Positions 1 to 64,000 of a DNA stretch of 64,000 nucleotides are shown one piece after another. The position numbers and the translations under genes are program-made. The notes below the pieces were generated by a model. That model was not told where the DNA came from. It made no database searches and was given only the letters and a program-made list of their open reading frames with translations. Source of the DNA: Acephala macrosclerotiorum (Eukaryota; Ascomycota; Leotiomycetes; Helotiales; Mollisiaceae); NCBI GenBank assembly GCA_014904845.1, contig MU119354.1, forward strand, positions 62,001 to 126,000. The letters are read 5' to 3'. Numbering within the stretch: position 1 is the stretch's first letter; each line of letters starts with the position of its first letter.

Positions 1-976
1 AAATTCAAGTACCATCTCCATTCTTCGTCGCACCAATCTGCGAGAACTAGGTGCGTTGCTAGTGTTGAAGCAAATGCTTTCGAATTTGACTCGAACGACT
101 TTAGCCCAGTCTGTCTCACAGCGCCTTTTGTAGTCGCCTCTTGAATCCTGTTTTTAATGAGTTGGCTACCCTTCACCATGATCCAGAAAGCCTTTCCGGT
201 TTCAACGTCGAAAGAATGATAAACAGAGGTCTGTCGAATTGACCACGGCCATCCGGATTCGGGATTACCATCTGACGTCTCAACAGACTTCAGATTATAA
301 CACATTCGAATTTCGCGGCCTGACCGTCCCAGCTGGGGAATCACGAGACCTTCTGCTGGCGACTGCAGCCGAGTTTCTTCTCGCAAACCGCTGAAATAGA
401 AATCTTGCAAGTACTCTTGATTGCCAAATGGAAATATAAAGTCCAAAAAGGAAGGCATCACTTGATGATGTGTGAGTGCAGCCAACATCATCTGCCGGCT
501 GACCCATAATCGGGCTCTCGAATGAGGAGCGCTGACAAACCTATACATAGAACCTAGTTTTAGTCATGATCTAAATCATGGTGTGTAAAGGCTTGAGACG
601 CTTACAAGAATCTGCATCTTGGGTCGTCATGGCTGTATAAGGACGTTCCCTCCAGGCGACCCTTTAGCTCAAAAATGCTTGTAGCACAAGTCGGCTGAAA
701 TTCTGTGACTTGGTCAGACGGGATTTTACTTCAGACCAGCTTTGTCTGTTACTCGCCTCTGACATTGTCGTCATATTCCCAGATGTCAAGGGCAGCCTTG
801 CCGTCCTCGCAGAACAGTCGGTCGGCATTATTAAACGTATCAATTTGATCAGCCAAACGTGAGCGATAAGCATTCAAGTGATGCTGAGGAGTCGAAGTGC
901 GAACAACGTTTCTGGGAAAATCAAAAGCTTCCAAGCACGACTTTCGAAGAAGTTCAGCGTCTGATGGAATCGACAT
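1..976 (-). CDS. CorA-like transporter domain protein, 5' part
   Basis: The gene runs off the left edge. Exons read as 764-976, 606-694 and 1-540; start codon at 976. The visible part is about 280 residues. The spliced reading gives SIFELKGRLEG, then DDPRCRFLFVSAPHSRARLW, then PFGNQEYLQDFYFSGLREET and LGRSGREIRMCYNL, which I recognise as the N-terminal half of the fungal CorA-like transporter domain family. The two transmembrane helices expected near the C-terminus would lie outside the window. Members are thought to be CorA-related metal-transporter-like membrane proteins, but the function of this fungal branch is not established. The first intron uses a weak GTCAGA donor; the alternative GTAACA donor does not keep the frame. 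No internal stop is seen in the visible exons. Confidence 0.72.
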
Positions 977-1366
977 GGCTGGAATAATTGCAAGTGATTG
1001 GAGTGTACTGAATCAAGGACCCACAGTTTGGTGGCAATCTAATGGCTGAGAGGAGAATTATTCCATTGCAATGCCGCAAGATCATTTCATATATCTTCTA
1101 AGAACTACAGGAACTGTGGGAGGCTCTTGAGACCGAGTATGTGGTGGCTATGGTATGCAGGCTTCCCGATGGGCAAATCATAAGCCGTACCACCGCCGGG
1201 CCTCGCCACGTACCTCGTCAACACTTTTGGTCATTATAACCCCGCACGCAACCCACGCAACCCACACAAAGTCTCCCTCAGCCCCCCAGAAACTCCAATA
1301 ATTCAAGCTGAGACTCCCAAATCCCAAGTACCGAAGAGGAACACATGCATGGTCATCGCACCGCAG
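977..1366. other. intergenic stretch
   Basis: Upstream region of the CorA-like gene and downstream region of the small gene at 1367-1721. It carries pyrimidine-rich tracts around 1245-1320. I see no gene or RNA here. Confidence 0.5.
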
Positions 1367-1721
1367 TCAAGACCGTCTGGATGTCCTCAAGTTTAGTAAT
1401 TGGGCGCGTTGCTCCTGCCCAGACAGTCAGCCTCAATTGGAGTGCTCCATTGATCACCACCTCCTTCATCGGCAATTTGTTACCTGTGTCAATTTGACCG
1501 GAATCCAAAATTGATAGTGGTCTGTCGAGAGCTATAAGGTTTTCAATTAGCGAAAATGTTCGTCCAAAGATATTTACCATAATCGGGGGTCGTACTTTGG
1601 TGTAGAAATTGTAATATCCGAAAATGCTTTGAAGAAAAGCATTGACAGTCTTTCCACTCAAGCGATATGCTGGGATCGAGTCCCACTCGGCATTGTTCCA
1701 ATCATAAGCAGGTGAAGCCAT
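1367..1721 (-). CDS. 73-residue hypothetical protein, three exons
   Basis: Exons are 1596-1721, 1484-1531 and 1367-1414, with introns of 64 and 69 bp that have GT and AG ends. Splicing joins three short open pieces into a 73-residue protein: YDWNNAEWDSIPAYRLSGKT at the N-terminus, a middle piece DHYQFWIPVKLTQ, and the tail EQRAQLLNLRTSRRS. Every boundary is in phase, and each exon length (126, 48, 48) is a multiple of three. There is no signal peptide or membrane helix. The pattern of aromatic N-terminal motif, FWIPVKLT and a final EQR..LL..LR looks like a compact folded domain. I do not recognise the family and assign no function. The unspliced reading (122 residues) is less convincing because its middle is low in domain-like character. 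Confidence 0.6.
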
Positions 1722-2516
1722 TTCAGAGGCAAAGGTCCCAAGTCAGGTGCTTGGAGGCTGTGACGAGAATGCGGCCCGACTGCGGTATCGGTTCAAAACA
1801 GTTGCGCAAGCGTGTCTTGGTAGAATCAATCTTACAGAATGAAAAGGTAAGAGGGAAAGAAAGCCTGACATATACTGCGCAGAGACGAGGCTTTCATGAG
1901 GCAACCAGAGAGTGAGGCTGGCAGGTGCCTACGAGGCAATTCAGGCGCCTTGTTTCAGGGCGAAAGGGCGGCGATGTAGGGCCACATGACTGCTTGTACG
2001 ACATCCTAACTTTCCATATACTTAACATGTGATTCTGCCAGCATACTTACACTTGTGTTCATACAAGAGCCTCGATATCGATCTCATGCAATGTTCTCGC
2101 ACTGCCTCATATGTAATCTGCCTTATTACCCCCACGCCAGCCTTGCAATAACCCCGCCATGACAATCAGTAACCTCCCATATTTGAGAAGTACGCAAATA
2201 TTGGAAATAAAAACTGATAGAAGCTTGAGGAATGATTCATGTATTCTGCGCAAACACGAAGAGCCGCAATATCATTTCACGGTGAGGGCAATTGAAGGAT
2301 GATGGCGTTTTCCTCTCGCTTCATGCTTGACCCCAAACTCACCTTTGAGAGGGAGTCGAGGTCGCGGTGTTTAGCAACACCAGTGCACCAAAGGACTGGA
2401 GACAATCAGCTGTACTTGAATCTGCGAACCTGACAGCGAAATCATCAGGTTAAGTCGACCCCTTTGCCCACATCAAGTACCACTACTAGAACTGCTCCTC
2501 CAGTCACATCACAATG
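1722..2516. other. intergenic stretch
   Basis: No gene seen. The only long plus-strand reading (1667-1915) overlaps the small gene's start and has no recognisable content. Ends at the inverted-repeat element. Confidence 0.5.
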
Positions 2517-2973
2517 TAAGAGCTGGGGCCACCAAACACGGCCCACCCCCCTATTTTACACCAAAAGTTACACTTTTTATAATTTAATAACTCGCACTAT
2601 TATTAATAAAATTTTATAAAATTAAAGAATCGGATTAAGATTTATTTAAATTTAATTATATTAAAAATTCTAAAATTAATATCTTAAATTGCAAGTTTTA
2701 TATATAAATAAAGTGGGAAATATTTAAATTTTCATAAATTTGTATGTAAATTAAGCGATTTTACTTTTCTTTTATAATTAACTACATACAACTTTTGCAT
2801 TTCACATTTAATTTAATTTTTGAATCGTATAAAAAAAGTATTTAGTAAAGATTAAGAATATAAGAAGTTTTTATTAACTTAAATTAACGCGTTGTAGAGA
2901 TATAAATAAATGCAAAAAAAGTGTTTTGGTGTAAAATGGTGAGGTGGGCCGTGTTTGGTGGCCCCAGCTCTTA
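2517..2973. mobile_element. 453-bp MITE-like element with long inverted repeats and TA flanks
   Basis: The ends are near-perfect inverted repeats of about 50 bp: 2519 onward reads AGAGCTGGGGCCACCAAACA and the segment ending at 2971 is its reverse complement. Both ends continue through GGCCCACC and TTTTACACCAAAA. The element is bounded on both sides by TA (2517-2518, 2972-2973), the target of Tc1/mariner/pogo-type transposases. The interior (about 2570-2920) is extremely AT-rich with no coding potential, as expected of a non-autonomous copy altered by RIP. It lies just beyond the tail of the decayed regulator at 3057-5336. Confidence 0.8.
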
Positions 2974-3056
2974 CCTCCAATGCCAGGCCAGTAGGGCTAC
3001 CTTTTATCGCTGAAATCTCCCGACATAAATCGGGAGCCAAGCTGCCTCATGCGATG

Positions 3057-5336
3057 CTAGCCACGCTCCTCATCGTTGCAAAAGCCCCCCAGAATGTCCG
3101 TAAACCCAGCAGCCATGTTGTCAGATCCGCTTCCATTGACGCCGTCAGCGTCAAACATAGCCTCAATATAGCACTTCTCCCTAGCACGCCATTTGCCTTC
3201 AAGTTCTCTTTCTTGTTCTGAAACAAGCTTAGGCCTGTTGCGAAGACAGCATGCGTGGTTGTCCATGTTATAGGGAAGAAAAAGGCAGCGGAGAATTGGC
3301 CATCAATGGTACCATTCGTGCACGAAGAGACGGATCGGTAGCGCGTGAGATCTGTACAAGCCTGAATAAGACTCTCGCAGAGCCGCTGTGTTTCTTTGTG
3401 GGAGCCATCCTGAAGCTCACTGGCCCGGATAGAAATAGAAGGGCTTCAAATTATTGAAGTTAGCCCCAGGTTCTCAGCTGCGGTAGAGGTATTTGGCTAT
3501 GGTCCTCCGAAACGCTGACCTCCGCTTCGCGATTCCACTCGTCAAACCAAGCTTGCAGTCCTTCTCGATGACTGGCTGTTAAATGTCCCGCGTTACCAGG
3601 GACGACTTTGCTGGATGTCCTGGATATCATCTCATGCAAGATTTGCAACTTCAGAAATGAGATCCTGTAGGACTGTATAGATATCCGCTCCGCCACTGTT
3701 CCAAATGAGGCAGTAAGCATATCCCGTCAAGAGTTAGAAGCCAGTTTTCATTATAAATCAATTTCTTAGTGTTTTCAATCTCAGAGCCGTGTTTGGACTT
3801 TGTTGGGCTTGACTGGACTAGGCTAGGAATGATGGCTCAATCAATGCAAATCCTGGCAGGAGTACTGCGTGGTTGAGGAAGTCCACCCGAAGCTGGGAGA
3901 TTGGAAGCGCACTGAAGTTTATGAATTCGGCGGAAACACTCACCTCACGGAGAATATCGCAGATTGCTAGCGAACTTGGACCTGCTCCCCAAAATCTCGG
4001 AGTCAGTATTCTTATCTTGGATTCAAAAAGTCGAGAAGAATGAACCAGGAGTGCTGGGACATTCAAGGGCCTCAAAAGCAAGGAGCAAATGGGGATATCG
4101 CTTCGAAAAAGCGAGACTTACGTCCATAAGCAACTGCAACTTGACATTCCAGGCAATATAAAGTCCGATAAAGCATGACCTCCAAGCCCCGCTCACTTTC
4201 CTCATCAGACGGATGACGAACCATATCGAAGTAAAGTCGAATTGAAACCCGGGGTTGCGCTACAAGTCTCCCGAACCGGGGCTCAAGAGTAAGTATATAC
4301 ACGTGAGTAGACATCGTTGAAGCAAGAGGACTTGACTTGTGCTGGTTTTCTCATGCATTACGGAGTCTCCTGAAGTTCCCTTCATAAAGTATGCATTTGA
4401 TGTGAATACTAAGCTCGAGTCGTTTCCTTTCGTCAAATGCGATGCAATTGCAACGACAATGTAGAAAGCCTGTTCCACGAATGGTATCGTATGCCGCCGT
4501 GAGTAAGTTCTCAAGTACGTGTTGCTGCATCGTCGGATAAAAGATGTTGACGGATCGAGAAAACGATTGGACTAAGACCGCTGCAGCCAAGTAAGAAGGT
4601 AGAACAACTTGCAGTTGTACAAGTTGACGGTCGGCGGCTTCTAATTCTGGAGCCATCCTGGCTAAGTCGTCATTGGCAGACACTTGAAGCTGTATCCAAC
4701 CAGGCCTCATTGAGATCGCAAGGCCAAGAGTAGCCACATGAGATGGCGATCCAAAGAAGATTTTATCATTGTCCGGCAGGCACAAATTCTTGCCATGGCC
4801 AAGAGATGGGCTACTGTGAACTTTTTCACTGCTGGTCATGAAGATGTTCCGCGGGATGCCTACAGTTGACTCTCCTGCTGGAACGGCTGGCATGCGACCA
4901 GCTGATGCTGTATCGCCAGTTGCTCCTTGATTTATCATGTTTTTTGATGTTTGTATAGAGCGCATGGATGTAGCTGGATTGAAGCATTGGTTTTGTGTGC
5001 AAAGAGTAACAGAACGCTCGTGAGAACAAACCCTCCAAAGATATTTTTTGATAAGACGGAGTCATAGTAATGACAAGGTCTCCTAGAATTCGCACACGCG
5101 TGACATGCGGGCAGCCTCCGAGAACACTTGACGTGTCGATTGCGACAATAATTGCAAGCAGTTATAGATTCGACGACGCTCCCCGGATTTTCAGCCGATA
5201 TCGACTCATTAATTCCCCCAATCGGAATTGTTGATGATTCTGGAGGAGTCATGATAAGAAAGGGAGGCACGAGATTGTCAAAACCATTCGGGACGTTGAT
5301 TGCGTCAAAGTTTTCGAGTCCGAATCCCACATTCAT
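3057..5336 (-). pseudogene. decayed Zn2Cys6 transcription factor (downstream copy)
   Basis: The N-terminal part (near 5110-5190) has a Zn2Cys6 cluster, CNYCRNRHVKC then PACHACANSRRPC. A plausible start is the Met at 5252 (MTPPESSTIPIGG) or at 5336. Downstream, pieces of the fungal_trans regulatory domain follow in changing frames: QLPSYLAAAVLVQSFSRSVN, AFYIVVAIASHLTKGNDS, QVLLLQRCLLTCIYLLLSPG, LYRTLYCLECQVAVAYG, SYRISFLKLQILHEMISR and a C-terminal GSDNMAAGFTDILGGF (near 3060-3130). At least two frameshifts (about 4490 and 4240) and one in-frame TAG (4260-4262, in ...SPGSGDL-stop-RN) break it. Homologues of this type usually have Trp there, so the stop fits TGG to TAG. It was probably a sequence-specific nuclear regulator and is now very likely dead. 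Confidence 0.65.
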
Positions 5337-6812
5337 AAAATCTTCTCAGGTTTCGTCTGTGCCGAATGGGAATAATTGTATGCGCATCCAATTCGGGCTG
5401 GTTATAATTATCCGCTGGCTGGGTATAGATGGAAGCTGTGTTGCGATGATAGTTTCCGCTCGTTTGTCTATCCGTGACGAGGTGCTCTAGCTCGGCAAGG
5501 AGATTCACATCTCCCAGTGAGTCGCCAGGCTCGGAAGCCAATTCGATGTTTCGCAGGACTCCCTCTTTGGGCTCGTTAAAGTAGTACTCGGTATTGATAG
5601 CAGGAGGCGATCTTTCTGCGAGTGCAGACTGTCCTGATTAGTCAAGCCGGAGGAGTGACGAAGAAACAAAAGCTGCGAACTTACAAAAACCAGAGTTAGT
5701 AGGGCCAAGGCCTCCACAACCTGCCCATATAGTTCCCAAGAATGGTACGTCTCTGCACGATGTTTCACGGCGTACAGCAGTACGATGCCGGAATGAAATC
5801 CATTGTATATGGTATGAAAAGGGAATATCAAATAATCAGTTTTGGCTCCCAACAATTGTTGACCATACTAATCGCAGCTTTGACTACAGTTAATATCGAC
5901 AGATCCGATGGGGTGGCATTTTTCAAGCATGGCCGATGAAGCATGAGACATGTGGCACAGACTGCATTCGTGAACCAGTCTGGCGCTGCCTTGTGGCTAG
6001 ACAGAGCGTGGTCTTGCGAGTTTTCGATTTCCTTGTCAGTAGCTTCTACCCATTGGTTGTAATCCAGGACAGAATCCGGAAGTTGGTGGCCAAAGAATTG
6101 GACCGCATGTATGCCTGTCTGCATGCGCCGGAATCGAATGAGATTCAGAACTGCTCCTTCTGGTGTCTATGAGGCTGCCCAAAATTCACACTGTTTGGGG
6201 AAGTGTGGTTGTGCTCCGATTCAAATGGAAGGTTGACTTTGATATGCTCATCGCTGATGGCCACCGGATATCCAGAGGTAATGCAAAAAGTCCTTTCGAA
6301 TATGTATGTCTGAGCAAGCCAGTCTGTATTTCCATGAATAAAAGCCATCGACTTACTGTCCAGAATATAGTCTGCTGTAGATCGGCCTCCTGGGGTTCGG
6401 GCAATTCTACCGGTTCTTGGTAGAGCCCGAGTGCAATCGCTATTCTTATGATCTTATTAGTTATATACTAGAGATTACTAGTATGCGGAAGTAATAAAGC
6501 AAACTGTATGAGTAATAGAAACATCGCAATGTATTGGTGTTCGAGCTGCGGGGAAATTGGGAATGGCGCGGTACGTCACGATGTAGAGATTCGCTCAGAG
6601 TAGTGACTTCACGGAAGGCGCGAGCCTTTGACGTTAAAGAACTGATGGCTAGAATTATAGAAACAATGAATCTGCTCATCTCTGGTGATGGATTTGAGTC
6701 CTGTATTGAATATACTGCGTCGAAGTATTACGCTAATTCTGATACTAAAAAACAAGAGTATCGCGGAAGGATGTTCTCGAGGTAGACGTTGAGGAGCAAC
6801 TTTGCGACCTCA
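5305..6812 (-). pseudogene. decayed fungal_trans-domain transcription factor (upstream copy)
   Basis: Only the regulatory domain is left; I find no Zn2Cys6 cluster upstream. The reading begins near 6812 with EVAKLLLNVYLENILPRY, meets TAA at 6728-6730 before YFDAVYS (CAA to TAA would explain it), and continues FIVSIILAISSLTSKARAF. It then shows a one-base loss before FLLLIQFALLLPHTSNL, followed by TAG at 6468-6470 where Trp is expected. Next come IAIALGLYQEPVELPEPQEA, a good intron, ERTFCITSGYPVAISDEH and another frameshift before NLIRFRRMQTGIHAVQFFG. The tail overlaps the start of the next regulator by about 30 bp in another frame. The order of motifs is that of the fungal-specific transcription factor domain. 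Confidence 0.65.
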
Positions 6813-8157
6813 AAGGATACGAGCATGGGGCCTAGGGTTCTAGGCTTCGACGCTGAGAAGCTACCCCTCATTTGATACGGCTTTTCTTAAAGAATGCCAA
6901 TGTAAATTTTGAGGGGCGGTGGTTCCGAGCTATACAATAACCTGTTCCCGTTCCCGAAAATTTCGAGGTCAGCGTGCTTCTTTCAAATGTCTAATGAGCC
7001 TGTGATTATAAGTTTGTGCTTTTTAGGGTTTTTTAAAGCTTCTCGCTAACAAATAAACGCTGAAGCCGAATATCGACTTTTAAATCAAGATATCAATATA
7101 CTTAATTAATTAAAAAAATATTTTAGCTTTTATTAAATAATAAACTACGGTTTTAAAAGATTTTAATTTGTTGTTATTTTATACTTCTTAAGAAACGACG
7201 TGGACTTTAAAGTTCTTCGCGAAAAAGTAGCCTAAAAATAGCTTGAAAAGCACAGACTTACGAGTAGCGGGACATTTGTGGGGAGTCGTTGAAATTTTCA
7301 AGTCTCTCGAAATATCGTAGAAGAGAAAATATTGCTCTGAGAAAGTGGGACTTACTTGTGATACAGGCTTGGCTGACCCTGAATGAGAGCTATGGTACAG
7401 GTAGGCAGTACAGCACAATTCACAGCTTGGATCACACTTGAGTAGTGGCTCTTCTATGGAAGACCAAGCTAGAAATTATGAGCATCTGAGCCAGCTAGGG
7501 TTTCGGCTATGAGCTATGTGTTTGCCGATTTATAATCTAGCTTGCTAAATACTTGCTCTAGATATTGTACAACGCTAGTTCAGTCACCAGCTAATTATTG
7601 CAGCATTCTGAGTCTCCCAGCCCTGCTTGGGCCTTTCTCGGCCTCATACTCCAAGCAGACACGAACGTTAGCCCCAATCGCTAGAATTTGCTGCTTGTGG
7701 CACCTTAGCCTAGCCTAGCATTTAAACAGGTTTATCAAGGCTGAGAGATTGAAAATGCTGAAATGTTGGCTTGTTTTGATGAAAAGGGGAGAACCCTTCT
7801 AGGGACTTCAATGTCTTTCGGGGGGTTGATGCCAATGCATGGCTTGCGAGCCTAGATACATCGAGAACATGAAGGTAATTTTTTAACACATTTAAGTAAT
7901 ATTTAGTCAGAGAATAGAACTGAGTATATCAATTGACGTACCTTCTTTTTCATTCGATAGCATCTTGCACACGCTAAGGTGCTTCGGTGTCGCTCCTTGG
8001 CAGGCATCGTGGCGACGTGGAGGGGCAGTCGTTTGACCCCTCACATCTCTGCAACGAATTCGTGTAGATAGACAACCAGGTCATTGTATCAAGCATTGAT
8101 ATTGAGGATATTAAGATCAATGCTTCTAGGAATGAGGTGCACAGACCAATTGATTAT
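6813..8157. other. gene-free stretch with a short AT-rich patch
   Basis: No coding region recognised. The zinc-cluster part of the upstream regulator would be expected here and is missing. About 7078-7190 is strongly AT-rich; the rest is ordinary composition with several short unrelated open frames. Confidence 0.5.
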
Positions 8158-8653
8158 CTGCAGCTTCTTGTCCGCATCCTTCGTGGCTCTGAGAACCTAC
8201 AAGATAACAGCATGGTTCATTGGGGGACTTGGCTGTGAGTACCATTGTTGCTCGCCTTTCATTCATATACTAATGCGGAGTCTCTAGAGGATCTACTATC
8301 GGAACCACCGCATTGGCATTCATAATCGTAGAAGCCATTTCATTCAGCTATCTTATTGGTCTCATCGGATCACTTTGCTATGCTCCAACATGAGTAAGTT
8401 CAACAGCCCCGAGAGATTTGACCATGCCTGCTTATTTACCTACCTTACTTAGCTCGTCATCCCAGCTCTAATGGTTTTGTATATGGACCGAGACAACCAC
8501 AAATCCGGCAAGAGAAAGATGGCAGTGTGCGGACTTCATTTATTCACCATTGACCTTGGATCATTCATTACTGTTTCTGGTACTTATACGACGGTCCAGA
8601 GCATCATCGACGCTTACAGCTCTGGTACTGTTGCGGAAGCTTTTACCTGCTAA
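8158..8653 (+). pseudogene. 3' remnant of an amino-acid transporter (AAAP/Mtr type)
   Basis: Only the last third is readable. LQLLVRILRGSENLQDNSMV and HWGTWL are followed by an intron, then TALAFIIVEAISFSYLIGLI and GSLCYAPT, an intron near 8394-8453, and finally IPALMVLYMDRDNHKSGKRK, LGSFITVSGTYTTVQSIIDA and a normal stop at 8653. The closing SGTYTTVQSIIDAY...FTC pattern is typical of the C-terminus of fungal AAAP transporters. A TGA (8391-8393) sits directly before the second donor site, where homologues carry a sense codon. No N-terminal transporter helices are found upstream. It is a truncated, non-functional copy. Confidence 0.6.
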
Positions 8654-9525
8654 GGTTAGGAGAATGGAAATGCTACGAAGTTGTAATGGGAACGGACTCG
8701 CTGCTTGAATAATTGATAACGGGCATACTAAATAGGCTGTAGCCTCTCACGATGTTAGTCCACACGATGTTTGATTCTCTTCTCTCTCCGGTATCGTAGT
8801 ATAGAAAGCGACGATAATTACCCCGCGATTCGCCAGAATCAGTTAAATGGACGCATAATCATCATACTATAGATTCAAAAATTAATACAACTCAAAATCC
8901 AGTTATCTACGCTCCAAATTATATTCTCATCTGTCAGAAGTGCCACTGCAATGGGCTCTAGTTAGAAAATACTCCGTCAACAAAGGGTGGTCGTTCTCGC
9001 GGCACGCTCGCTAAAGTTTAGGGGCTCGCTTACTCCTCAGGGTGCCTTTGGCGCTCGGTCGCAAAATGTACTCACTGAGCTCGGTGGCAGAAACATGATG
9101 TTGTCAAAAACCGTAATCAAATACCAAAGAACTATGTTGATCAATAATAATTCAGTACTTGCTTCTAGTCACCTAAAGGAACAGTAATTAGAGAAATGAG
9201 GAGAAAAGGGAGCCAAGTGAGGCTGCCAAGCAAGCACAGGATACAGTAATCCTAATTTGCCGATAAAAAGCCGGTACCGCCAGCTTTCAGCTTCCAAGGC
9301 CTTTCTGGTCTCTCACAATACGCGTCAGCCAAGAACCTCAGCTCATCCTCATCTTTCAATCGACCTGAGTTTACGCGACATCTCTATGCATCGTAATGAA
9401 ACGCGGAGCGGAATTCTGAACGGCCTTCTCAGACTCAAGCAGCGACATACAACTGACCCTACCCCGCCTTTACCCCCTCCATTGGTGTTCATCCCAAAGC
9501 TTCAGCGAATTCACCAGCCTCAAGC
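8654..9525. other. intergenic stretch upstream of the PI-PLC gene
   Basis: No gene seen. It probably contains the promoter and 5' leader of the phospholipase gene. Confidence 0.5.
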
Positions 9526-11409
9526 ATGTCAGAATCAGCCCGCGACCTTCTTACCTCTCGAATCGCAAACTTGAACCCATTCTCAAAATCTAAACGCGAA
9601 GACGTCGAAGATGAACTCGGAGAGGCAACTGACGTCGCTACCGTTGCTGGCGGCGGCCACAGCGCTCGAGCAACCGGCATCACCAAGCATCAGCTCAAAG
9701 TCAGCCACGCCCTGAGTACGTGAAATTCTGCCCTTTGATTGAGGAGATATTCAGAGCCGAGCTCCTCGCGAGTAATACGAACTCGGCTCCTCAGCTCCTC
9801 GACTCCCAAATCATACTTTAGACCCCGTACTGATCTATCTACAGAATCCTTCCTCGTCGACCAAAAGATCCTCTCTAAGCACGACGTCGACCTCGATGAG
9901 CCCGATCATGTGACACCAGCATTGAACGCTCTCCTCAACAAGCCGCATATCGAAGTCCCCCTCTCTCTCACAGACAGATCTCATCCCTTGCCTGAATACT
10001 TCATCAGTTCAAGCCACAATACTTATCTTGTCGCTCATCAGTTGATCGGTAGCTCCTCAGCTGAGGCATATGAGACGGCGCTCAATGCTGGCTCAAGATG
10101 CGTGGAAATCGATGCCTGGGACAACGATGAAGATGCTGGGGAGCCAAAAGTCACTCATGGATACACGCTCGTGTCACATATCAGCTTCCGTTCCGTTTGC
10201 GAGACCATTCGGGATTGCGTTGACAAAGAAGCTGCTGAGGCTGTCAGTCAACCAGGTCAACGAGCAGCTCCTATTCTGTTGTCCCTTGAGAATCATTGCA
10301 GTGCCAAAGGACAGATGCGTCTTGTTAAGATCATGAAGGAGGTCTGGGGTGATCGTCTTTTGAGTGCGGCTGTAAGACAGGAAGGCCATGATGAGCAAGA
10401 CGGAGGGAAACATGTTCGGCTTGAAGAACTCGGGTCGAAAATCGCGGTTATTGTTGAGTATCACATTGTCGGTGAGGATTCTGATGATAACAACAGCTCA
10501 GATGATGAGGAGGAAGAGAAGCAAGGCAAGAGAGCGTACAAAGAGAAGAAGAAAACCGCCCCCACGGGTATCATAATTCCTGAGCTCGCTGAGCTGGGTG
10601 TGTATGCTCAGTCAGTCAAACCGAGCGATAATTCGTGGTACGAAGAACCTGCGCTGAAGAACGGCCCTCATCACCATCTCATCAACGTCTCAGAGTCTGG
10701 ACTGGCATCTCACATAGCCACCGCAAGTGACAAGATCGGTCGTCACAACGCCCATCACCTCATGCGTGTCTTCCCCAAAGGGACTCGAATCTCATCCAAA
10801 AACCTAAACCCCGTCCCTTTCTGGGGCATCGGAGCCCAGATCTGTGCTCTGAACTGGCAAACCTTCGGTGCCGGTATGCAGCTCAACGAAGCACTCTTCA
10901 GCGGCACGGATGGCTACGTCCTAAAGCCTGACGCTCTCCGCCACGGAGGCAGCGGTAAGCTCAGCACAGGAAGAAAGAAGAAGCTCCGTCTCCACGTCGC
11001 AGGCGCATCCGACGTCCCAGTTCCTGAAGGACTCGAAGGAGATGAAATCAAACCCTACGTAACCTGCATGCTCATCCACCCAGACAACGTCGACAAGGCT
11101 CCTCCAAAACGCAAGACTGAACCATATAAACACCACCATCTTGGCTTCCTGCATCGAGGTGAGAATCCACCGCCTACGGATCCGATTTGGGATGAGACGT
11201 TAGAGTGGGAGTATGTGGAGAATGAGTTGGTGTTTTTGAGAATTTTGATTAAGAGTGATGAGAGCTTTGCTGCGAATCCTACTTGTGCAGTCGCTGCTGT
11301 TAGACTTTCGTATGCACCGGAGGCTTGGAGGTTTATTCGCATGTTGGACTTGAAGGGGAGGGAGACGAAGTGCTCGTTACTTGTCAGGTTTGAGGTTGTG
11401 GATGCGTAA
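9526..11409 (+). CDS. phosphoinositide-specific phospholipase C
   Basis: Exons 9526-9715 and 9845-11409 give a 584-residue protein; splicing through the 129-bp intron joins HAL to KSFLVDQK and avoids a spurious in-frame leader. The X box contains SSHNTYL with catalytic His near residue 121 and VTHGYTL with the second His near 168. The Y box contains PFWGIGAQICALNWQTFGAG, and a C2-like region follows (KLRLHVAGASDVP, GDEIKPYVTCMLI). The enzyme hydrolyses PtdIns(4,5)P2 to diacylglycerol and IP3 at the membrane, dependent on Ca2+. There is no N-terminal PH domain, so it is a compact fungal delta-like form. A very acidic linker (GEDSDDNNSSDDEEEEKQ) separates X and Y, the place where an autoinhibitory linker sits in PLCs. 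Confidence 0.95.
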
Positions 11410-11802
11410 ATGTAACTGACGAGTGAGCCGATAGTGAGATTGTTGAACGAACTTGAAGAAGCGATGCGCACAAGACATGCGTGAACAGCTCGCAAGAAGA
11501 TTTGAGACGAGAATATTTTGGATTGGAAATAAAGCGTCATAACCAGACACGTATTTATATCCAAGAGACCAAGGGAAAATTCAGGCATGCATCTCAAGAA
11601 CCATGATCACCAACGACCACGAAGGGGATAAGAAGACCAATCCACCAGTCAAGATAAAGGTGAAACCAACCCCCAACGCCCCAAACGCCATACCCGTTAC
11701 CACAACGCCACGCTTAAATGCAGCAAAAGAAATCACACCCCACTTGTCCCGTCCCCAATTCCCATTCACCATTCACCATTCCACATTCCATCTGCCATAC
11801 CC
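11410..11802. other. intergenic stretch between convergent genes
   Basis: 3' ends of the PI-PLC gene (plus) and the 7TM gene (minus) meet here. No further gene seen. Confidence 0.5.
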
Positions 11803-13587
11803 CTACCACCCCTGTCCAATAACATGACTATTCCTCATATACTCTTGCAAAATCTCCCCCTCTAGCTCCCCACCAGTTTTCACCTGCACAACTTCAGTAT
11901 GAACCCTCACCCCATCCCCCCTCTCCAAATCCATCCCATTGTCGCTCGTCCCCGTACTCCCACTGCTATCACTCCCACAATTCTTAAATTGTAACTCTGG
12001 ACTGTCGCACGTCCTCACATCCATATCCCTATCCATATCTTCGCTCGCACCTGGTGACTTGAGAGCTTTCTCATCTGTGTTGACGGTATTATTATCGTGT
12101 CGGGAGCGGGTGAGGATGATTGAACGGTTGTTTGTGCGGTTTCGGGCGGAAGGGTTGTTGGAATTAGAGTTGAAGAAGTTGGGGACGTAGCGGGCCCAGG
12201 AGGAGAAGTTTTCGTGGGCTTGGCTGGGGCTGGGAGAGGATTTTTGGACTATATAGCGGGAGAGAACTGTGGTCGTTAGTGAAGAGTCCAGGGACAAGCC
12301 CGGGAGCATAAGCAGGAACGTGACGGGGATTGAGCTGAGGAAGACATACCTGGGAAGGATGCGCCTAGGGTGTACATCAAAATTTCGATGTCGCACATCA
12401 TGACAAAGGCGGTCTCTTGGTAGAATCCTTCGTCCGCTTCCGCCGTTCGAGTCTCATATGCGCCGTAAATTCCAATGATGCTAACTTCTTCAGCATGTGT
12501 CCCGATGCAACACAGATGATCGACTTACCAGGTGATCGTGCCTAGCAGGGTTGCACAGAACACCATCTTCAAGATCCGGCGTTCGTGGGTTCGAAGCTTG
12601 AGGCGACTGAGGATGTGGAGGGGCACACTCATGATGGCGAGGTCGATTGGTATACTCACGCCAATCCATACTGAGGATACCGTCAGCTATCAAACACTCA
12701 TTAGGTACATCGAGGTACGTACGATAGCGAAAGATGTCGAAGTTAATGCAAGAATCAGGCCAGACACTCCACAGGAAATTGCTCAAGAACGGCTTGCAGT
12801 TGGTCATCCATGAGATTGTCATCGTCAGTCCTAGACTAATGATGAGGGTACAGAGTCCATAGACGCAATATCTAAGCTTTTTGTGATGGGTCGTAACTAA
12901 ACGGCGTTAATACATCGTGAAGAGCGAGTCTTGAAGAGAGGTGACGTACGGATTTGGAGGAAGCAAAAGCACACCGACAACTTGATAGATGACACCACAA
13001 TGTAGTAGCCAACCCAACCAAGTAGGTACTATCAATGTCAATGAGATGGTCGAAAGCAAGAGAAAGAGCCAAAAACTTACGTGCCAATGCATTGGTCTCC
13101 AATGTTCTTTTACATTGACCATATAGAGTCCACTTCCGTAAACATTTGTCCCAATTTGGCTGACAGTGAATGGAATCAGTATCAACTGCAAGCTATTAGT
13201 CACTGGGAATGCTCGTAATCTCATCAACATACTCCAGCAAAAGCCACCCATCTATCATCGCCACGAAATCGTTTGAACTTCACCCATCGATAGCCTGTCC
13301 GAGATACAATCACAATGACTAGGTACTTGTCAGAATCAAAGGCTTCGCGATACTGTACACAACCATGGAGACCCGTGTAGAGTTCATGTTCTCGAGAACA
13401 TCTTCATGATGGTAGCCTTACATGACAAAGTATTGCAAACACAAATTGTGACCAATTCCATCCGTTGATGCCAAAGAGGGGCAGGCGCGTTCGGGTTGTA
13501 CTGAGCGACATAGTCTGTGCCATTGGTCACGGTCCCGGTGAGAACCATACAAGTGCTGGTAACAGAACACGAAGTATTGTTCGGCAT
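11803..13587 (-). CDS. fungal rhodopsin-domain (7TM) integral membrane protein
   Basis: Eight exons: 13422-13587, 13233-13318, 13081-13185, 12950-13028, 12723-12896, 12529-12670, 12350-12480 and 11803-12266. Together they give 448 residues in phase. The extracellular N-terminus has several N-glycosylation sequons. Helix 1 runs into SRTGYRWVKFKRFRGDDRWV, then come SQIGTNVYGSGLYMVNVKEH, WVGYYIVVSSIKLSVCFCF, LRYCVYGLCTLIISLGLTMT, WIGVSIPIDLAIMSVPLHIL and CATLLGTITCIIGIYGAYET. The order matches the large fungal rhodopsin-domain family of plasma-membrane proteins. A polar, Ser/Asn-rich cytosolic tail of about 150 residues follows. The ligand is unknown. Family members often occur in many copies and some in secondary-metabolite clusters, but no such cluster is visible here. 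Confidence 0.85.
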
Positions 13588-15719
13588 CTTTTCTTCAAGG
13601 CCGAAATCTGGTCTTGAACCAGATCGTGAACCTCATATCAGATTGAAAGTGTACGTCCAAAAATTGTCTTGGCATGTCCCCATCCTTAAATCGAGGGGAT
13701 GCGATAATATGAAGGGAGTACGACACCAGGAGGAACTGACGCAAGTACGTATTAATATCGTAATCCATGTCGTGCGATAACGTGAGACACTATGAAGTGT
13801 GGTGGGTGGCCTTAAGCGACAGGCAGGGTCGACCCACACCCGGAAGTGCACGTTCAGCTCTGTCGCGGTAAAGCATGTCACTGGACGTCCCCATCTTCGG
13901 GCTGCAGCTGTTAATGACCGCCTGCAGGTGTGATCATTGAATACTTAAGCGCTGTGGTATTGCTCAGTCAGCCCTCTGAAGGCTGAGAATGAGGCCGGAA
14001 ATACGTCTCCTCTCACCATCGTGTTCTTCTCATCGCGACAGCGCGACAGAGAGCCAGTATCTTGTGGCTTTGCTGGCGTGGGGGGACAGACTGATAAGCC
14101 GGTGAAAGCCCTCTAAAAACGATGCATAACGGAGAAATGGTCCTGAATACCTGCAAGAAATACCGTTGAAGAGGTGGTCGCCGTGCCGCTCGGCGGGTAG
14201 CGTTTAGAGACCATTCCCCTTTGCGTCCGTCGCATATCAACGACCGAACAATCAAATCATGTTGTGCACCGAGAGCAAGGGTGGGTGCGGTGAACGGTCC
14301 TAGGATGTACCAAAGGCTCGAAAAAGTGGACTAGACGGAGCAGGATGCCAATTATTGACACGAGAAATCGCAAGCTCCTTCCATTTTGAGCAGCTTTGCT
14401 CCGGCGCAGGAGCGTGTGCCCTTATCGATCGTGGTTGCCATCTTGGATAGAGTGAAATTGAGTTTGAGAGAAGTGTCAGGCACATGCTGAATGCCTTCTG
14501 CTGAGGTGTTGCAATGGTTGATGCGCATGAGGCGGTACAGAGAAGAACTTCGTGGAGAGGGGATGGATTTTTGTGTGAAGAAGGTCGGATAAATGTAAAG
14601 CCGACCTGACAACCAGAGTTAGTGCAGTCACGTGCCATTTAAGAAAAGAGGTTAGGAGGAATGCGTCAAGCCAGATCTTCATTCATATTGTCAACGGGCT
14701 AAGTATCGTGTACACAGCGATGATTGTTTGGAAATTTTGCTTGTAGCTAGCATCTCAGCTGCCCAACTTCCCAACTTCCCAATTTTGAAAGTCCCTGGTC
14801 AAGTTATACTGTTTCCATCAGATCACTGCATATCGTCTTATCGCTGCTGCTGAGGTCCTCATACGGCCAACCTCTTATCAAGAACTGACTTCGATACCTG
14901 GCTGCTACACTTCCCAGTAGAACATATAGAGCAGTTTACGCAATTTAATTTCTGTTTGTTTCACAGTCCTTGTAAGGTATCTTGGCTTTTGTCCGTGTGC
15001 ATCTTGTTCTCAATAAATGGCCATGTTGATTCAAGTCTACAGACAAGAGCGTGCTCAAGGCATGCCAATATCTACACAGGAGCACGTGTCTCAAACCCTT
15101 GATGTCTACTCTTGAAAGACCCTCGTCAAATAGTCAAATTGACCACGAGACTTGTCATGTATGTATGTCTCGGTCCGGAAAATTATCTGCCCAGCTTTAA
15201 GGCTATCCTTTTGACGCATTGTCAAATCGCTCATCGTGTCCAGCCTGACAAGCGGTGCATGGTTGCCCGTGGGGACCCCAAACACTATCTTCCTTTCCAA
15301 ATCTCTCCTAGCGAGCGGAGAAGTTGTGGCGTTACGTCTCCGGAGGCCAAGATCTCGGCGGACTGGGCGGAACCGTCGTCCTATGAACTTCCGCAGCCTC
15401 GCTGCGGGGTAGCTTGGCGGAAAGTTGAAGCTTCATGAGAACCAACAATGTTTGTCAGAAAAAGCCCTAGGTTACGATAAGCTACACGTTCTGAACTTTT
15501 GGATGGCCTTATATACCTGTACCAATTGTTACAGAATGGCGGTGCCAAGGGTAACATATCTCTTTGACGTGATATTGATGTTGGAAGAGGGGCAGACGAG
15601 GGGTATAAAGAAGACTCGAAAATCCGTCGCGTTTTCGTTTTCCTCAGGTCTAGTACTCATCCCAAGACATATCTTTTGACTATCTAAACTTATCCTTTTG
15701 TGCCTGGGGCTCTCAGACG
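13588..15719. other. long intergenic stretch
   Basis: About 2.1 kb between the divergent 7TM and transporter genes. It contains three overlapping open frames at 14300-14680 without family resemblance or codon structure. No RNA gene or repeat recognised. The 3' part probably holds the transporter promoter. Confidence 0.45.
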
Positions 15720-17583
15720 ATGTCCGCTACCAACGAGCTAGCAGATCTTATTGCTAAGGGCATCATTCCAACTGCTAAGCAAAGCTTAGGAGACCTCTTC
15801 AAATGGAAGCAACGAGTAGTCGTCACAAATGACTTCGGAGAATCAAGATGCGAATGGCAAAAGCCTGAACCTCTTCAGAATCCCATCAGTTTTTTCGCAC
15901 AACTCGGTGCTCGTGATGTAAGCCGACACAAGTCTTCTTCCACTTCCACAACGCTAACATATTCAGTGGCTATTCCCCACCTGCGGATTCTTAGCATGGA
16001 CAGCAGACACCTTCGACTTCCACGAACTCTCAATCCAAACCGTAAAATTCGCCGCCTACTACAAAGATTCCGACGCCAACATCATAACCTCCATCACGCT
16101 CACTCTCCTCCTCCGTTCCGTAGGCGCTGCATTCTTTGGTCTAGCAGGAGACAAGTTCGGCAGGAAATGGCCTATGGTAATCAACATGATCGTGCTCGGC
16201 ATCCTCCAGATCGCGACCATCTACACCAGGACATTCCAAGAGTTCTTAGCAGTGAGAAGTCTCTTTGGTCTGTTCATGGGTGGGGTTTATGGGAATGCCA
16301 TTGCAATGGCGTTGGAGCATTGTCCTGTCAACGCGAGAGGGTTGATGTCTGGTATCCTGCAACTGTCGAAAGTCAGGGGTCGATGCCCCACTCTGGAAAT
16401 GAGGATCGGCAGGACATGATAAAGGACGGCATTCGGACTGTAAAATAATGCTTCAATCAATCAAGATTGATCACTCACAGCACCTCCGTCTGACAGCAAC
16501 AAGGTTATGCATTTGGCTATGTGCTTGCTGCTTGTGCCAACTTCGGTGTTGGTGGAGCTACGGAGTCTTGGAAGGTAAGTGACGCTTCTCACCCAGTTTC
16601 AATCCAAAGCCGTGATCTGATATTATGTACAGACTGTCTTCTGGGCAGCAGCCGGAATCTCCATAGCAATCGGTCTCGTCCGAATCTGCTTCCCAGAAAG
16701 CAAGCAATTTCTCGAAGCCAAGAAGAACGGCCACAAGCACATCACCGCCGGCGCCTTTTGGAAAGAAACGAAAAGCATGCTTGCCAAAGAGTGGAAAATG
16801 TGCATCTACTGCGTGATTCTCATGACATGGTTCAACTTCAACAGGCATGTTCATCTCTCCATTCATCCCATGTTTCCAGCCTCTCTCGCTCCTCAACCCA
16901 GTCATCCCAGACAAAGCTAATTATCTTCAGCCACACATCCCAAGACTCCTACACAACATTCATGCGCCATCCAAAGGCCTCTCCAACACCGCCGCCTCCC
17001 GCGCCTCAATATGGATGAAAGTAGGCGCCTGCGTCGGCGGCTGCATAATCGGCTACCTCTCCCAATTCGTCGGTCGTCGCCGCGCCATGATCGTCTCAGC
17101 CATCATCGCAGCTTGTCTAATCCCAGCTTGGATCATGCCCATCACCGAAGCTTCATTGTCAGCCTCTGGATTCATGATTCAATTCTTCGTCCAAGGAGCT
17201 TGGGGAGTCATTCCTATTCATCTCAATGAATTGTCGCCTGCCGCTTATCGATCGAGTTTCCCGGGTATTACTTATCAGCTGGGGAATATGATTTCTAGTC
17301 CTAGCGCACGATTGCGATTGCGCTTGCTGAGGCTTATACGGTGAAGGGTGTCACTGGTGGGAGGGTCAAGGCTTATGGACCTGTGATGGGCATTGCTACC
17401 GCGATTATTGCTATGGGTATCGCGGCGACGGTAGCGGTGGGACTAGAGAGAAGAGGCAGGAGATTTGAGGATGAGGCGATTGCTGGTGCAGGAGTGGCAA
17501 TTCCAGCGAAGGATATTGAGGGAGGTGATGATGATGTGGAGGCGAAGGGAGCTAAGGAGCATATTGAGATGGCAACGAAGTAG
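15720..17583 (+). pseudogene. Jen1-type carboxylate/proton symporter (MFS), two frameshifts in the last exon
   Basis: Exons read as 15720-15917, 15967 to about 16369, 16497-16574, 16633-16844 and 16931-17583. The protein is a clear MFS carboxylate permease of the Jen1 (lactate/pyruvate) family: WTADTFDFHELSIQTVKFAA, LAGDKFGRKWPMVINM, GLFMGGVYGNAIAMALEHCP, FGVGGATESWK, YLSQFVGRRRAM and WGVIPIHLNELSPAAYRSSF. The intron after exon 4 has a GC donor (AG-GCATGT). The second intron lacks a convincing donor. In exon 5 the frame shifts at about 16971-16976 (after TTFMRHP, before GLSNTAASRASIW) and again at about 17308 (before IAIALAEAYTV). There are no internal stops otherwise, so the damage is recent or the shifts are sequencing errors. 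Confidence 0.75.
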
Positions 17584-17799
17584 CCTGTGTCGCGAAATGC
17601 TCCCTACTTGACCAAGGCACGTTCGAGGTACGGATGAATTGTTCGCGGCGATCGAGAGGCAAGCATGGGCACTTGCATACAGGTAAGCAGGCGAGATTCA
17701 GGCTGCAGTGCAGCAACGCAAGTTAACTTGATGAAATTATTTCTGAACTTGGAAGAGGACCTGACTTGAAGGGAGGATGTGCTTCGATACGACATTTTA

Positions 17800-20700
17800 C
17801 TAATGTGCTAGTTCTTTTCGCTTCTTCATTACTGGCCCCTCCCCGGTTACATCCTCAGAAATATCCTCTATAACTCTCTTTCCGAGGCTGTTAGGTCCGA
17901 TGTGCTTGTGTGCGTCATATGCCGTCGTTGGGATTGAACTCTTGTCTCTATCAAGTACCGCTGGAAGTTGAAAATCGGGAATCTCCTTTGTTGAATAGGT
18001 CTCTTGGATTGCTTTATCAAGAACAAGCCGCAGATTCCTGTGACTTTCCGCTGGTACGAGTGTGGAGTAGCTTTTCTCGAGGGTTAATGATTTTGGCAAT
18101 CGTGTGATCTTTTCTTCTCGAAATTCGCCATTGGCACGCAGCGTTTGTAGCATGACTGAGCCACTGTCAAGATCTTGTGTTAGGGCAGACATCTGCAATT
18201 GCCCCTGAAAAGACGTGAACTCGGGCATTCCTGAGACTTGAATGGCTGTCCCTTCGACCCCTGGCTCTGTCTCGGGACGCGGGAAGGAATCTTGAGTGCC
18301 CAACACCGTCTGTGGATCCTGCAAAGTTCTCGACGGTGAACTTCCGTCGGTGATAGCAGACAAAAATGAATCAAGATGGCTGGTAATATTCAGGAATACA
18401 GGTTCTCCTTCCCTCTCATGACTTGCTATGAGGCCGTACAGAAAGTTTCCACAATTCGAGAACCTCATGTGGGTGAGGGGATAGTCGCAGATGTTGATTA
18501 AGGCTGCGTCTATGTCCCGTCAGCAAAGTACTCGTTTCCGTCTTCGAAACAACATGTTACCGTTACTTGAAACTCGCCACAGACTAGTTGAAGTTTTCAT
18601 CGAAATAGCTAAGATTAGCTTGTTTGGATGAAAAATCACAGTATGTGACGCGTTACCATCCAGACGAATACCTGTAGTCGCAAGTAGCTGGAATTCTGGG
18701 GAAAGTGGGTCATTCCTCCTGTGAACATCTAAAACCCATACTGCGTTGAACCTGAGAGCGTCTGGTGCGCTCTCACCTTTAATGACTGCGAGGTATTGCT
18801 CGTCGGGACTAAAGTAGCATCGGAACCATTTATGGCAGGAATTGGGAGAACTGTTTTGTGAATTCGTACTGATGCCCGAATTGTAGAAGTACTTTGGTTT
18901 ATTAGGATCATTTAGCATCCTTTCATCCCAGGCATTAAAGCGGCACCGAGGACCGAACAGGAGGTGCTTCAAAGCTTTAGCTTGATGAGGCGAGTCCTGA
19001 ACCTGAATGATAACCCCCATAATAAAGGCTAATCGCAAGGAGGAAGACAAAGCAACCGGAAACCGAAATTCTCGTGGCCGGTTCAAAGTGAGCTTGGTGC
19101 TCAGGACTTTCTCGGCGGGCAGGAAGAAGCGATTCTTTGTTTTAAGTTTCATGGATTCCAAACACCAGATTTGATAGAAGACAACCCAGTTTGTTGGATG
19201 TGGAAGGTCCAGTATCGCAGAGGATCCGTGTATTGCCCAGGCGTTCGCCTTGGAAGGACTAAAGTAAGTACCTCGATAAGCATGCATCCCCTTCATTAGT
19301 CAAGAAAGGGGGGGGAATGGCAAAGACTCACTCAGCAGGCCATACCCGAACAACACCCACTTCTTTTCCGTTCGAAGACACTTGTGAGGCAATTAAGATT
19401 GTGCCAGCGTCTGCATTAGAAGAGAGCCAGTTGATTTTCGCCGCGGTGGTGCCGACCCAGAATTCGCAATCCGTGAGTGCGTTTGTACTCGGAGACCAGA
19501 TCTCATTGGGTTCAGAGACTAGAATATGGCCCCACTTCTGGTTCAGGTGGGAGAGGTTTCGACCTAGCCTTTGCAGAGTTTTGGCCAAGTGGACCAGTTC
19601 CGCTCTTTGCGCCTCCATGGCCTTCCTAGCAGCTCCCTTAATTATTTCTGATAGATCAAACAGTGAAGGTGCGATTTCGAAAGTCCACGCTGCCTCTATC
19701 CACAGAGTTACCAGCCGTTTCTCTGTAGTAAGCATGAGCAGAAGTTGCGAAAGATCTTTGCAACCTTTACTCGAGAGAAACTTTCTGCCCGATTTATCTC
19801 CAAGTCCCTCCTCAAAACCTTGACGCGCGTGAAGCGGCCAGAAAGCTACAACGTAAGAGAGAAAACAATATCGCATGATGACAGATTCTCTGTTGCAAGT
19901 GATCGAAGAGTCTCCGCTTAGTGGCTCATGGGGAACCTCATTCAGGAGATACTCCAAGCACAAATTGGCAGTTGAACAATGTGCTGCACTCAATGAAACG
20001 GAGAACACGGACTCTTGAAGCAGTGTTAAGTATTGTGCCACTGAGAGATGGATGAATCGCACCGTATGGTCATGGCGAATCTCAACTAAAGGGCCACAAA
20101 GTTGCATCAACGATTCCTCGAAAGAATCCATGAAGTCCTCGCTAGTAGAATGTCGGTGAGGTTGAACGGCTAATGCTGTCTCCATCAATGTTGTTGTCCA
20201 AGGCCGTTGCGCTGCTGCCAGCCATCCGAACACCTTGCGAACCTTTTCATACTGACTTTCTGGAATCCTTTTTCCAAGATCGACCAATATCTTCCCAAAT
20301 AGATTGTCGAGGCCTTTGAAAGACTTCTCCTCTTCGACAATTTCTACACGCTCGCTTGGCGTTAGAAATGGGGACTGGAGATACTTGATTATCAGGTCTG
20401 CCCAAAGAACAATTGAATCGGAACGTTTTGCCAGCCTATTTACGAGGTCGTCGATGCTGTCTAGGCCATAAAGTTTGCCTAGCTTTCCTCTTTGTAGCAG
20501 TGAAGCGATTCCAGGTCTGACAATAGCATGTATCTCAGTGATATTTGTGTTTGATTTCAACTTCATATCAAAGGGCTTTTGACCAATGATCGCCGAAAGC
20601 GATAAGTGAGTGCGAGAGAGCAGGACAATTTTGCAACTCGTGCCTTCCGCACATTTGCGGAGAGAGATCAGGAACTCCTCCCACTCTAAACACTCATCGA

Positions 20701-22478
20701 GGCCATCAAATATGAAGTACGAGCCGTTGAGTCGCTGAAGGTATATCCGTATCAAGGACTCCAACGACTGAGGAGACGCCGACATTTGTCCTTGGGTTTC
20801 GTCTTTCATCATCAAAGCTGCTAGGTCAATAGAGGTGGGATTATTCTTTTGCGAGAAGAGAAGTTGAGCTGCAATCGATTGGAGTGCTGTAAATCGAGGA
20901 TATCTATCTCCTTGTTGTTGATCAAAGTAGAAGTATGCCGTAGGAGTGATGATGCTCGGGTCGGATGAGGGACCAGATACTCCAGTTCTTCGACGCAAGT
21001 CTTCAATGATTCGGGTCGACAGTATGGTTTTGCCGTATCCGGGTTTTGCTTTTGGATCAAGACTCAGCCACACCAGGGCAGTTGATCTCGAATTAGAGCC
21101 AACTCACCTGAAATAACGAGAACATTCTTGGCAAAAACACTTCCTTGCGTAGGGTATGGAACTTCCTGTTCTAGCCAGGACTTATACTCGGGTTGGTCAA
21201 GGATCCATAGCCACGTGTCTGGCAGACGTTTTCCTTTCGCTGCTTCGTAGGGGCCTGTCCAGTTGGGAGCCCCAATCCATTTCTGTAGACTTTGCAGCTT
21301 GTTGTCTGTTGTAGATGTTAGTTGATGTCTTTGAGAAGTTCTAGAAATATGGAATATCAAGTTTGAGCCTAACCCATGATTTTTCTCTGCTCAAATGTCT
21401 GTTGTTCCATGAGAAGATCTCTATGCTGCGAGTTCTTGACACGTTCTAAATCCATTGCATTGAAGTGCATAATTAGCTCCTCAGAGTACACATTTTCGAG
21501 ACCTGCGTCGAAGTCTTGTTGGTGTCGCTTCAAGCGTCCTAATATCTCTGAGAACCTTTCGTCAAATGGTGTCCAAGAGAGATCCCAAATGATGGTAGCT
21601 TTGTACCACAGCCCTGTAATTAATCATTAGCGAATGCTGCTTTTCAAGTTGAGATGCTGAGCACCAACCACGCCGTCTCTTGGAGAATAGTCGGCACGCA
21701 TCATGGCAGAACTGCAAGATGTCCACGTAGACAAAAGACAGCGCCTTGAAAAGGCATTCATGTGTTTCACGCCAAGCCGAGTGTTTGATTCGGCTATTAA
21801 TGATTTTGATCTGGGTAGAGTAATTTGGCAGATTGCGTCCAAATTCTTGGAACATCTCCGCTAGTTTCTCGAAAAAGCCAGTGAAGTGGCTACATAACTG
21901 GCGTGGCATCAGCTGAACCCCTCAAGTTGTGTCAAAAGTCATACCTGGAACACGAGTCGAACAGCTCCCCAGGCTATTCCAGACCATTCGGGATGCGTGG
22001 AGACAAAAATGTTGACAACTTCGAAGAAAGGATCCATGGATTTCCTGAAATGGTCAAGCTTTTTGCATGCTTCCAGGAGACGAGAGGTCCGGTGTGAGTT
22101 CAATTGAACAATATGCTGCTCAATCGAAGCAACCATGTCCTCAGCATTGTCTAATGTCTGAAATATTTCTCTGTCCTCATTAGGGAGCTCATCGTAAAAA
22201 CGCTTCGCAGCGGTCGCAAATACCGCTTCCGCTGACCGATACCTAAGGTTGTGAGCCTAAGTGAAATTCCCATTGGGAGATATTAGATAACTTGCCGGTC
22301 TGTCATCGAGTCCTTCTTCAATACCGCCTTTATCACGGCATGTTCTCTTCGATAATTTCCTAGAGGAAGTGGAGTTGGAGGATCGAGGAACTGATGTTCA
22401 CGGGGCTGGGCGTCAGCGTTCCTTTTTCGGGCTGTCGTGTTACGCGCCACGTTTTGGGCTTTCTTTTAGGCTCACGAC
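17800..22478 (-). CDS. NACHT-type NOD-like receptor with DUF7708 N-terminus and propeller-like C-terminus
   Basis: Exons: 22296 upward (open to 22478), 21945-22242, 21669-21897, 21374-21613, 21108-21305, 19332-21048, 18567-19258 and 17800-18509. The phases close and give at least 1364 residues from the first in-frame ATG (22306). The true start may lie upstream, because the open frame extends to 22478 through REHQFLDPPTPLPLGNYRRE without an ATG. The N-terminal domain is the DUF7708 helical type (FVSTHPEWSGIAWGAVRLVF, FVYVDILQFCHDACRLF). The NACHT part has Walker A AKPGYGKT near residue 330 and Walker B YFIFDGLDEC near 440, then helical and winged-helix-like parts. From about residue 840 short repeats (AKINWLSSN, CYFSPDEQYLAVIKG, HTVIFHPNKLILAISM) suggest a degenerate WD-like propeller. 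Such cytosolic STAND ATPases are linked to non-self recognition and cell death. Intron 1 has a GC donor. Confidence 0.85.
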
Positions 22479-22991
22479 TCAGCCTCGTTACCGCCCCCAT
22501 ACAAGCCACCAAATGAAGCGAATTAGCTCAAAACAAAATGGTCAGCGGCCGATTCCCCGCTACATGGTGGTAACGACTCTTCGATTTATCATCCAATTCC
22601 ACCAAAAGAATGAGGGTAACGGGTCCAGAACCGTGATCCGATGGCTACGGTTGGGGCCCATGCTCCTCAACGCTTGAAATATGTGGCAACGTTCGAGGGC
22701 CTAGAGCACGTCGCCGCCGTCATCACACTCATGCCCTGAGCTCATTGCACTCCCAAACTAGTTGATTGGCAGCGGCACAAATGCTTGAGGATTAAACTTG
22801 TGTTGACCCATTAACATCTTACGGATCCAGTTGTCGTCGAAGGATCCCGAGGGAAGCCTCTCCGAAGAGAATTCAGTTCACGAATTTGAGAGTAGTGCGC
22901 ACACTACCCGAGCCCCATTCCAAGACGAAGCAAGGAGTGAAGACCTCTTCAATAAGTACTTCGAAGCTTGGGGAGTCTGGTGACTCGTCAG
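22479..22991. other. gap between receptor and decayed gene
   Basis: Probable upstream region of the NACHT gene. No intact coding region seen. Confidence 0.4.
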
Positions 22992-23990
22992 CTAGCAGAG
23001 CGAAATTGTAGTCAGAGAACTCGGCATCTCGAAGACGAGGCTGAGCAACGGCCTTGCCTCTCCGCCTGTATTTCTCGACTGTGTTCTGATTGTCGAGATC
23101 TTGATGGCGCCAAAGAGTGTAACCATCGTCACCCGCGCTTGGTAATCGACAAAGACCCCAGACCCTTCGGATCCTTCGACTTCGGAACGCGAAAGGACGG
23201 CCATCTTGTTGTTAACCAATCCAAAGAACCACTTCTGAACTGGCAGAGTTGAAAAAGTATCCTCGAGACGGTATGCACACCGTTTCCAGTTCTTCTCGTA
23301 AGCTGCATCTACCTCGACTAGGATGGGAAGTTTCACCTGGACTTCGGTTTCCATGGTGGAACCGAATTGGTTGAAAGGATGCAGTTGGACGATCTTCCTG
23401 TTTAAGTCTTCCTTCGGTGAAACAGGCAACTGCTAGTGTGTGGGAAGATTGGCGAACTGCTTTAGTCGAAAATCGTCCAATGTCCATATAGGATCAGCTC
23501 GTAAGTTTTTAATATCGCAGATGCTCGATGGGATAGTTGACAAGAGCGTCTGTTCGGTCGTGCGCCACTTCCAATAATCTCTCTTGTTGAGATCTGCGGT
23601 GAGGAGATATCAATACTTGTACTCCAAATGTGATGTTCAGGCAATTGTAACTGAGATCATGGTTGAGAGATCTCATCGATCAATGTCATTCAAAGACGAG
23701 AAAGTTTCCAGTAACCAGTCACCAACTCTAAACTTTGCCCACACGATCAAATACCCCCTGAAGCGATGGCACATTGGACTTGTAAGGTCTCAAAACTAGG
23801 AAGCTGTCATACGCAGCCTGTAGTGCCATTCTGAGACATTGTACTTCTATATATTTACCCAAATTTGCGTACTCGCGGAATAAGTCAAAGTCTGCCTGAA
23901 TAGTCGTCCACAGAGGCGGGCAGATTTTCCCTACGGCATTCACCAGCACGACATCAAAGAAACCTGTAGGATGAACATTGCCTCGTTGAA
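22992..23990 (-). pseudogene. decayed gene of unrecognised family
   Basis: Several stretches read like real protein but in different frames and with stops between them: LVNAVGKICPPLWTTIQADF and CLRMALQAAYDSFLVLRPYK (near 23760-23950), LLETFSSLNDID, LEYKY-stop-YLLTADL, RDYWKWRTTEQTLLST, then a longer open piece (22992-23429) with EDTFSTLPVQKWFFGLVNNK and GVFVDYQARVTMVTLFGAI. One of the stops (in LEYKY-stop-YL) sits where Trp would read naturally, as expected from TGG change. I do not recognise the family. It may have been the 3' neighbour of the HET gene or an independent gene. Confidence 0.4.
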
Positions 23991-24200
23991 GTTGATTTGC
24001 TTCAGCCTTATGAATTAGCGCACGTCTAATTCGCCCACAGATTTTCAGTCGGACGTAGCGAGTTTGGTGCTGATTTCTACAACATCACACCTGGGGATGA
24101 ATGTTTGTAGACTCCTGGGATCCTTCATCGATTCACAAGAGATTGAATATACACTAGATACCCATGGCCAAGTTGGTGCTCTCCAATAGTAACACCGTTT

Positions 24201-24935
24201 TTAACAAGAAGATCGTTGTCCTTGCCTCCTTTTACAGAGATTCATACTTTGCCACAGGAGATCTTGCAGCAACGTATCTTCCCAAAGACCAGCACGACAA
24301 CGACCGCGTCTGCATAGCTGCATCTGCTTTGCCAAGCCTGAAAGTTCTGGAAACACGTCGTATGCCTTGGTCAACTTTAGTGTTGTGAACTCCTCAACCA
24401 CGAGACGCCAATGACAACTGATAGTCTGTGTGTCCGATGTCCTCCTAGTCCCTGAAAGGATGGATGGGATTTTGAAATGAGTCGATTTGAGCTTTAAAGA
24501 ACGATTGTAGACATTCCCCCAATGTCCACACGCACAAGTCCTGAGTTCGTTACAATCCCAAACGAGTTCGTCTCGGCAAAAATGAACCACTCGAGGAGCT
24601 AGTAAACGCTCTTGAAAGGACCACGCTCGCGTTAGGGGCGGAAAATTGATTGGAGCGGATAACACGAGATGTTCAAGCATGGAGCGCACGATAAATTCGA
24701 ATTGCTGTCCTTGGTGGTAATATTTCAGAACGTAATCGCAAGTGCCGAGAGAGGGCCTAGAGACGAGCCCGCCACGATAATCCGGAGATTTAGCGGCTGC
24801 GATTGTTAGATACTAGTTTTGATATATAGACGCTATCTTTACGGACTCTCTCGCCTAGTCTAATAGGTCGTTCTTATTGCAAAAGTCAGCAAACGGGCCA
24901 AGACGTGTATTGTTCGCGATGCTCACCTGGATGAT
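24201..24935 (-). pseudogene. decayed HET (heterokaryon incompatibility) domain gene
   Basis: The readable core is the second half of a HET domain: ARESVKIASIYQN-stop-YLTIAAAKS, then FPPLTRAWSFQERLLAPRVV and HFCRDELVWDCNELRTCACG, then RGRCRAGLWEDTLLQDLLW. These are the SIY..S.LTI.A and TRAWT.QE..L..R.. motifs of the family. Stops at 24855-24857 (TAG before ARES, where DW is usual, so TGG to TAG) and 24813-24815 break it. The N-terminal half is missing: the reading ends at the AT-rich island that begins near 24940. Intact HET proteins trigger cell death after fusion of unlike strains; this copy cannot be functional. Confidence 0.75.
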
Positions 24936-24937
24936 GT

Positions 24938-25275
24938 AAAGAGAAAATTTTATTAAAGATTTTTAATTTTTTAATTTTAAAAAATGAACTATTAATAGAA
25001 ATCTTTATATATTATATATTTTAGACTCCACTATTATAGCGTAATTATTTTTAATTTTTTAAAATTTTTTTTATTAATATTTAAAAAAATTATTTATAAA
25101 TTTATAAAATTTCGAATTTCGAAGTTTAATTATTTAATATATATAAATAAAAACTAAAAACAAAATTAGTAACTTTATTAAGTTTTATATAAATATTTTA
25201 TATTTTTAATTTTATATATTTTTATAAACGTTTCGTAGAGTTATTAAAAGATAAAGATCGCTATTTTTAGTATAA
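24938..25275. repeat. AT-rich island (RIP-like)
   Basis: About 340 bp composed almost entirely of A and T with no open frame. It cuts off the HET pseudogene on one side and ends sharply at a G-rich segment (GTGGCCGAGAGGG repeated twice near 25280-25310). No terminal repeats or target duplication seen. Likely the remains of a mutated transposon. Confidence 0.6.
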
Positions 25276-26184
25276 AAAGTGGCCGAGAGGGGGTGGTGGC
25301 CGAGAGGGGAGGGGGGACCTTATATATACAATTAAGTAGGCTGCTACCAGCACTTTATGTAAGGTACTTTGATAGACAGAAATGCACTGGACACAGATTT
25401 AACTGTGCTGGGCGTTATGGAGAAGAGAAGAGAATAAGATGAGAAGGCAGAATGAAATCTAAGGATTTACCTATGGAAGGTGCGGGCTTGGTTGGGGAAG
25501 GCACGATCGCGAGGAGAGAAAGAATAAGGTTAATCCACCTCACATCACAGCGAGATTGCTTTCGTAGCTCTCCACGACTAAATCGACATCACTGGGTTTG
25601 TTCCCTCGACGATCGAGGTCTTCAATCCATTCGAGCTGTGGAGGCTCCCTCCGTGACATTTGTAGTGTCCCAAACCAGCGACACTCAAAAAGCCGCAATC
25701 CTACTAGAAAATGTCTCGCTATTGGACGTTAGTTTGGTGCTGTAGGCAAAGTCCGAAAGGCACAAATCAATAAATTCACTACTTGAGAAAAGAAGATGTG
25801 CGAAAGGAAAGAGATGAGTTCAGGAGTAGCCACCCTGGCGGCCTGAAACCCCGCTTGGGAGAAAACTGCTCACCTCGATCCAATCGCTTTCAGCCAATCT
25901 CATTCATCAAGAGTTGTTGCTCGTTTCAATCCCATTTCATTCCCATGTTCGTATCCTAGTGTACAAGAGTCTGCCTGCTCTTTCCCTGCCCCGTTCGATG
26001 CGGACAACCACCTATTCGTACGTCGCATGCAAAAGACCGCCATGCTTTCATCTCATATGCTATTGTACAGGTCATTACTTTCATCCGAAACCCATACTAT
26101 ATCGTTTCATCCAAAAGCCCGATCGTCGTTGCTTTCAGCTCATGATCGCTTGCTCCATCATTCCTGGGTATCGCATTCGCAAAA
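25276..26184. other. intergenic stretch
   Basis: Only short unconvincing open frames (for example 25452-25745). No RNA gene or repeat recognised apart from the doubled GTGGCCGAGAGGG at the left end. Confidence 0.45.
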
Positions 26185-28516
26185 TCAAATGAAAGCCCCA
26201 CCCCTCCCGTCATCAAACGGCGGAGGTGGCGGTAACCCCCTTCCTCTTCCATCCCCTCCACCACCCTGACCAGATTGGAACTTCTTCCTCTGCTGCTCAT
26301 AATATCTCTCCTCCTCATCCCTCCCAATTGCCATCCCGGCTTCTTCCTCCTTCTCCGTCTCGAGCGTATCCCTCCTCGGCGGCGTCAAATCCCTCCTCTC
26401 TCCACCTCGCCTCTCCGGACTCCCCCTTGCCTGTCTCGCCTTATCCTCCATATACCTCACATAATCGTCATCCTCTTCTTCATCATCATACGTTTCTAAC
26501 GGTACCGGTTGACGCCCCGTATTCGTATCCCCTTTCACTAGGCCTAGTCTCTCTTCTTCGGTAGCGCCTTTGACTGTTGCGCCGCGACTTCCGCGCCGGG
26601 AACTTAGGCCTTTACGTATCATGGGACTTCGAGATTGGACTTGATGCTCATCTTGTGCTGGGACTGAAGCTTGTGATTGTCCTTTCCTAAACACATTCTG
26701 GAACGAAAATTGTCTTCTCGCGGAATGAGGCGGGGGAGTTGGTCCTACAGATGGATGGAGAGACGAGCCTCGGCTTCCGGTGCGTTGGGAGTTGGTATCA
26801 TCTACTATCGTAATGTGGCGTTCTCGTTGCTCTTGTTCGGTTTTCAATTGTGATGGTAGTCCGTATCTGTGGTCTCCGCCATCGGGCTCGTGGCCGTAGT
26901 ATGCTGTGTCGCCACCGTCTACGCCGCCTTTGTAGGTTGGGATTGAGATCTCGGTTAGAGGGACGGGGTGCATGGGGCTTTGAACGCGAGGCTCGTGTGT
27001 GCTGCGGCGAGAGCCTATTATAGATTTCGCGCGGTCGAAGAAGCCCATCGTGGATGCGGTTGTTGGACGATCGTCTTCATGATCAGAGTCCGAATCTGAA
27101 GGGAAGCGTGACATGCCGAGAGGAGGGTGTAGCTGTGGTGAATAGATGGTAGTATGGGGAGGGTTCTCGAAAGGTGGGAAAGGAGTTGTGTTTCCTCGAG
27201 ATCGTACGCTGTTTGTGCCGATCGTTGTTCTGCGTCTTCGTAGCCCGTCCCATTCGATCTGTTCGTTTTCTCCAATGGGTTCGAGATCTGCTTGTTTCTC
27301 TTCGTGTAACCTCCTCGCTTCTTGCATCTCCATCTTTTGTCTCGTTTGTGAAAATCGTCTAACAATAGCTGCTGTGCCACGAATAGCATCTGCTTTTGGT
27401 TCCGATTCTGGCTGCTCTTGCTCGGCAATGGTTCGAACTTGGTCCAGATCTCCAGCGAAAACAGCGGTATCTGGTACATCCTTGGCGGATTTGGAAAGTT
27501 GGAGGAGGACGACTCCAGCACAGATAACGAAGAACCCCATGACAACGGTAATGATGGATGTGACTGTTCCCTTGAACCCTCGAAACAGAATAGCGGATGT
27601 GATGATCGTGCAACTCGTGAAGTAGACGTAATATGTAGGTGTAACCAATGCGGCATTGAATAAGTTTAGAGCTTTCTGTTTCGGGTTAGTAGAGTCCTTT
27701 TGCCGTGAGAGATTGACTTACATTGAGATATATGATCTCTGTTACAAGTGTCGTAATAACGAAAACAAACAATACGTAGAGGAACCACTGGTTGAATTGT
27801 GGGGTTCCTCCAATCTGAGCCACAATAGCAGCTCCAAGACCTTGTGTAGCCACTACACTTAGACCTCCAATGAAGCTGCAAATCGACAGGTATACCAGCA
27901 TCGACTTCTTTCCGTATCGTGGTCCCACCCAGATTGCTGTGAAGGCGGCGCCGATAATGATTATTCCCGCGTATACCAGAAACCCAGGCGAAATAACAAA
28001 GTGCTGCATCTCCTGGATATTCGCAGCTGATGATTCCGACGGCGCATTCATAACGATAACCACGGATCCTATAATGCATAGAAAGCATCCAACCTTGCCC
28101 ACCATGCTCAATCTCTCCTTGAGAAATATCGCAGATAGAATAGTCGTGATAACCACCGACAAGGCTCCCAACGGTGTAACCAAAATCGCATCCACGAAAG
28201 CATATGCCACAAAATTGCATATCTCCCCAATAATCATAAGCGTCATGCCCGTCCACCAGTATGCATTCTTCAGGTATCCATATCCCTCTCCAGCTACTTC
28301 ATCATATTTCTCGTTGGCCTTCAACAATCCCATTTTCTTCAACACAAACGATACCCCAATGAACACACCCGACGCAATTGCTAACGATATGCCAATCGCC
28401 TTGTATATAGGAGGTCTCGACGCCGTTGCTGGATTCGTCGTACTCGTGCCATTCGTAGAATTCGTTCTCGCATACAGTAAATTTGCAGCCAACAGCGCAT
28501 GCCCTACGTGATCCAT
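26185..28516 (-). CDS. NIPA-type magnesium transporter
   Basis: Exons 27722-28516 and 26185-27675 (46-bp intron) encode 761 residues. I chose the ATG at 28516 (context AAGATGG); an upstream in-frame Met at 28585 is possible. The first 350 residues are the DMT-superfamily NIPA domain with about nine helices: SLAIASGVFIGVSFVLKKMG, WWTGMTLMIIGEICNFVAY, FVDAILVTPLGALSVVITTI, FLKERLSMVGKVGCFLCIIG, LGAAIVAQIGGTPQFNQWFL and ALNLFNAALVTPTYYVYFTS. Members move Mg2+ across the plasma or endosomal membrane. A hydrophilic cytosolic tail of about 400 residues follows. It is rich in Arg, Ser, Pro and acidic runs and ends in a Gly/Pro-rich segment, so it is probably disordered and phosphorylated. Such long tails are usual in filamentous fungi. 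Confidence 0.92.
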
Positions 28517-30845
28517 CTTGGCGAATTGTACGGCGGAGGACCGCCTGCGAGAAAGAGAAATTCGTGAAGTGTCGCAACCGATCAACAGCGCTCACCAAAC
28601 TCTTATCAAGGCCGTAAATTTGTTTCGTAGGGAACTCGGAGGATAGCAGTAGCGTGTGGAGTGGAGATTTCGTTAAGGGGACGTTGCTGCTATCATGAGG
28701 GACGGCATACGCATAAGATTTGCAAAGGTATAGGAGCAAGCTGTAGACGATATTGACAGGCAAAGTGTGCTGATGTCTAATTCAGACGTGCGATCGGACG
28801 CTGGGTTTGTGAAGTATCAGAGTCGCGGGAGGCTGGTTGCTTTGAAACGGTTGTTGTGGGAGAAGATGGTGTTGTTTTGATTCCGAGGTCACCCTTGACA
28901 GGCAAACACTGCAGAGGAATCGTTGATTGAGCAGAATACACAGTTAAGAATTATGTTCAAGAATCTGCGAATATTGGTAGGTAAAATGTCCAAGGCTCTG
29001 TCTGGTGCAGGCGGAAGCAAGTTCTGTGCTCTCGATGTTGAAGATGGGAAATGGACTGCAGGTTGTGATGGTGGTTGGTTCTGGGGTCCTTGTCATCCGG
29101 TTGGCTGGCGACGCAAACGAGTCAACGAGGCTGTGCAAAATGCAGCAGCACTCAGAAACGCAGGGTGATTTTTGGGCGCAATTGAAGGTGGCGTATTGAG
29201 CAGCTGGTTCGATGGACGAGCTGAGAAGTGCAGATAAAGACACGGGATGTTGGGGGCCGTGGAGGCGCAGAACATGTAAGTGAGGCTATAGAAAGGGAAC
29301 TCGATATCCCGTTCGCGATACACACGATTGCTGCTGTTCCAGGTCTCTCTGTACCATCTGCGATGTGCAAAGTGATGAAATGCCGTCAGGAGACACCGCA
29401 TTTCCTGGTATTTACCGACGAATGCCAAAACATGGCGATCTTCACATCTTGGTTTGCTGCACCTAAAAATATATGGCATCCATGATTTGCGGAGAATAGC
29501 CTAAACCAGAACCTCAAAACCCGTCCCAGCAACGACAACCTATCGCCGCCCTCCACCTCACGCGAGTTCTCCATACAAAGGCATCTTGGACCCTCTCTCA
29601 GCCAGAGATCATCACGCAGTTCCAGCATTTTGAGCCCCTGATTACTGTGCTCTATTCGGCTCAATTACCCAACCGCCACTCGTTGTTTCTGCTGGAACAC
29701 TCATTGTTCGAGAAACTATTCTTACCCCAACATTCACATTCATCCACGCGCCTGAGCACGATGAACATGACATCTCGCGCATCCCCCTCATGTTTCGACA
29801 TCTGCTCGGGGATTATCAAACCCGTTCTCTGGCGCGTGGCTTTGCATATCCCATCTACCAGTGACATTCTCTCTCACTTTGATAATCGCTGAGTTGGTGA
29901 TCGGTACGAGTAGTGAGTGGGTGGCTGGCATGACGACGACACGATTGTCTCACACCCCACTGGGGCGACTTCTTTGCGAGGTGGGATGATAGATAGAGTT
30001 ATCGAATCCTTTCGGACGGAAATGATAAGGCTCGAGGTGAACCTTTGCGATTATTCGTGTTCGTACCGTACAGAACGCCTCCAGCTCCTTGGCGAGGCAG
30101 TCTCGATGAGCCTCATGCACCTTATTCGCATCGATTAATCCTTTGCAACGCGTCCTTTGGAGTTTTTCGAGAGCTAGTTGCGGGGAAGCGAGCATAAGCA
30201 TGTTTTTCATCCTTTCGTCTCACTATTCGCCTTGTACTTTCTCGTCGCTGCCAATGGGCTGTTCATGGTCCTCCTTCCTTCGAAGCTGACGCACGTGACC
30301 CTCACACTTTGCGAGCCTCGTGTCCAAGTCGGATCTCTTCCATTAAATAATCATGTACGCTTCGTGATTTGAATTGCTCATTTTGACAGCTGATAGGGCT
30401 GCTGAAAATCTTTATGAAATGAACTGCCTCTTAGCGTTGTCATTTGGTCCAACGTATGAGGAGAAGCTTAGCCGAAGCTACTTCCCCACATCAAACCCGA
30501 AACATCCGGTACTCGAAGACATCTGATTTCGATGTCTTGAAGCAAGTTCAGCCTTGCATGTGCTTTTGAATCAAGCTAGACATGTCCTCTTTGCTGGTAT
30601 CACGTGCCACTGTTGTCTCAAGGTCCCGTTGATAAAGACAACACTAACAATATCTTTGCTTCATACTTATCACTATATACATCACCTTCTCCTCTGGACT
30701 ACCATCCACCACCTGTAGCAAAACAATTATCCCGAAAATCCTCCGTTCCATTGACTAACAACGATTTTCCCAGGCACAGAAACCTCCATATTTACTTAAA
30801 TAGCAAATTCGCCATCATCCAATCAGCGTCTCAAGACGCACAAAA
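28517..30845. other. long intergenic stretch
   Basis: 5' region of the NIPA gene (a leader intron ending in TCTCGCAG near 28552 is possible), then about 2 kb in which I find no coding gene or repeat. Open frames at 28923-29664 and 29917-30372 lack family resemblance. Confidence 0.45.
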
Positions 30846-30967
30846 GGTTCTGTGGTGTAATGGGTATGTCAACACTTCACAATCATTCAAGACAACGACT
30901 AATCAGAACCCAGTTAGCACATCGGATTTTGATTCCGGGGATTTGGGTTCAATTCCCAGCAGAACCT
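30846..30967 (+). tRNA. tRNA-Gln(UUG) with a 50-nt insertion in the D-loop
   Basis: Removing 30864-30913 leaves a perfect 72-nt cloverleaf. Acceptor GGTTCTG pairs with CAGAACC and the discriminator is T. D-stem GTGT pairs with GCAC, D-loop AATGGTTA. Anticodon stem TCGGA pairs with TCCGG around loop TTTTGAT (anticodon TTG). The T-arm is TTGGG-TTCAATT-CCCAG. The A box TGGTGTAATGG (30853-30863) ends exactly where the insertion starts and the B box GGTTCAATTCC (30946-30956) is intact, so RNA polymerase III promotion should survive. The insertion starts GTATGT, has CGACTAAT near its end and stops at CCCAG: spliceosomal-type signals at a position where nuclear tRNA introns are not expected (the usual site is 37/38). 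The anticodon loop itself has no intron. Confidence 0.85.
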
Positions 30968-31798
30968 CAGCTGTTCTTTCTTTTTTTGAACTTTTTTTTG
31001 CGCCTCTGTTGTTTGTGTTGTTATCAAGCGAGTACGCGAGATAAATAGCCGCGAGGCGAGACGGAGTGGGGCGCCCGCGGCTTAAGGGGAGGTGGCGTGA
31101 ATCACTCCTTTCTTTGAAGTTTAGTCGTTCTTTTTGAAAAGCTCGCAAATCGATAGATGGCCTTTGGCCGTCAGTCCTTCTTTCTTTGTATCTTGATCAA
31201 GACTCATGTATCTGCCGATCCATCAATTCTTGCTCTGCCTTCTCAAGCCTACCTCAGCCTTCTAGAGCTTACAGACTTTTGTACGATTGAAGCCGCAGCC
31301 TAGCCTGATTCATAATGCTGCCAGAATTCTCAACGATGTGGGGTTGAATGAATAGCATCAGGCTGTCGCTGATTACTTCGCCTCTTTTCTCGATGTTGTG
31401 TATAGTTGGTTCCAAAGGATGCTTACGTTCTCATGTTACACGACACTCGGATTGGTCATGGAAGTGCGAGTGCTTGAAGGAGAGCCGTTTATCGGCCAGC
31501 ATCTCGTGGTTGCGCCTGCTGAAAGGCTTCATTCTCGGCCCCCATTCCAATAACGACAGGAGGAAGCTTCAGCCCTACCTCCCTTCGCCTGTCCTCTCTT
31601 TGGCATGTATAGCTCTGCCACAACATTTGAGTCTAAGTTTAGAGATTTATGAGGATTCAGCCTCGTTCTTCTCCGTTTCAAATATCTCCTCATCTCATTA
31701 TTCCAACCCTTTTTCAACAATAAAGATGTAGCCCAGCCGCCGATCTTTATGATGATTTCCTCGAACTTCCTTCGAATTCCGTCCAGCAGGGTTTCACG
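30968..31798. other. intergenic stretch
   Basis: After the Pol III terminators no gene is seen. It should contain the promoter and leader of the lectin gene. Confidence 0.45.
30977..30999 (+). terminator. RNA polymerase III T-run terminators
   Basis: Runs of seven T (30981-30987) and eight T (30992-30999) lie 14-32 nt after the tRNA-Gln discriminator base, where Pol III termination is expected. Confidence 0.7.
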
Positions 31799-32958
31799 AT
31801 GCATTTTTCAGACTTGTTTATTGCCTCGGCCTTTTGTTTCCGATTGGCATCTTCACAGGCACTCGCATCTTGGTATACCAACCTCGGTTCTCAAGTCATC
31901 TATCAAAATGCCTCAACCGGCGATTTGATGTATAGCGTCGACACAGGTAGCGGTCCAGGAACAGGCGGCTTTACTTCTTGGGCTAAGCTTCCTATAACGA
32001 CACCCGCCAAGGTAGGAACGAGTTCGGCAAGGACAGGATTCTCTAGTGGCGATGGAAATATCTACGTAAGTCTGCAGATCCTGGACAACATGAATATTGC
32101 TGACGACTGCGACAGATGGTGGCAACAACTTGACAGCTTATGGTATCGACAAAAACGGCAGTATCTTAGCATCAACTCTTCAAAATAATAGGACGTGGTT
32201 ACAATGTAAGCACTCTCCAGCTTCCCGAGTCCCCAAAGCTAACACACACCACAGTACCACCCATCCTCTCTTCAAACTTCACAGCTTGGTCTCTAACCAA
32301 CGTGACCCTAGCCGCGACTGTCGCCCCCACATCCAACATCTCCAAAACCCTCTTCTACATCGGCACCGACCGCTCCCTCCACCAAACCACCACTCTTAAC
32401 AATTGGGCAACATACGCCATCGCTCCCAGCCAAAGCGCTAACATCTGGCCACTCACAGACCAATCCAACGCCCAATTCACTCAAACAAATAACTCTGCTG
32501 GCACGACATTATCCATTTTCTACGTCTCGGGTGGGGAGCTGGTCCAAGTCTCAGTCGCAAGTGGGGTATGACAGAAAGCTGTTTCGATTTTCCAAACCAC
32601 ATACACTGCACCGCCAAACGCTACCAACTCAACAAGCCCAGTCGGCGCTACTCATACCTCATCTTCCAAAAACTCTACTCATGCAACTGCAGTTGGAGTC
32701 GGTTTAGGAATTGGACTCGGTGTCCCGATTTTTGCCACAATCTGTGCATTGGGGTATTTCCTTATGAGAAGGAGAAGGAATCTGATGAAAGTTTCGAGTG
32801 GAGCGGAGGAGACGAATCCGCCTGTTCCCGATAAAGATGTGCAGAAAGTGAGTGGGTTCACGACGGTTAGGCATGAAATGCCGGAGGCTTTGGAGCCGCA
32901 GTATGAGTTGCCTGGTGATAGGGATGTTGGTGGATCGAGGGAGGATACTTGGTTGTAG
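31799..32958 (+). CDS. lectin-like surface protein with single transmembrane helix; in-frame TGA before the helix
   Basis: Exons 31799-32069, 32116-32205 and 32255 onward. A signal peptide (MHFSDLFIASAFCFRLASSQ) leads into repeats resembling a fucose-specific-lectin propeller: LASWYTNLGSQVIYQNAST, NNLTAYGIDKNGSILASTL, SKTLFYIGTDRSLHQTTT and TTLSIFYVSGGELVQVSVAS. The frame then meets TGA at 32569-32571 and stays open for 128 more codons. These encode a Ser/Thr/Asn-rich linker, a helix (VGLGIGLGVPIFATICALGY followed by FLMRRRR) and a cytosolic tail ending at 32958. I see no intron that would remove the TGA. The product may be a secreted lectin only, a membrane form made by readthrough, or a recently broken gene. 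The first intron has a weak donor (GTCTGC), chosen because GTAAGT four bases earlier gives a stop. Confidence 0.7.
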
Positions 32959-33587
32959 GTTATAGATGAAAAACCAAAGGAACAGCACAAGATTGTTACC
33001 TATTCTATCAATTTAAATCACTTGCTTGATGCTAAGCGAGGCTAGGCTATTCATTCACGGGCGAGGACGTTGCTAGAAGTAGCGTGAACCATACCTTTTA
33101 TTGAAAAGCTTACGATCGTCAAGTTGTATTGAATTAATGGGCATCACGAGTTGATATCTGCGCGATCAGACTAGTCGCGAACGACATAGCACAGATGAGA
33201 AACCTTGATCTCATTCCGTCACGTGAATCCGCAGTCCTCCACGCCTTTCAGTTTGTCTCTGTGTTGTAGACAATTAATATTGGGCCTTAACATTCATCGA
33301 GTCTAGACAAGAGTATAGAGCTTTTCGAAACTGAGAACATTGTTATGCTGGGTTTTTCAGTCGAGTTGGCCTGAACAATTGTTGGACCATAGTCATAACT
33401 TTTGGCAGAGAAAAAGTCCCAAAATCTCTAGTACTTTCAGCAAATCGGAATATCGGACTCCTTTTGCGCAACGTATAGCGGTTTATCTAGTGCAGGTTTT
33501 CCGAGGAAAGTGATTCATCTCACCTGAAGTCTCTAGTACTCGGGACAAACTTCCGAACATGGCGAGTAACTTCGACTGAGGCTTTTG
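32959..33587. other. intergenic stretch
   Basis: No gene seen between the lectin gene and the inverted repeat at 33588. Confidence 0.4.
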
Positions 33588-33769
33588 ACGGCGGGCCTCC
33601 CGAGTGATTGGATCTCAAAGCGCAGTAGTGCAGTAGCGCAGCCTTGCTTTTTCGCGGCGGGCCGCTTGCGCAGCTTTCTGCCTCATTTTCTATCGCGCTG
33701 ATTGGGTGTAAATTTTGCGAACTGGTGGCATACGCGGTGTAAATTTACACGTGCAGTGAGGCCCGCCGT
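33588..33769. repeat. 182-bp segment bounded by a 12-bp inverted repeat
   Basis: ACGGCGGGCCTC at 33588-33599 is exactly complementary to GAGGCCCGCCGT at 33758-33769. Inside lie a perfect 14-bp palindrome GTGTAAATTTACAC (33737-33750), a near copy of its half (GTGTAAATTTT at about 33707) and a GCGGCGGGCCGC block. It may be a small fold-back element or a GC-rich promoter with paired factor sites. Confidence 0.45.
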
Positions 33770-33980
33770 TTCTGCCATTATATAGCGAAATGGTTGCCCG
33801 GAGCTCTCTGAACCTTAATCACATCTACATCCTTCAAATTTTCCTTCTCACTCATCACCACAGAGCTAATCCATACTCAACACCCACAATCAGCATCCAT
33901 TTTAAACAACAATTCGAAACGAACTTCCATCTATCGACGCCGTATTTGCCACCATCAGTGAATCGCGGAACTAGTACATC

Positions 33981-34341
33981 ATGTGAGTTCAGCTTCGTGC
34001 CTGTCACTCATATTATTCCTTTCTCATCTGCGTGATTTGTCTAAGTAAGTCAATTGTGAATGAATTCGAAACTGATCTGCTCCATCGCAGGCGGACCAAA
34101 GTGTCCTCGTCGGAAAAGACGATGACTCCCAGCACAAGCCATGGCTCATATTCCGACCCATTGCAGCATCTGGACTTGATGGTTGAGTGCGTGCTATCCC
34201 TTTTAATTGAAGTCGTCTCGAGAATTGACACTGGTTCAACAGGAAACCTCAACTCTACGGACCGATTTGGTCATGCTATCATGGCCACTGCACGGTGGAA
34301 CATGTCAAGACCTACGACCTTCGCTAACTTCGGCCTTCTAA
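33981..34341 (+). CDS. possible 63-residue spliced gene, uncertain
   Basis: Two introns with good ends are visible: 33983-34090 (GTGAGT to CGCAG) and 34182-34242 (GTTGAG to CAACAG). Splicing the first creates an ATG split by the intron (AT at 33981-33982, G at 34091), followed by RTKVSSSEKTMTPSTSHGSY and, after the second intron, ETSTLRTDLVMLSWPLHGG, ending at 34341. A second frame across the same introns also stays open (VLVGKDDDSQHKPWLIFRPI). I cannot decide which, if either, is translated, and recognise no family. Confidence 0.25.
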
Positions 34342-34702
34342 TGACAACAATTGTCAGCACGATGAGATTGAGTCTATAGATTCTTTCGCCCCCCTTCCCG
34401 AATCACAACTGGATTTCAACATCCTCCTTCCACGAAACTCTTCCGCCACGTCACGCAATCCTCCTTCATAATTCCAAATTCAAGCATTCAACATGCCACA
34501 AAGAACATAATATCTCTTGTCCAATTTCATGCACGGATACGGCCAAGCTCTTTCGGGGCAATTTGCCGTCACTTGACATTCACTCGATTTTTGATTAGCT
34601 AGCCTACGACTCTCTTTGAAATCTCCTGATAGATGTTTTTGTTTTCTTTCAACCTTCTCTTAGTGCGGGCGCGGTCTTCAGATCTTCTATGGCGTTACAT
34701 CT
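34342..34702. other. intergenic stretch
   Basis: Nothing recognised before the first hairpin repeat. Confidence 0.4.
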
Positions 34703-34763
34703 GGTTCACCTCCTTAGCTCGCTTCGCTCACAAAAGCGAGCTAAGGAGGTTAACCGACTATTA
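34703..34763. repeat. hairpin repeat, copy A
   Basis: CCTCCTTAGCTCGCTT (34709-34724) and its exact complement (34734-34749) enclose a 9-nt loop CGCTCACAA. The right arm continues into TTAACCGACTATTA, matching the outer parts of copies B and C; the left outer arm is degenerate. Confidence 0.85.
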
Positions 34764-34781
34764 TGCCGATTCATGTATGTC

Positions 34782-34850
34782 TAATAGCCGGTACTCCTCC
34801 TTAGCTCGCTAGCTCTCACAAGGCGAGCTAAGGAGGAGTACCGATTATTA
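34782..34850. repeat. hairpin repeat, copy B
   Basis: Two 28-nt arms (34782-34809 and 34823-34850) are complementary except at two positions, with a 13-nt loop containing CTCACA. The arms read TAATAGCCGGTACTCCTCC then TTAGCTCGC, the same family as copy A. Confidence 0.85.
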
Positions 34851-35124
34851 GTATCAACGAGTTTGAATATGGGCTGGGACCGTTTGGGCTCTATGGTCTT
34901 CTGGTGGCGTCATTGGTATTCTTTCTCTGACCTGGACTTGGAATTTGGGTGCTTCAAGATGTCTCTGCTTTTTTCCCTTTCTTTCAATGACCTGAGTATT
35001 GTCGCAAAACTGCTAAAAACCGCTACTTTGGAAGTATTGACGACCAAAAGAACGCAAGCAAAAAAACACGCAAAACAGAAATCACAAAAAACCCCCACGG
35101 TGAGCCTGCCATCTTCGGCTCATC

Positions 35125-35945
35125 ATGGACCACCATACATCCATGCCGGACGTTCTCGAGGAAGAACAGTTCGGCCTCTTCGATTACGTCGACCTCGATG
35201 GTATACCAACCACTTACCAGCAAACTTCGAATCAGCCTACCGATGGATGGATCGACGACGATCCAGGTTTGAATAGCAATCTTGCCATACGGTGGAACCT
35301 TCAGCTTGAGACAGAAAATCCGGGAACGCCCTTACAGAGAGACCCCCAACCTTTTGAACCTGGGTCTTTTCACGATCTCATAAATTACGACAGCGACATC
35401 GACGACCTCGCTTCATCCACCATAATGGAGCAGTCACCATCACTATATTCGGAGTCTCAAAGCTCCCCGGCCATCGCAGAGCATCAGCCACTCTCAAGTA
35501 GTTCAAGTGTCTCAGGCTCATCGCCATCGAATGGAAGCGATCAAGTGGCAATCTCTCCTCCAGAAGAATTGCCAATCCAAACCCAGCAACGCGTTTACCA
35601 GACGATAGACTTTACCTGCAGACACTGCGCCCGAAGCTTTACAAAGAAATACCTTCGAACGTATGTTTCCTCGCTCATCTTCTCTTCGCACCATATGCTT
35701 ACCCCAAGAACAGCAAGCACGAGCAAATCCACACCAAACCTATCACTTGCCCATTAGCACCAACATGTCAATATCGCACAGCCAGGAATCGAGACATGCG
35801 GCGACACATCGGGGTTCATCATGATGGAACTGTCTCGCGCTTCACGTGTTCGGTTAGCGGGTGCAGATATGAGCGGGTGGGGTTCAATAGGAAGGATAAC
35901 TTGGCGAGGCATATGAGGAGGGTGCATTCTAGGTTGACACCTTGA
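35125..35945 (+). CDS. C2H2 zinc-finger transcription factor, 255 residues
   Basis: Exons 35125-35660 and 35714-35945 (53-bp intron, GTATGT to ACAG) close in phase. The first 170 residues are acidic and Ser/Pro/Gln-rich (for example LEEEQFGLFDYVDLDGIP, LSSSSSVSGSSPSNGS) and look like a disordered activation region. The C-terminus has zinc fingers: FTCRHCARSFTKKYLRTKHE (completed across the intron), an atypical ITCPLAPTCQYRTARNRDMR then RHIGVHH, and FTCSVSGCRYERVGF then RKDNLARHMRRVH. A basic LARHMRRVHSR end is usual for such nuclear regulators in fungi. The target is unknown. Confidence 0.8.
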
Positions 35946-36606
35946 TTTGAGGCTTCGGGCGACCTCCTTTTCTTTTTGGTTGAGGGATTGGTATGGCGTT
36001 CTTTGATTTTCTGATTGTAGAATCGAGTAGGAAATGAATGCGTTTTCTGAGACTTTGGATAATTTAGCGACATAATGCCTATTCATACAGCGATCTAAGC
36101 CTGAAAGGCATTAACTTTCTAGCGATGCAAGCCTGGAGCTGCGCGCAGTCACTGAAAGTCTTAGCAGTGCAGGGTAATAATGCTACCCCGCACTTGTGGC
36201 ACATGAAGCAGGCGTAGCAGCGCCCTAACATTGAAACTGACTTCAAAACTTTGCACTGTCAACACGTAGGTGAGAGTGTGAAAATTCAAGACTTCTTACA
36301 AACTATGTTCGAATATTTCATTACAAATATCTAGTGACCAGAGGAACATTTGAGGAACATGTTGCATCAACAACTGCGCAGCTTCTTGTATTTGTAGTGA
36401 GCCACAGGCTCTGGCGTCTATAAGATTAGGAGATCAACGCTATCACTCGCCAAAACTTCAGGCGCTGTACGCGGCGCCGGTCGGCGCAACTTTGCACCCA
36501 GAGTAGCAGTAGCAAATACTATTGAAAAAGCTAAACCGCACTCTAGACTAAAATGCTAGTAGTGGGGGGATCTACAAAAAAGAAGAAGAAAAAAAAGTTT
36601 AAATTT
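35946..36606. other. intergenic stretch
   Basis: No gene seen. An A-rich run (GAAGAAGAAAAAAAAG near 36581-36596) gives, on the minus strand, the T-run just after the tRNA-like locus. Confidence 0.45.
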
Positions 36607-36728
36607 TAGTCTAATCAGGACTCGAACCTGAATTTCACTCATGCCGTCATGGGAAGACGGCGGGTGCTCTGAGTGTCTAGGAAGGGTGCGCCTTTTATAA
36701 GTGTGTATTACCATTATACGACCAGACC
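36607..36728 (-). tRNA. tRNA-like gene with a 58-nt anticodon loop, identity unclear
   Basis: On the minus strand an almost complete cloverleaf can be drawn. Acceptor GGTCTGG pairs with TTAGACT (three G-T pairs) and the discriminator is A. D-arm GTAT-AATGGTA-ATAC is perfect. Anticodon stem CACTT pairs with GAGTG, the variable loop is AAAT and the T-arm is TCAGG-TTCGAGT-CCTGA. The B box GGTTCGAGTCC is consensus, and a run of eight T follows the 3' end. Between the anticodon-stem strands lie 58 nt (36641-36698) instead of 7, so an intron of about 51 nt is implied. That segment contains its own hairpin, GCCGTC-TTCCCAT-GACGGC, which itself looks like an anticodon arm (CCC). I cannot assign the amino acid. 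It could be a functional intron-bearing tRNA, a pseudogene or a tRNA-derived repeat. Confidence 0.45.
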
Positions 36729-36979
36729 TGATTGCTTGCTTTCTGTTGGAAGAAATGCTTATTCAAATCTATATAGGGCAGAATTGCGGCGCTTTGTGTG
36801 GGTGCTTGATGTAGGTTAGTCTTCGGGTTAGAAAGTTAGGATGAAAGCGCAGCGCGGCACCGAGAGCATATTGTGTTACACTTGATTAAGTAATAGGACT
36901 ATATTCATCTTTGTATGAAATCTTTCAAGTATCGAATCTAAATGAGAGGCGCTTCATGCCAGTGTAACAACAAAAGAGT

Positions 36980-38556
36980 TCAACACCCCTTCTCCTCTCC
37001 CGCAGCCATCCCAGCTTCGCCACCTTCCGCATCAAACGCGGTCGCACTACTTCTAGGCTTTGAAAATTCTCAGAGAGTGCGCAAAGGATTGATTCAAGAA
37101 GTCAAACTTACAGGTCCCACGAAAACCTTACGCTTCCCTCCAATCCACAAGCATCCAACCAGCAACACAACACCTACGATTACCACGCTGACATAGTTCA
37201 TGTTCCCAACTGTGACGAGCAAGAATCCGGGCAAGAAAAACAGTATAGAGCGCAACCCACAGCACCGAGAACGTGTTGCAGAAGGGTCCAAAATACGGTC
37301 CAAGGTCGAAATGATGTTTCAGAAGCACGGCCGTCCTTCCACGGAAGAGGACAGTACCTTGCGGGATTATGTATGTGATATTGAGTGGCAGGATAGCCAT
37401 AGAGATAATACTGTTGAAAGCGGTCGTACACGCGATGTAGATCAAACTGTAAAGAATGCAACGCCAAATAGACGAAGAGCAACCAGCAGGTGAAGAAAGT
37501 AACCCCAGCATGAGAGCTCAGGGTTTGTAGACTTCGAGGACCAGAAGAGAAGAAGCTGCAACAATGTCTAGATCGTTGTTCGAGAATATGAAGGCAAGGG
37601 TTTGGCAGCTCCTATCTCAATGTTAGCTCGGAGACGGAATGTTCGAGGGGTTTTTAGACGTGCTTCCGCAATGTGAGTAGCTCTATCTGTCGCGAGGAAA
37701 GCATACATGCAACTTCCAACCCCAAGCATAAATGCCATCCCGTCACTCCAGCCAGTAGTATTGGCGAATTTTGTAAAGACGACTTCCGAGGGCTGTTTGA
37801 CCTTGCTGGTCTCGAGTACTGTGATGAAGAACACGAAGAACCCCATCAAGCTGGCAAGGAAGAAGACACCCTCTCCTATCGGCATCGCATTAGGCAGGCC
37901 GATGGCGATGATGGCTATCAGGGAAATGATTAATACGAAAATAAGGTATGTTTGCCATTGCGTCGCAACGAAGTATTCCCAGTAGAAAGAGGCTAAGTCT
38001 ACACAATTCCGAGCTGCTCATTGCCAGTCTCGGTCGAGCACCGACGGGCGGAAGTCTATGCTTACCGTATACCACAGCAGTTGAAGCTGAGGTGAGAATC
38101 TGAGCAAGTACACTAAGCCATCACATAACGAACGCAATGGGTGCACGGGTCTTTCCTGATAATGCCATGAAAGCAAAGTGATGTTAGCCACCGCTTGAAG
38201 GAAGCGCCGAAGCAAGTTCTGCCAACCCTGCAGCTGTGTTGCAGTCAGTTTTCTGTCTTATCAAGTTCGAAATTGATGGACCCATTGATGAAAGAGCAGG
38301 CAAATACAGCCGCAATTAGTCCAAAGAATACTGTTGGTCCGCCTCCTACATAAAGCGGGAAGATAAAGGTTGCAGAGCACCCAACCCACGAATTCGGCAT
38401 CGAAAATGCTAGAGCCAGTGTTGAAAAAGCTGAGAATTGCCGTGGAAGCTCTCCTTTGTGCCCTTGAGCTCGTAACTGCAACTCATCTGCGGACAAGCCC
38501 TTCGAGTAAGGTGCTTCTCCGGCCATGGTAGTTGTGCTGGTATTGGCAGATTTCAT
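36980..38556 (-). pseudogene. decayed APC-family amino-acid/choline permease
   Basis: The start (ATG at 38556) and the first part are intact: LRAQGHKGELPRQFSAFSTL, ALAFSMPNSWVGCSATFIFP. The first donor site is ATAAGA instead of GTAAGA. The next exon, LAELASALPSSGG, hits TAA at 38184-38186 where Q is normal (GGQ.HFA) and TGA at 38121-38123. A readable middle follows (FYWEYFVATQWQTYLIFVL, SDGMAFMLGVGSCMYAFLAT, DRATHIAE). The domain is then missing several helices and resumes in another frame with TTAFNSIISMAILPLNITYI and HFDLGPYFGPFCNTFSVLWV. The tail VTVGNMNYVSVVIVGVVLLV is in a third frame. The motifs are those of fungal GABA/choline-type permeases of the plasma membrane. Several stops, frameshifts and an internal deletion make this a clear pseudogene. 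Confidence 0.8.
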
Positions 38557-39029
38557 CACAAATCTTGAGCATGCAGCAAAATGATATGCCATTGAGCTAT
38601 GATGAAGTCAAATCGAGGTGTCTGCGATTCGAAGTCTACCAAACAGACTATAAATGCCATTTAGCCTATCTATCTTTCTGATAAAGGTCGATACGACGTA
38701 TCTGTGCTGAAACGGAGCCAATAATGTCGGCTTGATTGCCTGGAATCAACCAGGGTCTGGGGAGGCGATGATCCAGGGGTGACTTGCAACAGAAGTGACC
38801 TCGATCTAGCTAGGCGTAGCTCGTGCTCAATTACTTCTCAATTCAAATAGTAAAAAGATCAGAAACCTAAGAAAGAGATGAATTACAGCAATGAGCACAC
38901 AAACTCAAATCAATGAACATGCAAATCATCACACGTGACGAGGACAAAGGCTTTTCATTGAAGGTTAAAACGCCGCAATAGGTTTCTAAAATATGCTATG
39001 CAAGAAGTAATATGGTAATGATTTATATC
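38557..39029. other. intergenic stretch
   Basis: 5' side of the dead permease and 3' side of the secreted-protein gene. Nothing else recognised. Confidence 0.4.
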
Positions 39030-40049
39030 TCATACTCTGAGAAGTTTCTTCGTAGAGACGAAACCGCATCCCGTCTTTCCAGCTTGGGTCTGGGCCCCCA
39101 AGCCGGAGCAAATGCCAGATGGACCTGCGCAGCAGGTCGACTGGCAATCAGCCCCACTTAGGCATTGCCCTCCTATGAATTGAGTACCTTTCCCATTCCC
39201 CTAGAAATCTAATTAGCCTATAGCCTTGAGTTAAATGTCAGGCATACATACCACATTTTTGGCACCTGCAGGGTCGAAAGCCGGACCTCCCTTAGACGCC
39301 GTGCTCGCGGCTGACGTGCTCTGAGCCACCGCTGCAGCTGAGCTTGAGCTTCCAACAGCCGCCGCCGCGCCAGCATTCGATGCAGATCCAGAAACAAATC
39401 CACATCCGGTTTTGCCAGCTTGGGTTTGCGCTCCCAGTCCTGAACAGATTCCGGACGGACCAGCACAACACGTTGACTGGCAATCAGCACCCGATAAACA
39501 TTGACCCCCAATGAATTGCTGGCCAGCTCCATTGCCCACATTTTTGGCACCCGCAGGATCGAAAGCGGGGCCTCCATTGGCCGGACTCGTTGAAGCAGCA
39601 CTCGTTCCCGAAGCAGCAGCTGCTTGGGCTGTACTAGCTGGGATGATGCTCACTGCAGCGGCAGCACTTGAACTTGCGGCTCCTCCGGTGGAAACGAACC
39701 CACAGCCAGTTTTGCCGTTTTGTGTCGAGGCACCAGGGCCAGAACAAATTCCGGTGGGATTAGCGCAGCAGCCGCTCTGGCCTGGTTCGAGGGAGAGTCA
39801 GCGTCTAATGCTCAAGCCTGATTCAATGAAGAGTTTGGTGAAAATACTTACAGTCCGCATTGCTCAAGCACTGGCCTCCGATGAATTGGGTACCAACGCC
39901 ATTGCCAACATTCTTGGCGCCTGCAGGATCGAACGGTGGAACTGCAGCGACAAGGAGGGAGACTGGGAGCGGAGTCAATATACGAATCAATTTTAGGAAA
40001 GGGCAAAGGACTTACAACTCAAGAGAGTGGCGATTGTGACGGCTTTCAT
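39030..40049 (-). CDS. secreted cysteine-rich protein with three tandem modules (BAS2-like)
   Basis: Exons 40016-40049, 39852-39962, 39252-39781 and 39030-39200 give 281 residues in phase. A signal peptide (MKAVTIATLLSFSLLVAA) is completed only by splicing. Three modules of about 50 residues follow. Each starts FDPAGAKNVGNG, continues QFIGGQCLS.ADCQS, CCA.P.GICSG.GA and ends GKTGCGFVS, with six cysteines per module. Ala/Ser-rich linkers of 30-40 residues separate the modules. I recognise the module from proteins named biotrophy-associated secreted protein 2 in plant-associated fungi; most of those I recall have one module. The role in the host is not established. Introns fall inside modules 1 and 3, not between modules. 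The second and third modules are more alike than either is to the first, suggesting recent duplication. Confidence 0.82.
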
Positions 40050-41828
40050 TTTTGCGACTGTTGGACGTGCGAGAAGATTAAAGTCTAATAACTGTTGAAG
40101 AATCGGAGTTGATGAAATGAAGTATGGTGCGGTAGACACTTTTAGTGAAGGAATGTGAAGCGCTGGGCCTAATGCAGAAGATGAGAAGAGAATAGACCTG
40201 AAGAGACTTGCTCGTGAAGAATGATGGCCGAGAAGAAATAGGATGCGGCAGTAGATCTTATATTTCAATGATCTTCAACGAGAGGATCATCATCCCCTCG
40301 AAACTGAATTCTGGGAAACAGGATCGGCCGAAACGGGAGGAGATTCCCAAAACAATCGTCTGAACGCCATGCACATCACCTAAACCCAGTCTTAATGATT
40401 TCCTCGAGCTGAAGGGTGCCATCTGAAGCCATAGGCTAAGCCACGTTTGAAGATAAGATGGATAAAACTTCAGATCAGTTTGCGCAGTACTAGCGCGGGA
40501 GTGCGGCGATGCTTCTGTATGGAGAGTTCGCGCTCGGCTTGACGCAAGATCTGCACCAAGTGCCGCTGACTTGGCAGAACCCCCGTATCGAAATCAGATA
40601 ATTTTCTGATTGCGCGCTAATTGATTACGGCGGAGCGCCTTCCTGTGTGTTGAAACGTTGATGGTGCAACCGGGTGGTCTGTGATGGAGGATCTTGTTGC
40701 GTTTAAGGTTTCGCTTCCAGGGGTATTTGTCTCGGCATGGGTTAAGCGAGACCTAAAAAGGGGACTCCGCGGCAAAGACATCCTCGATGCTGGATGAAGA
40801 TCTGATAGCGAACGTAATTTAAATCTGATATAGGAAGTGGAGGTTTGGAAACGGCTGGAATCAAACCTTGCGCTGGCAACCACAAAATCTATCTGAAGCT
40901 GAAAACTTTGAAGCGAATCCGGTCACATGACCCTGCAGGGGTTTACATGAGGCATTCCTTCGTTGTTCCTTGAAGCGACAACGAGTGATGAACTCGTGGA
41001 TTGGACCCAACTGCGTTGCTCTGTGGTGACTCAAAAATTGACCACTGGATTTTGCGACTTGATAGTCATACAAGCTGAGTTGTATTCCAGCCGACCCGAT
41101 TGCTCAAAGTGAAGTGAAACTTCCCATCGGTCTTGAAGACATCTGTGACCACACTGCTCTGATTGAGTAGAAATCTGTTCATGAAAACCATCAAACTGGG
41201 CTACTGTGAAGTCGGAAACGAGCAATGCGAATTTCCATGGGATACCTGAGAGAACCCGAAACCATCCTTGCCTCCCAACGCCTCATAAACCAGTCTGCCT
41301 GCAACGGAACGCCAGTATGTACTGACTAGGCCAAGGTAGCCGATTCCTGAGTTCTCGATGACAAGTAAGCCTCGTGGCGCGACCAATGCTTCCAACATAT
41401 GGTGATCATAGGTAATAATTCAACATCGCTCGCTAGCTGAGAAAAACGATGGCTTAAACCATCCACCTCCCGTTACAATCTACATCGACGTCTCTATTTT
41501 GATCCCCGAGGTCCTTGCAAAATCGTCAAAGATGCACGAACATCCCGGTCCCCCAGAACCACTTTCTTGTGCGATGGTCAATTTGATTCTTTCATCGAAT
41601 GCGCTGGCGAACAAAGCTCCCTTGCCATTTGCGTGAGCAGCCCGTGACGCCAGTTCTGCTTGTGTTGATTTTTGAAGCCGACGAACAGAAAGTTCCAGTG
41701 CGTCGATGATCCGGCTTGTACCCCATGCCTAAGCCATCAATCCTCCAGCATCATGAGATACGCCATACAGATCATAGAATTTGCCCTACCCGTGAGGATT
41801 GTCGACTGCGATGTCCTAGTTGTTGTGG
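40050..41828. other. long intergenic stretch
   Basis: No gene or RNA recognised. Short open frames (40617-41398) lack family resemblance. Confidence 0.45.
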
Positions 41829-42240
41829 TCACAAGTGCCACATTCGATGGAATTGGGATACTACCACCCACGTAGCCAATGACGGTAGGGTTAAGTGGTG
41901 TCCCGGAAGTGGGATCTTGAGAGCTGCGAGAAAGGATACAGACTTTCCGGCCTCATTACAGGTGATGGTGAGTTTGTTGTTGTGCAATGTGGTAGTGACG
42001 GTCGGTGTTGGAGGTTTTTGTCCAAATTCAAACGTTTGGATCATGGAGCTGATTTCGAAGCGGCGGCAAGCCCAATAATTTTTGTTGGAAAGAGCGGTGC
42101 TGTTTAAGATGAACGGGGTGGGAAGCATTTCGAATCGTGGTGATGTTGTTTGGGATGTCACCGCAGCCCAGCGAGGCGCTGTGAGAACCCGAGTAGCTGG
42201 GAAAGTCTGATGGCATGCATCTTGCGAGCTGAATATACAG
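41829..42240 (-). CDS. possible small protein, start unresolved
   Basis: A frame of about 135 codons stays open from about 42240 to the stop at 41829, reading SSQDACHQTFPATRVLTAPR at its left and later LSNKNYWACRRFEISSMIQT, FEFGQKPPTPTVTTTLHNNK and LTITCNEAGKSVSFLAALKI. Alternating hydrophobic and Thr/Asn-rich segments with paired cysteines suggest a small secreted beta-rich protein. No ATG or signal peptide precedes it in the same frame. A hydrophobic leader (ILFLYIQLARC) exists in another frame, so either an intron or a frameshift separates them. Family not recognised. Confidence 0.3.
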
Positions 42241-42303
42241 GAACAGAATCACGGAGATTTCAATGATCGCTAAGCAGAGATCTATTTAAGTATGTCTTGC
42301 AAT

Positions 42304-43232
42304 TTGGTGCACAGCGTAATTAAAAATAATCACGTTAATTGATTAAAATTATGATTAATTTGATTAAATTAAATTAAATTATGATTAACTAAAATCTTAA
42401 AAATTATGATTATAATTATAATTATAATTAATTATAATTAATTACGTGACTCTAGTAAAAAATAATACTTTTCGAAATTATAAAAACTTTATATATTAAA
42501 ATAAATTATATTTGATAAAAAAAACTATAAATAATTTTATTTAATTTATAATAAAGTGGCAAAGAGTCGAAGATTCGAAATAGAGAGTTAAATCGGAAGT
42601 TCGGCATTTCGCTAAGCTCGCTTGTGGCGCGCGCGATACTAGCTTTGTCCTAGCCCTAGAGCTGCCGATTGGTCAGATCTTAATTTGGAGCCTTTTGCGC
42701 CACTTCGGACGAAGCCGCATTTAGTCACGTGTTAATCAAGTTAATGTAATATAATTATGATTAACTTGATTAGATAGTGGGACGTCCCTCGTACCTCGCG
42801 CCGTGCCCTGCCTTTGACGATTTGAACTTTGAAATAATATAAACGATTTGAATTTATAAATGAGTTTTTATTCGCATTCGCACCGGCTCCGCCGGCGCGA
42901 GTAGAGGCGTTCCCCCCCTACAACCCCCCCTACGTGGAGCTAGAGCTGCTCTACGGGGAGCTTTATAGAGAGCTTTAAACTACGGGAGCGCTAAGTGCCA
43001 AAAGCGATACATCTTGGCGTTTCTTGGCAAAACCTTGGCGCAAAAACGTGCCGCAAATATCACGTTTTATTATGTAATCTCAAGGTAAACCATTTTTCCC
43101 TAGCGGGATACCTTTAACTATCGTCAAAGGCATTTAGATTAGATTATGATTAACAGTATATTTTCATGATTAAATTATAATAAACGATCCATAATCTAAT
43201 TTAATCTAATCATTTATCACGCTGTTGGTGCA
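42304..43232. mobile_element. 913-bp hAT-like element with perfect 8-bp target duplication
   Basis: TTGGTGCA occurs immediately on both sides (42304-42311 and 43225-43232). The element (42312-43224) begins CAGCGTAATTAAAAATAATC and its other end, read inward, begins CAGCGTGATAAATGATTAG: an imperfect terminal inverted repeat starting CAGCGT. Eight-base target duplications with CA-starting ends are typical of hAT transposons. Subterminal regions are packed with TTAATCA/TGATTAA motifs in both orientations. The centre is GC-richer (42890-42960) and has no transposase reading frame, so the copy is non-autonomous. Confidence 0.82.
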
Positions 43233-45485
43233 TCGATGAGAAGTCTAAACGAAGATTTTACTACTAGGTTGATCAACGTCTTCAGGTGCTTCGTGCTTCG
43301 ATATTTCATCGACATGAAAGCCCTCATCCCCAGCATGCTATAAACACCGAAAGAAATGTCTTGGAAGAAGGCTCATATTGGTGGGGTCGATAGCGATTAT
43401 TCATATTGAAAGACCTCAGCCGAGACTTTCAGGCTTACCGTATATCGTATTCTCCCTCGCAAGCCTGAACCAAAAAAGGAGCAATTGCCTGGCATGGGAT
43501 CGATTCATATGGAATTTCGAGTCAAAGAAAACTACACTGATCAGAATGCTATTCTCGAAGCATTGTCGAAGCATGGTACGACAACGGGTGCTACCCCGCA
43601 TTGAGCCCTGCAAAGTCAGCCCTTGGCGGGAAAAGCGTCAAACGAGGAAGTCATAGCGACAGATTCGCGGTCAGTAAAGCATATGATATGTATCTCTTTG
43701 GAGACAACGCGCAGATTCGCGCCATGGCCAGAGATGCTATGTTTGGATTGCGCAGGAGAACGACCCATTACAGCATGCCCAGACACGCTGACCAAATTCG
43801 GCTTCCTAGTGCATCTGTCGGTGAAGTTGTCTGTGTTTTTCCTTGTCTCTCGATGATGTCCTGGTCGACATAGAAGGAAGTAATCCATATTCACTCCGCA
43901 CAATCCGCAACACCCATATTTGTGCAGCTTTATGAGATCGTAACGTATGGGGCAGTGACCCGCGTGAGAAGAAACATGGCTTTCCAGCTATAGGCGTAAC
44001 GCGAATGATTTTCGTCTCGAATTCTAACGCAACTTGAAGAATCCGCACGCAGGCAGTGTAGAGAGGATATGTTTTATTCGTTGTTCGTCGGAGCTCGTCG
44101 GTGCTGGCTGGTGCTCGTTGTGGCTTTCCTGTTTGGTATGGCGGATCGCGTTCTACGGAGCTGCATGTATTCGGAAGGGGTAGAACGGTAACTATGGATG
44201 TTCGCTTGCCTCGGTAGAAGAACTGAATTGTGCTTCAAGTCTTGATATTAGTCTTAAATGATGTGGCGGAACAGTGACACGCTCTCAGCCGGAGAAATAA
44301 ATGGCCGATTTTCGTCCTCGAGAACACCAAAAAAGTCCTCCACTGAATTATTTATTTCGTAACTACTCACACCTTGATATTCATGAAACTTCCAAGAATA
44401 CTTTTCAAGAAGCTAATAAAAGACTTCGCAAAAAGAAATTGCAAATTTTCTTAACTAGTTCTAGTGAAATTCGCAGATTCGTGTGAATTTGCGCACAGGA
44501 CGGATATCGGCCACTTATTTCTCCTGCTGAGAGACACGTACCTGCCATCCTTATTAGTCTGTGGCGAGGACAGGGTGATCAATTTCGTAGTTGAGATGAG
44601 GCTCACATCGCAGATTCTGTACAAATACGAATAAGATCTGATGCTCGAGATAACGGCGCAGCGATAAAGCACGGGTACGCTTAGCCTTTTCTAGAATAGT
44701 GCTTGATCCGTGCCACTCTCTATTGGGAATAGCTTCTAGATAGCTTCTCACAATTAACATACGAGGCGAATCAATTTCGTCTCCGGCGCTCGCCAATTTT
44801 CGAGCTTTGAATTTCACTCTAAATAGAATCACGGCGTCTAATGAAATGCTTCAAAATTTGGATGAATAATAGAATATACTTCGAAGAGTCCATTAGCCAA
44901 GTTTTAATCCTTTTCAGCTTTATTTGATTGTGGAGGGTCTAGTTGTTAATGTGACAGATTTCTCGCCAAATCTAGCCCAAGCGCCGGAGACGAAATCGAT
45001 TCGCTTCGATAGCTTCACATCTATCTGTCTAGCAACTCAAACTCGAATGCTTTGAAATGACTTTGAAGTCAGCAATCAGTACAAGTGTACTTCAAGGCCT
45101 TGATCTCCGATCCTTCTTCATTCCTTGCAAGTTTCCTCTAGTTTCAAACGAGAGCATCCCGCACGAATTTTCTGACTCCAAAGTCGACCCTGGGCAAGAC
45201 GTCACCTCAGGACAAAAGAGTACATGCTATGCTTCACCTTACACCTTACTATATACAATCATTAGTCTTCAGAGATTCTGAGGCTCCAAGAGCAATTCGA
45301 AGCTTTTTGAATCTCCAGAGTCCTATCACACCTTAGCCTCGGCAACTGTTCCACATCTTAGGCAGCACTGCCACACTTCCCCTCCTTCCCCGCAGCGTCA
45401 CCAATACTTATGGAGGAAAAGTACGTCTAAAATTCTAAGCTTTCAGGTACATCAAAAGTCTTTGGAACGACAGGAAATTCTCACA
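43233..45485. other. long intergenic stretch
   Basis: About 2.2 kb with overlapping short open frames around 43378-44050 that show no domain. One member of a degenerate repeat pair lies at 44581-44655. Confidence 0.45.
44581..44655. repeat. degenerate direct repeat, member 1
   Basis: This 75-nt stretch matches 47045-47119 at about 62 of 75 positions counted by eye; shared blocks include CAGATTCTGT and CGAATAAGATCT. No function recognised. Confidence 0.6.
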
Positions 45486-46562
45486 ATGACTCATGCATCA
45501 TTCTCCAATCTTCCCCCCGAAATCCGCCAAGAGATATGGCGATTGTCTTTCGAGCCTCGTGTTCTTTGCCTACATATCCATGCCCGCGAGCTCGATTATA
45601 ATTCTCGCAAAAATTTGGCTGTCTCATTCACTTGCACCGTATTGGATTCGAGAAGCGGCCAGACTCCAGACGACATTTTCGCAGAACGCTCTGAAGCAAC
45701 CCCTCAAGTGCCAAAGGACACTAGAGAAATTAATTCCAAATCACTAGGACCGACCTCTCTTGGCCCTGTCCACTTGTACATTTGTTGGGAGAGCCGTGCA
45801 GTGGCATTGAGAAGATACGAGCTCGCATTTACGGAAGCAGAGGATCTTGAGCAAGGGAAGCAGCGTCTCCGCTCAAGACAGGATGTTGCTTTAAAAGACT
45901 GGGACAGTCGAAACTCATGGCAGAAGGGAATATGGGTGGACTTCGAACGCGACATTGTTCTTTTAGATCTCCTCCGGCAGCGTCGACATGATATCCACAT
46001 CCCAGTACGAACGATGACAACTCTGTGGTTCTTCAAAATATATGCTCGGCGCGAAGTACAGAAGATCAGGAGATTTGCTATTGGAGGGAATTGGCTCTGT
46101 GAAAAAGCCATTTGGGGGGAATTTTACAAGACGCTCACTCAACCTGGACCGAACCCGAATTGTATTCGAGCTTTCAAGAACTTGAGGGAGCTTCTTGTTG
46201 ATGATAGCTTTCGAATTTATAAGGCAAAGGCAGTAACTCGAGAAGCTAGTGAGTCTCACCCTCTCAAAGCAAAATTCTGCTTTGCTCTTTCTTTTGGAGT
46301 CTTCGATAGCCGCATATTCCTAGGACATGCTTCTCGACTCCTTGACTTCAATGAAACAAGAGTACTAACTCCAAAAGCCATGTCAACAGGCGAGAGGATT
46401 GGAGTGAATGCGATCGGAGAGCGAGAGGTTGTCAAGGACAAGGTTCAGGGCTGGATTGGTAGCTTGAACGATGGCAAGCCTATCTGGCAGCAGGTGCCAG
46501 AGGTCAAAGTTGTTCGGTGGGACGAGTGGCACATGGACAATATGCTGGCCTTAGCTACATGA
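45486..46562 (+). CDS. 2EXR domain protein, 358 residues
   Basis: Single exon; I start at the ATG at 45486 because the longer reading upstream has no ATG. The N-terminus FSNLPPEIRQEIWRLSFEPR is the signature of the fungal 2EXR domain (two EXR-like motifs), a large expanded family of unknown biochemical function. Later motifs typical of these proteins are CWESRAVALRRYELAF, VDFERDIVLLDLL and FKNLRELLVDD. There is no signal peptide or membrane helix, so it is probably intracellular. Codon use and frame are intact. 2EXR genes often occur in variable, strain-specific regions, in keeping with its surroundings here. Confidence 0.88.
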   Translation: MTHASFSNLPPEIRQEIWRLSFEPRVLCLHIHARELDYNSRKNLAVSFTCTVLDSRSGQTPDDIFAERSEATPQVPKDTREINSKSLGPTSLGPVHLYICWESRAVALRRYELAFTEAEDLEQGKQRLRSRQDVALKDWDSRNSWQKGIWVDFERDIVLLDLLRQRRHDIHIPVRTMTTLWFFKIYARREVQKIRRFAIGGNWLCEKAIWGEFYKTLTQPGPNPNCIRAFKNLRELLVDDSFRIYKAKAVTREASESHPLKAKFCFALSFGVFDSRIFLGHASRLLDFNETRVLTPKAMSTGERIGVNAIGEREVVKDKVQGWIGSLNDGKPIWQQVPEVKVVRWDEWHMDNMLALAT

Positions 46563-47044
46563 CCGGTGTTTTAGCAGAGAGAATGTCGCAACAGCAGTAT
46601 ATATTGCAGCGCAAGCCGTCTATCAAATTGCTGGATTCCCATGTCCTTTGCTTAGCAAATTTCCCTTTTGTATTTCTTTGAATCGTTTGCCAGCTCGAGG
46701 GACACTGAAAGGACATGTTATATTGGTGCATATTCCTACTTATCGAAAGTGTTCTATTGGTGAAACGCCTGAGATTTCTGAATCTAGCCCTGAAGTTGAC
46801 CCCCTACGTTTCGGGGCGGGGCGTACATAGCATATTTCTCAATTCCGTCGGCCATTGGCGGAACATAGTATCATACCTCGGTCCATTCAAATTGGATTTG
46901 TCGACTTCGAAGAAGAATCTTGGGGCTGAAGGCTGAGGCGGATGGGGGCCTCGCAATTCCCCTTGACACACTCGCCGAACGACGTCCATAGGTAAGCATA
47001 CCCATCTCCCACTACCGATGCAACGGAATTGCTGGATACCATTA
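46563..47044. other. intergenic stretch between convergent genes
   Basis: Lies between the 2EXR gene (plus) and the caspase/zinc-finger gene (minus); no gene seen. Confidence 0.4.
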
Positions 47045-47119
47045 AATATCGTAGTTCAGATGAGGCTAACAGCACAGATTCTGTTCAAGTTCGAATAAGA
47101 TCTAATATTTAAGATAACG
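47045..47119. repeat. degenerate direct repeat, member 2
   Basis: Partner of 44581-44655 in the same orientation; about 83 per cent identical by eye. The two copies bracket the 2EXR gene. Confidence 0.6.
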
Positions 47120-47344
47120 CACCTCGGTTCCAATACCAGATATAAATATCGTCAAAAGAAAGAATTAAGAATTACGTAGTATTATCAATTACTTTTTTGA
47201 TTCTCTTTTTCGCAAAACGTGCACGCTCGTTTTGTCAGTTGCTTGGTAAAGACTGCATTGGTGGTGAAAAGGGCTACAGAAGGCCTATATATACACAGAT
47301 AGGGGAGGGCCCACCCCAACCCCTTAATAAGGCCGGTGGCACCG

Positions 47345-50300
47345 CTATGTGGTCGCATGTCTCAACTGACACGTTTGCACCAATGCTTTAATGTAGTCGT
47401 TGGCATTGCGAAGCAATGCCATGTTATCCGCGTGCTTGGGGTCTTCCAGCTTCTCTACAGTATCCAGAAGAAGCTTTTGTTTCTCATTATAGCGATCAAT
47501 CAAGCTAGCATCTAGCGACTGACCAAACCTCCCGGAAGATGAGGCTTGACCGACATATAGATTATCTTGTTTTATAGATGGCCAGGGGAGAGGAGGTGGA
47601 GGCGATACGGATACCTTGTTCTTAAGATTTCCTGGGTCGTTATGAACACGCTTCAAATGATCCCGGAGATTCCAGTGGCGTGGGAAGCCATTTCCGGGCA
47701 CACCTCTCTCACAACCATCATAAGTACAGAGGAAAGGTTTATTGCCATACTCAAGCATAGCGTGGGCTTCTCGATCATGACGAAGAAGAGCAGCAGTAGA
47801 TGAGAACCTAAGAGTCTTGCACATAGGGAACTTGCACGTGTATGGCTTGAGATGGGAATCCACGAATTTGCTAGTATAAGAAGTGTGGTTAGTATTGCAC
47901 GGTGTAGTGGGAAAAGATGGATTATCGTACTCGTAGTTGCACTTGAGCTTCTCGGGCTTGTGTTGGCAGTTGCTAGTAGGGTCCTTCTCCCATGGGCAGT
48001 GGTAAAGTCCATCGGCGTGTGGGGTAACATTGTGGTAAAGATGGTGGTTCCTGGTAGTGTCGTCTATGTTAAGGCTAGAGCGGCTAACTAGCTTCGAGGA
48101 ATGCACAAAGCCATCGGAAAGATTAGGAAGAGATTGATGTGTAACCAAGCCACTAGTAACATAAGAAGGTCGGGGTCTACTTGGCTTCCTCATTACACCA
48201 TCGGCTTCGTAGAAGGGTGTCGAAAGGGCCCGCAATTCGTCAAATAAGTTGGATGATTCTGGTCCTCGGGGTTCTATGAAGTCGGTACTATTCTCCCTAA
48301 ATATTGGGGAACCTGCAATCCCACTGTAATCGTGGGAATTGTTACCTTCCTCTCTGGCGGCTCCCTCCATGCTCGATTGGAAGAGACTTGGAGTGGGTTC
48401 TCGAGGATGGTTCTCGTCCGCAGCGCGCACACTTTCGTCCGATTGATCGCTGAAATCAGACTCATCGCCAGACATGTCTTCTGGATCCGGTGGTAGAGTC
48501 GCCAAAGCAATACTCTCCATATGTTTTGCCAAATGAGATATATAAGTACGTTTGGAGGAACCAAGATCCTTCCGACAAAGTGGACAAGAGAAAGTGCCTA
48601 CTGGGGTAGAATTCGGATCTAACGCGTCTTGGCCACCTGAATTCAATTTATGGAGAAGGCCATGATTAGTAAATAGACCTTGTGATTTCATCGAATGACA
48701 ATTCATTTCATGATCTGCAAATTCTTTGCGAGATGCGAAAGTACATAGGGCATCTTTGCAAGATGACACGATACAAATGTACGGTCTAATATCTGCAAAG
48801 ACGTGCAGCCTGCAACGGATTAGTTTGAGAATCAATTGCAAATCTGGCTTCGGGGACTCACTTCCAGTCGACGCGATTCTTGATCTGTGTTAAGAGGCGA
48901 CCACATATGAAGCACTTGAACGGCTTGCCCTCGAAAACCTCCGTCGGTGTCCGAGGCACTCTAAAGTATTCGCTGTCATCGTCCCCGATTTTAGACATGA
49001 ACGAAGATGCAGATGGAGCGTAGCATGATGCAGAAGGCATGCTACTACCCAGTCCAGAGTCATGGAAAATAGACGAGTCATGGAAAACAGACTTGGCGCT
49101 AGCAACTTCCAATTCGACTCTAGAAATCTGATTCCCGCTCCGAATATTGACGTGCCGTTGCCAATTAGCTTCTCCAAGTCGCTGAGCAAGCTTGAAATCT
49201 GCGTTGGGAAATTTGTCGAGGATATTTCTCACGTAGATCATGGCGGATCCGGACACCTCGAACTCTGATATCTCCTGGTCTAGTTGACATGTGTCTACTC
49301 CGAGATTGATTTTTGCTATCTCATTATTGTGCATAGCCGTAGCAAGATTGGCTGACGTTCCAGATAGCTCTATTGCGTCTTCGTGTTCTTGGTTGGCCGT
49401 GGGTTGGCATTTCTGTTCAGGAAACTCGCACGAGGTACCCATTTCCCTCTGTTTGCTAGCACTGCCGACCGACCAACAGCCGCTGTTAGTTTCCGTATTT
49501 CTTGCGCAGGGGCTCTTCCGACATTTCATTGGTATGATAACTGATGATTTGACGGCTCCAAGGGGAAAGATTGCAGGGTGTTGTGGAATATAAGCACTCA
49601 TTGACAGGGGAATAGATATGAATAGGAGTGTCGAAAAACACTTGAAGGCCGCTTCCACACAGACTTCTTCAACTGCTGCGGGAATGGACCGAAACCATTC
49701 CGTAAAGAGATCAACCGATAGATCTTCACAACGGATATCTTCTCTAAAACGGACTGCAAATAGAACCCTAGGCGTATCCTTGCTACAAGCGAGAACTCTT
49801 TGGCTGCAAGTTCTGGAATTTTGATCGGCTTGAGTTTCGATCGTGTAGGGTGTCTGACCATCGTTGTCATCCTCGAGGTTCGGCAGCGTGCTTTGGGCAT
49901 TGGGGTCGAGATTCGCTTCTGCGTTTTCAATCCACGGTCTTACAATAGATTTAAGTCGTGAGTCTGAGTCTTGCCCTAGGTAGAGACGTTTATTCGGCTT
50001 GTCAGTTGATGGGCTCCCTTCAGATTCCTTCAAGTCGGGAGAATCCTCAAAACGGACTCGCTTCAGGCGACCTTTTTCTGCAGGATTGGGACAAGGAAGT
50101 CGTGAATCTTGAACCGATAGTTTGATACCCCTTTCAAAATTTTGATCTTGGGTCAAGACAAAATGGACTGGAGGTGGATAACGCTCGTTCTTGACTCCTT
50201 GAGGCAGATGAGACTGCATTCGCGTGTAGATGAGTTTGTAGAGCTCGCCAACGGAAAAGCAGGGCTTGCTGCTTAAGATTCGCAGCTCGGTAATGAGTGC

Positions 50301-51220
50301 TTGCGTAAAGGAATAATATCCCACACCATTTGCTTCGGTGTCATAGGGACATGCGCTAATTAGTTCTGTGATGCCGTTCCCTTCGGAATCATTAGCGACG
50401 CCAGATGAACAGCAATCGAGAAGTATCAGCACGTCGCTGTTGGCCATCTCTAGCGATCTTTGAATCCCACTCCACATCACGACGGAAGGTTTGGCATTCT
50501 TTTGCTCTGGGAGACTATAGCATAGGTGAGTAGCAATTAGATAGTAGGTCTAAAGCATCACTTACGTAAGCCACACTAATTCCTTGGTTCTTGAGAGCCG
50601 ACTATGACCAGCGTAGTATACAATCTTGAGATCATTGCAGCTGTTATTACCAACCTCGACAAAAGCATTGATCTTCTTGCTGACTTCAGCATGGCTCGCA
50701 CAATCGGGAATTTGAAATTCTTCTACGTCGTAATGGTAAACTCCGTCCAAGACTTCGTGGAGGTTGCCGATCTCCCTTTGCACGGGTAGCATTGGATCTT
50801 GGGTCTTCCATGATATAAGAAGCACATGGACTCGGGAATATCTGGACTTTTTGTTGTTGGGGAAGACCGCTTTAGCCGCGCTGTCCAGTTCGGTTCCAAA
50901 GTCCCTCAGTCCAATGTGGCGCAAAGTACGATCCCATTCTTCTGCTCTCAAGGGTATACTTGCAGTCGCCGAGCTCTGCGGGCTCATCGAGTCGAAGATG
51001 GATGGCTCGCTGCTATCATTATCGAGATTTTCCTCACTAGAAGCTGGTACCGGAGGTTGATGGCTTCGTGCGTCCGGAATGTCAGCAGATGGCCTAGATG
51101 CACAGTTCAGTATGCTGTATCGAGACTTTGGGGACCGACATACTGATCACCAGCCTTCTCAGCGGGAATGATTATCTTCTCTGAATCCCTGTCTGAAGTG
51201 AGGACTCTGTTCACATCCAT
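47345..51220 (-). CDS. caspase-like (C14) protease domain fused to C2H2 zinc fingers, 1240 residues
   Basis: Exons 51144-51220, 50566-51093, 48862-50514 and 47345-48809 close in phase. The first exon starts at a good ATG (51220) and splices from a GTATGT donor. Residues 75-330 form a caspase-like domain: RVHVLLISWKTQDPMLPVQR, catalytic His near 189 in IVYYAGHSR, catalytic Cys near 236-237 in VLILLDCCSSG. A region with VLFAVRFREDIRCEDLSVDL follows, as in other fungal caspase-domain proteins. From about residue 735 come PFKCFICGRLLT, YICIVSSCKDALCTF, FSCPLCRKDLGSSKRTYISH, an acidic SGDESDFSDQSDE stretch, and C-terminal fingers YTCKFPMCKTLRFSSTAALL and FLCTYDGCERGVPGNGFP. A helical tail (NEKQKLLLDTVEKL) ends it. 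By analogy it may be a zinc-finger sensor coupled to a death-type protease. The activity is inferred only. Confidence 0.85.
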
Positions 51221-52438
51221 TTTCGTAGCCTTCTCTGAGAGGAAGGGCAAAAGTGACTCGATCAAATCCTTCGGCGCATTCTATACACCCAGATGGAATT
51301 GGGGCTACCAAACAGACCGGATAGTGGTGAATGATTGCGGAGTGTTGAGAATCGATTGTCTGGAAGAACTTTGAGTAGGACGAAGAGGGGAAGTGAATTG
51401 AGGTGTGCAAAAGCCCTTAGCCTGATGCCAGCTCAGGTGCATGTGGAGTCGGTAACCAAAGGGGAAGTATCAACCATACAACCAATCAACGCTCCGGCAA
51501 CGCTTACTTTTCCATTGCTTTTTCTCTAACTTCAAACTCAAATTACTTCTCCACCCCAATGTGACACTGTAGGCTGAAGAGGGTAGGAATCATACGTAGG
51601 TTGATTCAGGTAATGTCTGATTGCCTTCAATCGAAGGGGAAAGGATTCCTGCGAACAAGAAATTTCGACGCACCCTCTTCACGCAAGAACACGTGTTGCA
51701 AAAGTCACGTTCTTGAAAAAGACTTCGGCAAAATCTTGGCACTTCTTGAAGCTTATGCCTTAATTACGGCCTTAGGCCGCATAGTCGAGATTGCACGCGC
51801 GCCCACTGCTTGCGACCAGAGCACGATTAAAGGTGTGCACAGAGCAAGGCCCTGTCACAACATATCTTCTGTTCATCTACGCTACATCGAGTCCACCCTG
51901 GCCAAATTGTGTTGCTTTATCACATGATTCCATCTTTGTGTATCCTAGCTCTGGCTGTATATTCTAGATCTTCTTGCTCGCATGTTTGAAATGTTATTGC
52001 GTCGTCAATTAGCTGTTGGGAAGAAGAAGAAATTCAGGTCCGTACCTCCTCACGCGGCTTTAATGCAACCAGAAGTATCTTGAGATAAGAGCCTGGAGTT
52101 TGGCGACCAAAGCGCTGTACCTTTGTTAAAACTGCTGGAGCTTAGCGATGCGCCCCTGGAGCTGCAGAATCGGGTGTGCACGACGAGGTTTGTCAGCCAA
52201 TGGATGAGCAGGAAATAAATCCAACATTCATGCCAACGAATCCTCGGCCTACACACCCGCGGATACAGGGCTGCAATGTAGGTCGTGGCCGTCGATAGGC
52301 GTTGCGCCAGCGGCTGCTGGTACATTGCGGCCAACAATTATGTCCAGGCTTCACTTTCGCAATTACGATATTTGTTGACGCCAATCTCCTCCCTTTGACT
52401 TTAATCATATACAAGCTCAAAATATGTTCTAATCTGCA
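51221..52438. other. intergenic stretch
   Basis: Divergent promoter region of the caspase-like gene and the membrane-protein gene. No RNA gene or repeat recognised. Confidence 0.45.
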
Positions 52439-54364
52439 ATGATGCATCGAAGCAAATCCCCGCCCACACATAACCTTTTGACAGAGACACTCCTTTCACA
52501 AAGTTCACAGCGGAGAGCTCTCTCCTCCTCTTCGAACGAGAAGCTCATTCAACCATCAATTGTCGAATTATCTACACGAGACAATCCGCCACCCCTCCTC
52601 GGGCTCTGCTCAAGATATTCCATCTTCACGCCTCTCATCCCCACCACGGTTATAAGTAGCCTTCTCCTCGCAGGGAGTCTTCACCGTTGGACAGTCTCAA
52701 ATGCTCTTTACGAAATCATTACCAACAACAGAGCCTCGACCCAATTGATTGTCCAAGTTGCTGCCAACAGTCTCGGTCTGCTTCATGTTACAGTACTGTG
52801 TATGTTGATCAATTATTTAACCCGTCTACGCTTCGCCTCAAGCCCTACCACCCTCGATGCTCTACAACTGTGGAACGGCCTGCTCTCTCGACAACTCGAC
52901 TGGACATTGCCTGTTCATTTCCTCGCTATTCTGCTTGTATTCATCGCCATTTGCTCTATCCCCGGTGCAGTCTGGGCTGCGGCTATTACTCCTGTCGTAA
53001 CAACAAAGCTCCAAGGCGGCACTGTGGTCCTTCCTTCATATTCGAATCTGACATTGATGCAACAAAACTACACAAACCGTCTCAACCTACCCTCAGTAGT
53101 CAATACCAAAGGCGTCTTCGCGTACAACGTTGGTGAAACATACTTGGGATCACTGCTGCACTCCGCTTCCACAGCTACCACAGTCGACGGCAGCGTTCGT
53201 GACCATGTGAAGTATGATTTTTCACGCTTCACCTACCATGGTCGATCCTATGGCGTTGGAGCTTCAGTAGGACTGCTTGATGACGAGTTACTTTCAAATC
53301 CACTCGCAACGTGGTACAGTTTTCAAGAGAATGGGTATTTTCCGACGGTTGAATGCATATACAACACGAGCTCTGCATACGTTTTGGGCAATGACACCGT
53401 TGACGCCCAACCCCAAACTCCATACATGTTTGCCGCTCAAGGCTATCTCCCCAATAGCGGAACACGGAATGAGTGGGCTCGATACCCAGGCTATACTGTT
53501 GACGCAATCGTTGCAATTGGCGTAGCCACTAACCCTGATGTCGATGGTCGAATCCTTGGGATTGCTTCAGGAGCATTGTACGCCAATCTCAACAGCACAC
53601 AATGCTCGATTGACTTCCGCCCTGCGCTTTTCAACGTGACGGTGAACATCGCGAATCGCAACATCACAGTAACTCCGGTTGCTTGGGGCACAGCAATTAC
53701 CGACATTGAACCCACCGGTTTCCTCACATTCCTTTCAACTTGGCAGTTCACACTAGTGTCATCCGATCAGACGAGCCTGTACTCGTCGCTCGTCGGGAAC
53801 TCGTTTAACGCTAGCATTGCAAATTATGTTACTTCAACTGCAAACACATCAGCAATTATAACAGCTGGGCATCAAGCATCTCTGGCGGGTTTGACGAACT
53901 CCGTTAGTGCCATGATTGACGATATACTCGTTAGCTATGCCAGCGCGCAGATTATGGTAGGCAATGACACGAAAACAACTTCTGCATCTGTCGCCATGAA
54001 GGCGCTACAAATTGGAGAAGGACAATATATCATTGCTGTTGTCATCTTCAATGCAGTGCTCTTTCTCGTAGTGGTGGAAGAGGCTATCAGGACTCTGGGT
54101 TGGAAGACTCTCACAGATTTCAATTACATGAGTCCTAGAAACTTAATTCTTGGAAGCTCGAGAGGTGGGAGCGGAATTGCAGATGACGTAGATATCAAGA
54201 TAGCTGAAAAGGCTAGGATAGCTGAAGAGGCTAAGTTAGCTAAGGAGGAAGGCACACCTTTCAACTGGGCCGAATGGGGCGATTGGGGCGAAAGCGCCCC
54301 CGGTGTGCGGAAAGCTAGGATTATGCATCGCGGGTCACGAATTGTCTTGGCTCCAGAATCTTGA
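52439..54364 (+). CDS. fungal multi-pass membrane protein of unknown function, 641 residues
   Basis: Single exon. A polar N-terminus of about 55 residues is followed by three helices (TPLIPTTVISSLLLAGSLH, LIVQVAANSLGLLHVTVLCM, LPVHFLAILLVFIAICSIPG). Then comes an ectodomain of about 360 residues with many N-glycosylation sequons (for example NLTLMQQNYTNR, NTSSAYVLGNDT, NVTVNIANRNITVT), a fourth helix (YIIAVVIFNAVLFLVVVEEA) and a charged cytosolic tail with an AEKARIAEEAKLAKEE segment. This layout, three helices, glycosylated domain and C-terminal helix, is that of a common Pezizomycotina family of surface proteins with no assigned function. It is intact, with no internal stop. Confidence 0.82.
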   Translation: MMHRSKSPPTHNLLTETLLSQSSQRRALSSSSNEKLIQPSIVELSTRDNPPPLLGLCSRYSIFTPLIPTTVISSLLLAGSLHRWTVSNALYEIITNNRASTQLIVQVAANSLGLLHVTVLCMLINYLTRLRFASSPTTLDALQLWNGLLSRQLDWTLPVHFLAILLVFIAICSIPGAVWAAAITPVVTTKLQGGTVVLPSYSNLTLMQQNYTNRLNLPSVVNTKGVFAYNVGETYLGSLLHSASTATTVDGSVRDHVKYDFSRFTYHGRSYGVGASVGLLDDELLSNPLATWYSFQENGYFPTVECIYNTSSAYVLGNDTVDAQPQTPYMFAAQGYLPNSGTRNEWARYPGYTVDAIVAIGVATNPDVDGRILGIASGALYANLNSTQCSIDFRPALFNVTVNIANRNITVTPVAWGTAITDIEPTGFLTFLSTWQFTLVSSDQTSLYSSLVGNSFNASIANYVTSTANTSAIITAGHQASLAGLTNSVSAMIDDILVSYASAQIMVGNDTKTTSASVAMKALQIGEGQYIIAVVIFNAVLFLVVVEEAIRTLGWKTLTDFNYMSPRNLILGSSRGGSGIADDVDIKIAEKARIAEEAKLAKEEGTPFNWAEWGDWGESAPGVRKARIMHRGSRIVLAPES

Positions 54365-54688
54365 GAGATCATTTAATATGAAGGACCGATTCACGAAGAA
54401 ACAAACATCATTGTTGGAACAAGACAGACGACCGGAATTCGGCAATCGCGGGGTAGCCCAAAGGCTGAGCGAGCCCCTTTCCATCGTGGGAAGGGGAAAG
54501 GAACTTTGGGGTCATTGGTACGAGACTTGCCCATCTGAAACGCTCAGATATCGGCATTGATGCTTTTGAATTGTCTTTTCTGTATACATCAAATTTATAG
54601 ATGAGCCGTTAAGCCAGAGGATTGGGAAACATGCTTCCGGCTTATTGTATACTATTACTTGAAAGATTTTTCGCAGGTTCATAACGAT
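54365..54688. other. intergenic stretch
   Basis: 3' region of the membrane-protein gene leading into hairpin copy C. Confidence 0.4.
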
Positions 54689-54757
54689 TAATAGCCGGTT
54701 AGCCTCCTTTGCTCGCTTCGCTCACAAAAGCGAGCAAAGGAGGCTAATCGGCTATTA
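54689..54757. repeat. hairpin repeat, copy C
   Basis: Two 30-nt arms (54689-54718, 54728-54757) differ at one position only, with the loop CGCTCACAA identical to copy A. Where copies A and B have CCTTAGCTCGC, this one has CCTTTGCTCGC, and the opposite arm carries the matching change, so pairing is kept. Confidence 0.88.
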
Positions 54758-54973
54758 CATTGTTACTTTCTGGATTTTGTTTTGTTGGGATTGGTTTCCA
54801 TTCATCTATGCTATTTTTCCATCTGTCCTGTTACTCTACGAGAGAGGCAACAAACGACCTGAGATAGACTTTTCTATCTGTCCTATTGTTGTTCTTCACG
54901 AGAGGGGAATGGGAAAGTGGTCTCAGTGAAGACTATTGATACACTGGCTTGATATGCGCTAGATGGCAGGCTC

Positions 54974-55510
54974 TCAGATTGGGGGAAACTTCTTGACGAA
55001 CGAAGTCGCGAACGAGGTCAGGAGGGAAAGCTTGCTTTCCGACTCGTGATCGCACTTACGTCTCTTGCGTCTGCTGAGTTCTCCTTCTCCTTCCTCACGC
55101 TCCATCTTCTCCTTGCTTTTGCGTGGCGACATTACCTCTACCCAATCCTCGTCCTTGTCTCCAATCTCTGCCCAACCTTCCTCTCCCTCCAGATCCTGGA
55201 GTTCCTGTCCTTCCATGTACTTAGCTAGCTTGGCGTCTTCTAATAACTTCTCAAACTCCGTTCTCATTCCCCATCGCTTCAGGTAACATGATGGACAGTA
55301 CCATAGAGATGAGGCACATCCGCAGCAGGATGGACAACCGTTCGCCTTGCAGGAGTCCCAGCCCCATTCATGATCGCGAAAGAGTTCTCGGCCGCTTACT
55401 TTGTCGAATTCGCGGCGAAGCATGTCGGGGCGGATCATAGAAGTCTGAGACCTGGTTTCCAGGTGGGCCTTGGCACCCTCGATAGTCTTATTGTTGTTGG
55501 AGTTGGACAT
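54974..55510 (-). CDS. hypothetical protein, 178 residues, with a cysteine-rich centre
   Basis: Single exon starting at the ATG at 55510. The polar N-terminus is followed by a compact cysteine cluster, WDSCKANGCPSCCGCASSLW then YCPSCYLKRWG, which could bind one or two zinc ions. The remainder is highly charged (GEEGWAEIGDKDEDWVEVMS) and ends with a basic SRRKRRK stretch that could act as a nuclear signal. No signal peptide or membrane helix. I do not recognise the family. The frame is clean and the composition gene-like. Confidence 0.6.
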   Translation of the reverse strand: MSNSNNNKTIEGAKAHLETRSQTSMIRPDMLRREFDKVSGRELFRDHEWGWDSCKANGCPSCCGCASSLWYCPSCYLKRWGMRTEFEKLLEDAKLAKYMEGQELQDLEGEEGWAEIGDKDEDWVEVMSPRKSKEKMEREEGEGELSRRKRRKCDHESESKLSLLTSFATSFVKKFPPI

Positions 55511-56178
55511 ATTGGTTCGGCTTTGAAGATGTGGTTGCTAGAGGTGAGTTTTGATAATGGAAAGTTGAGAGAAATTTTGGAAAAGATTCTCCCTGGAGAA
55601 GAGGACTTGAAAGATTTTTGATAAACTGTTCTCAGTTTGTTCTTACCTTGTGCTGTATTTATTTTCTGTTTAGTTATTACTTGATTGAAAGTTATTCAGC
55701 TCCTCGTAGCTATTTGACTTTTAAGGCAGGATATATCCTGTTATACATTACACGAACAAGGTACTGCATGCAAAACCGCCATTGAAACGAGAGTTTGGTC
55801 TATAAACAAGACATCAGAGGACGAGAGCAGGATAAGAAGGTCAAGCCCATTCACGTGACCGAGAAGAGTGATGGCGGGGTAATTGTCCACGACAGTGTGG
55901 GACATCTTCAAGTCGATAGAGACTAAACGAACGTCATAAATATTGGTTGTAACTTCACTGGTTATAACAATTACCCTAGTAGAAACACCCAGGTTTCCGG
56001 ATCTCCAAAGTCAGCTGGGCAGGATCAGCCTCAGTCCTGGTGAAGGGTAATTCACTATTTGAAGTCGCATGGTACAGTTTCAAGTTGCAACAATGCCATT
56101 GTAAGAAAGAACTCCCAGAATGTTATAGCTGACAAGAACAAAGATATTCTATCCCCCCTCGAGTGTAACAAAGAAATG
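55511..56178. other. intergenic stretch
   Basis: No gene seen. A minus-strand tRNA or repeat was looked for and not found. Confidence 0.4.
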
Positions 56179-56793
56179 TCACACATGCAGGCTCATCTCA
56201 CCCTCCGCAACCAACCTCTTGACCCACTCAATTCCATCCCTCGGCCACACCTGCCGACTAGGTCTCAAGCCTTCCATCTCTGCACTTCCTTTATCCAAAC
56301 TCCCAACAACAATATCGCAATACGGTCCCCACTTCCCCTCCTCGGCGACTGCCTGATTCGGTCCAGAATAGTAGAATGTCAAATGTGTTCCACATCTCCC
56401 ACAAAATGTCCTACTCGCGTGTTCTGAACTGCTGAATCCAGTTATGAATGTGCATTCTTGCAGATCCTGGCTTGGAGTGAGAATGTCTCTAATTGTCGGT
56501 TTCATAACCTCTGCATCTTGGGACTGAGCCTCCAAGCTGAATTCAACCCAAGCTTGAGGACAAATGAGCCATGACTGCAAGACCGAGCCAGAAACCCTCC
56601 GACAGGAGTTGCAATGATCGATACTGATCAAAGGTAAGCGCTCGTTGACCTCATTTTCGGGGCCAAATGGCGTCTTTGATCGATGCGGTATTATGGGTCG
56701 TGCGGAGAGTTCTGGGATGGAGATCGTGTATCTTATTGCATTACAGAAGCAGCCACCATGGAGTTCGAAGGGGAAAGTTGGTAGTGTTGTCAT
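56179..56793 (-). CDS. GFA/CENP-V domain protein, 204 residues
   Basis: I choose the ATG at 56793 (MTTLPTFPFELHGGCFCNAI) since the GFA domain normally begins within 15 residues of the start; 33 extra codons are open upstream. Zinc-binding cysteines are present in the usual order: GGCFCNAIRYTI, IDHCNSCRRVSGSVLQSW and RTFCGRCGTHLTFYY. The family is related to glutathione-dependent formaldehyde-activating enzyme and is thought to bind small thiol adducts. The real substrate of most fungal members is unknown. A 30-residue insertion between the first two motifs and another near residue 115 make it slightly longer than minimal members. Single exon, intact. Confidence 0.88.
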   Translation of the reverse strand: MTTLPTFPFELHGGCFCNAIRYTISIPELSARPIIPHRSKTPFGPENEVNERLPLISIDHCNSCRRVSGSVLQSWLICPQAWVEFSLEAQSQDAEVMKPTIRDILTPSQDLQECTFITGFSSSEHASRTFCGRCGTHLTFYYSGPNQAVAEEGKWGPYCDIVVGSLDKGSAEMEGLRPSRQVWPRDGIEWVKRLVAEGEMSLHV

Positions 56794-57305
56794 TGCAAGT
56801 CTTGTGGTTAAAGCATTGAGGATGCTTTGGAGCGGTGGAAGGTCTTGTATACAAGAATGGGGGTAATTTTTGGCCGTCTTACCTTCCTTCATTAGTCAGC
56901 TCCGCCTCGGTTCAGGTTTCAGGGGTCTCGCTTGTTGCGAGCACCCTGAAACTTCAGCGGCTAGAGCCCTGGAAACAATAATGCGGCGAAGCCTGTAAGA
57001 TGCTGGGATTAGTGAGACTAACCTCATCGCTTCCAAGCTAGGCACAAACTTGCTATTCTTGTTAGACATTGTAGTATTGGATGGTGAAATTCGATTTGAG
57101 AAGATCGTCAATCACTAAGCACCTTCAGACGGCGAATGAAATCTGAAACTGAGTTACCATCTAGATTTGTTCATGCTCCCCTTGCCTAGCACAAGCTTCT
57201 CCCCGTCCCCAACTGTCCAACTATAGCATCATCTTTGCACAGCATTTTCAAAATCCATAGTCCAGCAGATCCAAGCCCCTACACCTTGGCATACCAAGCG
57301 GATAC
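56794..57305. other. intergenic stretch
   Basis: Promoter side of the GFA gene. An open frame at 56896-57111 (minus) has no recognisable content. Confidence 0.4.
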
Positions 57306-59495
57306 TTAGACGTAAAGTGTCTGCACAGCGCTCGCATTCTTCGAGTCAGCCTCGGAAGGCGTGCGTGCAACCTTCTCATCGCCAAGGTCGGCCACCACGG
57401 TGTTTCTGACTCGCCCTGCAGCATCGTGGTTGGCGTCCCATGCTTCAACCTCATCGACTGGAACTTTGGCGATCAAATGAGCTTCAGCGCCTCCACCTAG
57501 ATTCACGACTTCTTGACGCAATTGGTAACCCCTCCACTTGGGAATCAATTTGGCCCACACGTAGTAGTAGAGACCACATACAATTAGACTGGAAATGTGG
57601 TTAGCCATAGACAGAGATACCTGGGGAAAATAAAAGAGAGAGGATCTTACATTCCCACACCAGTGACACAGTAGGTTCCATACCAGAAGCTGACATCAGC
57701 AGCTCCATTGGCTGGGGGATACCATGGCATGACCAGGAGGTAGAGTTGAACACAGATGTTGAAGATGACGAGAACATCCCAGGCTCTGAACTCTGGTCTT
57801 GGAAGGTTGGCCCGCTTGCGTCTCCATCGGACGAGGTAGATCCCCACAGCCATGGCGAGGTTGAATGCTGCTGTGGGAAAGACTCCAAGATCGGCAACTG
57901 ATGGCGAAAGTTAGAAGACGAATCCTTATATTCATAGGCGAAGACGCATACCGAAGTTAAACGCGTCCCCAGTCGGAACAGCAAGAATCATCAAAGCCGT
58001 GATACCCCATTTGAAAGCATACGGGCCCAACGGTGTCCCAAAAGGCTTCGTCGAAGCCCAGAAGTTCGTCCATGGTAAGACACCCTGTCTTCCACATTCC
58101 CGAATCATTCGAGACGAGCCCAAGGCGCTAGATACCATGTTTCCAAATGCACTAAGCGCGATGAGGAAGTTCAGTCCACGCACGCGACCCCCTCCAAGGA
58201 CGTTCTCAAACCATAAACTTGCTGTGGTGAGTTTCGAATGTTCCAAGTCATACTTCTTCACTCCCGCAAACCACGAAACATTGGTTAACATGTACAGCAC
58301 GTATACGATGGTCAAGGAGAGGGTTGCATTCTTCTTGAGTGACCTTACTGGATTCTGCATCGGATGTTAACTTGCTTCTTCATAGAGGCAGACATGTGAC
58401 ATACCTTGATCTCATTGGCAACGTTGAAGGCATTATTGTACCCTCCGTATGAGAAGATGATTCGATACAGAGCATTGGTCAGGCCATACGCTGATGCTGT
58501 TCCAGTGCCTGCGAACGAGTTTCTGAAGTTTGCTTTGGGATCCTCAACTTTGGTACCGCCGCCAAGAATGACAAACCCAGTGATGATGATGAAGAGGAGC
58601 AGGGTGACCTTGACGACACCAATGGCATTTGAGAGGTGATACGAGAACTTGGTGTGGAAGACTAGGACTGCGTATCGCTTAGCTGAGCGAGAATTTGTCG
58701 TAGAGACTGATCCTTACCCAGAATTGCGACTGTGTATCCCGCGAGAGCAACACCTTTCACTTGCCAAGCAGTGCCTGTCGTACCAGCACACTTGAATAGG
58801 TAGTTCGCCAGAACTGTTATTTATGTTAGCTCCAGGAACAATTGACGTGGGGTGGTAGCTTGCCAATAGCATTACTGCTGCTGAACGAGAAAAGAACATT
58901 TTGAACAGCGAAGGTAGTTGGGAAGAACCAAGTCGGTCGAGGATACGCCTGCTCCAAGAAGACGACTTCAGAACCTGATCGACTTGGAAAGTAGGCGGTA
59001 TATTCGAGGTACACGGACCCCATAGCAATACACAATAGGTAGCCTCTACAAGACGTGGTTAGTATTCCTAACTTGACAAACAGGGATAATTCCGAGGGTT
59101 ATTTGAGACTCACAGGGTCCAGTAGATAAAAGATAACCCAACTGAACCTGTACCTGACAAAATTGCGGAGGCTGACAGACGGTCAGTACACATCTGCTAA
59201 GAGATCGTCAGAAATCTCCGAGGAGCTACTTACGTGTTGAGAAGATACCAGTGCCAATCATCATGTTGATATTCAAGAACAGGATAGTGAAAGCGTTGAC
59301 AGAGTAACCCATAGGGGACTCGCTCTCAACTGGTGCTCCAGAGGCCTCCTGGAAAGTCGGTGGAGCGTTATTTCCACCTTGGTTGCCGACATACTTGATG
59401 CTACCATCCGAAATCTCTGAGGTTTCATCACGTGTGACTTCTTCTACGGCATCCGCGCCTGGACGATTGCTGAACGGCTTCCGCCAGAAAGACAT
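57306..59495 (-). CDS. MUP1-type high-affinity methionine/amino-acid permease, 597 residues
   Basis: Eight exons: 59234-59495, 59114-59171, 58864-59045, 58718-58813, 58405-58667, 57952-58354, 57651-57897 and 57306-57588. All phases close. The start is the ATG at 59495 (MSFWRKPFSNRPGADAVEEV). An acidic cytosolic N-terminus is followed by twelve predicted helices of the APC fold: FLNINMMIGTGIFST, SFIYWTLGYLLCIAMGSVYL, FSYGGYNNAFNVANEIK, LNFLIALSAFGNMVSSALGS and LGPYAFKWGITALMILAVPT. The closest yeast relative by pattern is Mup1 of the plasma membrane. The third intron has a GC donor (G-GCAAGC). A Lys-containing polar N-terminus and C-terminal tail are the likely ubiquitin targets for nutrient-triggered endocytosis, as in Mup1. 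It is intact, unlike the APC copy at 37-38.5 kb. Confidence 0.88.
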
Positions 59496-60729
59496 TGTTC
59501 CTAAGGTAGGGAGGCTGTTGTGCGATAGACTCTGACCCAATTAGGCGAAGGTAGGATTGTTGGTAGTCCTTGGTGACCATCATTTCAACCGCGGGTAAAG
59601 GCAGTATTTAGGAAAACCAACAACATCACCTCTCTGCTCAAATGATTGTTGCCACTGATATCACGTCTGTTGAAGGGGCGATGATGAGCTCACGCTGGGA
59701 GTCGCGTTCCGCGTGGGGCCGTCGTTCTCTTCCGCGTCCACTTTAATTTCTAAGCTCAAACTCAAAAAAGATCAGATTGCATAAAGAAAACTTCCGAGCG
59801 TAAACATTAAAGGTTAAATTAGAATAAAGAAACGGAACAACAGTCGAGTACAGACCACTCGGCTATGCCGAGATGAAAGACGGGAAAAGCCCAGACTTCT
59901 GGCATACCTTCAAAGCCCGAACCCTGGAATTAACGTGAAGACCTTGACAGTGCTTATCTATGGGGGTTGAAAGAAGGGGGGCTCGGTTCGGCCCTCCTGG
60001 TGGAGCCTCAACAGGGATCAGCAATTACTGCAGATGTCGAAAGAATGGCGCAATAACACGATTCCCCAGACGTAGTCCACAACCATAATGCTTCCGACCA
60101 TGCATAATCGGCAATTAGCCCTCTTTTCCCGTAACGTTTGCTTCCCCGCGATCAAGATGCGTCCGATCCGTCCACCTGCCAAAATCAGCCCCGTCAATCT
60201 GCTCGAGGGGGGAAAGGGATAAGGCGCTTAGCAATCGGTCCTCTTCAAAAACATTCTGTGAAAAGCGATCAGCGGAGAAAGCTTCTGATGAGGCAGCTCG
60301 GCAGACAATTTACCCACTTTGTCATGAATGCCTCTGATGGAAACTCGGGCAATGAGCATGCTTCTTCGACGAACCAAACCGAGAGGCGCAAACGTTGGAG
60401 TCTTGGAGGATAGATGAACCCACATTCATTTCACCATTGACATCGAGAGGTGTGATCCTGCTACTGTTTTCAATCTAGACATCCCACATCTCGCTCGCCC
60501 ATCTCACGATTCATCGCTCTAACATCCTCATTTCTTCCCAACCCAACACGAAATCAAACAATCTATGCAATCTGTGAACGACCTTGTAATGAATGAACTC
60601 TGTGAAAATATTCGAGCAACGCCATGCATCTAACAAATCTAGGAGCAAATCATCAGTGCAGATTCCAGGAGGCAAAAGCATCCACCCACACCAAAGCAAA
60701 TACCCATACACATATTCGAGCCCTGCACC
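59496..60729. other. intergenic stretch
   Basis: Promoter of the MUP1-type gene and 3' side of the methyltransferase pseudogene. Open frames at 60138-60413 and 60511-60711 show no domain. Confidence 0.4.
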
Positions 60730-63700
60730 TCAAACGATCTCCAAGTCATCATCTGCCATGGTCAAGCGACAGGTCTTGCTCGAGAGTGGAGATTTAGCCT
60801 CCTGATTTGGGTCGCGACCAACCAGCTCACCATTGTCGAACTCAACGCTTTCGTCGAGTGGCTTTTATTGCAACACTTTGCCCGTTCTCTTCTCGATAAT
60901 ATCCACATCAATTGTCGAAACCGATATAGAATGGTAGACCTGCACATGTTTTGTCTGCTTGTATCGAAGGGTGCGGCCGATAGCTTGATTCATAGCCCTG
61001 CTGGACATTTATCCAGTGATTCTCGGCCTCCTTGGTGATGTGGGAATGTCAGTGCACTATTTCCACAGACGAAGTGCTTACTCGACGAGCAAATTTTGAA
61101 ATGAAATCCTCCTGTCGTTGACAGACGTTGCTGTGCCAGGCTCTCGACTGTGGCTCCTGATGAAGCTCAAACATCTCATAGTCCGGACAAGAGTCAATTT
61201 CAGTTCCGGAATTCGGTCTCGTCAACGTACTAGCGCGATTCTCGGTCGCTATTTTGAAGATTTAAGCTAATATCGATAAGTAATATAGTCTGCCTTTCTA
61301 GCCCCTCCGTATTTTTCCAGGCCAGGAGTGGCTGACATGGGCCAACGATTTTTGGCATTAATGTGCTGCAAGATAATCAACCGTAGCCCGTCGAGGTAAT
61401 GATACTCACCGTAGAATACTCGTACAAAGTTGAACATCTCGAACACATGAGTGATACCAGGATCGATGTAGCCAGAAGGGCTGTTCACAGAGGTGTCGTC
61501 CATATCAATCGCACCGAGAGAAAGATCAATTTCTCTAGAGGAAGTTTCCATGGCGGTCTGCCTGCTTGTCTTTGCGTGAGCCACGCCGTCATTCTAAGAA
61601 TCGACAAATCCGCCGTGTCGGCATATTGGCTTGGACACGATGCTGTCTTCCGCTATCTTTAAATTGGCCTGTAGCTCATCCCTGAGCTTACGGCAAATTC
61701 CTTCTGGATCATCTCGAAACAAGTTGACTCTTTTGGAGATGAGTTTCTGAGCCGCTCCGTACCATTCAGTCTTCGCTCGGTGGTTGGCATTCGTCTCCAG
61801 CGGCTCCATACCAGCAAGGCCAGACAGATCAGACAAATAGCTCTCATTGCCGAGAACTGAGACGTTAACGATGATAATGTCAGCAGCTTCGAAAGCCTTG
61901 ATAGAGAAGCGTCAGAGGTCCCCAATACTTCTGATCACAATCACACCGCTATCCTTGGTGAATTCGTCAGGCAGGAAATCCTTGGTTTCATTCTTCCATT
62001 GCTCAGTGAGCTGCGAAGGCACAAAAATGAGTGTTGCTTTGAGCCGAATAAGGCCAGGGGAGCGGTCAGCCTGTGACCATTTCGCATCGCTTTCAGCATG
62101 AGCTAAGATGAGCGACATAGCAAGAACTGTCTTTCCGAAACCAACAGAATGGAGCATCAATCCGCTCCGAATCGCTCTCGTCCTCGTTACTCGACCTTCA
62201 AGACGATATCCAACCTCGGACACCCTAGCTTGGGACAACAAATATCGCACGAATCTTGACCCAAGACGCTCAGTTTTTGCCACGACACGGTATTCTCAAG
62301 CTTCTCTGCATGGTTAACCAAGTGAAGACCCTTCCAAATTGCCTAAAGGAACTTCTTGAGAAAACCTTTGTTGATCTGTGCGTCTGACTAATGACCAAAC
62401 GCTTGCACACCATTCTTGTTCGAGCTTATTGCCCCTTTGAGCTGAGCATTCTCACAACGAAATATCTCATGCATATTTGAGCAAGACCCGTACAGAACGG
62501 AATCTGAAGTGAGGTCTCGGTGGCTGTTATCGGCGCTCTGAAATGCCATGTCTAAGAACAATTCCGGACATTTCCTCCAGGCGCCGGAGAAAGTCTGATT
62601 AGGGTTTCGCAAAGGAGATTGGGAGTGGAAGAGAGTTCATGACAAACCTAAGAAACTCGGCAGGAGGTGACGATCCGACAGGATTTTCTTGCACTTAGCC
62701 GTAATGATGGATCGGGTTCTTGCCACAATCCGTGCAGCTTGTGTGTTTGTATAGAGCGTTCTCGAAATCTTTTGGCAGGTGAGAGGCGCTGGCCCTCGCA
62801 GGCACATACTTGAGTAGTCTGTGTTGCAATGGCGGTAGCTGTATCAACTGTTGCAAACGTCTGAACGGAATTCGGCGGCTTCATTGTGGTGCACAATCCA
62901 CGAAATTCGTTTCGGCTAAGGTCGGTTCCTCTGAAGCATCATCCGCATTCGCACCGCCAATGTGCTCGTGAAAGACCTCGAGGGCCGCGATCGTAGTGGC
63001 TCCGACGGCGATGGTACTCATAGCGTTGCCCTATTTAAGTCTCTAATCTCTGCATCGCTGAGGTGAGAGAAATCGATTCGATTGACGGGAAGTCTTTGAA
63101 AGAGCATCAACTCCCATCCAGCAAGTCTACAGCCGCCAGTAACCCATATTGGTATACCGCGAGGGGTGAGACATGGAAGGGTTCCATTTGGAATCGTTGT
63201 CAGGATCCGGTCCACACTTTGGTGAACAATCGCTGAATCGGCTGAGAATATGTTCAGCACAAGAGACAAGCACAAGACTATCGAGATAAAACTAACCTGT
63301 AGTACCTGATGTAGAAGCCTTTCTTGATGTATTCGAGGAAAACACAGTCCAGAAGATCCAAAACACGATCGGTAAAGCCTTGGATGGGTTCGAAATAGTC
63401 TGGCAGTCGTTTGCTTCCAGAGTGATCCCAATGTGTCAATGGCTTCTGAGGGCCGATATCAACCTTCTCGTGTGTCCAATGAGTCGCGTGTCTCTGTTTG
63501 GAGCCAGTCCATGACGTCTGAATGGCGTCTTCAATTAAACTGCCTCGGGACGTCGAGAGCGCAGTGTGAACCAGAGAATGCCGAAGCGTCGACTCGAACG
63601 AGGCCGTTGTATAATGCTTAGCATCTTTTATCTTCTACATCCACTGTACTAGCATGGTCCCAATGTTCCATCGCAGCTTGACTGTGATCGTACCGTCCTG

Positions 63701-64000
63701 CTAACACTTAGCATGTACTGTCGCCCGCGTGTCTGAGACAACTAGTAGTCTTTGTTATCTACTTTATGGCTGACGCAAGCATAGCCGGTCCGCGTCTCCA
63801 CGGTCCTACGGATCGAGTCCCATGGCACTCTGGTCACGTTCTCGATAACGACAGACTTGGGTGCGAAATGAATCATGTAATCAAATAAACCTTCAAAGGT
63901 AATGCCGGACTCGCCTTTCTCTGCAAGAGTTTTCTTCTCATTGTTGAGAGCGGAGAAGTCCTTACAACTAGGGCCGACAAAGAGGATATCGAGCGCTCCA
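60730..64000 (-). pseudogene. decayed DNMT5-type cytosine methyltransferase with SNF2 helicase
   Basis: Runs off the right edge. From the right: methyltransferase motif IV region GPSCKDFSALNNEKKTLAEK with SVVIENVTRVPW, later GRQYML, TPRGIPIW, LFQRLPVNRIDFS and motif X GNAMSTIAVGA (near 63000-63030). Then a small cysteine-containing part (SCTDCGK), then an SNF2 N-lobe: SVGFGKTVLAMSLILAHAES, LKATLIFVPSQLTEQWKNET and EYHYLDGLRLIILQHINAKN with RWPMSATPG. The helicase C-lobe is reduced to AMNQAIGRTLRYKQTK (near 60960-61000). Methyltransferase followed by SNF2 is the DNMT5 layout. Stops at 63742-63744 (TAG, CAG expected), 61912-61914 (TGA) and 60865-60867 (TAA after VLQ), plus at least three frameshifts and a gap in the helicase, show it is dead. 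Confidence 0.75.

What the first reader, a model, noticed from the sequence alone, without database searches (positions are those of the whole stretch)
30846..30967. tRNA-Gln(UUG) split in its D-loop by a 50-nt segment with spliceosomal intron signals
The two halves form a flawless tRNA-Gln(UUG) when 30864-30913 is removed. The insertion begins GTATGT and ends CAG, with a CTAAT branch-like motif about 12 nt before the end. It sits directly after the A box, in a position not used by nuclear tRNA introns (normally 37/38). A and B boxes and the T-run terminator are intact, suggesting a transcribed gene. mRNA-type introns are known in another Pol III transcript, the U6 snRNA of some fungi, so a spliceosome-processed tRNA is conceivable. 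Alternatives: a split recognised by the tRNA endonuclease, or a dead gene.
Basis: partly seen in the sequence, partly recalled or inferred. Interest (0 to 1): 0.92.

Follow-up and report, generated by a model that had tools for sequence, protein, structure and literature searches.

The report
Messenger-type introns inside fungal tRNA genes
In this fungal genome a glutamine tRNA gene, like 33 other tRNA genes found here, is interrupted by a short stretch with the signals of an ordinary messenger-RNA intron, so the cell likely needs its mRNA-splicing machinery to make basic tRNAs.

Summary
Window 30846-30863 + 30914-30967 form a good tRNA-Gln(UUG); the 50 nt between them begin GTATGT, carry CTAAT with its A 11 nt before the end, and end CAG. 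The assembly (69.7 Mb, fungal) gave only one other tRNA-Gln(UUG) gene, split at the same D-loop place by a different GT..CTGAC..CAG insert. Genome searches gave 34 tRNA genes (20 anticodon types, one uncertain) with 45 such inserts of 47-59 nt in many positions, 25 of the genes also with an anticodon-loop intron. Paralogous empty sites (Thr, Trp, Glu, Leu, Phe) fit GT..AG ends. Signals match mRNA introns of this genome and an intron in one U6 copy. Bulge-helix-bulge pairing, read by the tRNA endonuclease, is no commoner than chance. Every gene found for Lys, Phe, Ala(AGC) and Gln(UUG) is split. Best reading: U2-type spliceosomal introns in Pol III tRNA genes, which the spliceosome would have to remove; not tested on RNA. 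Ten full-text searches listed no report of spliceosomal introns in tRNA genes. Species not identified.

The parts
30789..30804 (+). TATA-like upstream element TATTTACTTAAATAGC, 57 nt before the gene
   Evidence: 5 mismatches to TATAGATTTAAATAAG, a weak match; at <=4 mismatches the element precedes 19 of 20 intact, 17 of 18 genes with only an anticodon-loop intron and 26 of 31 split tRNA genes tested, background 0.95%
30846..30863 (+). exon 1 of tRNA-Gln(UUG): acceptor 5' strand, D-stem 5' strand, D loop to GG; contains the A box 30853-30863
30864..30913 (+). 50-nt predicted spliceosomal intron: 5' splice site GTATGT 30864-30869, branch-like CTAAT 30899-30903 (A at 30902), 3' splice site CAG 30911-30913
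30914..30967 (+). exon 2: rest of D arm, anticodon arm (TTG), variable loop, T arm with B box 30946-30956, acceptor 3' strand and base 73
30981..30987 (+). T7 run, expected Pol III terminator
   Evidence: B box plus T5 pattern
27676..27721 (-). reference mRNA intron in a NIPA-type magnesium-transporter gene: GTAAGT..CTAAC..CAG, 46 nt
   Evidence: homologous protein runs across it

Best explanation
The 50-nt insert in the D loop of this tRNA-Gln(UUG) gene carries the 5' splice site, branch site and 3' splice site motifs of this fungus's mRNA introns and is predicted to be cut out by the spliceosome, as are 44 similar inserts in 33 other tRNA genes of the same genome. Shown: exon pieces that join to cloverleaves; insert ends that fit GT..AG when set by paralogs without the insert; signals and lengths like mRNA introns and a U6 intron of the same genome; no bulge-helix-bulge above chance; no intact gene found for Gln(UUG), both Lys anticodons, Phe and Ala(AGC). 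Inferred: RNA polymerase III, probably positioned by an upstream TATA-like box, makes the precursor; the U2-type spliceosome removes the GT..AG introns; the tRNA endonuclease and ligase remove any anticodon-loop intron from the same precursor, in unknown order; end trimming and CCA addition finish the tRNA. How such precursors recruit the spliceosome is unknown; splicing by intron definition is the likely route.
For: Cloverleaf after removal: 34 of 100 distinct candidate regions need removal of 1 or 2 GT..AG segments; random control 0 of 396 stretches. Signals in 45 introns: GTAAGC 12, GTAAGT 9, GTATGT 8, others 16; CAG 22, TAG 17, AAG 6; CTRAY near the 3' end in 37 of 45 (200 shuffles: mean 6.6, maximum 15), YTRAY in 43 of 45, its A 9-14 nt from the intron end in 42 of the 43 and 16 in one; lengths 47-59. 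Same-genome mRNA introns (6 of 6 read: GT..CTAAY..YAG, 44-51 nt; ends chosen by eye as GT..AG between exon matches) and the U6 intron (GTAAGT..CTAAT..CAG, 52 nt) look alike. Empty sites: Thr, Trp, Glu and Leu paralogs put 9 inserts at GT..AG within 1-4 equivalent registers; two Phe copies with the same exons around the sites carry different introns at different places, each the other's empty site. At shared sites intron sequences differ while exons are kept: 4 Lys(CUU) and 4 Ala(AGC) genes with two GT..AG introns each; the Gln(UUG) pair differs at 3 of 72 exon bases, two of them a compensatory 7-66 change G-C to A-U. Need: patterns with up to 3 mismatches find no intact Gln(UUG), Lys(CUU), Lys(UUU) or Ala(AGC), and both Phe copies are split. 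Against endonuclease: central BHB helix of >=3 of 4 pairs in 3 of 45 GT..AG introns (6.3 expected) against 23 of 43 anticodon-loop introns tested; 0 of 47 of the latter are GT..AG.
Against: No RNA data. No related genome could be searched, so conservation outside this assembly is untested. 5S rRNA (30 of 30 matches above cut-off are 120 nt) and the one SRP RNA match show no intron, so not all Pol III genes are affected. Some splice contexts are hard: a 6-nt first exon in Ser(GCU), 9-nt middle exons in Lys(CUU), and interrupted A or B boxes. ARAGORN scores alone do not single out GT..AG: it was at the top in 7 of 24 regions tried (23 single-intron genes and the uncounted L090); in 16 others 1 to 115 other deletions scored higher, and one (L129) had its true start outside the tested range. 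The upstream element of the window gene is a weak match, and the other Gln copy has a poor donor, GTAATT. For the 11 genes with two introns a loose donor and branch motif was part of the search, so their 22 introns are not independent evidence for those motifs. Introns of the two Gln copies are slightly more alike than shuffles (3.8% of 500 reach the score).
Confidence: 0.9

Rival explanations
1. The inserts are non-canonical introns cut by the tRNA splicing endonuclease (as in archaea, Cyanidioschyzon or nucleomorphs), their GT..AG ends being incidental.
For: 25 of the 34 split genes also carry an anticodon-loop intron by ARAGORN, so the precursor likely meets the endonuclease; ectopic tRNA introns of that kind exist elsewhere (passages of PMC4090602).
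Against: BHB central helix in 3 of 45, below the 6.3 expected; branch motif at a fixed distance; 0 of 47 anticodon-loop introns are GT..AG. The 45 were selected as GT..AG, but empty-site paralogs give ends that fit GT..AG without that assumption.
Confidence: 0.05
2. The split genes are pseudogenes interrupted by random or mobile insertions; working tRNAs come from other genes.
For: Thr(AGU), Trp, Leu(AAG), Glu(CUC), Gln(CUG) and Arg(UCG) also have a copy without a GT..AG insert; the assembly may lack genes and the inventory is incomplete.
Against: No intact Gln(UUG), Lys, Phe or Ala(AGC) gene found; exons kept and compensated while introns diverge; same upstream element as intact genes.
Confidence: 0.04
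3. The introns arose as copies of a selfish intron-like element (introner) that still needs the spliceosome; this concerns origin and is compatible with the best explanation.
For: Many introns of one length class; presence and absence among paralogs.
Against: The 45 introns show only 3 pairs with short 12-16 nt matches at E<=0.01.
Confidence: 0.1
4. Assembly or contamination artefact.
For: Draft of 778 contigs.
Against: 45 different introns on many contigs with clean exon joins and mRNA-type signals.
Confidence: 0.01

Closest known systems
mRNA-type intron in U6 snRNA of fungi (Schizosaccharomyces pombe and others)
   Same: U2-type signals inside a short structured RNA made by Pol III (polymerase recalled); here too a U6 copy with (L121) and one without (L120) an intron coexist.
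   Different: U6 is a spliceosome component with one gene family; here the hosts are tRNA genes of many isotypes with up to two such introns plus an anticodon-loop intron. Literature seen as passages and reference entries of PMC5832005.
Spliceosomal introns in U3 snoRNA and in 18S rRNA genes of fungi
   Same: GT..AG introns with RCTRAY branch in non-coding RNA genes; presence and absence among paralogs (passages of PMC5832005). An mRNA intron in 18S rDNA of fungi was seen only as a reference title.
   Different: Different RNA class. PMC5832005 calls U3 and U6 the only small structured RNAs known to be often interrupted.
Canonical eukaryotic tRNA introns (position 37/38, SEN endonuclease and Trl1)
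   Same: Interrupt tRNA genes of this same genome, often the same genes.
   Different: Here GT..AG, 47-59 nt, at other positions, without BHB-like pairing above chance.
Ectopic introns of archaea, Cyanidioschyzon merolae and cryptomonad nucleomorphs
   Same: Several introns per tRNA gene, at D, anticodon and T-arm positions (passages of PMC4090602, PMC3978253).
   Different: Those are attributed to the tRNA endonuclease or are of unknown mechanism, 3-24 nt in Guillardia; these carry spliceosomal signals.

Membership tests
U2-type spliceosomal intron | GT at the 5' end within a GTANGY-like consensus, AG at the 3' end | tested here: met
   GT..AG in 45 of 45 by selection; A3 in 40 and G5 in 42 of 45, not selected for in the 23 single-intron genes, loosely selected in the 22 introns of two-intron genes
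U2-type spliceosomal intron | CTRAY branch site at short distance from the 3' end | tested here: met
   CTRAY 37 of 45, YTRAY 43 of 45; shuffles mean 6.6 for CTRAY
U2-type spliceosomal intron | Resembles mRNA introns of the same genome | tested here: met
   6 mRNA introns and 1 U6 intron; 44 of 45 tRNA introns score above the 99th percentile of window GT..AG segments with a model trained on themselves; with it 4 of 6 mRNA introns are in the top 0.31%, the other two at 1.8% and 5.5%
U2-type spliceosomal intron | Precise removal from RNA through a lariat | not testable with these tools
   no RNA data
SEN-type tRNA intron | Position 37/38 | tested here: not met
   junctions at 6/7, 9/10, D arm, 25/26, border of anticodon stem and loop (30/31 in the count), variable loop, T arm
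SEN-type or archaeal BHB intron | Bulge-helix-bulge at the exon-intron borders | tested here: not met
   3 of 45, 6.3 expected, against 23 of 43 anticodon-loop introns
Group I or group II intron | Large catalytic core | tested here: not met
   47-59 nt is far too short (size limits recalled); no Rfam match at gathering score in the window
Introner-derived intron | Near-identical copies in many genes | tested here: not met
   only 3 short matches among 45; protein-coding introns of the genome not compared
Functional nuclear tRNA gene | Full cloverleaf, Pol III promoter elements and T-run terminator | tested here: met
   transcription itself not testable

The most novel reading that the evidence does not exclude
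Translation in this fungus depends directly on the mRNA spliceosome: Pol III tRNA precursors carry up to two U2-type introns besides the classic anticodon-loop intron, so one precursor passes through two unrelated splicing machines, and no lysine or phenylalanine tRNA can be made without the spliceosome. This would be a further class of eukaryotic tRNA intron and would show that tRNA genes can gain ordinary spliceosomal introns.
Probability: 0.85. Interest if true: 0.97.

Novelty: new variant of a known kind. Interest (0 to 1): 0.95.

Why it matters
Reviews treat eukaryotic tRNA splicing as spliceosome-independent (PMC13149111, passages) and eukaryotic tRNA genes as limited to one intron (PMC8450103, passages). 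If spliced as predicted, these genes break both rules, tie tRNA supply to spliceosome capacity, show that the U2 spliceosome works on Pol III precursors with 6-9 nt exons, and open intron gain in structured RNA to direct test. In practice such genes can escape tRNA finders: the window gene is missed by ARAGORN and lies below the Rfam cut-off.

Tried and rejected
Unconstrained deletion scoring by ARAGORN does not by itself identify GT..AG, so empty-site paralogs were used. In one search, 16 pairings were tried: 9 inserts (L085, L100 D arm, L110 both, L035, L083, L099, L108, L109) came out with GT..AG in the class of least mismatch; the T-arm insert of L100 came out two bases off GT..AG with the same joined product; with Trp L017 as reference a spurious upstream placement came first and GT..AG second; the Phe pair, U6, Gln(CUG) and Arg(UCG) were not resolved there (the other copy's intron or an indel lies in the context, or the reference is too diverged). 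Phe and U6 were then read from the sequences.

Regions where ARAGORN offered a non-consensus GT..AG removal (L090, L091, L103, L104 twice, L115) were not counted as split. Boundaries of L035, L047 and L129 were set from paralogs or tRNA consensus rather than from the top ARAGORN row. L050 is counted but its identity, Ala(CGC), is uncertain. By hand against ARAGORN's label: L073 as Leu(CAG) (ARAGORN: SeC) and L042 as Lys(CUU) (ARAGORN: Stop(tta), no anticodon-loop intron). L083 is labelled Glu(CTC) in my script, but ARAGORN reads Glu(UUC), which I follow here; it was compared with the Glu(CUC) copy L087 (2 mismatches).

The tRNA inventory is not complete: RF00005 scored 63 of 2302 candidates; the B-box pattern listing was cut short at its end, 16 of its listed distinct places were not fetched because by eye they did not look like T arms, and the window's second tRNA-like element was not among the 100 regions. 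No region was labelled Asp, Cys or Tyr. The share of split genes, 34 of 74 (20 intact, 20 with only an anticodon-loop intron after dropping L104 twice and keeping the doubtful L090 and L091, 34 split), is a rough figure. Intact copies were sought only for Gln(UUG), Lys, Phe and Ala(AGC), at up to 3 mismatches.

Species identification failed: homologs carry no organism names. Fungal SRP RNA shows a fungus; 2EXR and NPHP3_N domains suggest a filamentous ascomycete (their range is recalled). Literature: ten full-text searches listed no paper on spliceosomal introns in nuclear tRNA genes, judged from titles, starts of abstracts and passages of eight papers; subscription papers and bioRxiv are mostly not held. 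The Canzler U6 paper was not held.

Full report
WHAT IS THERE. The window gene reads GGTTCTG TG GTG TAATGG | GTATGT...CTAAT...CAG | TTAGCAC ATCGGATTTTGATTCCGG GGAT TTGGGTTCAATTCCCAG CAGAACC T. Joined, the exons are a tRNA-Gln(UUG) by ARAGORN, score 118.0. A T7 run follows at 30981-30987, and a TATA-like element lies 57 nt upstream, a weak match. The window is part of a 69.7 Mb, 778-contig assembly. It is fungal: Fungi_SRP at 144.7 bits.

THE SECOND COPY. The 3' exon (26 nt, up to 3 mismatches) occurs twice in the assembly: the window and G000:C164. The C164 gene is split at the same D-loop place by a 52-nt insert GTAATT..CTGAC..CAG. The exons differ at 3 of 72 bases, two of which are a compensatory change of pair 7-66; the introns align only a little better than shuffles (3.8% of 500 reach the score). 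No intact copy was found.

THE GENOME-WIDE PATTERN. Rfam tRNA (48 matches) and a B-box plus T5 pattern (106 hits against 24 for the reversed control) gave, with the Gln and Phe copies, 100 distinct candidate regions. ARAGORN with and without removal of GT..AG segments sorts them into 20 intact genes, 22 with only an anticodon-loop intron (four doubtful), 34 that need GT..AG removal, 2 unclear and 22 with no tRNA. The 34 genes hold 45 GT..AG introns of 47-59 nt, median 52: acceptor arm 1, position 9/10 1, D arm or loop 16, position 25/26 1, border of anticodon stem and loop 2, variable loop 1, T arm 23 (counted). In 25 of the 34, ARAGORN also reads an anticodon-loop intron. Four Lys(CUU) and four Ala(AGC) genes have two GT..AG introns each, and an anticodon-loop intron besides in seven of these eight (all but L042).

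SIGNALS. 5' splice sites are GTAAGC 12, GTAAGT 9, GTATGT 8, others 16; 3' ends CAG 22, TAG 17, AAG 6; CTRAY in 37 of 45 and YTRAY in 43 of 45 near the 3' end, its A 9-14 nt from the end in 42 and 16 nt in one. For the 23 single-intron genes only GT and AG were required; for the 11 two-intron genes a loose donor and branch motif was required as well. Six introns read from protein-coding genes of this genome (one NIPA-type gene in the window, five sites in chaperonin genes) are 44-51 nt, GT..CTAAY..YAG; their ends were chosen by eye as GT..AG between exon matches. Of four U6 matches above cut-off, L121 has GTAAGT..CTAAT..CAG inside and L120 has none; the other two look decayed or were not read through.

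BOUNDARIES FROM EMPTY SITES. Paralogs without the insert give the boundaries without assuming splice sites: Thr(AGU) L005 against L085, L100, L110; Trp L018 against L035; Glu L087 against L083, L099, L108; Leu(AAG) L032 against L109. Nine inserts contain GT..AG in a class of 1 to 4 equivalent registers; a tenth (L100, T arm) was printed two bases off with the same product. Chance would give 1-4 in 256 for each site; copies of one isotype share sites, so these are five independent sites (Thr two, Trp, Glu, Leu). The two Phe genes have the same exons around the sites but different introns, one after position 15 and one after position 25, so each supplies the other's empty site.

WHY NOT THE TRNA ENDONUCLEASE. 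The central helix of a bulge-helix-bulge (at least 3 of 4 pairs) is present at 3 of 45 GT..AG introns, against 6.3 expected from shuffling; for anticodon-loop introns it is 23 of 43 tested (of 47). None of those 47 is GT..AG.

WHY NOT DEAD GENES. Junction patterns with up to 3 mismatches find no unsplit Ala(AGC) (four hits, all split copies), no unsplit Lys(CUU) (0 hits) and no unsplit Lys(UUU) (one hit, the split copy). The Phe pattern finds one exact hit, which is the second split gene, and two 3-mismatch hits that look like chance (control 5 hits). So every Lys, Phe, Ala(AGC) and Gln(UUG) gene found needs GT..AG removal. The upstream element TATAGATTTAAATAAG (up to 4 mismatches) is shared by intact genes (19 of 20), genes with only an anticodon-loop intron (17 of 18) and split genes (26 of 31 tested of 34); background 0.95% of 2000.

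MECHANISM. Shown: the anatomy above. Inferred: Pol III transcription with help of the upstream element, since many inserts interrupt the A or B box; removal by the U2-type spliceosome; separate removal of the anticodon-loop intron by the tRNA endonuclease. Not known: order, capping, and how the spliceosome is recruited.

LIMITS. No RNA evidence, no relatives, species unknown, inventory incomplete. 5S rRNA (30 of 30 above cut-off are 120 nt) and SRP RNA (one match) look unbroken. ARAGORN without constraint prefers other deletions, or missed the true one, in 17 of 24 regions tried.

LITERATURE. Passages read: eukaryotic tRNA genes are limited to one intron (PMC8450103); non-canonical tRNA introns in eukaryotes are supposed to be rare, reported in nucleomorphs and C. 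merolae (PMC4090602; PMC3978253); an upstream TATA box is important for tRNA genes of some plants and fungi (PMC3978253); [quoted passage not shown] The passages shown of PMC11782384, PMC8216456 and PMC12730881 held nothing on spliceosomal introns in tRNA genes. Ten searches listed no report of this.

VERDICT. A real and, as far as searched, unreported feature: ordinary spliceosomal-type introns in a host where I found none reported, the tRNA gene. Filed as a new variant of a known kind because the intron type itself is known; the host class and the implied dependence of tRNA supply on the spliceosome are new.

Noticed in passing
window 36607-36728 (-): Second tRNA-like element with D arm, perfect T arm, T run and a ~50-nt extra segment in the anticodon region that is not GT..AG; ARAGORN's Ala(GGC) reading is doubtful; 3' half resembles L104.
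   Followed up: partly
L080, L088 (three), L089, L104 (two), L107, L112, L114: Loci with tRNA-like ends, B box and T run but a long middle without a clear anticodon arm; maybe a family of tRNA-like Pol III RNAs or unrecognised tRNA isotypes (no region was labelled Asp, Cys or Tyr).
   Followed up: no
L121 (+, around 1529), L120 (-): U6 snRNA copies with and without an mRNA-type intron in one genome; the 3' part of the intron-bearing copy looks the more typical (recalled).
   Followed up: partly
upstream of tRNA loci, mostly 30-60 nt before the gene: Strong shared TATA-like element TATAGATTTAAATAAG; a similar box stands before U6 copies.
   Followed up: yes
L041, L103: Met-like and Glu(UUC)-like loci with GTAAG starts but no clearly fitting 3' AG; decayed or unusual introns.
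   Followed up: no
L025, L030: tRNA-Ser with anticodon ACT, unusual for AGY codons in eukaryotes (recalled).
   Followed up: no
window 9739-11409 (+), 27686-28585 (-), 45462-46562 (+), 19328-21073 (-): Ordinary genes: PI-PLC, NIPA magnesium transporter, 2EXR protein, NPHP3_N protein.
   Followed up: no
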